Origin: Bacteroidia bacterium
GTDB taxonomy: Bacteria > Bacteroidota > Bacteroidia > Bacteroidales > Prolixibacteraceae
Assembly: GCA_026391315.1 (NCBI GenBank)
Contig: JAPLDT010000078.1
Location: 1-38,923 of the forward strand
Length of the DNA: 38,923 nt
Reading direction: 5' to 3'
This document shows positions 1 to 38,923 of this stretch, one piece after another. The notes below the pieces were generated by a model. That model searched no databases, was not told where the DNA came from, and saw only the letters and a program-made list of their open reading frames with translations. A program made the position numbers and the translations under genes. Numbering within the stretch: the stretch's first letter is position 1; each line of letters begins with the position of its first letter.

Positions 1-1571
1 GCAAGGTATTCATCGTAGAAGTTATCCAGCGTCGACAGTATCGGATTGGGAGAGGTCTGTCCAAGACCGCACAATGAGGTGTCTTTGATGACCTTACAAA
101 GTGAACGAAGCCTGGTGAGGTCTTCCTCTGTTCCAAGTCCTTTGGTGATCTTGTCCAAAATTTCAAATAGACGTTTGTTCCCGATTCTGCAGGGTGTGCA
201 CTTTCCGCAAGATTCGTCCAGGGTGAACTCCAGGTAGAATTTTGCTATGGAGACCATACAGTCGTCTTCGTCCATCACGATCATACCTCCCGAGCCCATC
301 ATGGATCCGGCGGCAATCAGGTTGTCATAGTCGATGGGGGTATCCAGAAAGGAGTTGGTCAGACATCCTCCCGATGGACCTCCTGTTTGAACCGCTTTGA
401 ATTTTTTACCACCCTTGATGCCTCCGCCAATGTCAAAGATCACCTCTCGCAGTGTTGTACCCATCGGGACTTCAATGAGACCAACATTGTTGATCTTTCC
501 TGCCAGGGCAAAGACTTTTGTCCCTTTCGACTTCGCGGTACCGATGCTGTTGAAGAAGGAGGCTCCTTTGTTGATGATCACAGGAATGCTGGCAAGGGTT
601 TCTACATTGTTCACCGTAGTTGGTTTACCAAGATATCCCGATTCGGATGGGAAGGGAGGTTTGAAAGTAGGTTCACCACGCAATCCTTCCATGGAGTGAA
701 TCAAGGCCGTCTCTTCGCCACATACGAATGCACCTGCTCCATAACGGAGGGTGATATCGAATGAGAAAGAGGTGCCAAAGATTTCATCCCCGAGCAATCC
801 GTATTCGCGGGCCTGTTTGATGGCTGTTTTGAGTCGCTGGATAGCGAGCGGATATTCGGCACGGATGTAGACCAACCCCTTGGTAGATCCTGTGCAGTAA
901 CCGCAAATGGCCATGGCTTCGATCACCGAATGGGGATCGCCTTCCAGAATTGAACGGTCCATGAAAGCGCCCGGATCGCCTTCATCGGCATTGCAGACTA
1001 CATATTTCTGGTCTGCCTGTGATTTGGAGGTGATTTCCCATTTTAATCCGGTTGGAAACCCGCCGCCGCCTCTGCCGCGTTGGCCCGAAAGTTTAATTTC
1101 GTCGATCACCTGTTGCGGAGTCCTCTCACTCAAGCAAGTGGACAGGGCAGCATAACCATCCCGGGCAATGTATTCGTCAATGTTTTCCGGATTGATGAAC
1201 CCGCAATTCCGCAGGGCGATTCGGACCTGTTTTTTGTAGAAATCCATGTGTTTGGAATCACTGATCGGTTCTTCGGTCTCAGGATCTTTGTAAAGCAGGT
1301 GGTCAACCTTGCGGCCCTTTACAAGATGTTCCTCCACAATGGTGGCGGCATCTTCGGGTTTCACCTGGACATAAAAGGTGTTATCCGGAAGAACTTTAAC
1401 AATAGGGCCTTTTTCACAGAAGCCGAAGCATCCGGTCATGACCACCTGAACATCTTCGTTCAGATCGTTTTTTTCGATCTCAGCCAACAAATTGTCCCTG
1501 ATTTGTTCGCTTTCAGATGATTTGCAACCGGTTCCTCCGCATACCAGGAGGTGCATTTTATAATCTGCCAT
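1..1571 (-). CDS. hydB: NADH-dependent [FeFe]-hydrogenase flavoprotein subunit HydB (NuoF-like), 3' end off window
   Basis: Flavin and NADH-binding subunit of a soluble electron-bifurcating or NADH-linked [FeFe] hydrogenase. About 523 codons are in the window; the C-terminal part is cut by the left edge. Seen: an N-terminal thioredoxin-like [2Fe-2S] domain with C11-x4-C16 and C48-x3-C52; the NuoF FMN/NADH core with RGRGGGGFPTGLKW and NADEGDPGAF; the CGEETALI motif; then ESCGKCTPCRIG plus a fourth Cys in SLCGLGQ, the ligands of the NuoF [4Fe-4S] cluster. Family members usually carry a C-terminal 2[4Fe-4S] ferredoxin domain, which would lie beyond the edge, and the catalytic hydA normally follows. 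The ATG is 18 bases after the ferredoxin stop, so the two are cotranscribed. An alternative is a formate dehydrogenase beta subunit, but the PHP/DRTGG neighbours favour hydrogenase. Confidence 0.93.
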   Translation of the reverse strand, partial: MADYKMHLLVCGGTGCKSSESEQIRDNLLAEIEKNDLNEDVQVVMTGCFGFCEKGPIVKVLPDNTFYVQVKPEDAATIVEEHLVKGRKVDHLLYKDPETEEPISDSKHMDFYKKQVRIALRNCGFINPENIDEYIARDGYAALSTCLSERTPQQVIDEIKLSGQRGRGGGGFPTGLKWEITSKSQADQKYVVCNADEGDPGAFMDRSILEGDPHSVIEAMAICGYCTGSTKGLVYIRAEYPLAIQRLKTAIKQAREYGLLGDEIFGTSFSFDITLRYGAGAFVCGEETALIHSMEGLRGEPTFKPPFPSESGYLGKPTTVNNVETLASIPVIINKGASFFNSIGTAKSKGTKVFALAGKINNVGLIEVPMGTTLREVIFDIGGGIKGGKKFKAVQTGGPSGGCLTNSFLDTPIDYDNLIAAGSMMGSGGMIVMDEDDCMVSIAKFYLEFTLDESCGKCTPCRIGNKRLFEILDKITKGLGTEEDLTRLRSLCKVIKDTSLCGLGQTSPNPILSTLDNFYDEYL

Positions 1572-1589
1572 AACAGTTGATAAAGGTGT

Positions 1590-1985
1590 TTAATTGTCTA
1601 TCGTTCGGTAGTTCACAGGTAAGATACCATCTACCAATTCGTTGTGAATAATGTACTTTTCAATGATTTCGGAAGCCCTGAATTTGTCGACATCGCCAAA
1701 TACAATGGGCTCTTTCCCGGGAAGAGCTACCTCGATGGTGGGTTCCGCATAACAGTATCCCATGCAGCCGGTTTGTGTAACCATTGCCTCTATTGATTGC
1801 TGTTCCAGCTCATCCAACAGAAAATTCATAATCTCTTTTGCACCGGAGGCGATGCCACAGGTCGACATGGCCACCTTGATACGGACGATGTTTTCAGAAT
1901 TGTTGCCACTCTCGCGCAGCTTGATTTTGGCCTGCAAGCCCTCTCTTAATTGCTTTAGATCGTCGAACGATTTGATTTTGTTCAT
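1590..1985 (-). CDS. (2Fe-2S) ferredoxin domain protein of hydrogenase operon
   Basis: A 131-residue thioredoxin-fold ferredoxin of the type found beside NuoF-like hydrogenase subunits; it probably relays electrons to or within the HydB complex in the cytoplasm. Seen: STCGIASGAKE near residue 43 and TQTGCMGYC near residues 73-77. Only three cysteines are present, whereas a [2Fe-2S] site of this fold normally has four, so the fourth ligand is unclear. The first 25 residues are a charged helix. The gene lies 18 bases upstream of hydB and 63 bases after the PHP gene. In related operons a NuoE-like subunit and a histidine-kinase-like ATPase gene usually sit just before this gene; neither is present here. 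Confidence 0.85.
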   Translation of the reverse strand: MNKIKSFDDLKQLREGLQAKIKLRESGNNSENIVRIKVAMSTCGIASGAKEIMNFLLDELEQQSIEAMVTQTGCMGYCYAEPTIEVALPGKEPIVFGDVDKFRASEIIEKYIIHNELVDGILPVNYRTIDN

Positions 1986-2048
1986 CTTAATCTGCTTTAT
2001 GTTGTAATGACTGGTTTTAGCTTTGTGGCCTTTGTGAGACCTTGTTTT

Positions 2049-2789
2049 TCACTCTGATGTAATTCTTCTGCCATCGGCGCCGGTCAGGGCTTTTTTTATC
2101 TCTTCAAAGGATAGATCATTCATTTCAAAGATGGAGCATCCTGAACCAATCTGCTCCGGAGCGTGGGCATCGGATGCCTTTATCAGCGGCATATTGTCGG
2201 CAATCCTGAATCTGTTTCTGATAACAGATTCGTCACTACTGTTCATAATGCCCATAGCATCGCAGGTCAAAGCTTCCGGGACAAATCCCAGTTGGTTAAA
2301 AAGCCCGTACATCGCCCTTTCAATGTGGGCAGGAACGAACAACCCTCCCAGACGGTGAACTTCCTGTTCGACCTGATCGATGCATTGATTGAGGGCAACA
2401 TTCAGGTAGTTTACAAACAGTTTTATGATCTTCTCCTCTTTGTCGACCAGTATCTGGTATCCAAACTGCTCAGGTAGATAAGGAAACAGAGGCAGATGGC
2501 TGTCGATGTATCCTTGAAACCGCTCAAGGGAAGCATTATCCCCAAAGTAAGTCAGACAATGCACTTTCTCACGGGTTGTTACTTCTGCGCCGAACAACAC
2601 AGCCAATCCCTTCTCTTCGGCCAGCTCTTTTACAAGTTTGCAATGAAGCGTTGAGTTGTGGTCGGTGATAGCAATCAGATCAATATTTTTATCTTTTGCA
2701 GCGTTAACAATGTTTACAGGGCTCATATCCAGGCTTGCACAGGCCGACAGGACTGTGTGGATGTGGAGATCTGCCCTGAATTTTTTCAT
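2049..2789 (-). CDS. PHP-domain metal-dependent phosphoesterase
   Basis: 246 residues of the PHP (polymerase and histidinol phosphatase) superfamily, expected to be a small cytoplasmic metal-dependent phosphoesterase. Metal-binding motifs are visible in order: DLHIHT at residues 7-12, AITDHNST around 40-47, the Glu of GAEVTTREKVH near 68-78, PAHIER near 154, and a C-terminal SDAHAPEQ. PHP proteins are regular members of [FeFe]-hydrogenase and NuoEF-type operons, but their exact role there is not known. The ATG overlaps the stop of the DRTGG gene by four bases (ATGA), indicating translational coupling. Substrate cannot be inferred. Confidence 0.88.
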   Translation of the reverse strand: MKKFRADLHIHTVLSACASLDMSPVNIVNAAKDKNIDLIAITDHNSTLHCKLVKELAEEKGLAVLFGAEVTTREKVHCLTYFGDNASLERFQGYIDSHLPLFPYLPEQFGYQILVDKEEKIIKLFVNYLNVALNQCIDQVEQEVHRLGGLFVPAHIERAMYGLFNQLGFVPEALTCDAMGIMNSSDESVIRNRFRIADNMPLIKASDAHAPEQIGSGCSIFEMNDLSFEEIKKALTGADGRRITSE

Positions 2790-3127
2790 TGAACACCTTT
2801 TATCTTCTGGTAAAGCAATCCTGCAATTTCGAAAGTAGACATCGAAGTTCCAAGGACCGGAATATTCACTTCGTTGCTGTTATCGATGGTGTTTTGCTCC
2901 GGCTGCAGTGAACTTACCAACAGGACACAAGCCAATTCCTTCCGGGATGCAATATCCACTATATTTTCGTGAGTCTGCAAGGTAATCCAAACCTTGCCTT
3001 TGGAAGCATTTTCCAATACATCGCTCAATAAATCAGAGACATAACCGCCTGTTATATTGCGGCCGAGACCTTTTCTTCCGGAGAAAATTGCCAGGTTCAA
3101 CTCTTTTGCCAATTCAGAAACATTCAT
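2786..3127 (-). CDS. DRTGG domain protein
   Basis: 113 residues if started at MNVSELAKELN. An in-frame upstream extension to 3199 exists but is poorly conserved in character, with many polar residues and no helix pattern, so 3127 is preferred. The fold matches DRTGG domains, small regulatory modules also found in phosphotransacetylases and in proteins of hydrogenase operons: GGYVSDLLSDVLENASKGKV followed by WITLQTHENIV and a Rossmann-like end GTSMSTFEIAGLLY. It is the first gene of the minus-strand operon and overlaps the PHP gene by four bases. Ligand unknown. Confidence 0.82.
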   Translation of the reverse strand: MNVSELAKELNLAIFSGRKGLGRNITGGYVSDLLSDVLENASKGKVWITLQTHENIVDIASRKELACVLLVSSLQPEQNTIDNSNEVNIPVLGTSMSTFEIAGLLYQKIKGVQ

Positions 3128-3224
3128 TGCGTCGTCCCCTTGTGTTAAAATCATGTGTTGGTATATTATCCCCCCAGAATTGTCCTTTGTTGTTGACACG
3201 GCATTGCCTGAGACTTTTCTGTTG

Positions 3225-3238
3225 TAGATTGCAATCTA
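3225..3238. promoter_or_regulatory. 14-bp perfect palindrome in the divergent hydrogenase/PAS promoter region
   Basis: TAGATTGCAATCTA is its own reverse complement. It lies between the divergently transcribed hydrogenase operon (start 3127) and PAS/phosphatase pair (start 3503). It abuts TATCTTTG at 3239-3246, which matches the Bacteroidetes -7 box TAnnTTTG on the plus strand, although a good -33 box is not visible. The position suits an operator for a dimeric regulator; this is inference. Confidence 0.5.
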
Positions 3239-3336
3239 TATCTTTGTTATTATCAGTATTTTAGTTTGAGATAATAAAGATAATTTAATTATTGAAAATT
3301 TTTGTTCGAATTTCCGAAAAACCATTCAATGAAAAA

Positions 3337-3386
3337 AACTGTTTGTTGCAATTTAACTTATTTAAACTCTTTCAAAACAAACAGTT
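3337..3386. promoter_or_regulatory. 11-bp inverted repeat upstream of the PAS gene
   Basis: AACTGTTTGTT (3337-3347) and AACAAACAGTT (3376-3386) are perfect complements separated by 28 AT-rich bases. A 7-bp outer pair, TTCCGAA (3312-3318) and TTCGGAA (3385-3391), shares its right side. It could be a 5'-UTR hairpin or a spaced operator 117 bases before the PAS start. The rest of 3128-3502 is AT-rich with no gene seen. Confidence 0.4.
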
Positions 3387-3502
3387 CGGAATAATTTGAT
3401 TGTTGAAAAATTATACAGTGACAAAAGTAATCATTCCTAAAACTGTAAAACATGATAATGGTAAGAAATTTGTAATTTAGTGGTTTCAATGCCACTCAAA
3501 CT

Positions 3503-4438
3503 ATGATTTACGAACAAGATGCATTTCTTTCCGGGCTAATCAAGGATCCGGTATTGTCATACAAAATAATTGACCTGCTTCCGTTCCCGATCAATTACCG
3601 CGATGCGGAGGGGTTTTACATCACCTGCAACAAAGCATTTGAGAAATTGCTTGGGATTAGCAGGGAGGAGGTGATTGGGAAATCATACCTGGAATCGCAA
3701 CCCGCTGAGGTCGACGAAATGATGCAGATGAAAGACAAAGAGTTGTTCGATTCTCCGACGGATATCATTTATGAGCACCAGTTCAAAACCACGGATGGAA
3801 CGATGCATGAGATGCTGATATACAAAACTGCCATCCGCAATGATAGTGGGGCATTCGAAGGGATTGTCTCTACTTTGTATGATGTAACCGATCGGCGGAA
3901 GGCTGAGATCAGATCTGAAAAGGCCAAGGAGGCATCCGTCATTGCCTCTGCCATGCTTCAGAAAATCAGGGCCGGCATTGTGATTGTCGACCACAACATG
4001 AAAGTGATTGATTGCAACGAGACTTTTGCCCGGCTGATGGGTGAGGAGTCAGAAGAGTTGTACGAGGCCATCCCCGGACTGCAAGGGGCGGATGTAAAGG
4101 AACTAGTTCCGGAAATTGTCGGGAAAATGTTCTCCGGCTTGCTACATACCGGCGAGGAGATGTTGGAGCGCGACCTGACCTACAAAAATAAACTGCTCCA
4201 TATCTCAATCGTCACCATCTATAAACATAGGGTCGTTGGGGCCATAATCAGAAACCTTTCTTCGCCTAAACTGGTAAGGGAGGAGATCATCAGCAGGGCC
4301 ATGAAGGTGACCAAGCAAAACATTGAGATGGTTCAGCAGGTTGCAACTTTGCTTGCCGAAAATGCTGCCCAGACGGAAGATATGCTCAATTCGATTGTGG
4401 CTGCCTACAAATACGGAGAAGACCGAAAAGATGAGTGA
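3503..4438 (+). CDS. Tandem PAS sensor protein
   Basis: 311 residues with two PAS domains (about 20-135 and 145-250), the first ending in the typical DVTDRRKAE. No kinase, cyclase or HTH domain follows. The C-terminal 55 residues form a helical tail, LVREEIISRAMKVTKQNIEM continuing to about residue 303, of the kind I recall after the PAS domain of sensory [FeFe] hydrogenases (HydS). The hydrogenase core itself is absent. Its stop overlaps the SpoIIE phosphatase start by eight bases, so the two form an operon and probably a sensor/phosphatase pair. Divergence from the hydrogenase operon suggests that it senses redox state or hydrogen-related signals; the ligand is unknown. Confidence 0.85.
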   Translation: MIYEQDAFLSGLIKDPVLSYKIIDLLPFPINYRDAEGFYITCNKAFEKLLGISREEVIGKSYLESQPAEVDEMMQMKDKELFDSPTDIIYEHQFKTTDGTMHEMLIYKTAIRNDSGAFEGIVSTLYDVTDRRKAEIRSEKAKEASVIASAMLQKIRAGIVIVDHNMKVIDCNETFARLMGEESEELYEAIPGLQGADVKELVPEIVGKMFSGLLHTGEEMLERDLTYKNKLLHISIVTIYKHRVVGAIIRNLSSPKLVREEIISRAMKVTKQNIEMVQQVATLLAENAAQTEDMLNSIVAAYKYGEDRKDE

Positions 4439-5615
4439 GTTTCACATCGAAATTGATTTTAGCCAAAAACAACCTTCTGGTCAAATTGTTTGCGGTGATG
4501 TTTTCATCTCCAAACTGATAAAGGAGGACGGTCGTACAATTCTGGTGCTCTCCGATGGAGTTGGCCACGGAGTAAAGGCCAATGTGCTTGCAACCATGAC
4601 GGCCACCATGGCGCTGAGCTATACCGTATTGTACAAAAGGCCGGAGGCTGCAGCCCGGATCATCATGCAGGCTTTGCCCAGTGATAGTGGCGGGGTTAAA
4701 ACCTATGCAACCTTTACCATCATTGAGCTGGAAAGCGATGGCATGGTACGAATAGTCAATTACGACAATCCCAAAAGCGTCATTGTCAGGAATGGAGTTC
4801 CATTTACACCTACCAAAGAGTATCTATTGAATATTACAGGTGTCGAAAATGCAGGCAAGGTTTTGCGATGCAGGGAATTTCGCGCGATGAAAGAGGATCG
4901 GATCGTTTTCATGAGTGACGGGATCACCCAGTCGGGGATGGAAGACGAAAAGATGAAGATGGGGTGGGAACAACCGAATGTTGAAGCTTATGTGGTACAG
5001 CAGCTTGCAAGGAGCAGCGATATTTCTGCCAAACGCCTGAGCAAAAAAATTCTGAACAAAGCGATCCAAAACGATGGTTTTCACCTAAGGGATGATGCAA
5101 GCTGTGGTGTCATCTATTTCAGGGATCCGCGTGAGATGCTGCTGATTACCGGTCCGCCTTTCTTTAAAGCCAAGGACCATGATTTTGCGCAACGAATTCA
5201 TGATTATGAGGGGATCAAGATCGTTTGTGGCGGAACAACAGCCGAGATCATTGCCCGTGAATTGAATCAGGAGATCGAAACTGATATATCGCTCACTACT
5301 CCCTATGCTTTACCAAGATATGTGATGGCTGGGTTTAACCTCGTGACGGAGGGAATTCTTACCATTGGCAAAGTGGAGGAACTGCTTGAAAATTACGACA
5401 GTGAAATTCGCTATGGCAACACACCTGCGGAGGAGATCGTCAAGCAGTTGATGCAGCATGACCGCATAGTTGTTTTGGTAGGCACCCGCATCAACTGGGC
5501 GCACCACGACCCTGATCAGCCGATTGAGATGGAGATCCGGAAGTTTGTGGTGAAACGTATTGTGAAGTTGCTTGAAGAGAAGTTCTTCAAAGAGGTGGTG
5601 ATCAATTTCTATTAA
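4431..5615 (+). CDS. SpoIIE-family PP2C-type serine phosphatase
   Basis: 394 residues. The first 230 form a SpoIIE/RsbU-like PP2C domain: GQIVCGDVF, then LVLSDGVGHG with metal-binding Asp, FMSDGITQSGM, and RDDASCGVIYF. The remaining 165 residues make an extra domain with alternating alpha/beta pattern (LLITGPPFFK, IKIVCGGTTAEIIARELN, RIVVLVGTRINW) that I know only from phosphatases beside hydrogenase genes. The ATG at 4431 is chosen because upstream in-frame codons lie inside the PAS gene and give no conserved sequence. It probably dephosphorylates a serine on a partner switch protein controlled by the PAS protein; no STAS or anti-sigma partner is in the window. Confidence 0.87.
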   Translation: MSEFHIEIDFSQKQPSGQIVCGDVFISKLIKEDGRTILVLSDGVGHGVKANVLATMTATMALSYTVLYKRPEAAARIIMQALPSDSGGVKTYATFTIIELESDGMVRIVNYDNPKSVIVRNGVPFTPTKEYLLNITGVENAGKVLRCREFRAMKEDRIVFMSDGITQSGMEDEKMKMGWEQPNVEAYVVQQLARSSDISAKRLSKKILNKAIQNDGFHLRDDASCGVIYFRDPREMLLITGPPFFKAKDHDFAQRIHDYEGIKIVCGGTTAEIIARELNQEIETDISLTTPYALPRYVMAGFNLVTEGILTIGKVEELLENYDSEIRYGNTPAEEIVKQLMQHDRIVVLVGTRINWAHHDPDQPIEMEIRKFVVKRIVKLLEEKFFKEVVINFY

Positions 5616-5616
5616 G

Positions 5617-5736
5617 AGAGTGCCTAAAGTGCGCTAAAGTGACTAAAGTGCCTAAAGTACTTACGCCACTTGCTATATTTGTCTGTAGTCCATAACTCTA
5701 GGCACTTTAGTCACTTTAGCGCACTTTAGGCACTCT
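5617..5736. repeat. 38-bp perfect inverted repeat filling a convergent gap (CTAAAGTG word family, copy 1)
   Basis: Left arm 5617-5654 and right arm 5699-5736 are perfect reverse complements over 38 bp around a 44-base loop. Each arm is made of tandem variants of the word CTAAAGTG. The arm starts two bases after the phosphatase stop and reaches into the pfkA stop codon, so it fills the convergent gap. The loop carries TTACGC, CACT and TATATTTG (5674-5681), all shared with copy 2 at 35834-35950. It could act as a two-way terminator. Confidence 0.85.
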
Positions 5737-6757
5737 ATGAAGAAAGTATATGTATCGTATCCAACAATTTGGTATTCACCTCTTTGTCGTATTTGATGGC
5801 CCTGTTGAAAGGGGTTAATTCGATCGAATCATTCGAAATTCCTACCATTACACTTTGTTGGTCATCGAGTAGCGCCTCTACAGAAGCAACACCGAGCCGG
5901 CTGGCGAGAATCCTGTCGTAGGCTGTCGGTGATCCACCTCTTTGAATATGACCTAGCACAGTAACCCTTACATCGTATTGCGGATAGTTCTCTTCAACCT
6001 GTTTGGCAATGCCGAAAGCGCCTCCGGGGTTATCACCTTCTGCCACCAGTACAATGGAGGAGTTTTTGCTCTTGCGATAGCCAGATTTGATGTAATTTTC
6101 AAGGGTGGTGATATCTGTATCTGTCTCGGGTATTAATACTGCTTCTGCTCCGGAGGCAATGCCGCCGTTGAGCGCTAAAAATCCGGCATCACGTCCCATT
6201 ACCTCGATAAAGAACAAGCGTTCGTGGGCAGTAGCAGTATCCCTGATCTTGTCGACAGCTTCGATGATGGTATTCAGCGCAGTATCGTAACCTATTGTAT
6301 AATCGGTACCAAAAAGGTCGTTGTCAATTGTTCCGGGTACGCCTACAATTGGGATTCCATATTCCTGGGCAAAAATGCGGGCGCCGGTAAAAGTGCCATC
6401 TCCGCCTATGACGACCAAAGCATCGATTCCTTGTTCTTTCAAGTGTTTGTAGGCTAATTCACGACCCTCTTTCAAATGAAATTCTTTGCATCTGGCAGAT
6501 TTAAGAATGGTTCCTCCCAGTTGGATGATGTTGCTGACATCGCCTGAAGCCATGGGCTTGAAATTGTTCTCTATCAGTCCTTTGTATCCCTGGAAGATAC
6601 CAACAACTTCGCGGCGATAAAAAATGGCTGTTCTGACAACTGCCCTGAGTGCAGCATTCATCCCGGGAGCATCACCTCCGGAGGTAAGTACCCCGATTTT
6701 GCAGATCGGACTGTCTGAATAATCATCCGGATGCGGTGATCTATATTCTTTTGCCAT
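5735..6757 (-). CDS. pfkA: ATP-dependent 6-phosphofructokinase
   Basis: 340 residues; phosphorylates fructose 6-phosphate to fructose 1,6-bisphosphate in glycolysis. Seen: the nucleotide loop [25 protein letters not shown], the catalytic [17 protein letters not shown] and [13 protein letters not shown]. Gly follows GGD and Gly precedes TIDND, the pattern of ATP-dependent rather than pyrophosphate-dependent enzymes. The ATG at 6757 (MAKEYRSP) is chosen; an in-frame extension to 6934 overlaps ispH and is not PFK-like. It lies 62 bases downstream of ispH on the same strand. The stop codon is part of the 38-bp inverted repeat. Confidence 0.96.
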
Positions 6758-6769
6758 GATGTTTTTTTG

Positions 6770-6812
6770 CAAAATTAGAAATGAATTCTTGGGAATAGCG
6801 TTTCCAAAGTTA
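6770..6812 (-). promoter_or_regulatory. Possible pfkA promoter -7 boxes
   Basis: Two matches to the Bacteroidetes -7 box TAnnTTTG lie on the minus strand between ispH and pfkA: TAACTTTG (6805-6812) and TAATTTTG (6770-6777). Neither has a clear -33 TTTG at 19-21 bases, so they are only candidates for a separate pfkA transcript. Confidence 0.3.
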
Positions 6813-6819
6813 AGTTTCT

Positions 6820-7692
6820 CTAAACATTTTGGCCGGATTGTATCTGAGTCAGATGACTCGCGACCTCTTCCAGTAGCTGTTTCGGGGTAGATGTTGCACC
6901 GCAAATGCCCACAGAAGCAATATTTTGAAACCAATTTGGGTCTATCTCATTTAATTCGGAAATGAATTTGGTATTTGGGTTGACGGAGGAACAAATATCA
7001 AAAAGCATTTTGCCATTTGAGCTTTTTTTGCCGCTGACAAAAAGTACCAGATCGAAGCGGACCGCAAATTTTTTGATTCCGGGAATCCGGTTAACTACCT
7101 GACGACAGATGGTGTCATGAATTTTGACGGGTACTTTGGTTGTTCTGTTTTTTAACTCTTCGGTCAGGTGATGCAATCCCTCGAGCCCTTTGGTTGTTTG
7201 GGAGTATAGAACGATTGGGCGTGTAAAATCAAGTTGTTCAAGATCTTCTATCCCTTCCACAACAAGGGCATCCCCTTTGGTCTGGCCTACCAGTCCGTTG
7301 ACTTCCGCATGACCTTTTTTACCATAGATGACCAGTTGGGTATTGTCTTTGAAACCACTTTCATAGCTTTTGAGAATTCTCTTCTGCAACTTCAGAACGA
7401 CAGGGCAGGTGGCATCGATCAGTTTGATGTTATTCGCCTGCGCATATTTATATATTTCAGGTGGCTCACCGTGAGCCCGCAACAACACAGTGGTATTGCT
7501 CATGGTGAAAAACTGTTCGTGGGAAATGGTTGTCAACCCTTTCTTCCTCAGTCGTTCCACCTCCGAATTGTTGTGGACAATATCTCCCAGACAAAACAAC
7601 TGCTTGTCCTGTTCGAGCCATTCCTCTGCCCTGCGGATCGCCTCCACAACGCCAAAGCAAAACCCGGAACCTTTGTCGACTTCAATTTTCAA
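6820..7692 (-). CDS. ispH: 4-hydroxy-3-methylbut-2-enyl diphosphate reductase (TTG start)
   Basis: 290 residues; last step of the MEP isoprenoid pathway, making IPP and DMAPP with a [4Fe-4S] cluster. The three cluster cysteines are visible in GFCFGV (residue 12), DATCPVV and [17 protein letters not shown] is also conserved. The first residue is encoded by TTG (7690-7692): the bases before it are CCA, so there is no ATG at the expected place. A good Shine-Dalgarno-like AAAGGAGAG lies six bases upstream. The TTG overlaps the TGA stop of the small gene upstream, so translation is probably coupled to it. Confidence 0.95.
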
Positions 7693-7916
7693 TGGTAACT
7701 CTCCTTTAAGTCATTTACTGTATAGAGGTCTTCCTCATCTTTTAAATAGGCAAACGATTTTGAGTCTGATACTAAAGTCTGGATTCCTTCCTGAATGATT
7801 TTATCATCAATTTTAGTGAGTAAAAAATCAGCAAAATCGTTTACCTCTTTAATCTTTAAATCAGGTAACTGACTGATTTTCTCAATGGTGCTCTCTATCA
7901 AGATTTGTCTATTCAT
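7689..7916 (-). CDS. Small antitoxin-like protein (DUF2281-type), function unproven
   Basis: 75 residues if started at MNRQILIEST. An upstream in-frame extension to 8000 is possible but lies in AT-rich sequence. The pattern is helix (ESTIEKISQLPDLKIKEVND), FADFLLTKI, a linker, then [18 protein letters not shown]; this resembles small DUF2281/antitoxin-like proteins common in Bacteroidetes. No toxin gene is adjacent. A -7-like TAAATTTG lies at 7932-7939. The gene overlaps the ispH TTG start and sits between cmk and ispH, which in many Bacteroidales are direct neighbours, so it looks inserted. Confidence 0.7.
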   Translation of the reverse strand: MNRQILIESTIEKISQLPDLKIKEVNDFADFLLTKIDDKIIQEGIQTLVSDSKSFAYLKDEEDLYTVNDLKESYH

Positions 7917-8010
7917 AACAATCAATTTTGTCAAATTTACAAAATAGTATCTCAATATTCCAGTTAATTCATGGATGAGAGACAGTTTAAATTTACTCAC
8001 AGAATTGTTG

Positions 8011-8190
8011 AACCCACTTCGGGGTTCCTGAACCTAGTCTATCATTAGCCCCAGGTTTCACCTGGGGTTATTCACATTCAAGTCCTGCGGACTTTTTGCT
8101 TCGAAAAACCCTGAAAAGGGTTTAATGTGAATAACCGTGGGTGGAACCCACGGAAAATGAAACAATTGAATCGGCAACCCCGAAAGGGTT
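8011..8190. repeat. Six-hairpin element between cmk and the small antitoxin-like gene
   Basis: Hairpins in order: AACCC/GGGTT (8011-8025); CCCCAGGT-TTC-ACCTGGGG (8049-8067); an outer stem GTTATTCACATT (8067-8078) with AATGTGAATAAC (8124-8135) that encloses AAGTCC/GGACTT (8080-8094) and AAACCC/GGGTTT (8106-8123); CCGTGGGT-GGA-ACCCACGG (8135-8153); and AACCC/GGGTT (8176-8190). The enclosed pair makes a multi-branched fold. It is noncoding and resembles dispersed Bacteroidetes intergenic elements; it accompanies the inserted small gene. Confidence 0.75.
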
Positions 8191-8265
8191 GAACAGTTTA
8201 TTCCATTTGGACTAAAATGGAACAGTTTCTGAGCATACTGATAAAATTAACCGTGAACCAATATA

Positions 8266-8967
8266 TCAGAAAACTCTTTCCTCTACTTTTGAAAGTATCC
8301 ACTCAAATTGCTCATCCCTTGTCATGTGACTGTTATCCAGAACGATTGCATCAGCTGCTTTGCGCAGCGGACTCTCCTCCCTGGTTTCGTCGAAGCGATC
8401 GCGTTCATTGATGTTTTTAAGGATCTCATCGAAATCTACCGGCTCATTTTTTGCGATCATCTCGTCGTACCTGCGTTGGGCACGAATCCGGGCATCCGCA
8501 GTCATAAAGATCTTCAATTCAGCACTGGGAAAAACGACGGTACCGATATCGCGACCATCCATGACGATCCCTTTTGAACGCCCCATCTCCTGTTGCTGGG
8601 CTACCAAAAGCTGGCGGACTGCAGCGATGGCCGCAATCTGACTTACATTTTGCGCTACGGCCAGTTGCCTGATCTCTTGTTCTACATTCTCTCCGTTCAG
8701 GCAGACGTCGTTGTGAGCAGTGAGCGGATTAAAGACAAAAGTGATCCGGATTTTTTTCAGGCTTTCCTGCAGAACGGGCAAATTTATCTCTCCGTTCACC
8801 ACCACCCCAGCCCTCAGACAATAAAGTGTGACGGCGCGATACATGGCTCCTGAATCAATAAAAATGTAATTCAGCTTCTTGGCTATCTCTTTGGCTATGG
8901 TACTTTTGCCGCAGGAAGAGTATCCGTCGATGGCAATAATAATTTTATTTTGGTTCGAATCGGTCAT
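8266..8967 (-). CDS. cmk: Cytidylate kinase
   Basis: 233 residues; phosphorylates CMP/dCMP with ATP. Seen: P-loop DGYSSCGKSTIAKEIA, SGAMYRAVT (nucleotide site), and MDGRDIGTVVFPSAELKIFM followed by RAQRRYDE, all typical of bacterial CMP kinases. The ATG at 8967 is used; an upstream in-frame TTG at 8985 lies on the promoter box. The gene starts 49 bases after porQ ends, and the order porQ-cmk-ispH-pfkA is familiar from Bacteroidetes genomes. Confidence 0.96.
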   Translation of the reverse strand: MTDSNQNKIIIAIDGYSSCGKSTIAKEIAKKLNYIFIDSGAMYRAVTLYCLRAGVVVNGEINLPVLQESLKKIRITFVFNPLTAHNDVCLNGENVEQEIRQLAVAQNVSQIAAIAAVRQLLVAQQQEMGRSKGIVMDGRDIGTVVFPSAELKIFMTADARIRAQRRYDEMIAKNEPVDFDEILKNINERDRFDETREESPLRKAADAIVLDNSHMTRDEQFEWILSKVEERVF

Positions 8968-8982
8968 GCTTTTTATTTGATG

Positions 8983-8990
8983 CAAAGATA
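8983..8990 (-). promoter_or_regulatory. cmk promoter -7 box
   Basis: TATCTTTG on the minus strand matches TAnnTTTG and lies 16 bases before the cmk ATG, implying a very short leader. The -33 region reads TTCG rather than TTTG, so strength is uncertain. Confidence 0.45.
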
Positions 8991-9016
8991 ATCATTCGCG
9001 ATGAGGCGAAGAAGAA

Positions 9017-10039
9017 TTACTTCAGGATACGGGATAAATTGGCTGACAAGGATAAATTGTGAACCATACCGCCAAGCGCGTATCCCGACAATGCATAATT
9101 GAACCGAATGGTCTGAAGGTTGATACCCAATCCGGTAGTAAACCCGGCAAGCCCCGTCTGATCGGTGGTTGCAAGATCGGAATGTCTTCTGTAATTATAA
9201 CCTACACGAAGGGTGACTTTGTTTTCCGGGAAAAGCTCTGCACCCAGCGAAAGATGCCGCATCAGCTGCGGGAAAAGTGATTTGTCACTGGCGGGCAGGT
9301 CAATTCCATTGGGATCCGTTGTAGTTACTGAGGGATTCCATCTGTTGAGATCGTAAGCTGTGATGCTGATTCTTAGCGGGGCATGCAGTAGTTCGTGCGT
9401 AAATCCAAGTTGGAGCGAACCGACCAGTTTTTCATTAGCAGCACCTCCGTAATAGGTTCTCAACTGTCTGCCAAGTTGTTTGAAACAGAGGGCTATGGTT
9501 GTCAGGTGGTCGGACGAACGTTGGGCAATGCCGATATCAGCCGCGATCCCAAACGAACGGTAGTTTTCGAGGTGAGAGTAGATGGGTTTCAACGATGCGC
9601 CTACCGTGAAGTTGTTGGCAAATGTCTTGGCCCAGGAAAGTGACAAGGCATAATCCGATGCGCTGAAGCTGCCTGTTATCAGGCCTGTTTCGTCGGCTGC
9701 CACAAACTGTCCGTAATCGACGAACTGAATACCTATGGCAGCCATCCCGAATTTGCCCAGGTCCCTGGCATAGGCTCCATATCCGAAGCCGATCCCGGCC
9801 AAATATTTAGCATAATTTACCGAGAGGGTATTGTTCATTTCAGGCGATAGCAAGGCAGGATTCTGAAGTAGCAGTTCCGGATCGGGATCAGGAAGAGCGA
9901 TCTGAACCCCTCCCAGGGCGGCAGTTTTGGCAGAATTTGTCAGTTGCATGAAGCTGAAAACCCCCTCCCCGGCCGTTTGTCCAAGAAGGGCAGGCAGCGT
10001 TGCAATGAATAACAGAACGGTCAGGAGGATACGGATCAT
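9017..10039 (-). CDS. porQ: Type IX secretion system outer-membrane protein PorQ
   Basis: 340 residues with a signal peptide (MIRILLTVLLFIATLPALLG) and a PorV/FadL-like beta-barrel pattern: FSFMQLTNSAKTAALGG, LLQNPALLS, then repeated amphipathic strands ending in NLSLSANLSRILK. PorQ is part of the T9SS attachment machinery that, with PorU/PorV/PorZ, processes and anchors secreted proteins. Position directly before cmk supports the assignment. The ATG at 10039 starts the signal peptide; the in-frame TTG at 10051 is less likely. No other T9SS gene is in the window. Confidence 0.85.
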   Translation of the reverse strand: MIRILLTVLLFIATLPALLGQTAGEGVFSFMQLTNSAKTAALGGVQIALPDPDPELLLQNPALLSPEMNNTLSVNYAKYLAGIGFGYGAYARDLGKFGMAAIGIQFVDYGQFVAADETGLITGSFSASDYALSLSWAKTFANNFTVGASLKPIYSHLENYRSFGIAADIGIAQRSSDHLTTIALCFKQLGRQLRTYYGGAANEKLVGSLQLGFTHELLHAPLRISITAYDLNRWNPSVTTTDPNGIDLPASDKSLFPQLMRHLSLGAELFPENKVTLRVGYNYRRHSDLATTDQTGLAGFTTGLGINLQTIRFNYALSGYALGGMVHNLSLSANLSRILK

Positions 10040-10205
10040 AGGATAACACAAAGGATTTCGTTAACCAAAAGACATTTGTTGACAATTAGTTAGAAAAATG
10101 AGTATTTGTGTGTTGAACAAGATATTCATTCTTTCCGGTAGCTTAACAATATGTCCAACAATATTAGGAAAAATCGATTGATCTTGTATTTTCCGATAGG
10201 GTCGG

Positions 10206-10703
10206 TCAGGCGAGTTTCTCCTTGAGCCCTTCCACCACCATGAATACGATGGGGCAAACTTCACAGTTTCTGAGCGTCAGGTTGAGCAATTGGCTGAACC
10301 TTCTCCTGTCTGTATGAGGATATTCGCGGCAGGCTTTGGGTCTGTATTCATAAACGGAGCAGTAATTGTCGGCCATCAAAAAGGGGCAAGGCGCATGGTT
10401 GAACACATAATCATGCTCTTCATCGAGGTGCATGTATTGCTCGATTACCTGGGAAGGCCTTAATCTTAGAGGCTTCGAGAGTCTTTCCACATCTTTGTCG
10501 GTAATCATCGGACTTATACTGCCGCAGCAATTGGCGCATGTGAGACAATCGAAATTTTCAAAGGCCTCCTCATGAAGGGAGTGAACTATTTCGTCGAGAT
10601 TTTTAGGCGGTTTTTTCTTCAATTGCTTGAAAAAGCGTTCATTCTCGGCCTTCAGATCCCTGGCCAGCTTTTGAACATTGTCTTTGGTTGGTGCCTCTAT
10701 CAT
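10206..10703 (-). CDS. YkgJ-family cysteine cluster protein
   Basis: 165 residues with the CxxCxxCC-type cluster DCLTCANCCGSISP, then CPFLMADNYCSVYEYRP, KACREYPHT and NCEVCPIV, as in YkgJ/UPF0153 zinc- or iron-sulfur-binding proteins. The first 50 residues are a Lys-rich helix. Function of the family is not established. It stands alone, with porQ 166 bases downstream and a repeat array upstream. No strong promoter box was seen. Confidence 0.85.
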   Translation of the reverse strand: MIEAPTKDNVQKLARDLKAENERFFKQLKKKPPKNLDEIVHSLHEEAFENFDCLTCANCCGSISPMITDKDVERLSKPLRLRPSQVIEQYMHLDEEHDYVFNHAPCPFLMADNYCSVYEYRPKACREYPHTDRRRFSQLLNLTLRNCEVCPIVFMVVEGLKEKLA

Positions 10704-11220
10704 TATTACGACTACTTCTGAAAAGTTTGAAGGGTTTAAAAAGTTTAAAATGTTTGACCCTTCGGCTACGCTCAGGGACCGGTTCTCCGTTTCACCGTCT
10801 CACTGTTTCCTCTTCGCCCCTTCGGCTATGCTCAGGGACCGGTCTCATCTTCTTGTCATCCGTTCTTTCCGTCCGAATTAATCCTATCGCTTTTCTCAGC
10901 ATGCTACCGCGGACGGCTCATCATTCATTATTCCCATCCCGGGGTTCCGCTCCTTCGTCGCTTTACCCCGGGCTACAAATATGCCGCCACTACGTGGCTG
11001 GATTTGCGTTGGCTCAGCATGGTGGTAAGGGAATTAAGGACTGTGCAACTGACAATTTCCACATTTCCCCTTCGGCTTCGCTCAGGGACCCGGTGGCTTT
11101 TTTAAACCCTTCAAACCCTTCGGCTTCGCTCAGGGACCGGTCTCATTTTCTCATATTCCTTCCGTCATCCCCGTCGTCCCCGTCATCCCCGTCGTCCTAG
11201 TCGTCCCCGTCTTTCCATCG
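10704..11220. repeat. Composite repeat array: four CCCTTCGGCT..GCTCAGGG hairpins plus CCCCGTCRT words
   Basis: A 517-base gap without a gene. CCCTTCGG-type units ending in CTCAGGGACCGG lie at 10758-10782, 10818-10842, 11068-11092 (with an extra C) and 11116-11140. A tandem of CCCCGTCATC/CCCCGTCGTC words fills about 11163-11213 and ends just before the EamA stop codon. Short words such as TTTCACCGTCTCAC separate the units. The CCCTTCG...GCTCAGGG sequence is a well-known dispersed bacterial intergenic repeat. The same composite order occurs at 32817-33072. Confidence 0.8.
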
Positions 11221-12147
11221 TCATCTACCCCCATCCTGCTGTATTACCACGATCTTTTCTATCGATTTTCGCAGTTTGACCTGAGCCAGCAACAGGCCCG
11301 AAATCACGATAACAATACCCACAAATTTTCTCAGTGTTAGCGGTTCGTCGAGAATGTACCAGGCAAAGATGGCAGTAAAGACCGGAATGATATTGATGAA
11401 GATATTTACACTGTTAATACCTAGTCTTTTAACACTATGCGCATACAAAATAAAGGCGATACAGGAGGCGAAAATGGAGAGTTTTAATATCCCCGCGAAA
11501 GCGGGAAAATTAAATGGGATGGCTGTAAAATCCTTGTATTCAAAAATGAGCCACAATGGGAGAAAATAGATGATGCCGAAAAGATTCTGGTAGGCGATGA
11601 TGGCCGACGGATTGTATTTTACCGCCAGATTCTTCAGGACAACGATGTAACCAATGGCAGAGGCGACGGCTAAAAATTCCAAAGCAATGCCCAGTGGCGA
11701 TGCTGTCAGGTTGAAGGAGTTATCGAAAACCACCACAGAAACACCCAGAAAGGAGATAATTATTCCAACAAAGGTTCGGACAGACAGTTTCTCTCCGTGA
11801 AAACGTGAGGCAGCGATCGGCGAAAACAGCGGAATGGTTGCCACAATGATGGCGCCTACGGTACTTGAAACGTACAACAGCCCAAAGCTTTCGCCCATAA
11901 AGTAAAGAAATGGTTCAAAGAGCGAGAGAAGGATAAAAGCCGTCAGGTCTTTCCGCTCTATTTTTACCATTTTTCCTGTTAAAAAGGCGAATGTCATCAG
12001 CAGCACGGAGGCGATGACGAGTCTGAAAAGTACCGTTGTCAGTGGTCCATATACGGTGTAAACTTCTTTAACCCATACAAATGAGAAGGCCCAAAAGACC
12101 ATGGCAAAGATGACCGCGAGATAAACCAACCACTTTTTTTCTTGCAT
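11221..12147 (-). CDS. EamA/DMT-family transporter
   Basis: 308 residues with about ten hydrophobic segments in two similar halves, each ending in a conserved region (SFVWVKEVYTVYGPLTTVLF in the first; FTAIFAWYILDEPLTLRKFV in the second). This is the EamA drug/metabolite transporter pattern of the inner membrane. The substrate cannot be deduced; the family exports amino acids, metabolites or nucleotides. It is preceded by GH20 on the same strand, but its start lies 68 bases from that gene's stop, with no clear promoter box. Confidence 0.9.
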   Translation of the reverse strand: MQEKKWLVYLAVIFAMVFWAFSFVWVKEVYTVYGPLTTVLFRLVIASVLLMTFAFLTGKMVKIERKDLTAFILLSLFEPFLYFMGESFGLLYVSSTVGAIIVATIPLFSPIAASRFHGEKLSVRTFVGIIISFLGVSVVVFDNSFNLTASPLGIALEFLAVASAIGYIVVLKNLAVKYNPSAIIAYQNLFGIIYFLPLWLIFEYKDFTAIPFNFPAFAGILKLSIFASCIAFILYAHSVKRLGINSVNIFINIIPVFTAIFAWYILDEPLTLRKFVGIVIVISGLLLAQVKLRKSIEKIVVIQQDGGR

Positions 12148-12215
12148 GTATTGCTGGATGTAGGTTATACCCTTTTGTACGTCTCCAATTTAATTATGTT
12201 GCGGGATAAAGCTAG

Positions 12216-13784
12216 CTACTTCCATGGGACTTTCGCGGAACGGTAATAATTGATATCCATCACTTTGAATCTCTCAGCCTGGTGTCCCAGTCTGACTTTG
12301 TACTCTTCCCATTTGCGGTTGGTTGCCTCTGTCCAGCCTATTTCGGCATATCCCGGCAGTCGCGGGAATACGAGCGATTCAATCTCTTTGATGTTGGTCA
12401 CAGTTTCCGACCACAACGGACATTCGATACCCAGAATATTCTCTTTGGTAATTCCGGGAACCAGGGTCGCAGGATCCCATTTGTAACCGGTATCGACTTC
12501 AACATAACCGGCCCAGTGCAAACCGAGTTTGGTTTTTGGGTTGTATTTCATGTCGAGGTAGGCTTTCGCTGCCGGCGACATGATGATTTTTACCCCTTTG
12601 GCTACTCCCCTGGAAGCATTCTCGGCCTTAGACCAGTATTGCGCTACCGTGGAAGGTTTCAAAGCCGAAAGGGTGGTTTCATCCCATCCAATCATCTGTT
12701 TTCCGTTGGCCAGAACGATCTCCTGGACACGCTCGATGAAAGGAATATAATCCTCTTTTTTGGTCACATGCGATTCGTCTCCGCCAACATGGATGTATGG
12801 GCCCGGGGTTAATTCTGCAAGCTCGCGGATCACATCATTCAGGAATTTGTAGGTAAACTCCTTATTGGTCTGTAGGGTACTGAACCCAACATTGGTGCCT
12901 GTGTAGAGTTTAGTGGGCTGGTTGTCCGGATTCAGTTCCGGGACGGAGGCCAGTGCGGCATTCGTGTGGCCCGGCATATCTATTTCGGGAATGATGGTGA
13001 TGAAGCGATCTGCCGCATACCTGACAATTTCTTTGTACACCTCCTGAGTGTAGAAACCTCCTTTGCCACCACCTACCTGGGTCATACCACCGATTTCGGT
13101 GAGCGACGGCCACGATTTTATCTCAATTCTCCACCCCTGATCGTCGGCAAGATGGAGGTGCAAAATATTCATCTTGTAGGCTGCGATCAGGTCGATGAAA
13201 CGTTTGACATCATCAGGGCCAAAAAAGTGTCTGGCTACATCCAGCATTGCTCCACGGTAGGTATATTCCGGATAATCCAGGATGGTACCGCATGGGATTT
13301 TCCAAGGGCCCTTTATCGGTTTTTTGCCTTCGAAAGATGCGGGTAAAAGCTGACGGATTGTCTGCATGCCCCGAAAAACCCCCTCGGGAGTATTGGCTGA
13401 TAATCTTACGTTCTCGGGAGAAATGGTCAATTCATATCCTTCTTGTCCTAGTTGACTATTGGCAGCGTCTGTTTCCAGAAGGATATACTTTTCTGATTTC
13501 TGGACACCTGGCTCAAGGATTACATTATTGCTGCCGGTTGCCGGTGTAAGGAATTCATCAAGGTATTTTACCAAACTTATCATCTCGGGCTTTACTACAT
13601 TTACGCGGATATCCAAATTACCCTTGAACTCAAAATTGCCGGTGCCGGATTTAACGGATACCGGTTTTGGGATCAAGGCAGCTTTTGTCAGATCAGAGGC
13701 AACAGATGGATTGGCTACCGCAGAGGTCAGGACCAAAAATAGTCCGTTCAAAATCAAAATGAAGCGTGAATGTTTTGTTCCCAT
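12216..13784 (-). CDS. Secreted beta-N-acetylhexosaminidase (GH20)
   Basis: 522 residues. A signal peptide (FILILNGLFLVLTSAVA) precedes a GH20b domain (residues 35-160), then the catalytic TIM barrel: YRGAMLDVARHFF, HLHLADDQGWRIEIK, PEIDMPGHTNAAL, and the catalytic Asp-Glu pair in HVGGDESHV. The enzyme removes terminal GlcNAc/GalNAc from chitin oligomers, glycans or peptidoglycan fragments in the periplasm or outside. The ATG at 13784 is chosen because the longer reading frame to 13937 runs through the tRNA-His gene. Confidence 0.94.
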   Translation of the reverse strand: MGTKHSRFILILNGLFLVLTSAVANPSVASDLTKAALIPKPVSVKSGTGNFEFKGNLDIRVNVVKPEMISLVKYLDEFLTPATGSNNVILEPGVQKSEKYILLETDAANSQLGQEGYELTISPENVRLSANTPEGVFRGMQTIRQLLPASFEGKKPIKGPWKIPCGTILDYPEYTYRGAMLDVARHFFGPDDVKRFIDLIAAYKMNILHLHLADDQGWRIEIKSWPSLTEIGGMTQVGGGKGGFYTQEVYKEIVRYAADRFITIIPEIDMPGHTNAALASVPELNPDNQPTKLYTGTNVGFSTLQTNKEFTYKFLNDVIRELAELTPGPYIHVGGDESHVTKKEDYIPFIERVQEIVLANGKQMIGWDETTLSALKPSTVAQYWSKAENASRGVAKGVKIIMSPAAKAYLDMKYNPKTKLGLHWAGYVEVDTGYKWDPATLVPGITKENILGIECPLWSETVTNIKEIESLVFPRLPGYAEIGWTEATNRKWEEYKVRLGHQAERFKVMDINYYRSAKVPWK

Positions 13785-13851
13785 TGTTAGTTTTGGTGTT
13801 AAATGTTGCTGTTTGATATTCCTGGTAAGATAGCTGAAAAAATCGAAAAGA

Positions 13852-13892
13852 AGAAAAGCCCTAATGCTGAACTTTGCATCATGGGCTTTTCT
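13852..13892 (-). terminator. Intrinsic terminator of tRNA-His
   Basis: On the minus strand AGAAAAGCCC and GGGCTTTTCT form a 10-bp stem (13883-13892 with 13852-13861) around 21 bases, followed by a T/C-rich run ending in TTTTCG. It begins four bases after the tRNA 3' end. Confidence 0.75.
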
Positions 13893-13895
13893 TTG

Positions 13896-13970
13896 GGTGG
13901 AAGATGGGATTCGAACCCACGACCAATGGTACCACAAACCACTACTCTAACCGACTGAGCTACATCCACC
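13896..13970 (-). tRNA. tRNA-His (anticodon GTG)
   Basis: A cloverleaf folds on the minus strand: acceptor GTGGATG/CTTCCAC, D arm GCTC/GAGT, anticodon stem GTGGT/ACCAT with loop TTGTGGT (anticodon GTG), T arm GTGGG-TTCGAAT-CCCAT. The extra G at -1 (13970) opposite C73 is the tRNA-His identity mark. CCA is not encoded in full. The acceptor has one mismatch, U6-U67. It has its own promoter and terminator. Confidence 0.96.
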
Positions 13971-13981
13971 GTTTTGTGCCG

Positions 13982-14013
13982 CAAATATAGGGCTGTTTTT
14001 CGAATTAGACAAA
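13982..14013 (-). promoter_or_regulatory. tRNA-His promoter (TTTG-N20-TATATTTG)
   Basis: On the minus strand TTTG (14010-14013) and TATATTTG (13982-13989) are separated by 20 bases, matching the Bacteroidetes primary sigma consensus. The tRNA begins 12 bases further on. Confidence 0.8.
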
Positions 14014-14023
14014 AGAAAGATGT

Positions 14024-14031
14024 TATTTTTG
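14024..14031 (+). promoter_or_regulatory. -7 box for the AlkD-like gene
   Basis: TATTTTTG matches TAnnTTTG and lies 24 bases before the ATG at 14056. The -33 region (TTTTTCG, 13996-14002) is imperfect. With the tRNA promoter it forms a compact divergent promoter region. Confidence 0.5.
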
Positions 14032-14055
14032 CATTGTCTGTTATAAAATTCATGA

Positions 14056-14766
14056 ATGGAATATTTGCTAGATGATCCGGTTTCCGAAAGGTTATACCAG
14101 GAGATACTCAGAAAAGTGAGGCCTTTGCAAAACGGGGAAGTGGCCGATTCGATGACAAGGAGAGGAGTCATTTACAAGCTGAACCTGGGCGCATCTATCG
14201 TCTCACTGCAACAGCTGGCCCAAAATTATACACCGAATCATCTTCTGGCCCTTAAACTGTGGAACAAGCAGTGGCGCGAGACCATGATTCTGGCTACTTT
14301 GCTGGAAAAGCCTGATGAAATGACAGAAAATCAGATGGATTTTTGGGTAAAACAGATCCGACAGGTTGAGATCGCCGAGCAGATGGCCATGAATCTTTTT
14401 TCCAAATCGCCCATTGCTTACGAAAAGGCGGTCGAATATTGTCTGGCCAAGAAGGAGTTAAGCAAAATTACAGGGTTGCTGATGATGGGACGACTTGCAT
14501 TGACAGATCGTAAAGCCGGGAATGAAAAATTCGAAGCATTTCTTGAACTGTTCCCGCCATTGGTGAAAGATGCACAACTATCACTTGTTTTCAGGAGGAT
14601 TTTTGTGCAAATTGCCATGCGGAATCCCGAATTATACGAATTAGCCCTGAAACAGGCAGAGTTGTTCAGAACGCTTGATTCTCTGGTTGCCCATGACAAC
14701 GCAGAATTTCTGATTGATCAGCTTACATGCGATGCAGTGAAAGAATTGGTTTACCTTCGATCCTGA
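14056..14766 (+). CDS. HEAT-repeat protein, AlkD-like DNA alkylation repair family
   Basis: 236 residues, all helical. The sequence YKLNLGASIVSLQQLAQNYT, WNKQWRETMILATLL and QVEIAEQMAMNLF matches the pattern of DNA alkylation repair (AlkD-type) HEAT-repeat proteins. AlkD enzymes remove N3/N7-alkylated bases with an Asp/Trp/Arg set; those residues cannot be placed with certainty here, so glycosylase activity is unproven. The ATG at 14056 gives MEYLLDDPVS. The GNAT gene starts 34 bases later and may be cotranscribed. Confidence 0.7.
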   Translation: MEYLLDDPVSERLYQEILRKVRPLQNGEVADSMTRRGVIYKLNLGASIVSLQQLAQNYTPNHLLALKLWNKQWRETMILATLLEKPDEMTENQMDFWVKQIRQVEIAEQMAMNLFSKSPIAYEKAVEYCLAKKELSKITGLLMMGRLALTDRKAGNEKFEAFLELFPPLVKDAQLSLVFRRIFVQIAMRNPELYELALKQAELFRTLDSLVAHDNAEFLIDQLTCDAVKELVYLRS

Positions 14767-14800
14767 ACTATACATTTTTTTTGATTTCCATCTTACCATT

Positions 14801-16003
14801 ATGCATATCATTGAAGTTAAAGAGCGCTCATCGGTTACGGCTTTTCATCGGGTGGCCCACTTGATTTACAAAGGCGATAAAAACTGGATTACCCCACTGG
14901 AGGGAATGGTCGACGGGGCTTTCGATCCAAAGCAAAATGCGTTTTTAAAGCATGGCGAGGGAACCAGATGGATATTGAAAGATGATTCGGGACATCCCAT
15001 TGGCCGGATTGGCGCTTTTATTAACCGTAACAAATGCAACAGTTTCAAACAGCCTACCGGCGGAGTGGGATATTTTGAATGTATCGATGATCAACAGGCA
15101 GCATTCCTACTCTTTGATACGGCGAAAGAGTGGCTGCGCGAACGCGGCATGGAGGCGATGGACGGTCCGGTCAATTTTGGTGAGAACATGATCAACTGGG
15201 GATTGCTGGTGAAGGGATTTATACCCCAGGGATTCGGAATGCCTTATAACAAACCCTATTATCTTCAGCTCTTTGAATCCTATGGTTTCAAAGTCTATTT
15301 TGAACAATATTCCTACCACCTCGACCGTAAAATTCCCTTTCCTGAGCGCTTCTGGAGAATCGCGGAGTGGGTAGCCAACAAGCCTCATTTCAGGTTCGAG
15401 CATGTGAAGTTTAGTCAGATGGAGCTGCACCTCAAAGAGTTTATCCATATTTACGAGGAGGCCTGGGCCCAGCATGACAACCACCAGGAGGTCGATTTGA
15501 ATGACATTCGCTCCATGATGAAGATTGCCAAACTCATCGCTGAGGAGAAGTTTATCTGGTTCGCCTACCATGATGATGAACCGGTGCTTTTTTTTGGCAT
15601 GATCCCCGACTGGAACCAATTGCTGGCCAAGTTAAAAGGGAAACTCAACTGGTGGGGCATGCTGAAGTTCCTCTGGTACCAGAAGATCAGAACAATCACC
15701 AGAACGCGAATTTTGGTCATGGGTGTAGTGCCTAAATTCCAGGGAAGCGGACTGGAATCTGCAGTTTTTTGGCACCTCGACAAAATCATGAAACAGCGGC
15801 CCTGGATAACAGAGGTGGAATTGTCGTGGGTCGGGGATTTTAATCCCAAAATGGTTGCAATGTACAAGGAGGTGGGCGGGGTTCATGCAAAAACCCACTA
15901 TACCATGCGCTATCTTTTCGATCGTGAAGCACCCTTTGAAAGGGCACCTATGCTGATGAAAGATGTCAGGTTACTTCGTGAAGAAAGGAAGGCCGGGGAG
16001 TAG
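14801..16003 (+). CDS. Double GNAT-fold protein (YghO-like)
   Basis: 400 residues. The family signature WLRERGMEAMDGPVNFGENM, GLLVKGF and PYNKPYYLQLFESYGF is that of a widespread protein with two acyl-CoA N-acyltransferase folds (E. coli YghO is a relative). The C-terminal half has a GNAT acetyl-CoA loop-like MGVVPKFQGSGLESA. The acceptor substrate is unknown. Tryptophan-rich helices near WWGMLKFLWYQK may contact membrane or lipid. The stop lies three bases before the nested inverted repeats. Confidence 0.8.
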   Translation: MHIIEVKERSSVTAFHRVAHLIYKGDKNWITPLEGMVDGAFDPKQNAFLKHGEGTRWILKDDSGHPIGRIGAFINRNKCNSFKQPTGGVGYFECIDDQQAAFLLFDTAKEWLRERGMEAMDGPVNFGENMINWGLLVKGFIPQGFGMPYNKPYYLQLFESYGFKVYFEQYSYHLDRKIPFPERFWRIAEWVANKPHFRFEHVKFSQMELHLKEFIHIYEEAWAQHDNHQEVDLNDIRSMMKIAKLIAEEKFIWFAYHDDEPVLFFGMIPDWNQLLAKLKGKLNWWGMLKFLWYQKIRTITRTRILVMGVVPKFQGSGLESAVFWHLDKIMKQRPWITEVELSWVGDFNPKMVAMYKEVGGVHAKTHYTMRYLFDREAPFERAPMLMKDVRLLREERKAGE

Positions 16004-16006
16004 AAT

Positions 16007-16452
16007 GATGAATTTCACCACAAAGGGAAACTCAAAGGGCACTAAGAATCTGTTTAAAATTTGTTTTTTGTCCCGTTAGGGCAATGTCATTGAAATTAAG
16101 AAAAAATTATGCGACTCTCAACAGATTGCTTCTCCGCCAGCCGGCGGATCGCAATGACGAAGCAATTTATTGATAATCAAGCAAATATAAAAAATTGTCA
16201 TTGGTAGGAAGTACGACGAAGCAATCTATTGATTATATGCGAATTATGAATTTGTGTTTTCTTAACTTAATGACATTGCCCGTACAGGACGGAATTTAGA
16301 TCTTAATCCATATTCTACCGACATTATACCCCTAACGGGACAAAAAGCAAGTTTTAATACAGTCTCTAAGTATTGATTTTAGACTTTGTGACATCCTTTG
16401 TGACACCCTTCGTGTCCTTCGTGGTGAAATTTTATGTCATCCAAAATTCATC
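16007..16452. repeat. Five concentric inverted repeats (nested palindromic element)
   Basis: Outer to inner: GATGAATTT 16007-16015 with AAATTCATC 16444-16452, and AATTTCACCAC 16011-16021 with GTGGTGAAATT 16421-16431; TTTTTGTCCCGTTAGGG 16065-16081 with CCCTAACGGGACAAAAA 16330-16346; GGCAATGTCATT 16080-16091 with AATGACATTGCC 16269-16280; TTAAGAAAA 16096-16104 with TTTTCTTAA 16257-16265; AGATTGCTTC 16123-16132 with GAAGCAATCT 16218-16227. The innermost part holds a CCGCC..GGCGG hairpin of the dispersed GATTGCTTC repeat type. No gene is seen in the 560-base gap before bL31B. Confidence 0.85.
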
Positions 16453-16483
16453 ACTTTTCAAACGATAACTTTTTATTAATCTG

Positions 16484-16513
16484 TTGCAGATTTATAAATT
16501 ATCCTTATCTTTG
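16484..16513 (+). promoter_or_regulatory. bL31B promoter (TTG-N19-TATCTTTG)
   Basis: TTG at 16484-16486 and TATCTTTG at 16506-16513 with a 19-base spacer match the Bacteroidetes promoter consensus. The leader to the ATG at 16566 is about 45 bases. Confidence 0.8.
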
Positions 16514-16565
16514 CAACCCGTATTTAAGGAAAAGGAAAGATTAAAAAGATATATAAACAAGAATC

Positions 16566-16679
16566 ATGAAAAAGGGAATTCATCCGGAAAGCTATCGTCT
16601 GGTTTGGGTCGATACTGCAGGACGCGTCGACAAATTCATGACCCGTTATCAGAAACACATGGACAAACGCAAAGCATAG
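16566..16679 (+). CDS. rpmE2: Ribosomal protein bL31 type B with a large internal in-frame deletion
   Basis: Only 37 residues: MKKGIHPESYRLV is the exact start of type B bL31, and VDTAGRVDKFMTRYQKHMDK is its exact C-terminal end, joined directly at a Trp. Type B bL31 is normally about 82-90 residues, so roughly 45-50 central residues are missing, including the beta-sheet core that contacts 5S rRNA and uS13/uS19. The reading frame, the promoter (16484-16513) and the terminator (16699-16728) are all intact. It may be a recent deletion pseudogene, a functional mini-protein, or an assembly collapse. A second rpmE elsewhere is likely but not visible. Confidence 0.85.
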   Translation: MKKGIHPESYRLVWVDTAGRVDKFMTRYQKHMDKRKA

Positions 16680-16698
16680 ATTTTTGTATTTGTGAAGA

Positions 16699-16728
16699 GA
16701 AGCCCTGTATTTCCAAATACGGGGCTTC
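16699..16728 (+). terminator. Intrinsic terminator of bL31B
   Basis: GAAGCCCTGTATTT and AAATACGGGGCTTC pair (one G-T) around CC, followed by TTGGTT. It lies 19 bases after the bL31B stop. Confidence 0.85.
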
Positions 16729-16769
16729 TTGGTTATTAAAACATTGACGTAGGTTGTTTGTTAACTTCA

Positions 16770-17068
16770 AAAGGATAAAGGATAAAGGATAAAGGATAAA
16801 GTAAAAAGGATAAAGTAAAAAGGATAAAGTAAAAAGGATAAAGTAAAAAGGATAAAGTGAATAGTGGAAAGGATAAAGGATAAAGTAAAAAGGATAAAGT
16901 GGCATTGGTAGTAATGGGGAAATTCGATTCTTCAGGGATAATTAATAACCACTTCGCGGTTGGGAAACGCACTATGGTATTGCTTCAAAAAAAATGTAGC
17001 CAAGCGGCATAAATATTCAATTTCGTACAAATCCCCCTTTATCCTTTTTACTTTATCCTTTATCCTTC
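16770..17068. repeat. GGATAAAG word element, copy 1
   Basis: Tandem GGATAAAG and GGATAAAGTAAAAA words at 16771-16902. A 31-bp arm (16869-16899) is perfectly complementary to 17037-17067. Between the arms, GGGGAAATTCGATTC and an ACCACTTCGCGGTT hairpin are shared with copy 2 at 29618-29796. The gap between bL31B and lon (about 430 bases) contains no other convincing gene. Confidence 0.85.
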
Positions 17069-17161
17069 CTTTCGGGGAAGGTTTGGCACGACAATTGATC
17101 ACAATACCAAATGTTGGATCATAAACAGATTCCGACAATTTGTCATATAGCTATTTCAACA

Positions 17162-19618
17162 ATGAATAATTCCAAAAATAGAAACAGGGGCTCTTTTATA
17201 TTCTCAAGTATGGATGAAGACCAGCAGGATTTTTATCCGATCATTGCGGACGGTGATGATGATGAACTATTCTCCGCCAATGTTCCGGATCGCCTGCCAA
17301 TCCTGCCTTTGCGCAATGCCGTTTTATTCCCGGGAGTGGTGATGCCGATCAGTGTCGGCAGATCCAAATCGTTGAATTTGGTTCGCGAAGCATACAACGG
17401 ACCTAAGTTGGTGGCGACTGTCGCCCAAAGAAACGGGCAGATTGAAGATCCGACGCTTACTGATTTGTATCCTGTCGGAACGATGGCCGAAATACTAAAA
17501 ATCCTGGAGATGCCGGATGGCACAACTACCGTGATCCTTCAGGGCAAGAAACGTATTCTGATCGAGAAGCTGGTTGAGCACTCTTCCTACCTGATAGCCA
17601 CTGTGCATCCGCTTCCGGAAGTAGTTTCGGATACCAAATCCCACGAGTTTTTTGCCATCATCGAGTCCCTGAAGGATTTCTCCCTGAAAATTGCAAAATC
17701 CTCTGCCAACATCCCGCAGGAGGCTCAGTTTGCCGTTAAGAATATCGAAAATGTCACCTTCCTTGTCAATTTTATCTGCAACAACACGGATCTCAATACT
17801 GTCGAGAAACAAGATTTGCTGGAGCGTAACGACATCAAGGACCGGAGTACCAAACTGCTCTCTTTGCTCATGAGAGAGGTTCAGATGCTGGATTTAAAAA
17901 AAGATATTCAGCAGAAAGTTAAGATTGATCTCGACCAGCAGCAACGCGAATACCTGCTTCATCAGCAGATCAAAACCATTCAGGACGAGCTGGGCGGAAG
18001 TCCGGTGCAACAGGAACTGGAAGAGTTGAAGAAAAAAGCCGCTTTGAAATTGTGGAATGAGGATATCCAAAAACTCTTTGACAAGGAGCTTGGCAAACTG
18101 TCGCGGATGAATCCTGCCGCCGGTGAGTATTCGGTTCAGATCGGATACCTCGACACCCTTCTGGATATTCCCTGGAGTGTCTATACGGAAGATAACTTTG
18201 ATCTGGCCAATGCCGAGAAGGTACTCAACGAAGACCATTTTGGGCTGGACAATGTCAAGGAGAGAATATTGGAGCACCTGGCTGTTTTGAAACTTAAGGG
18301 CGACATGAAATCCCCGATTATTTGCCTCTACGGTCCTCCCGGAGTAGGGAAGACATCTCTTGGGAAGTCTGTAGCCAGTGCACTGGGCCGAAAATACATT
18401 CGAATGAGCCTGGGTGGCTTGCACGATGAATCAGAGATCAGGGGACACCGCAAGACTTACATCGGCGCCATGCCTGGAAGGATCGTTCAGAACCTGATCA
18501 AGGCCGGATCGTCGAATCCTGTTTTTATACTTGACGAGATCGACAAGGTATCCAAAGATTTTCACGGAGATCCGGCATCAGCTTTGCTGGAGGTTTTGGA
18601 TCCCGAGCAAAATATTGAATTTCACGACAACTACCTGGATGTTGATTTTGACCTTTCCAGAGTACTTTTTATAGCGACTGCCAACACCGTTTCCACCATT
18701 CACCCTGCCCTCAGGGACCGTATGGAACTGATCGATGTGAGCGGTTACCTGATGGAGGAGAAGCAGGAGATAGCCAAACGCCATTTGGTAAAACGTCAGC
18801 TGGAAAATCATGGCATGGAGAAGAAAAGTATTATCTTTTCCAAGGAGATTCTGGTAAGGATCATCGAGAACTATACCAGGGAATCGGGGGTACGCGAACT
18901 GGACAAGATGCTTGCCAAGGTGGTCAGAAGAGTAGCGCGAAAGATTGTCACTGATACCGACTATAACAAAAAAATTACGGAAGAAGATTTGCGCGGATAC
19001 CTTGGTGTTCCAAAATATACCAAGGACAGTTACGAAGGGAACGAGTATGCCGGCGTTGTAACTGGTCTGGCCTGGACCTCTGTCGGCGGTGAGATTCTCT
19101 ATGTCGAAACGAGCCTGAGTGCGGGGAAGGGGAAATTCAGCATCACAGGGAACCTGGGTGAGGTGATGAAAGAGTCGGCTACCATCGCGCTGGAATATTT
19201 GAAATCGCACGCCTCTGAGATTGGCATGAAGTCCGAAATATTTGACAAGTGGGATGTGCACATCCACGTCCCGGAAGGGGCAATTCCGAAAGATGGTCCG
19301 TCGGCGGGGATCACCATGGCCACCGCTTTGGCATCTGCATTCACGCAACGAAAAGTAAAGAAACATCTGGCCATGACCGGTGAGATTACCCTTCGCGGAA
19401 AGGTACTGCCGGTTGGCGGTATCAAGGAAAAAATCCTGGCAGCCAAAAGAGCTGGTATCAGGGAGATTATTTTATCCGAGCAAAACAGGAAAAACCTGGA
19501 GGATATCAATGAAATCTACCTGAAAGGATTGACTTTCCATTTTGTGAGGAATGTTGGCGATGTGTTCGAGATAGCGCTCCTGAAAGAAAAGGTTGATAAG
19601 CCCCTGTCCATTGGTTAA
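17162..19618 (+). CDS. lon: ATP-dependent protease Lon
   Basis: 818 residues from [10 protein letters not shown]; a start at 17210 (MDEDQQ) is also possible. An N-terminal LAN substrate domain ([20 protein letters not shown]), a coiled coil, then the AAA+ module with Walker [14 protein letters not shown], Walker [10 protein letters not shown] and sensor region [20 protein letters not shown]. The C-terminal serine protease has the catalytic Ser in [12 protein letters not shown] and Lys in [14 protein letters not shown]. LonA hexamers degrade damaged and regulatory proteins in the cytoplasm. No heat-shock operator or clear promoter box was seen in front. It stands alone downstream of the GGATAAAG element. 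Confidence 0.97.
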
Positions 19619-19646
19619 GGACGATGCGTAATCTGTTTGGAAAATA

Positions 19647-19669
19647 TTTATTGTCAAAATCACAATAAA
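19647..19669. terminator. Weak hairpin after lon
   Basis: TTTATTGT and ACAATAAA (8 bp) around CAAAATC, 29 bases after the lon stop. It is AT-rich without a T run, so function as terminator is doubtful. Confidence 0.3.
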
Positions 19670-19734
19670 CAAATTGATGTTTCTTTTGTTGTAGATTTTG
19701 GAATACATTCATATCAATTCTTTCATCCTCCCCT

Positions 19735-20871
19735 ATGAACACGAAATATGCACCTGCTGAAAGAGCTCCGCTCTCGGATGTACTAATCAGTAAATCGAGG
19801 TTGGAGCAACTTCCCTTTATCAACGAAATTTTTTGTTCGCTCTCCTACATTTTCTGCATTTTCAACGAGCAAAGGCAGATTGTCTTTGTCAATGATGTCT
19901 TGCTGAAGAGCCTGGGAGTTGACAATGTGGATAAGGTCTTGGGTAGAAGGTTTGGGGAGGCTTTCAGTTGTATTCATTCAGGGGATGAAAAGGGGGGATG
20001 CGGGACTTCTGAATTCTGCCGTTTTTGTGGAGCAATTGATTCAATACTTCAGAGTAAAAGAACGATGGAAAAGACCAGGGAAGAGTGTAGGGTGAAAAGG
20101 ATGGTCAATGGGAATGAGAGCTCCATCGAACTGGAAGTGACCTCCACTCCCTTTGTTTACGAGGATGAGTACTTTACCATTTTTTCTTTGATCGATATCA
20201 CCGACAGGAAACGCAGAGGACTGATTGAAAGAATTTTTTTTCATGATATTCTGAATACCGCAGGAAGTCTGAGCAATATTTTCGAACTTCTTGAGGAAGT
20301 TGAAGAGAAGGAAAAGCCTGAACTGCTTACGATTGCCTCTTCTCTGAGTCAGCAAATCCTGGATGAGATTACCACCCAGCGGTTATTACTTCAGGCTGAA
20401 AACTCTTCACTGATTGTCAATAACCAAAGAATCAATTCACTTGAATTTCTTGAAGTAGTTGAGAAGGACTTGAAATACCATGATGTGGCCACAGATAAAG
20501 TAATCGTGTTGGACAGATTATCCGAATCTGTTGATTTTGTGAGTGATCCAGTGATTCTCCGGAAGATAATCAACAACATGGTCAAGAATGCGTTGGAGGC
20601 CACTCCTACAACTGGTACCGTATCTCTGATGGCAAAAAGGATAGGGGACAAATTTCGGATTTCGGTTCACAACGAAACCTTTATGATGCCGGAGGTAGAA
20701 AAACAGGTTTTTATGCGATCTTTCTCTACCAAGGGAGTTCAGCGGGGGCTTGGTACCTACAGCATGAAAATTCTTGGAGAGCAATACCTCGGAGGGAAGG
20801 TTAATTTCACAACAGATGTCTCCGATGGAACCACCTTTTTTATTGACATGGGAAATATCATGTCAAACTAA
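19735..20871 (+). CDS. PAS-domain histidine kinase with a four-Cys motif
   Basis: 378 residues, soluble, no membrane segment. A PAS domain (about 30-165) carries Cys79, Cys89, Cys95 and Cys98, spacing C-x9-C-x5-C-x2-C (AFSCIHSGDEKGGCGTSEFC then RFCG), which could hold an iron-sulfur cluster or zinc. The PAS domain ends DITDRKRRG. The H-box FFHDILNTAGSL, N-box NNMVKNALEAT and G-box GLGTYSMKIL make an HWE/HATPase-type kinase. No partner response regulator is intact: the next locus is a decayed response regulator on the other strand. Likely a cytoplasmic redox or gas sensor kinase; the signal is inferred only from the Cys set. Confidence 0.87.
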   Translation: MNTKYAPAERAPLSDVLISKSRLEQLPFINEIFCSLSYIFCIFNEQRQIVFVNDVLLKSLGVDNVDKVLGRRFGEAFSCIHSGDEKGGCGTSEFCRFCGAIDSILQSKRTMEKTREECRVKRMVNGNESSIELEVTSTPFVYEDEYFTIFSLIDITDRKRRGLIERIFFHDILNTAGSLSNIFELLEEVEEKEKPELLTIASSLSQQILDEITTQRLLLQAENSSLIVNNQRINSLEFLEVVEKDLKYHDVATDKVIVLDRLSESVDFVSDPVILRKIINNMVKNALEATPTTGTVSLMAKRIGDKFRISVHNETFMMPEVEKQVFMRSFSTKGVQRGLGTYSMKILGEQYLGGKVNFTTDVSDGTTFFIDMGNIMSN

Positions 20872-21069
20872 GGCTTAGTCCCTTTGGAGAAACCCTCCCT
20901 GGTCATCTTGCCCCATGCTTTCTTTTTACGTACAAAATAATCCCAGTTTCCGCGAAGCGCCCACCAGGTAACCATCGGTAACTTCGTAGCCCTCTTTTTG
21001 CAGTTTGAATACAACGGTATCCAGAATAAGCTTGTTGTCTTCAGCGATCAGGATCTTTTTTGTAGTCAT
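20868..21069 (-). pseudogene. Relic: response-regulator start joined to glycosyltransferase end
   Basis: Reading minus from 21069: MTTKKILIAEDNKLILDTVV and FKLQKEGYEVT, the start of a CheY-like receiver with the acidic pair E9-D10, which then loses homology. In another frame the last 38 codons read WWALRGNWDYFVRKKKAWGK and MTREGFSKGTKP followed by TAG, which resembles the C-terminus of family 2 glycosyltransferases. In Bacteroidetes such a regulator and glycosyltransferase often sit next to each other in polysaccharide operons. A deletion of most of both genes explains the fusion; GTTACC occurs twice at the junction. The stop overlaps the histidine kinase stop. Confidence 0.7.
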
Positions 21070-21205
21070 AACAGTTTTAGTTTTAGGGATTTATGCAATA
21101 AATATAACAAAAAAGGAATCAGAAAGTTTATGACCCGCAGTAAAGTTTCCAGACATATTCCCTTATATTTGAAGAAGGAATACTCAATTTGATTGGTCCC
21201 TGAAT

Positions 21206-21901
21206 ATGTCAATACTTTCAAGATATCATCCGGTGAAAGATTCGGAAGAGCAATCTGCCATCGAAAAACGCATTGCCTGGTACTCCTTCTTTATCACTTC
21301 TGCCTTTGTTGTGGTATTGTGGCTGATCAAGCTGGTAGAGTATGAATATACGCTGGATTTTGCAGGATGGGGGATTTATCCAAGGGAGCTTGACGGCTCG
21401 TGGGGGATACTCTTCTCACCTTTGATCCATGGGAGTTTCGCACATTTGGCTGCCAATACCGTCCCAATGTTTGTGCTGATGTTTTCGTTGTTTTTCTTCT
21501 ACCGGAAATCGTCGGCCCTGATCTTCGTTTTGATCTACTTCTCAACCGGTCTGTTCGTATGGCTCGGCGGACGGGAGGCCTGGCACATCGGCGCCAGCGG
21601 ACTTATTTATGGCCTGGCTGCCTTCCTCTTTTTAAGCGGTGTCTTAAGCTCCAATGTCAGGTTGCTGACGATCTCGCTGGTGGTGGCCTTTTTCTATGGC
21701 GGCCTGTTCTGGGGCATCTTTCCGATCAAGCCCGAAATATCCTGGGAGTCCCATCTGTGGGGCGCCTTATCAGGATTTGCCCTGGCCGTTTTGTTCCGTA
21801 AGTCAGCCCCGGCAAAACCCGAAGAGCAGGAGGAAGAAGATGATGTGGTGGAGGGGGAATGGATGGCAGAGGAGGTAGAGGAGGAGGAAAAAATCCAATA
21901 A
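21206..21901 (+). CDS. Rhomboid-family intramembrane serine protease
   Basis: 231 residues with six hydrophobic segments. Catalytic Ser is in HIGASGLIYG and catalytic His in WESHLWGALSG; the oxyanion/structural region HGSFAHLAANTVPM is also present. Rhomboids cleave transmembrane substrates inside the inner membrane. The C-terminal 35 residues are very acidic (EEQEEEDDVVEGEW then EEVEEEEK), an unusual tail that may dock partners. A -7-like TATATTTG lies at 21164-21171 without a clear -33. Confidence 0.92.
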   Translation: MSILSRYHPVKDSEEQSAIEKRIAWYSFFITSAFVVVLWLIKLVEYEYTLDFAGWGIYPRELDGSWGILFSPLIHGSFAHLAANTVPMFVLMFSLFFFYRKSSALIFVLIYFSTGLFVWLGGREAWHIGASGLIYGLAAFLFLSGVLSSNVRLLTISLVVAFFYGGLFWGIFPIKPEISWESHLWGALSGFALAVLFRKSAPAKPEEQEEEDDVVEGEWMAEEVEEEEKIQ

Positions 21902-21917
21902 ACCTGAAAGGTTTATT
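21897..21917 (+). terminator. Hairpin at the rhomboid stop codon
   Basis: AATAAACC and GGTTTATT pair around TGAAA; the stop codon is inside the left arm. No T run follows, so termination may be weak. The remaining 220 bases to the TPR gene are AT-rich, with GGGGTCAC repeated twice at about 21974-21993. Confidence 0.45.
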
Positions 21918-22137
21918 AAAACAAATTTCAAATAACTATTAATCAATTGATTACGTCTATTGAGTCTTTTACAGGGGTCACAAAAGGGGTCACTTATATT
22001 ATTTGAATCATTTACTTTTATTATCTTCTTATATAAAATTTTACACCCTATTTCGAGTTATTTCTGCACAATAGATTTTACTTTTACATTGTTGTATGTT
22101 ATCTCTTATCTTAATACCCTTTTCATTTGGTTGCATT

Positions 22138-24267
22138 TTACTTCAACTCAGGATCAAATTCTTTTGCTTTTGCAAAATCTGCTTTTGCCTTTTCAAATTG
22201 ATTTATTTTTTCGTAAGCATGCCCCCTTTCGAAATAAGCCTTAGCGTATTTCGAATTTAATTCTATTGCGGTACTATAATCGGTTATGGCATTTTCGTAT
22301 TGTTTTAAAATATAATAAACATTACCTCTGTTATAATAGGCATCTGCATTTTTGGAATCCAACCCTATTGATTTGTCAATATCGGCTAAGGCTTTATCAT
22401 ACTGCTTTAAGTGATTATAAGAATTTCCTCTATTATTAATTGTATATGCACTTTTCGGATCCAGTTCGATGGCTTTATTATAATCTGCGATGGCTTTATC
22501 GTATTGTTTTGATTCATCATAGGTATATCCTCTGCTATTATAATACTCTGGTATTTTTTGATTAATCTCAATTGCTTTACTAAAATCAGCTATGGCTTTA
22601 TCCTGTTGCTTTAAATCTCTATAAATAGTTCCTCTGAAATAATATGCTTCAGCATATTTGGGATTTAATTCAATAGCTTTACTGAGATCAGCTATGGCTT
22701 TATCCTCTTGTTTTAATTCTCCATAAATAGTTCCTCTGAAATAATATGCTTCAGCATATTTGGGATTTAATTCAATAGCTTTATTAAAATCAGCTATGGC
22801 TTTATCCTTTTGCTTTAAATCTCTATAAATAGCTCCTCTGGAATAATATGCTTCAGCATATTTGGGATTTAATTCAATAGCTTTATTAAAATCAATTATT
22901 GATTTATCTATCTGTTTTAAATTAAAATAAGACCATCCCCTAAAGTAATACGATTCCGCTGATTTAGGATTCAATTCAATAGCTTTATTTAAATCAATTA
23001 TTGATTTATCTATCTGTTTTAAATTAAAATAAGTCCATCCCCTTAAGCTATACGATTCCGCTGATTTAGGATTCAATTCAATAGCTTTATTTAAATCAAT
23101 TATGGCTTTATCATATTTTTTCAGATTTAAATAACCCATTGCTCTTGCCTCATATGCCTCTGTATGTTTAGGATTTAATTCTATATCTATAGTATAATCA
23201 GCAATGGCATTTTCGAACTGTTTTAAATTATTATAAGTACCACCCCTTATATGATAAGCATGATCATATTTTGGATTCAATTCTATAATTTTACTATAAT
23301 CGTTTAATGCTTTATCATATTGCGCTAAACGAGCATAAACATTACCTCTATTATGATAGATATTAGGGGTATTTGGATCCGATTCTATCTCTTTACCAAA
23401 ATCAGTTATTGCTTTATCGTATTGTTTTAACTTTACAAAAACAGCTCCCCTGTTGTTATACGCTCCAGCTAATTCTGGATCCAATTCAATCGCTTTACTA
23501 TATTCGATTAAAGCTTTATCGTATTGTTCTAATTGAAAATAACAATTCCCTCTAAAAAAGTAAGCATCTGCTGATCTTGGATTTTTCTCCAACGCTTTAG
23601 TAAATGATGTTAAAGCACTATGATTGTCTTTATCTAATTCAGAAATTCCTTTATAGAACCAATCATCAAAAGTATATTGTGTTTCATTTTTAATCTGCGG
23701 TAGTAATGTATTAAATCTCTCCAAATTTTTCAAACCTTCTTTTGATTTTGGCTTGTCTGGATAAAATTTTTCTTTTGTTAACTCAGAAATCACAATATCA
23801 TATTTATCTTTTATTTCCTGAGCTGTATTTTTGATTGCCATATCTGCTTTGGGTTTAAGATATTTTTCAATTAATTCCTTAATCGCAGGTTCAGCAATTG
23901 CTAATAGTTGCATTTTAAGAGAATCACTATTAAGTGTTTGAATAATCACAGAATCTACTTTTGGCTTTGCATAACTTTCAATAGACTTACTTATATGTTC
24001 ATTAATATAATTCCTTCCCATAAAACTAAGGCCGAATGTTACAATAGCAACAATGATACTGTACACCCATATTCTATGTTTAATAATTCTTATTTTTGAT
24101 TCTAACTTTCCAAATGAAAGATCGTGTTGATGTAATTTATCTTTTAATTCCTCTTCCCTTTTTAATGTTTCCAGATAAATTGTATTCTTATCCTCTTGTT
24201 GCTTAAATAAGGATTTTATTTCAGTTCTAAAGTCTTCAAGGTATTTATCTCGCTTCTCTATTTCCAT
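22138..24267 (-). CDS. Membrane-anchored TPR-repeat protein
   Basis: 709 residues. Residues 1-45 are a charged coiled coil, one membrane segment follows (VYSIIVAIVTFGLSF, about 50-67), then a Lys/Glu-rich helical stalk to about 200 and some fourteen 34-residue TPR units (AYYFRGTIYGELKQEDKAIA-type). Several adjacent units are nearly identical in DNA as well as protein, so the array has recently expanded. The base composition is clearly richer in A+T than rhomboid or tex. It has its own promoter. Role unknown; TPR arrays usually scaffold protein complexes. Confidence 0.88.
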   Translation of the reverse strand: MEIEKRDKYLEDFRTEIKSLFKQQEDKNTIYLETLKREEELKDKLHQHDLSFGKLESKIRIIKHRIWVYSIIVAIVTFGLSFMGRNYINEHISKSIESYAKPKVDSVIIQTLNSDSLKMQLLAIAEPAIKELIEKYLKPKADMAIKNTAQEIKDKYDIVISELTKEKFYPDKPKSKEGLKNLERFNTLLPQIKNETQYTFDDWFYKGISELDKDNHSALTSFTKALEKNPRSADAYFFRGNCYFQLEQYDKALIEYSKAIELDPELAGAYNNRGAVFVKLKQYDKAITDFGKEIESDPNTPNIYHNRGNVYARLAQYDKALNDYSKIIELNPKYDHAYHIRGGTYNNLKQFENAIADYTIDIELNPKHTEAYEARAMGYLNLKKYDKAIIDLNKAIELNPKSAESYSLRGWTYFNLKQIDKSIIDLNKAIELNPKSAESYYFRGWSYFNLKQIDKSIIDFNKAIELNPKYAEAYYSRGAIYRDLKQKDKAIADFNKAIELNPKYAEAYYFRGTIYGELKQEDKAIADLSKAIELNPKYAEAYYFRGTIYRDLKQQDKAIADFSKAIEINQKIPEYYNSRGYTYDESKQYDKAIADYNKAIELDPKSAYTINNRGNSYNHLKQYDKALADIDKSIGLDSKNADAYYNRGNVYYILKQYENAITDYSTAIELNSKYAKAYFERGHAYEKINQFEKAKADFAKAKEFDPELK

Positions 24268-24327
24268 TATGAATTATTGTTTATAAGAGATATTTCCAAC
24301 GAATTAGCGTTTTATTTAACGTTTCCC

Positions 24328-24359
24328 CAAATTTATGTAAAATACTGCTGAAAACCAAA
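24328..24359 (-). promoter_or_regulatory. TPR gene promoter (TTTG-N20-TAAATTTG)
   Basis: On the minus strand TTTG (24356-24359) and TAAATTTG (24328-24335) are 20 bases apart, matching the Bacteroidetes consensus. The leader is about 55 bases. Confidence 0.75.
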
Positions 24360-24480
24360 TTGATAGAAAGAATTAGCAAAAAGGAGATAAGGGGAAATGG
24401 AAAATAAAATCGGGTTGGATTAAGCTAGCTGCTATGGGTATTTTATTGCGTAATAGCCTGCCGGTGTGTGAGAAATTTGC

Positions 24481-24780
24481 TTATGGTCGTTTCTTAAACA
24501 GATCCTCCCAATTTGGATTAAATCCCGATATTAAGCTGATTTTCTTGTTCCTCGAACCGGCCTTCAGTTGCTTCTCTCTTTTGATAGCATCTTCCATTCT
24601 TTCAAATTCTTCAAAGTAGACCAACTCAGTTACGTTGTATCTGCTGGTAAATGCATTTTGGAAAAAGCCGGACTGATGTTGTATGATCCTTTGGCCAAGA
24701 TCACTTGTCACTCCAACATAAAGAACCGTGTGATTTTTATTGGATAAAATGTAAACGCAAGCAATTTTAATCATCATCAT
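24481..24780 (-). CDS. GIY-YIG nuclease-superfamily protein
   Basis: 99 residues. The fold signature VYILSNKNHTVLYVGVTSDL, then QRIIQHQSGFF, FTSRYNVTELVYFE and AIKREKQLKAGSRNKK is that of the small stand-alone GIY-YIG proteins (UPF0213/YhbQ group) found in many copies in Bacteroidetes. The first Tyr of GIY is present in VYI and the second in LYVG. The start is one of three adjacent ATG codons (24774-24780). It is preceded by a REP-like array. Natural function unknown; mobile-element links are common. Confidence 0.88.
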   Translation of the reverse strand: MMMIKIACVYILSNKNHTVLYVGVTSDLGQRIIQHQSGFFQNAFTSRYNVTELVYFEEFERMEDAIKREKQLKAGSRNKKISLISGFNPNWEDLFKKRP

Positions 24781-24846
24781 TAAATATAACCAATTTGCAT
24801 GAAAATGAAGAATAATTTGAGGTTTTTTGATAGAGGCTGGGGCGAA

Positions 24847-25098
24847 AGATTGCTTCTCCGCCAGCCTGCGGAGCGCAATGACGGAGGGTTATATTGAGTT
24901 GTGAGAATGCGACAGATTGCTTCCCGCTCGTTCCTCGCGGTCGCAATGACGGATCATTTTTTTGGAGGTGAGGGTTGAGAGAAGGGGGCGGGTCATCAGT
25001 TTTCGGTAGTAGCAGAATTACCGCCCGCCTCCTTCTCTCAACCCTCACAGGATCAACAGCATACCGTCATTGCGAGGAGGCACGACGAAGCAATCTGT
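24847..25098. repeat. Nested GATTGCTTC-type repeats with an inner 18-bp inverted repeat
   Basis: ACAGATTGCTTC (24912-24923) and AGATTGCTTC (24847-24856) are complementary to GAAGCAATCTGT at 25087-25098. Inside lies GTGAGGGTTGAGAGAAGG (24968-24985) paired perfectly with 25031-25048, with G-rich/C-rich extensions. A further half unit GAAGCAATCTGT stands at 25212-25223, touching the tex relic. This is the same dispersed family as at 16123-16227. Confidence 0.8.
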
Positions 25099-25228
25099 TG
25101 ATTTACAGTTAAATATGCAACATGTCTATTGTTCAAACATTCGTAATTATAGTTGCCGCACAATCACTTTTTGACAGTTTTGAAAAGTCTGTCATTGGTA
25201 AGTGGTGTGACGAAGCAATCTGTTTATA

Positions 25229-25328
25229 TAACTTTGCCTCAATGCGAAAAGAGAAGATTCAACAGTTGATTGCCACCATTGCCAGGGGAAAAGGGTTGGA
25301 GTACTTGGCCGAAACACTGATGGATTAA
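25229..25328 (+). pseudogene. Decayed copy of the tex 5' end with an internal in-frame deletion
   Basis: TAACTTTGCCTC-ATG-GAAAAGAGAAGAT matches the tex promoter box and start at 27471-27503. From ATG 25242, 28 codons read MRKEKIQQLIAT then IARGKGLEYLAETLMD and stop. These correspond to the first 12 codons of tex fused to codons about 117-132. In real tex the 7-mer GCCACCA occurs at 27514-27520 and 27826-27832, exactly at both ends of the 312-base segment missing here (104 codons, in frame). Nucleotide differences from tex show that this is an old copy, not an assembly slip. Confidence 0.85.
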
Positions 25329-25353
25329 GCAAAAAAGTAATCTAAATGTTGAT

Positions 25354-26049
25354 TTATCTTTCAATTCTGGCTATATTACTAATAAGCTCCTCAATAATTT
25401 CCGGACGGTCATCCCCTGATTCAAAAGATAAAGCGCTACCAATTCCTTCGGACAAACCATCATTCTTCAATAATTTTTGACACTCTTCCTTCAAGTACTC
25501 TTTTACCGATTCATTAGCATTCCCAATTTCTGCTAAAATATCAAGGGTATTGCCCAGTATGTAAATAATGTCTTCAAAATCATGACTTTGTCTAAGGTCG
25601 TTTCCTCCCCGACTATTGTGTGCCTCGAATTTTGTTGCTAAGTAATATTCAGGTGAAAACACATAAATTTCTGTTTCATCGGGCAGTGTTTTTCTTATCT
25701 TATTTTTAATCCCTTCCGAATACCATCTGTTACTAAACCCAAAAAATTTCTCATCAGAGGGCATGACATCAACTTTTATACCTCTGTACACGAATCTGCA
25801 AATTGGCGCTCCCTCCGATATGTCATTTGCAAATCCTTTCGCCCTTAGGTCGGCTTCCAGTTTTGAATGAGCTGTTCTTGAATGTAATTCGATAACACAA
25901 TCCACATCAATTGTTGGTCGTATATCTGATGCTGCAGGATCAGTGGCATAAAGTTCAGCTACGGCTCCGCCAACGAATACCAAATCATTTTTTAAATTTT
26001 CCAATCCATTTGCTACGGTTTGCAGCATGACAATATTTGCACTAGGCAT
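25354..26049 (-). CDS. AbiEii/AbiGii-like nucleotidyltransferase
   Basis: 231 residues. VFVGGAVAELY followed by TIDVDCVIE (Asp-x-Asp metal pair) and a third acid in IKVDVMPSDE mark a minimal nucleotidyltransferase fold of the type annotated as AbiEii/AbiGii toxin-like; GFSNRWYSEG is a further family mark. Such enzymes can be toxins that add nucleotides to RNA, or have other roles. The ATG overlaps the stop of the HTH gene by eight bases, as in antitoxin-first operons. The toxin role is inference from family and arrangement. Confidence 0.82.
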   Translation of the reverse strand: MPSANIVMLQTVANGLENLKNDLVFVGGAVAELYATDPAASDIRPTIDVDCVIELHSRTAHSKLEADLRAKGFANDISEGAPICRFVYRGIKVDVMPSDEKFFGFSNRWYSEGIKNKIRKTLPDETEIYVFSPEYYLATKFEAHNSRGGNDLRQSHDFEDIIYILGNTLDILAEIGNANESVKEYLKEECQKLLKNDGLSEGIGSALSFESGDDRPEIIEELISNIARIER

Positions 26050-26563
26050 GTTTCAAACGCTTTTCTAATTCAACAATAGCAATGTTTATTTCTCTTACAC
26101 GACCAACCCGAAAGGTATCGACAATAGCCATAAGCTCATAAAACAATTTATCCTCCTGTACTGACTCAGGTATCGTTTGATATAGTGGTTCAATAGCTTG
26201 TCCTCTTGTATTCCCTTTCGAATAAGGCCAAACATATACATCTGTTCCGGACGAAATATGCTCCTTAATTGGGGAGGCAGAATGTGCAGTAGGGACTCCT
26301 CTAACTATAGCGCCAGGTTCAGTGGGAAATACATATTTTAAACCATAAACAAGAAACTCATTAAAAGAATTCATAAATACATGTCTTTTTTTATTATCAA
26401 TGAGCCTTGCAATTCTGCATCTATTTAGTGCTTCAGAAATTTCAGACGGACTTATATGAAGAGCATTGGCAATATCAATATTCCGCCAATTATCAGTTTG
26501 TAACGCAATTATCTTTAACAGCACGACTATATCTTGCGGTCGCATCCCATTATGTTTCTTCAT
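26042..26563 (-). CDS. HTH-domain protein, likely autorepressor/antitoxin partner
   Basis: 173 residues from MKKHNGMRPQD; the longer frame to 26716 overlaps the next gene and the promoter. Residues 8-70 form a helix-turn-helix (DIVVLLKIIALQ, IDIANALHISPSEISEALNR). The rest has no domain I recognise; VFPTEPGAIVRGVPTAHSAS may be a loop. It precedes and overlaps the nucleotidyltransferase gene. Two palindromes lie between its promoter and ATG, so it probably represses its own operon. It resembles AbiEi only in layout, not clearly in sequence. Confidence 0.78.
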   Translation of the reverse strand: MKKHNGMRPQDIVVLLKIIALQTDNWRNIDIANALHISPSEISEALNRCRIARLIDNKKRHVFMNSFNEFLVYGLKYVFPTEPGAIVRGVPTAHSASPIKEHISSGTDVYVWPYSKGNTRGQAIEPLYQTIPESVQEDKLFYELMAIVDTFRVGRVREINIAIVELEKRLKHA

Positions 26564-26587
26564 AATCTGTAGTTTTAATTGACTTCG

Positions 26588-26615
26588 TCGATCTATCGAT
26601 TCGCGATTCGCGAAT
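26588..26615. promoter_or_regulatory. Twin palindromes, putative operator of the HTH gene
   Basis: TCGATCTATCGA (26588-26599; 5-bp arms) and ATTCGCGAAT (26606-26615, perfect) lie between the -7 box and the ATG. The second covers the expected transcription start. An overlapping direct repeat GATTCGC-GATTCGC is also present. Confidence 0.6.
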
Positions 26616-26617
26616 AG

Positions 26618-26648
26618 CAAATATAACAATACTAACAACCTAAACAAA
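26618..26648 (-). promoter_or_regulatory. HTH/nucleotidyltransferase promoter (TTTG-N19-TATATTTG)
   Basis: On the minus strand TTTG (26645-26648) and TATATTTG (26618-26625), spacer 19, fit the Bacteroidetes consensus. The -33 box lies inside the last codons of the metallophosphoesterase gene. Confidence 0.78.
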
Positions 26649-27302
26649 ATGTATAGTTCGAGTATATATTTCAAGAGAAGTAAGTCTACCTTGACTGTTA
26701 TAATCAAAATAGACACAACCAGTATCCAGGTTAATAACAGGATTATTGTTTTTTATCTGTTCATCACAAGTTATAGAAGGAACAACGCAATGACCATGAA
26801 TAATTGTTTTAGCTCTTAAAATTGAATGAGTATATTTTTTTCTGCATTTCCAAATCATGTGATATCTATCGTTAAATGGATCTTCAATCTCATCATTAAA
26901 TCCTGCATGTACAAAAAGGTAGTCCTCAAACTCAAAATAATAAGGCAACTTATTAAAAAACTCAAGGTAACGTGGCGCAAGGTTTTTCAAAGAACTGATT
27001 CCAAAACTCCTCAGTGTTTCGGAGCCACCGTTTTGAATCCATAATGACAAACGCTCATCTTTGTCAAATGCATCAAGCAACATGGCTTCATGATTACCCA
27101 GAAGCGGTACAATATCAAAGCCATTATTTTGTAATTCAATGATGTAATCAATAACTTCCTTGCTTTGAGAACCTCTATCTATGTAATCACCAAGTAAAAC
27201 AACTTTGTCGCTTTTTGTAATCTGGATTTTCTCTTCAATCAATTTTTTAAATGAATTGAAGCACCCGTGAATATCACCTATAGCAAAAAGTCGGTTGTTC
27301 AT
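26640..27302 (-). CDS. Calcineurin-like metallophosphoesterase / PrpA-like phosphatase
   Basis: 220 residues with all PPP-type metal motifs: FAIGDIHGCF, LGDYIDRGSQS, LLGNHEAM and a late IHGHCVV, with HAG before it. This matches small bacterial serine/threonine protein phosphatases (PrpA/lambda-phosphatase type), which act on phosphoproteins or small phosphoesters. It sits upstream of the HTH pair on the same strand but that pair has its own promoter. AT-rich like the rest of the accessory stretch; substrate unknown. Confidence 0.9.
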   Translation of the reverse strand: MNNRLFAIGDIHGCFNSFKKLIEEKIQITKSDKVVLLGDYIDRGSQSKEVIDYIIELQNNGFDIVPLLGNHEAMLLDAFDKDERLSLWIQNGGSETLRSFGISSLKNLAPRYLEFFNKLPYYFEFEDYLFVHAGFNDEIEDPFNDRYHMIWKCRKKYTHSILRAKTIIHGHCVVPSITCDEQIKNNNPVINLDTGCVYFDYNSQGRLTSLEIYTRTIHFV

Positions 27303-27409
27303 ATTTTAGAGTGTAGATTCAGGTTTATCTTGTTGGAAACAATAAAAGTAATAAAATAAACAGGTTAAAGCTCGTTGAATTTGGACATAATTTTCCTGGT
27401 TCTTGCTTA

Positions 27410-27446
27410 AAAAAGATTGATCTGCAATAAGCGGATCAATCTTTTT
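27410..27446. terminator. Two-way terminator-like hairpin before tex
   Basis: AAAAAGATTGATC (27410-27422) and GATCAATCTTTTT (27434-27446) form a perfect 13-bp stem with an 11-base loop and A/T runs on both sides. It lies between divergent genes (metallophosphoesterase and tex), so it terminates no annotated gene. Its T run touches the region where the tex -33 box should be. Confidence 0.7.
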
Positions 27447-27470
27447 GGCTAAAAAAACCACGGATTCTTT

Positions 27471-27478
27471 TAACTTTG
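27471..27478 (+). promoter_or_regulatory. tex -7 box, five bases before the ATG
   Basis: TAACTTTG matches TAnnTTTG. The only upstream TTTG (27444-27447) is 23 bases away. The box ends five bases before ATG 27484, which predicts a leaderless or nearly leaderless mRNA. The same box and spacing are kept in the tex relic at 25229. Confidence 0.55.
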
Positions 27479-27483
27479 CCTCT

Positions 27484-29613
27484 ATGAGAAAAGAGAAGAT
27501 CCTTCAGTTGATTGCCACCAGTACAGGTGTCGATAAGAGTCAAATTATCAGGGTTTTAACATTGTTCGACGAGGGGGCTACCATCCCGTTTGTCGCCCGT
27601 TACCGAAAGGAGATGACCGGTAGCCTGGATGAGGTCGTTTTGGCCAGCATCAAGGAGGAGGACGAGCGGCTGGGCGAGATCGAAAAGCGCAAGGAGACGA
27701 TCCTGAAGTCGGTGGCCGAACAAAACCTGATGACCCCGGAGCTTCAGTTCAAAATTGAAAACTGTTTTCAGTTGAACGAACTGGAAGATATTTACCTCCC
27801 TTTCAAACCAAAGCGCAGGACCCGCGCCACCATTGCCCGCGAGAAGGGGCTGGAGCCTCTGGCCGAAATACTGATGGACCAGGTAGAAAAGGATCCGGCT
27901 ACCAGGGCGAAGCGGTTTCTGAATGATCAGGTAGCAGATGTGGAAGAGGCCCTTGCCGGGGCCAGGGATATTGTGGCCGAGCGGGTCAATGAACACGAGG
28001 GCGCCCGCACCATCGTCCGAAACAGCTTTGCCAAAGAGGCAGTGGTCTTCTCGAAGGTAGCCAAAGGAAAAGAGGAGGAGGGGATCAAATACCGCGATTA
28101 TTTCGACTCTTCCGAGCCCCTGAGCCGATGTCCTTCCCACCGGCTACTGGCCATGCGACGAGGTGAAAAGGAGGGCTTCCTGAAATTGGCCATTGCCCCC
28201 AACGATGAGCGCACCGTCGAACGATTGGAAAGCTATTTTGTTACCTCACGAAACCAGAGCAGCGAGCAGGTGGCCATGGCCATCAGGGATGCCTACAAGC
28301 GGTTGCTGGCCCCATCCATGGAGACAGAATTTCTCGGCGACTCCAAGCAAAAGGCCGATCAGGAGGCGATCCGCGTATTTACCGAAAATCTCCGTCAGCT
28401 GTTGCTGGCCCCACCGCTCGGACAAAAAAGGGTGATGGGGATCGATCCGGGGTACAAATCGGGTTGCAAGGTGGTCTGTCTGGATGCCCAGGGCAATTTG
28501 CTGCACAACGAAACCATCTATCCGCATCCGCCGCAGTCGGAGGTCAACCAGGCCATGCGTAAGATTGGCTCCCTGATAGGCAGTTACAAGATTGATGCCA
28601 TTGCCATCGGCGATGGAACCGCCAGTCGCGAGACAGAGAGTTTTTTCAAGAAGATGAGATTCGACACCGATATCCAGGTATTTGTGGTGAGCGAAGACGG
28701 CGCTTCTGTCTATTCCGCCTCCAAGACTGCCCGCGACGAGTTTCCGCAGTACGATGTCACCGTCAGGGGAGCCATTTCGATCGGCCGCAGGCTGATGGAT
28801 CCGCTGGCTGAGTTGGTGAAGATCGATCCGAAGTCAATCGGGGTCGGACAATACCAGCACGATGTGGACCAAAAGATGCTGCAAAATTCGCTTGAAATCA
28901 CGGTCGAATCGTGCGTCAACAAGGTGGGGGTCGATCTGAATACCGCCAGCAGCCACCTGCTCAATTATGTTTCGGGGTTGAATGCCACATTGGCCCAGAA
29001 TATTGTCGATTTCCGCAAGGAGAACGGTCCCTTTCCCTCACGGGATGCATTGAAGAAAGTACCGCGCATGGGGCCAAAGGCTTACGAGCAATGTGCGGGG
29101 TTCCTGCGGATCTCCGGCGCTAAAAATCCGCTCGACAATTCAGCGGTGCATCCCGAGCGGTACAAACTGGTGGAGAAAATTGCATCAGATCTTGGGATTC
29201 CTTTGGCGGAACTTATTGGGAAAGAGCAGCTAACTGCCAAAGTAGATCTGAACAAATATGTATCCAAAGAGGTTGGAATTCCAACCCTTTCCGACATCCT
29301 TACCGAACTTGCAAAGCCGGGCCGCGACCCGCGCGCAGGGATCAAGCATTTCGAATTTGCCAACGGCATCTACTCCATGACAGACCTGATTCCCGGCATG
29401 GTTCTGCCCGGCATCGTCACCAATATCACCCGTTTCGGGGCTTTTGTGGATATCGGCATCAAGCAGGATGGGTTGGTGCACATCAGCGAAATGGCAGATA
29501 AGTTCATCAGCGATCCGGCAGAGATCGTGAAGTTGCAACAGCATGTGAAGGTGAGGGTGGTGGAAGTGGATATTGCGAGGAAGAGGATCGCATTTTCGAT
29601 GAAAGGGCTCTAA
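27484..29613 (+). CDS. tex: RNA-binding transcription accessory protein Tex
   Basis: 709 residues. Tex N-terminal helical domain (TGVDKSQIIRVLTLFDEGAT, VARYRKEMTG, LEDIYLPFKPKRRT), YqgF-like RNase H domain (VMGIDPGYKSGCKVV, AIGDGTASRETE), helix-hairpin-helix (LNTASSHLLNYVSGLN) and a C-terminal S1 RNA-binding domain (GIVTNITRFGAFVDIG, QDGLVHISEM). Tex binds RNA and affects transcription and translation quality. ATG 27484 is preferred over an in-frame TTG at 27445, which lies in the hairpin. Convergent with the GH2 gene across a repeat element. Confidence 0.96.
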   Translation: MRKEKILQLIATSTGVDKSQIIRVLTLFDEGATIPFVARYRKEMTGSLDEVVLASIKEEDERLGEIEKRKETILKSVAEQNLMTPELQFKIENCFQLNELEDIYLPFKPKRRTRATIAREKGLEPLAEILMDQVEKDPATRAKRFLNDQVADVEEALAGARDIVAERVNEHEGARTIVRNSFAKEAVVFSKVAKGKEEEGIKYRDYFDSSEPLSRCPSHRLLAMRRGEKEGFLKLAIAPNDERTVERLESYFVTSRNQSSEQVAMAIRDAYKRLLAPSMETEFLGDSKQKADQEAIRVFTENLRQLLLAPPLGQKRVMGIDPGYKSGCKVVCLDAQGNLLHNETIYPHPPQSEVNQAMRKIGSLIGSYKIDAIAIGDGTASRETESFFKKMRFDTDIQVFVVSEDGASVYSASKTARDEFPQYDVTVRGAISIGRRLMDPLAELVKIDPKSIGVGQYQHDVDQKMLQNSLEITVESCVNKVGVDLNTASSHLLNYVSGLNATLAQNIVDFRKENGPFPSRDALKKVPRMGPKAYEQCAGFLRISGAKNPLDNSAVHPERYKLVEKIASDLGIPLAELIGKEQLTAKVDLNKYVSKEVGIPTLSDILTELAKPGRDPRAGIKHFEFANGIYSMTDLIPGMVLPGIVTNITRFGAFVDIGIKQDGLVHISEMADKFISDPAEIVKLQQHVKVRVVEVDIARKRIAFSMKGL

Positions 29614-29617
29614 CGAG

Positions 29618-29796
29618 AAGGATAAAGGGTAAAGTAAAAAGGATAAAGTGGCAGTTGTGGTAGGGGGAAATTCGATTCCATAGGGACAAATAAAAACCGC
29701 GAAGTGGTTACTAAAAATTAAATTCGTAGCAGTTGGCAACTATATTTAATTCCGCGCAGATCCCACTTTATCCTTTTTACTTTATCCTTTATCCTT
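29618..29796. repeat. GGATAAAG word element, copy 2, in a convergent gap
   Basis: Left arm 29618-29650 and right arm 29764-29796 are complementary over 33 bp with one mismatch; extra ATCCTTTATCC words follow to about 29817, at the GH2 stop. The left arm begins four bases after the tex stop. The interior shares GGGGGAAATTCGATTC, the ACCGCGAAGTGGTT hairpin and AATTCCGCGCAGATCCC-like sequence with copy 1 at 16770-17068. Confidence 0.85.
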
Positions 29797-29815
29797 CTTT
29801 AGATCCTTTATCCTT

Positions 29816-31630
29816 TTACTTCAGGGAATTACAAATCTCCCTGTTCACCTTCGCAATCCGGGCTTCATCCATCTTCACCACCTTCCTGTCGTAGGTCATC
29901 AAACCATTGATTTCCATCTCCACATCGGTGGTTTGGGTATAGACGGCAGCGGAGAAGCCGCGTGGAATCAGCGCTTTTAGCTTTTCTGCCAGTTCAATGT
30001 AGGCATTGGTGGCCTCTTCGGAGGTTTTGTACTGCACATAGCCCCAGTTTTTATCTTTTACCCAGAGGTGATTTTCAGTCGGCAGGCCGATGCCACCATA
30101 CTCGCCCAGCACACAGGCTCTTCTGCCGTCGTACATAGCCAGGTCGGGGGCGGGATAGTTGTGGATATCGAGCATATCGCCGACAGGATAGAAATTTCCG
30201 CCACTGGCGCTGTTGACCAGTCGGGTGGGATCGTATAGCTTGATCCAGGCAGTGATCTCAGGGGTTTTGAACTGTCCCCAGGCTTCGTTGAACGGCACCC
30301 AGGTAACAACGCATGGATTGGACCTGTGCTGGTCGATGATGGCCTTCCACTCAGCACGGTAGTTCTCTTCCGACTCCTGGCTTCTTTCCAGCTCTTTGCC
30401 GTTAAAATAGTTGCGCATCTGCCACTGCGGACTTTCGCCGCCGCTGGGCATATCCTGCCAAACCAGGATTCCCTCCCTGTCGCAATGGTAGTACCACCTG
30501 TCAGGCTCAACTTTCACATGTTTTCTGATCAGGTTGAAGCCAAAATCCTTCGTTTTTTTGATGTCGTACAATAGGGCCTCATCGGTTGGAGCCGTGTACA
30601 AACCATCGGGCCACCATCCCTGGTCCAGCGGACCGAATTGGAAATAGTCGTGGTTGTTTAACTGCAATCTGATGATACCATTCGCATCCCTTTTGGTGGA
30701 GATTTTGCGCATCCCGGCATAACTTTTCACCTGATCCATCACTTTGCCGTTTCTCATCAGTGAGATTTCCATGTCATAGAGAAAGGGAGTTTCCGGACTC
30801 CAGAGTTTCAGTTCGTTCATGGTAATCAGCGCCTCTTCGCCGGAGGTGGCTTTCCCGGAACCTACGACTTTCCCATTGTCAAGAACTTTCACTTCGATCA
30901 GATCACCCGCTTTTTTCTCAAAAGGAATGGCAGTTACGGCAAGTGTTTGATGGTCGATATCCGGAACAGATTTGATTGCCGTGATGAAATTTTCGTTGAC
31001 TGCTTCGATCCAGACTGTTTGCCAGATGCCGGTTACAGCAGTGTACCAGATACTGCGAGGATCCTCCACCTGTTTGCCTCTCGGCTGAAACCCCTTGTCG
31101 GTTGGATCCCAGACACGGACTGTCAGTTTTTGATCGCCTTTGGTTAGGAAGGGTGTGATATCGAATGAGAAAGCGGCATATCCTCCCTGGTGGCTGCCTA
31201 CTTTGATATCGTTGATCCATACATCGGCTTTCCAGTCGACAGCGCCAAAGTTGAGCAGGACTTTTTTGTTTTTCCAGGCCACAGGTACCGTGAAATTACG
31301 TTCGTACCAGAGCTCCTTGTTTTGACCCACATTTTTTTGAACGCCCGAAAGAGCGGATTCGATGGCGAAAGGAACCAGAATTTTTCCGTCAAACCTGGCA
31401 GGAAGACCGTTCCCTTTGGCCAGGATGGCGTAGTCCCACAGTCCGTTGAGGTTTTGCCATTCGCTCCTTACCAGGATGGGTCTGGGGTATTCCGGAAGTG
31501 GATTTTGAGGATTTACCTGCTCAGCCCATTTCGTTAGAATGTGATCGCCGGCAGGATGCCAAGGCTGACCATAAATATTTCCGGCCAACAAGATTGCAAC
31601 CACAATCAAAAGCATTTTTACATTTCTCAT
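29816..31630 (-). CDS. Secreted glycoside hydrolase family 2
   Basis: 604 residues with signal peptide MLLIVVAILLAGNIYG after MRNVK. GH2 sugar-binding (LNGLWDYAI, LWYERNFTVP, VDWKADVWINDIKVGSHQGG, YAAFSFDIT), Ig-like and TIM-barrel domains follow. Acid/base Glu is in WVPFNEAWGQ and the nucleophile Glu in VLGEYGG. GH2 covers beta-galactosidase, beta-glucuronidase and beta-mannosidase; the exact sugar cannot be told. ATG 31630 is chosen over an in-frame start at 31678 because it gives the signal peptide. It follows the cyclase gene by 60 bases. Confidence 0.92.
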   Translation of the reverse strand: MRNVKMLLIVVAILLAGNIYGQPWHPAGDHILTKWAEQVNPQNPLPEYPRPILVRSEWQNLNGLWDYAILAKGNGLPARFDGKILVPFAIESALSGVQKNVGQNKELWYERNFTVPVAWKNKKVLLNFGAVDWKADVWINDIKVGSHQGGYAAFSFDITPFLTKGDQKLTVRVWDPTDKGFQPRGKQVEDPRSIWYTAVTGIWQTVWIEAVNENFITAIKSVPDIDHQTLAVTAIPFEKKAGDLIEVKVLDNGKVVGSGKATSGEEALITMNELKLWSPETPFLYDMEISLMRNGKVMDQVKSYAGMRKISTKRDANGIIRLQLNNHDYFQFGPLDQGWWPDGLYTAPTDEALLYDIKKTKDFGFNLIRKHVKVEPDRWYYHCDREGILVWQDMPSGGESPQWQMRNYFNGKELERSQESEENYRAEWKAIIDQHRSNPCVVTWVPFNEAWGQFKTPEITAWIKLYDPTRLVNSASGGNFYPVGDMLDIHNYPAPDLAMYDGRRACVLGEYGGIGLPTENHLWVKDKNWGYVQYKTSEEATNAYIELAEKLKALIPRGFSAAVYTQTTDVEMEINGLMTYDRKVVKMDEARIAKVNREICNSLK

Positions 31631-31690
31631 AAGTTGGTATGTTAAAATTTTGGATTTTGGATTATTGGCCTGCAACATTTTTTCTATTAG

Positions 31691-32323
31691 CTAATAGCTT
31701 TTATCAGAGATCCTTGCCACTACTCTGACCGGGGAGCTGTCTGCCTTTATCCTGAGTGGGAAAGCCAGGAGTTCAAATTCCAGGTAGGGTAGAAGGACCG
31801 ACAGATTGGTCAGGTTTTCAATGATAAGCACCTGATTGTTCAACAGAATATGGTGGACTTTGAATGGCTCGTAGTCGGGTGATGGCGAATCCAAGCCAAC
31901 AATTTTAACCTTCCTCTTTACCAATATTAGCGCTGTGTTTTCGCTGATGGACGGGTAGGATTGATAGTATTGTTTCTGTCCGAAATAGAGATCGAATCCG
32001 GTATAAAAAAGAACGACCGAGCCGGGAGCGACATGGTTGAAGGCCGATTCCGGCAGATCAATGATTTTTTGACCAACCACGTTGAAGAGAAATCCCTTTC
32101 CGGCAAACCGCTCCAACGGGAGATCAGCGATCCTGGTAAGGCTGGAAGTGAGGTGCATGGGGCTATCCAGATGGGTGCCCGAATGCATGCCGGTGGAGAG
32201 GGTGAAGTTGGTATGCCGTTCAACCTCCAACGAGGCTGTCTGTTGCAACGAAACCGGCGTATCTCCGGGGTAAACAGGCATGCTGTCGGAGATGGGGTGG
32301 GAGAGATCGATGTAGGTTGGCAT
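31691..32323 (-). CDS. Cyclase-family metal-dependent hydrolase (kynurenine formamidase-like)
   Basis: 210 residues. The cyclase (PF04199) signature is clear: IDLSHPISDSMPVYPGD, then the metal site STGMHSGTHLDSPMH, and IVGLDSPSPDY; the usual Glu/His late motif is less clear. Relatives hydrolyse N-formylkynurenine, isatin or other amides. No tryptophan catabolism genes are nearby, so the substrate is open. The stop lies in a 14-bp palindrome CTATTAGCTAATAG (31684-31697). Probably cotranscribed with GH2. Confidence 0.88.
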   Translation of the reverse strand: MPTYIDLSHPISDSMPVYPGDTPVSLQQTASLEVERHTNFTLSTGMHSGTHLDSPMHLTSSLTRIADLPLERFAGKGFLFNVVGQKIIDLPESAFNHVAPGSVVLFYTGFDLYFGQKQYYQSYPSISENTALILVKRKVKIVGLDSPSPDYEPFKVHHILLNNQVLIIENLTNLSVLLPYLEFELLAFPLRIKADSSPVRVVARISDKSY

Positions 32324-32345
32324 GATAGTTTGGAATAATTTAATT

Positions 32346-32384
32346 ACACAGAGTTACACAGAGGAGCACAGAGATTCACAGAGA
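32346..32384. repeat. Tandem ACACAGAG words upstream of the cyclase gene
   Basis: Four CACAGAG units spaced 10-11 bases apart. The same word array, in the same order, forms the left arm of the hairpin at 33871-33979. No complementary arm was seen nearby. Confidence 0.7.
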
Positions 32385-32486
32385 AATATTTGTTTGAAAT
32401 GTTGTTGGTCCCAGAGTGAAGTTAAAGGGTGAAAATAAATAATATAAGTCATTTATTTTTCAAACAAATACATAAAATTCTGATTA

Positions 32487-32653
32487 TATAAATCTTATTT
32501 TTTATAATTAATCTTAGTAGAGAGAAACGTGGAAGTAGGAGATAAGTATCTTATTATCTTATTTTATGATCATTTGGAAATAAGATAATAAGATTAGGAT
32601 TCAATCTAATTTGTTGTTCTACTAAGATAATAGGTTAAAAAATAAGATTTATA
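32487..32653. repeat. Three concentric AT-rich inverted repeats
   Basis: Outer 18 bp: 32487-32504 with 32636-32653. Middle 11 bp: ATCTTAGTAGA 32511-32521 with TCTACTAAGAT 32618-32628. Inner 17 bp: 32548-32564 with 32578-32594, built of tandem AATAAGAT words around 13 bases. All are perfect. It lies in the 752-base gap between the cyclase and batE; 32654-32816 holds nothing recognisable. Confidence 0.8.
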
Positions 32654-32816
32654 TTATCCTGAATGCGAGAAAGTAAATTGATCAGAATACCCAGGTTTCC
32701 GCTGTGCTACCTGCGTGGCAACGATAGTTATCTTACCTAACACATTGCATTTCAGCCTATCTTAGCATCAGCTTAGCAGTACTCTTTGACCTATTCACAC
32801 TTAGTGCATTTCAGGA

Positions 32817-33072
32817 ACCTGGTTCCGTCTCATCTTTTCACCGTTTCCCTTGACCCTTCGGCAAGCTCAGGGACCGGTGCATTTCCGACCGCCTTTCTTT
32901 ACCTCAACTCCCTTGGCCCTTCGACAAGCTCAGGGACCGGTAGCTTCCTTCTAAAATATTTTTACCCTTCGACCCTTCGACAGGCTCAGGGCAGTGCCGT
33001 TCAGGGAGCTTATCTTCGGAGTCCGATCGCCCCTTCGTCCTAGTCATCCCAGTCTCTCCGTCATCTCCGTCT
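32817..33072. repeat. Composite repeat array copy 2 (CCCTTCGRC..GCTCAGGG hairpins and GTCCTAGTC words)
   Basis: Hairpin units at 32854-32877, 32917-32940 and 32973-32991, preceded by CGTCTCATCTTTTCACCG and followed by CGTCCTAGTCATCCC and CTCCGTCAT words up to the batE stop. The order matches the array at 10704-11220. Confidence 0.75.
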
Positions 33073-33075
33073 TTC

Positions 33076-33849
33076 TTAAATCCGAATCAACGCGCTCTCC
33101 TTCACCCAACCTTTATTCCCGTCGGCAAGGCGAATTTCGATCCAGTCGCCCAGTTTGTCGGTGATTTGCACGCTGAGTCCTTCGTGGAGGATGAAGAGTT
33201 CAGTTCCGGTTTCACTGGGAGAACCTTTCATGCGGACACTTCGCTCGGTGATGACCCCGCTGTTGTGGTGGACCAGTTTGCTCCGCTGGCTGGAACCAAA
33301 CGAGAAGGTCACCAAGCTGTATGAGAGGGCAACAACGGCAAACCAGAAGGTGAGTTGTTTGTTTCTGATGGTGGTGGCAAAGAGGAAAAGCGCCACTAAA
33401 ATCAGGAAGAGAAAAAAGCTGATGAGTGAGTTCGTGCCCCAGCTATCGGCCGGACGGGAGCTGATGAGTTCGTGCCACCAGCGCAGAAATCCTGGTTCCG
33501 GAAGAAGGTCGATGTTGTCGACTACCTGCCTTTTGGCCATATTGAGGTTGAAGAGTGCATCTTCATTGCCGGGTGACAGTTTCAGCGCCCGCTCATAATT
33601 GAGGATGGCAAAAGTGATGTTGCTGGATTTATAAAGAGCGTTTCCCAGGTTGTAATAGAGCTCGAAAGACTCGAACCCTTTGGCTGAAATTGCCTCGTAA
33701 GTTTTAACTGCTGTGGCATATTTCCCCGAAGTATAAAGCTGGTTACCTTTGGTCAGCGAATCCTGCAAAGCTGGTATTTGTCCGGTAACTGCTTGTATAC
33801 TGCTAAAAAAGAGCAGGATAAGCAAATATTTTTGAATGAAATTTCTCAT
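33076..33849 (-). CDS. batE: BatE: TPR and SH3-like protein of the aerotolerance operon
   Basis: 257 residues from MRNFIQKY. Signal peptide, TPR repeats (about 25-115; YTSGKYATAVKTYEAISAKG, LYYNLGNALYKSS), two membrane segments (SLISFFLFLILVALFLFATT and FWFAVVALSYSLVTF), then a bacterial SH3-like domain (ERSVRMKGSPSETGTELFIL, GDWIEIRLADGNKGWVK). This is the standard BatE layout. Bat proteins form a membrane complex linked to aerotolerance and envelope stress in Bacteroidetes; the mechanism is not settled. Last gene of the operon. Confidence 0.9.
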   Translation of the reverse strand: MRNFIQKYLLILLFFSSIQAVTGQIPALQDSLTKGNQLYTSGKYATAVKTYEAISAKGFESFELYYNLGNALYKSSNITFAILNYERALKLSPGNEDALFNLNMAKRQVVDNIDLLPEPGFLRWWHELISSRPADSWGTNSLISFFLFLILVALFLFATTIRNKQLTFWFAVVALSYSLVTFSFGSSQRSKLVHHNSGVITERSVRMKGSPSETGTELFILHEGLSVQITDKLGDWIEIRLADGNKGWVKESALIRI

Positions 33850-33870
33850 CTGGTTAAATTTCTTGTTTTT

Positions 33871-33979
33871 AAATATTACACAGAGTTCCACAGAGGGATC
33901 ACAGAGCTACACAGAGATTAAAAACGCCATTTTTCTCTTTGTAACTCCGTGCTTCTCCTTTTTCCTCTGTGTAATATTT
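33871..33979. repeat. ACACAGAG hairpin between batD and batE
   Basis: AAATATTACACAGAG (33871-33885) pairs perfectly with 33965-33979. Further CACAGAG words fill the left side and CTCTTTG/CCGTG words the right. It lies inside the operon, 14 bases before the batD stop on the plus map. Confidence 0.8.
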
Positions 33980-33994
33980 ATCATCGTACAACTC

Positions 33995-35797
33995 TTATTT
34001 TATCTCTTTCTCCATTACCGACATCACCTCTGTTGCCTCATCGAAGAGCTCCTTCATTTTTTCTGAACCTCCTCCCGGAGCAAAGCGGGCGAATTCGCAG
34101 GTATCCAGAATTTGCACAAAGCGTTCGATGATACCAGATTCAACTTCGTGTTTGGCGAGTTCGTCGGAGGCTTTTTCCCTGGATAGTTCCGATGCCGGGA
34201 TGGTCAGTTTGTCGCTGAGATATCCCCAGAAGGCACGGGTAACGGATTCGTAGAATTTCTCATTCGAACCGGCATGAAGATGCTGGCTGGCCTCTTTGAG
34301 CCTTTTGAGCGCCACCTTGCTAGCTTTTTTGTTTTTCATTCTGGCTACATTGGCATTTTCCCTGATCCGTTTTTGATATAGCAGGTAAATGGCCAGCAAA
34401 ATGAGAATGCCACCGATGTAAAGCAGATAGAATGCGAAGGAACCAAAGAAAGTGTAACCTTTGGCCTGAAATTCGGTAACCGCACTCTTGATATAGCGGA
34501 TGTCTGTACCAATTTGCTTCAGGTCCTCCTTGGCAACAGCATTGACTGTTTGGGCACGAGTGCCGTCTCCTTTCGCAACTTTGATCTGGTACTCCTCCGT
34601 AGTTTTGGTTACATATCTTTTCGAATCGGTGTCGAAATAGACGAAGTTGACCGCCGGTATGGTATAGGTGCCGGCAAACCTTGGCAGGAACAGGTATTCG
34701 AAGGTGATGTTTCCGTTGAGACCTTGCTCGGAAGCGCTAAAATTGCTGTTGGTTTTGGGATCGTACACCTCAAAATCGGCAGGAAAACTTATTTTCGGAG
34801 GATTGATAAGTTTGATGTTTCCATTGCCTGTCACATCCAGTTTGATTGTAATGGCATCGTTCTCCCTGACACTTTTGGCCGTGATGGAGGAGCGAATGTC
34901 AAATTTACCGACGGCACCCGAGAATCCCGCCGGAGGTGCGGGCAGTGGCGATACGTTAATCGAGACCGGATCGCTGATAATGGTGGCCTTCACATTGGCA
35001 AAGGAGTCGAAGAAATCATCGAACATACTCTGCGATTTTTTAACCCGTTGCTGAACGATGCAGTCAATTTTGACCGAACCAATGGAGATATTTCCCGTTT
35101 GCTGAGGGAAAAGCAGGGTCTTTTTTAGTGTACCTACGTTGTATATTTCGCCAAGGTAAGTCTCCCTCTGCAGGGATATTTGTTGAGCAAGCTGAATGTC
35201 CTGCGACCAGAATCCCTCGAAATTTGGTATGGAGATGTCCTCAAAACCATTCAGGTTGACCTTCGAATAGATTTTTATGGTGGCGGTAAGATGTTCTCCC
35301 TTGTAGAGCGACCGTTTGTCGAGATTCATCCTGACGAAAAGGTCTTTTTTGGGTACCGTACCCGGAGTGGAAGTGGGTTCGTCGACGCCGCCCGTTGAAG
35401 GTTTTGCAGAACCTTTCACTACCTCAATAGATTGTGAATTGGAGGTGTATTCTGTTCCGCCTACCGTGATGGAACCGGGATTGATGGTGAAACGGCCCTC
35501 TTTTTTTGCACGAAGGACGTAAAGATAGGAATACGAAACCGATTGGGAACTAACCCCGTTGATGATCTGAAAATTGGTACTTTGGGAGGTGGATGGCCCC
35601 ATCAAAACATCAAAATCGCTAAGATTCGGAAGTTTGATATTTTGTCCGACGGCATTGACCGAAAAGGCCAGCCTGAATTGCTCTCCAAGCTCAACGACCT
35701 GAGGGGCCTCCATGGTAAAAACGACCTTTTCGGCTGCCCATCCGGGCAACGTGAAGAGGAGGGAGAGGAGTATGAGTTTTAACTTCTTAAAAAGCAT
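33995..35797 (-). CDS. batD: BatD: beta-sandwich membrane protein of the aerotolerance operon
   Basis: 600 residues from MLFKKLKLILLSLLF (signal peptide). Repeated periplasmic beta-sandwich domains follow (VELGEQFRLAFSVNAVGQNI, KKDLFVRMNLDKRSLYKGEH, ITIKLDVTGNGNIKLINPPK), one membrane segment (FAFYLLYIGGILILLAIYLL) and a cytoplasmic helical tail (FYESVTRAFWGYLSDKLTIP). This is the BatD pattern; it probably anchors the VWA proteins in the membrane. An in-frame start at 35833 is less likely. Repeats separate it from batC and batE. Confidence 0.92.
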   Translation of the reverse strand: MLFKKLKLILLSLLFTLPGWAAEKVVFTMEAPQVVELGEQFRLAFSVNAVGQNIKLPNLSDFDVLMGPSTSQSTNFQIINGVSSQSVSYSYLYVLRAKKEGRFTINPGSITVGGTEYTSNSQSIEVVKGSAKPSTGGVDEPTSTPGTVPKKDLFVRMNLDKRSLYKGEHLTATIKIYSKVNLNGFEDISIPNFEGFWSQDIQLAQQISLQRETYLGEIYNVGTLKKTLLFPQQTGNISIGSVKIDCIVQQRVKKSQSMFDDFFDSFANVKATIISDPVSINVSPLPAPPAGFSGAVGKFDIRSSITAKSVRENDAITIKLDVTGNGNIKLINPPKISFPADFEVYDPKTNSNFSASEQGLNGNITFEYLFLPRFAGTYTIPAVNFVYFDTDSKRYVTKTTEEYQIKVAKGDGTRAQTVNAVAKEDLKQIGTDIRYIKSAVTEFQAKGYTFFGSFAFYLLYIGGILILLAIYLLYQKRIRENANVARMKNKKASKVALKRLKEASQHLHAGSNEKFYESVTRAFWGYLSDKLTIPASELSREKASDELAKHEVESGIIERFVQILDTCEFARFAPGGGSEKMKELFDEATEVMSVMEKEIK

Positions 35798-35833
35798 AAT
35801 TAGATAATCGTTATTTTGTTCGTTTATCAACAA

Positions 35834-35950
35834 GTGACTAGAGTGAACTAAAGTGACTAGAGTGAACTAAAGTGACTAGAGTGAACTAAAGTGACTAGAG
35901 TGACTAAAGTTACGCACTATTTATGTTTGCAGCGATCAACTTTAGTCACT
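35834..35950. repeat. CTAAAGTG word element, copy 2: three exact 19-bp repeats plus a hairpin
   Basis: GTGACTAGAGTGAACTAAA is repeated exactly at 35834-35852, 35853-35871 and 35872-35890, then partly. AGTGACTAAAGTT (35899-35911) pairs with AACTTTAGTCACT (35938-35950). The loop contains TTACGC, ACT and TATGTTTG, shared with copy 1 at 5617-5736. It sits between batC and batD, eight bases from the batC stop. Confidence 0.85.
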
Positions 35951-35957
35951 TTGTTTT

Positions 35958-36734
35958 TTACCAATTCTTTTCCACGTTCCTTTTCTCTGCTTTGAGCGCC
36001 TGGGCTTTTTTTACCTTTTCCTGGGTCTGTTTTTCATCATTCTCCAGCGCCTGAAGCATCTGCTCAGCATTCTGTTTTGATATTTTATTCTGTTGTGGCT
36101 GCTGTTTTTGATCTTTTTGCTGATCCTTGTTTTGATCCTTGTTCTGCTTTTGCTTATCCTGATCTTTTTTCTGATCCTTATTTTGATCTTTGTTTTGGTC
36201 TTTTTTCTGATCCTTGTTCTGATCTTTCTTATCCTTATCCTTGTCTTTGTCTTTATTTTGCTGCTTTTTCTTCTCCTCTTCCTTTTTCATTTTCATTGCG
36301 TAGGCGAGGTTGTATTTGGTTTCAGGATCGTTGGGGGTGAGGCGTAATGCTTTTTTGTAGGTAGCGATACTTTCATCCAGCTTTTTCTGCGCCAAATAGG
36401 AATTTCCCATGTTGTGAAAGGCCATCGATTTGTCGATGGGAAGCGCCGCTTTTTCAGCGATATCTCCGAACTCTTTGGCAGACTCGTCGGCCTTCTTCTG
36501 TTTGTAGAGCGCATCGGCAAGGTTGAACTGCCACTGGTGGTCTTCCGGTTTTAACTCCAACGCCCTGCGGTAGGCCACTTCCGCCTTACCAAAACTGACA
36601 GTATCCAGTTTGGCCGTATCCTTCAAGCCGGTTTCAAACCATTTATTGCCCTCCCGGACAAACTTCCTCTCCTTTTGGGCCAGAGCTACAAAAGTGGGTA
36701 AGAGAAGTATGATTAGGATGTAATATTTCTTCAT
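35958..36734 (-). CDS. batC: BatC: TPR protein with a long Lys/Asp/Gln tail
   Basis: 258 residues. Signal peptide (YYILIILLLPTFVALA), TPR units (ELKPEDHQWQFNLADALYKQ, AFHNMGNSYLAQKKLDESIA, PNDPETKYNLAYAMKMK), then about 65 residues of NKDQ/KKDQ repeats and a charged helix. Repeated low-complexity DNA (GATCCTTGTTTT-like) encodes the tail and may vary in length. Start ATG overlaps the batB stop by four bases. BatC is thought to work in the periplasm with BatB. Confidence 0.9.
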   Translation of the reverse strand: MKKYYILIILLLPTFVALAQKERKFVREGNKWFETGLKDTAKLDTVSFGKAEVAYRRALELKPEDHQWQFNLADALYKQKKADESAKEFGDIAEKAALPIDKSMAFHNMGNSYLAQKKLDESIATYKKALRLTPNDPETKYNLAYAMKMKKEEEKKKQQNKDKDKDKDKKDQNKDQKKDQNKDQNKDQKKDQDKQKQNKDQNKDQQKDQKQQPQQNKISKQNAEQMLQALENDEKQTQEKVKKAQALKAEKRNVEKNW

Positions 36735-37681
36735 GACAGTATTTTGTTTGTTCCGAATAGTCTGAAATTTTTGAGCCACTTGTTTTTGCGGTCCAGAATC
36801 AGGAAATCTGCAAGTATCAGGAAGAATGCGAGGGTAAGGAATACCGGAAACTGGTCGTTGTATTCAGAATATTCGCGGGATTCCATCTCCGTTTTTTGCA
36901 TTTTTTCGATCTCATTAAAAAGATTGTTGAGCCCAACTTCCGCATTGTTTGCACGAATGTAGGAGCCACCACCGGCTTCAGCGATCTGGGTCAACATCGG
37001 TTCGTCCAGTTTGGTTACCACGATGCTGCCCGACTTGTCTTTCAGAAAGTTACTGCTGCCTTCTGTCAACGGGATAGGTGCCCCCTGTGGCAGACCCATG
37101 CCGATGGTATGCACCACAATTCCTTTGTCTTTGGCTTTTTTGGCCATTCCTACCGCATCGTCTTCGTGATTTTCACCATCGGTGATGATGATGATGGCTT
37201 TACTCCCTTCGAAGTTCGGGGAGAAAGATTTCATTGCCATCTCGATGGCTGCGCCGATGGCAGTACCCTGAACCGGTACGACATCAGTTGTAATAGATTC
37301 CAAAAATAGTTTGGCCGAAGAGTAGTCAGCCGTGATTGGCAACTGGACATAGGCCTGACCGGCAAAAACCACCAGTCCGATTTTGTCATTCTTAAGCCGG
37401 TCGGTCAGCTTGGCGATGGCACGTTTGGCCCGCTCCAATCTGTTGGGTTTGATATCCTGCGCTTTCATGCTGTTTGAAACATCCAGTGCGATAATCAATT
37501 CCACCCCTTTTCGTTTTGTCAGGGTCAGTTTTGATCCAAACTGTGGTTGTGCAAGGGCGGTGATCAGGCAGGTGATGGCGAGCAGCCACAGGATCCTGTT
37601 AAAGAGAAAGAGGAAGACCAACGCAGGGAGAACCAGGAAGATATAGAAATATTCGGGATGAGCGAATCTGAACGAATCCAT
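36731..37681 (-). CDS. batB: BatB: VWA-domain membrane protein
   Basis: 316 residues. N-terminal membrane segments (YFYIFLVLPALVFLFLF, ILWLLAITCLITALA), a von Willebrand A domain with MIDAS motif ALDVSNSM, a conserved Thr region (VPVQGTAIGAAIEMAM) and ITDGENHED, and a C-terminal membrane segment (FPVFLTLAFFLILADFLIL). Standard BatB. It starts 20 bases after batA and overlaps batC. Confidence 0.94.
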   Translation of the reverse strand: MDSFRFAHPEYFYIFLVLPALVFLFLFNRILWLLAITCLITALAQPQFGSKLTLTKRKGVELIIALDVSNSMKAQDIKPNRLERAKRAIAKLTDRLKNDKIGLVVFAGQAYVQLPITADYSSAKLFLESITTDVVPVQGTAIGAAIEMAMKSFSPNFEGSKAIIIITDGENHEDDAVGMAKKAKDKGIVVHTIGMGLPQGAPIPLTEGSSNFLKDKSGSIVVTKLDEPMLTQIAEAGGGSYIRANNAEVGLNNLFNEIEKMQKTEMESREYSEYNDQFPVFLTLAFFLILADFLILDRKNKWLKNFRLFGTNKILS

Positions 37682-37701
37682 ATAATTTAATTTTCAGTGC
37701 G

Positions 37702-38691
37702 TTAAGGTAATTTTCTTAAATATGTCAACTGAAGAAACAGGGCGAAAAGGGCCAGAAGCAAGGCCGGAACAGCATACCTTTTGTACTCTTCCGTTTTTGA
37801 ACTCAACTCCTTGCTGTCAATCTTTGATTTCTCCAAACGGTCGATTTCTTTGTAGATCTCGGCCAGTTTCAAATTGTTGGTAGCCCTGAAATACTTCCCA
37901 TCGGTCAGCGTGGCAATGGTCTGAAGCGTCTTTTCGTCAATCTTGACCTCTATATCCCTCATCTGGATACCGAAAGGTGTCTGAACAGGGAATGGAGCCG
38001 TACCGATGGTTCCAATTCCAATGGTATATACCCTGATGCCAAATGTTTTGGCAATTTCTGCCGCTGTGATCGGAGCGATTTCGCCGCGGTTGTTCTCCCC
38101 GTCGGTGAGAAGAATGATCACCCTGCTCTTGGCTTCACTGTCTTTAAGTCTGGAAACTGCATTGGCCAATCCAAGTCCGATGGCTGTTCCATCTTCAATC
38201 ATACCGCTTTCGATGTTGTGAAAGAGGTTCAACAGGACAGCCCTGTCGGTTGTCAACGGACATTGGGTAAAGCTTTCCGCAGAGAAGATCACAAGACCCA
38301 TTCGGTCAAATTCCCGTCCGGAGATAAATTCGCTGGCTACATTCTTGGCTGCCTCAAGCCTGTTGGGCTGAAAATCGCGGGCAAGCATGGATCCGGAGAT
38401 ATCGAGGGCAATGATAATGTCGATCCCTTCGATGGTCTGGTTGCGCCAACTGCTCGACGACTGCGGTTTGGCCAGGGCTGCTATCAGCAGGGACATTACT
38501 CCCAGTTGCATCACAAACAGCAGGTGGCGCAGGTAGTGTTTCCATGTTTTTGGCGAATTTCTGAATGGGGAGATCGTCGAGATACGCATACTCGCGCTCG
38601 ACCTCTTCTGCTTCCAGATGTACCATCCGATCAAAGGGAGTAATACCAACAGCAGGTAAAAATACTCGGGACGTGCAAATGTTATGTTCAT
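37702..38691 (-). CDS. batA: BatA: VWA-domain membrane protein
   Basis: 329 residues. Membrane segments at 12-27 and 55-75, VWA domain with MIDAS ALDISGSM, TAIGLGLANAVSRL and LLTDGENNRGEI, and a C-terminal membrane segment (AVPALLLALFALFLQL). Its ATG overlaps the stop of the upstream gene by four bases. BatA and BatB are paralogues and are expected to form the core of the Bat complex with a MoxR ATPase, which would lie to the right of the window. Confidence 0.94.
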   Translation of the reverse strand: MNITFARPEYFYLLLVLLPLIGWYIWKQKRSSASMRISTISPFRNSPKTWKHYLRHLLFVMQLGVMSLLIAALAKPQSSSSWRNQTIEGIDIIIALDISGSMLARDFQPNRLEAAKNVASEFISGREFDRMGLVIFSAESFTQCPLTTDRAVLLNLFHNIESGMIEDGTAIGLGLANAVSRLKDSEAKSRVIILLTDGENNRGEIAPITAAEIAKTFGIRVYTIGIGTIGTAPFPVQTPFGIQMRDIEVKIDEKTLQTIATLTDGKYFRATNNLKLAEIYKEIDRLEKSKIDSKELSSKTEEYKRYAVPALLLALFALFLQLTYLRKLP

Positions 38692-38923
38692 GGCTGCTTT
38701 TCAGTTTCGTTTGCACTTGCATTCTCTTTCTCAGCCTCCGGCCCTGTAACCTTCGGGATCGGTTTTTTCGCTACTTCCACCGGCTCAATCTTGGTCTCCT
38801 CCACCAAGTTATAGGCCTGAACCAGCACGAAATGATTTTCGTCGGCCAGCGGTGTGTATTTGGCAAATTTTACCAGGTCGAAGGTGTCAAGCGTTTTCTG
38901 CAAACCTGTAAAAAGCTTGCCTT
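38688..38923 (-). CDS. C-terminal part of a bat-operon protein (DUF4381-like), 5' end off window
   Basis: 78 codons remain open to the right edge. KLFTGLQKTLDTFDLVKFAK and YTPLADENHFVLVQAY resemble the C-terminus of the small membrane proteins (DUF4381 type) encoded between the DUF58 gene and batA in Bacteroidetes. The last 30 residues are a Pro/Lys/Glu-rich tail. Overlaps batA by four bases, so it belongs to the operon. An apparent start at 38903 is an internal TTG. Confidence 0.65.
   Translation of the reverse strand, partial: GKLFTGLQKTLDTFDLVKFAKYTPLADENHFVLVQAYNLVEETKIEPVEVAKKPIPKVTGPEAEKENASANETEKQP

Follow-up and report, generated by a model that had tools for sequence, protein, structure and literature searches.

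A large concentric palindrome between a GNAT gene and an L31 gene of a Bacteroidia bacterium is very probably built from four unrelated, non-autonomous repeats nested in one another, with unit B lying in unit A, unit C in the REP-hairpin core of B, and unit D in C. The window, by which we mean the whole stretch of 38,923 nucleotides analysed here, comes from a draft genome of 111 contigs, and a TATCTTTGCA-like promoter motif, together with the repeats, presumably points to Bacteroidota.

Architecture of the palindrome

The original prediction described five independent pairs of complementary arms in concentric order. All pairs are present at or near the predicted positions and are concentric, but they are not five independent rings. 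What had been counted as the third and fourth rings are two parts of a single arm (16082-16104 pairing with 16257-16278, with a slip of one base), and this arm forms the terminal repeat of C, a single element. There are therefore four units, A, B, C and D from outermost to innermost: A is of the CACCAC type, B of the GTCCCGTTAGGG type, C has the ends CAATGTCATTAAGTTAAG, and D is of the GATTGCTTC type. The arms and features are as follows.

16004..16463: whole insert, from the GNAT stop codon to the conserved stretch before L31, delimited by comparison of congener gaps; right edge approximate
16006-16015 with 16444-16453: outermost arm pair, TGATGAATTT
16006..16042: left part of unit A (TGATGAATTTCACCACAAAGG...), ACCAC outside, in the orientation of solo copy L316
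16011-16026 with 16416-16431: arm pair AATTTCACCACAAAGG, 94% complementary
16043..16045: left target duplication of B, TAA
16046..16366: unit B, 321 bp including C and D, with ends GAATCTGTTTAAAATTTG and CAAGTTTTAATACAGTCTC
16054-16081 with 16330-16357: second-ring arms, 93% complementary
16070..16081: REP-type hairpin of B, GTCCCGTTAGGG, directly left of C
16072-16081: candidate left target copy of C, 7 of 10 bases in common with 16279-16288 by eye
16082..16278: unit C, 197 bp including D; left arm 16082-16104, right arm 16257-16278 matching the end pattern exactly
16082-16091 with 16269-16278: arm pair CAATGTCATT
16093-16104 with 16257-16268: arm pair TTAAGAAAA, 92% complementary
16118..16232: unit D, GATTGCTTC / GCAATGACG repeats
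16118-16132 with 16218-16232: innermost arm pair TCAACAGATTGCTTC, 93% complementary
16279..16341: right part of B, with hairpin CCCGTACAGGACGG at 16279-16292
16313-16328: spacer TTCTACCGACATTATA in the right part of B, GTAG-type on the other strand
16329-16341: hairpin CCCCTAACGGGAC in the right part of B
16367..16369: right target duplication of B, TAA
16384-16433: right part of unit A (CTTTGTGAC...CCTTCGTGGTGAAATTTT), within 16384..16453
16444-16453: outermost right arm of unit A, AAATTCATCA

As each unit is itself roughly palindromic, the arms become concentric once one is placed inside another, and no selection for the overall shape is needed.

An insert absent from related genomes

The GNAT gene has orthologues in the genus, where it is likewise followed by the L31 gene. 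The gap between the two genes is 562 bp in this genome, compared with 84-219 bp in all seven congeners (G001, 104 bp; G002, 116; G003, 115; G004, 119; G005, 219; G006, 130; G007, 84), and none of units A-D was seen when these seven gaps were read by eye. All seven congeners thus represent the empty site, and the block between GNAT and L31 is an insert. In a search of 41 genomes, in which up to 16 candidate places per genome were scored, the full-length block occurred in this genome only, and no piece of it lay on a contig with a GNAT orthologue among the matches listed. Relatives therefore do not carry the five rings as one constant block, the pattern that would count against nested insertion. 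The seven congeners lack the block altogether, and neither a partial nest nor any other intermediate stage was seen there.

The same comparison bears on a second reading offered by the original prediction, that of one large structured RNA. The predicted fold of a 450-nt block covering the arms (16006-16453) is very strong: -149.1 kcal/mol, compared with -90.3 +/- 6.4 in 100 shuffles (z = -9.13), none of which came as low. However, a strong fold is a trivial consequence of nested palindromes, the block is missing from this place in all seven congeners, and at the gathering threshold Rfam matches the window only in a tRNA that lies elsewhere. The seven congeners show no conservation of such an RNA at the locus, and a structured RNA as the explanation of the block is extremely improbable.

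Just downstream of the nest, the L31 gene (16566-16679) encodes 37 amino acids instead of 87, through an in-frame loss of 50 codons. A family search for L31 reported one gene in each of the seven congeners and none in this genome, where the short copy was missed too. The shortening may be a real loss or an assembly error. Shortly after this gene, repeats of the AAGGATAAAGTAAAAAGGATAAAG kind at 16770-16910 face an inverted copy at 17037-17067 (within 16770-17067).

Unit B: REP-like hairpins between IS5-like ends

Elsewhere, B is a MITE of about 200 bp with ends GAGACTGTTTAAA and 3-bp TNA duplications. A solo copy of 181 bp used as query gave 11 copies in its own genome, itself included, with 143-181 bases covered at 91-100% identity. 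The B end GAGACTGTTTAAAATTTG occurs 38 times in this genome, 8 times in G001, 13 in G006, 7 in G007 and 5 in G004, and is absent from G002, G003 and G005; with the backward control, no genome gave more than one. An identical 3-bp duplication, TNA in every case, flanks 17 of the 32 two-ended B elements in the fetched loci, compared with agreement in 190 of 992 mixed pairs when the left and right flanks of different copies are combined. The window copy (16046-16366) has kept its duplication, TAA on both sides.

According to the accessible part of PMC12016507, TNA duplications are the mark of the IS1031 subgroup of the IS5 family, one member of which, ISLrh, has ends (GAACCTGTCTAGTATCT) that resemble those of B (GAGACTGTTTAAAATTT). 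Unlike that subgroup, B has no matching transposase between paired ends in the fetched loci, so that the kinship is one of ends and duplication only. An autonomous partner, sought there up to 2.5 kb, was not found, and the longest B-end pair spans 542 bp.

The interior of B points to a different class of repeat. Solo B contains three hairpins together with GTCGGTAGAA-type spacers, and a Y1 gene of the same genome (C34:4416) sits among GTCCCGTAGGGACGTAATATTGGTAGAAA units, that is, it is flanked by repeats of the same kind as B's hairpins. These hairpins are thus REP-type, whereas the ends of B are of transposon type. The C34:4416 product scores 72.7 with the NCBIfam IS200/IS605 model (cut-off 55) and 34.2 with REP_Tyr_transpos, under its cut-off of 80; the Y1 transposase family has 11 matches in this genome, 10 of them above cut-off. 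The hairpin and GTCGGTAGAA units of B, like the arrays beside this Y1 gene, recall the GTAG- and CGTC-tagged REPs that accompany RAYT genes. They differ from these in being enclosed in a MITE with transposon ends, although REP dimers within longer palindromes are mentioned in the portion of that source available (PMC3733652).

Several further associations of this kind were seen. At least 7 of the 11 Y1 (RAYT-like) genes or fragments in this genome lie, by eye, among hairpin repeats of their own kinds (L117, L118, L119, L122, L123, L124, L126), and the Y1 at C87:24797 is a fragment (86-aa frame) adjoining an array of about seven units. A B-family element on the same contig (L134 1700-2025, G000:C87) is bracketed by a facing pair of REPs, TTTTCTACAATACTTTATCCGCTACGCGGAAG, similar to the ones next to the C40 Y1 gene.

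The position of B in the loop of A has a parallel at C111 (L005), where the loop of a further A-type hairpin holds another B flanked by a TAA duplication. In an inverted-repeat test, 6 of 31 B flanks scored above 99% of mixed-pair controls, while 4-13% of random intergenic TNA sites (three control sets, two of them themselves repeat-rich) also lie in comparable inverted repeats. This is not clearly above the local background, and a hairpin preference is therefore not claimed for B.

Window B shares with the copy at locus C58 an irregular hairpin order, which calls for a fused variant or an extra rearrangement. An alternative is that the outer rings arose by replication template switching at inverted repeats, an arm being copied to its mirror image, rather than by insertion. 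In its favour, window B carries hairpin and end sequence to its left and right in mirrored order, which the usual solo copy does not, and at some loci C or B is represented by a single arm. The rings are, however, accounted for directly by independent solo elements, by the target duplications of B and by complete IS with C ends, and we consider template switching unlikely.

Unit C: a MITE with IS4-type ends

With up to 3 mismatches allowed, the C end pattern CAATGTCATTAAGTTAAG finds 20 arms in this genome and none in a backward control, and an exact scan of the genome collection for C ends returned at least 118 stretches. Among the matches listed, complete elements with C ends occur in other bacteria (L216, L218, L246, L267, L271); they are 1467-1691 bp long and have perfect 10-bp duplications. 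Both transposases tested (L218, from Aquimarina, and L216) match DDE_Tnp_1. With the IS4 model NF033592 (cut-off 115), L218 scores 157.6 bits and L216, read from an internal start, 109.5 bits, under the cut-off.

These features resemble those of the IS4 subgroup, for which the available text of PMC2266710 gives direct repeats of 10-13 bp, a DDE transposase gene and an element of 1400-1650 bp. By eye, the C ends fit every conserved position of the subgroup pattern -AATR--------WTW---- in Table 1 of that source, the right window arm exactly. Duplications of 9-10 bp are found in 29 elements with C ends (matches listed plus L136), including a clean 10-bp duplication in the congener copy L136. In contrast to the IS4 subgroup, window C is 197 bp long and geneless, and its two flanking target copies agree at 7 of 10 bases by eye, a mismatch that is also evidence against the nested-insertion reading. 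Window C is a MITE with IS4-subgroup ends and not an IS.

The IS4 model has 23 matches in 6 of 8 genus genomes, the one in this genome being a 132-bp fragment, and no C-end pair was present in the 12 genus loci examined for an autonomous partner of C. At one further locus (L127, G000:C49:33812), a single C end is followed by the REP-like hairpins GACTCCTCCGGAGTC and CGACCCCTGGCTGGGGTCG.

Target preference of C

To describe the targets of C, we used the 29 elements (among the stretches listed, plus L136) whose 9-10-bp duplication shows no more than one mismatch, leaving out end pairs without such a duplication; because some come from the same genome or genus, the 29 are not fully independent. 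A strong stem-loop (score of at least 14) is present at 9 of the 29 empty sites, compared with 3.8% of 16,376 intergenic control positions in the same loci (p = 8e-7). When ranked within their own locus against intergenic positions, 8 of the 28 sites with enough intergenic sequence fall in the top 5% (p = 5e-5). Against all locus positions, 10 of 29 do so, and 19 of 29 fall outside, including three of the five complete elements. By a centred palindrome score, four or more of the 5 inner pairs were present in 7 of 29 targets, compared with 1.8%; as many of the hairpins are off-centre, this score was replaced by the stem-loop score. C prefers hairpin targets, as a preference and not a rule.

Inspection of individual loci shows the range of these targets. 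By eye, C lies at the near-end hairpin of B in the window and at C58 and C46, at B's central hairpin at C48:103842, and at its end hairpin, in the other order, at C29. It also lies at a REP resembling the ones next to the C87 Y1 fragment (C104) and at a REP in another species (G001, L143). Hairpins adjoining C arms in this genome are of the REP kind and belong to more than one REP family. The motif CC[CG]N2-6[CG]GG directly adjoins C in 12 of 29 arm flanks in the genus (11 of 21 in this genome, 1 of 8 in relatives), although some of the hairpin-flanked C arms of this genome belong to copies of a single composite and are thus not independent. Sites without a hairpin include C10, C25 and C49 in this genome, and L136, L137 and L141.

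The mobile unit targeting hairpin loops that the original prediction had envisaged is thus recognisable in C, as a preference, and not clearly in B, which was tested as well. The behaviour of C resembles that of ISRm22 (an IS4 member), ISPsy8, IS621 and ISPpu9, IS elements reported to use REP palindromes as insertion sites, with ISPsy8 entering the hairpin at its axis of symmetry (PMC1525189). It differs from these in that C is a MITE, that only part of its copies are in hairpins, and that its target here is a REP hairpin inside another MITE, the result being a concentric palindrome.

Units A and D

A is a dispersed hairpin. In relatives, A-type arms form hairpins mostly with ACCAC at the loop, whereas the solo copy L316 has the window orientation, with ACCAC outside; several A copies are single arms. 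A-type hairpins also lie inside C ends at C10 and C25 in this genome and in relatives, so the order of nesting is not fixed: C encloses D in the window and an A-type hairpin elsewhere.

For D/E repeats, 61 of 92 match places form 40 clusters in this genome. A C end (up to 3 mismatches) lies within 600 bp of 10 of these clusters and is lacking at the other 30; five of the latter run up to the end of their contig, and decayed C ends may be present at a few. D-type copies read CGTCATTGCGAG, comparable to the CGTC-tagged REPs, defined by a CGTC tag, an 8-9-bp stem, a 4-5-nt loop and a short tail; CGTC repeats are described in Bacteroidetes without a dedicated transposase (PMC3733652, part available). 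D is a REP-like repeat and may belong to the CGTC-tagged group. At 24847-25229 the window has a second nested block, in which D-type GATTGCTTC repeats enclose the hairpin GTGAGGGTTGAGAGAAGGGGGCGGG / CCCGCCTCCTTCTCTCAACCCTCAC.

Assembly of the nest

The central idea of the original prediction, nesting of separate palindromic units, is supported. B, A-type and D/E repeats each occur elsewhere without the others, the nesting order varies, B has retained its target duplication, and the block is missing from congeners.

Where the nesting took place is a separate matter. One possibility is that it all occurred stepwise at the window site, A being followed by B, C and D, as the concentric order and the surviving B duplication would allow. 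However, a composite of B, C and D with both B ends is present at three loci with differing flanks (TAA/TAA in the window, TAA/TAA at C58, TTA/TTA at C46), and the right half of the window copy is 91% identical to that at C58, with which it shares the irregular hairpin order. Combined with the lack of any intermediate among the seven congeners, this makes fully on-site assembly quite unlikely. As the composite exists at two other loci, part of the nesting is probably older than the arrival at the window site.

The preferred account is thus one of nested insertion with a composite intermediate. Transposases supplied in trans would have moved both B and C. Most likely, C, already carrying D, entered the hairpin core of B elsewhere, presumably because of its preference for hairpins, and the ready-made composite would then have moved via the ends of B into a spacer bearing A. 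No function beyond mobility is required to account for the nest.

Significance

Two elements of this picture are already known: the targeting of REPs by IS, including an IS4 member (PMC1525189, in the part available), and the mutual insertion of small repeats, published for BOX, RUP and SPRITE of pneumococcus (PMC3049150). The units here belong to other families, and the accessible portion of the pneumococcal account contains no concentric palindrome. A literature search covering nested MITEs, REP targets and these sequences returned related reports, but none of a C-end family choosing hairpins and none of the concentric arrangement.

The hairpin preference of C helps to explain how the stack built up, and its target rule is open to bench test. 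Several unrelated MITE families, and not just those of IS4 type, might favour hairpins or loops, making palindromes mutual landing pads. We consider this conceivable but rather doubtful; if true, nests would grow by self-reinforcing insertion and spread as composites via their outermost intact ends.

The locus also urges caution, as a spacer can have a very strong predicted fold without encoding a functional RNA. It links REPs, IS4-type MITEs and IS5-type MITEs, which are usually treated apart, and suggests a route to long concentric palindromes in bacterial spacers, in which a hairpin-favouring MITE enters a REP hairpin in another MITE's core and the two then travel as a composite.
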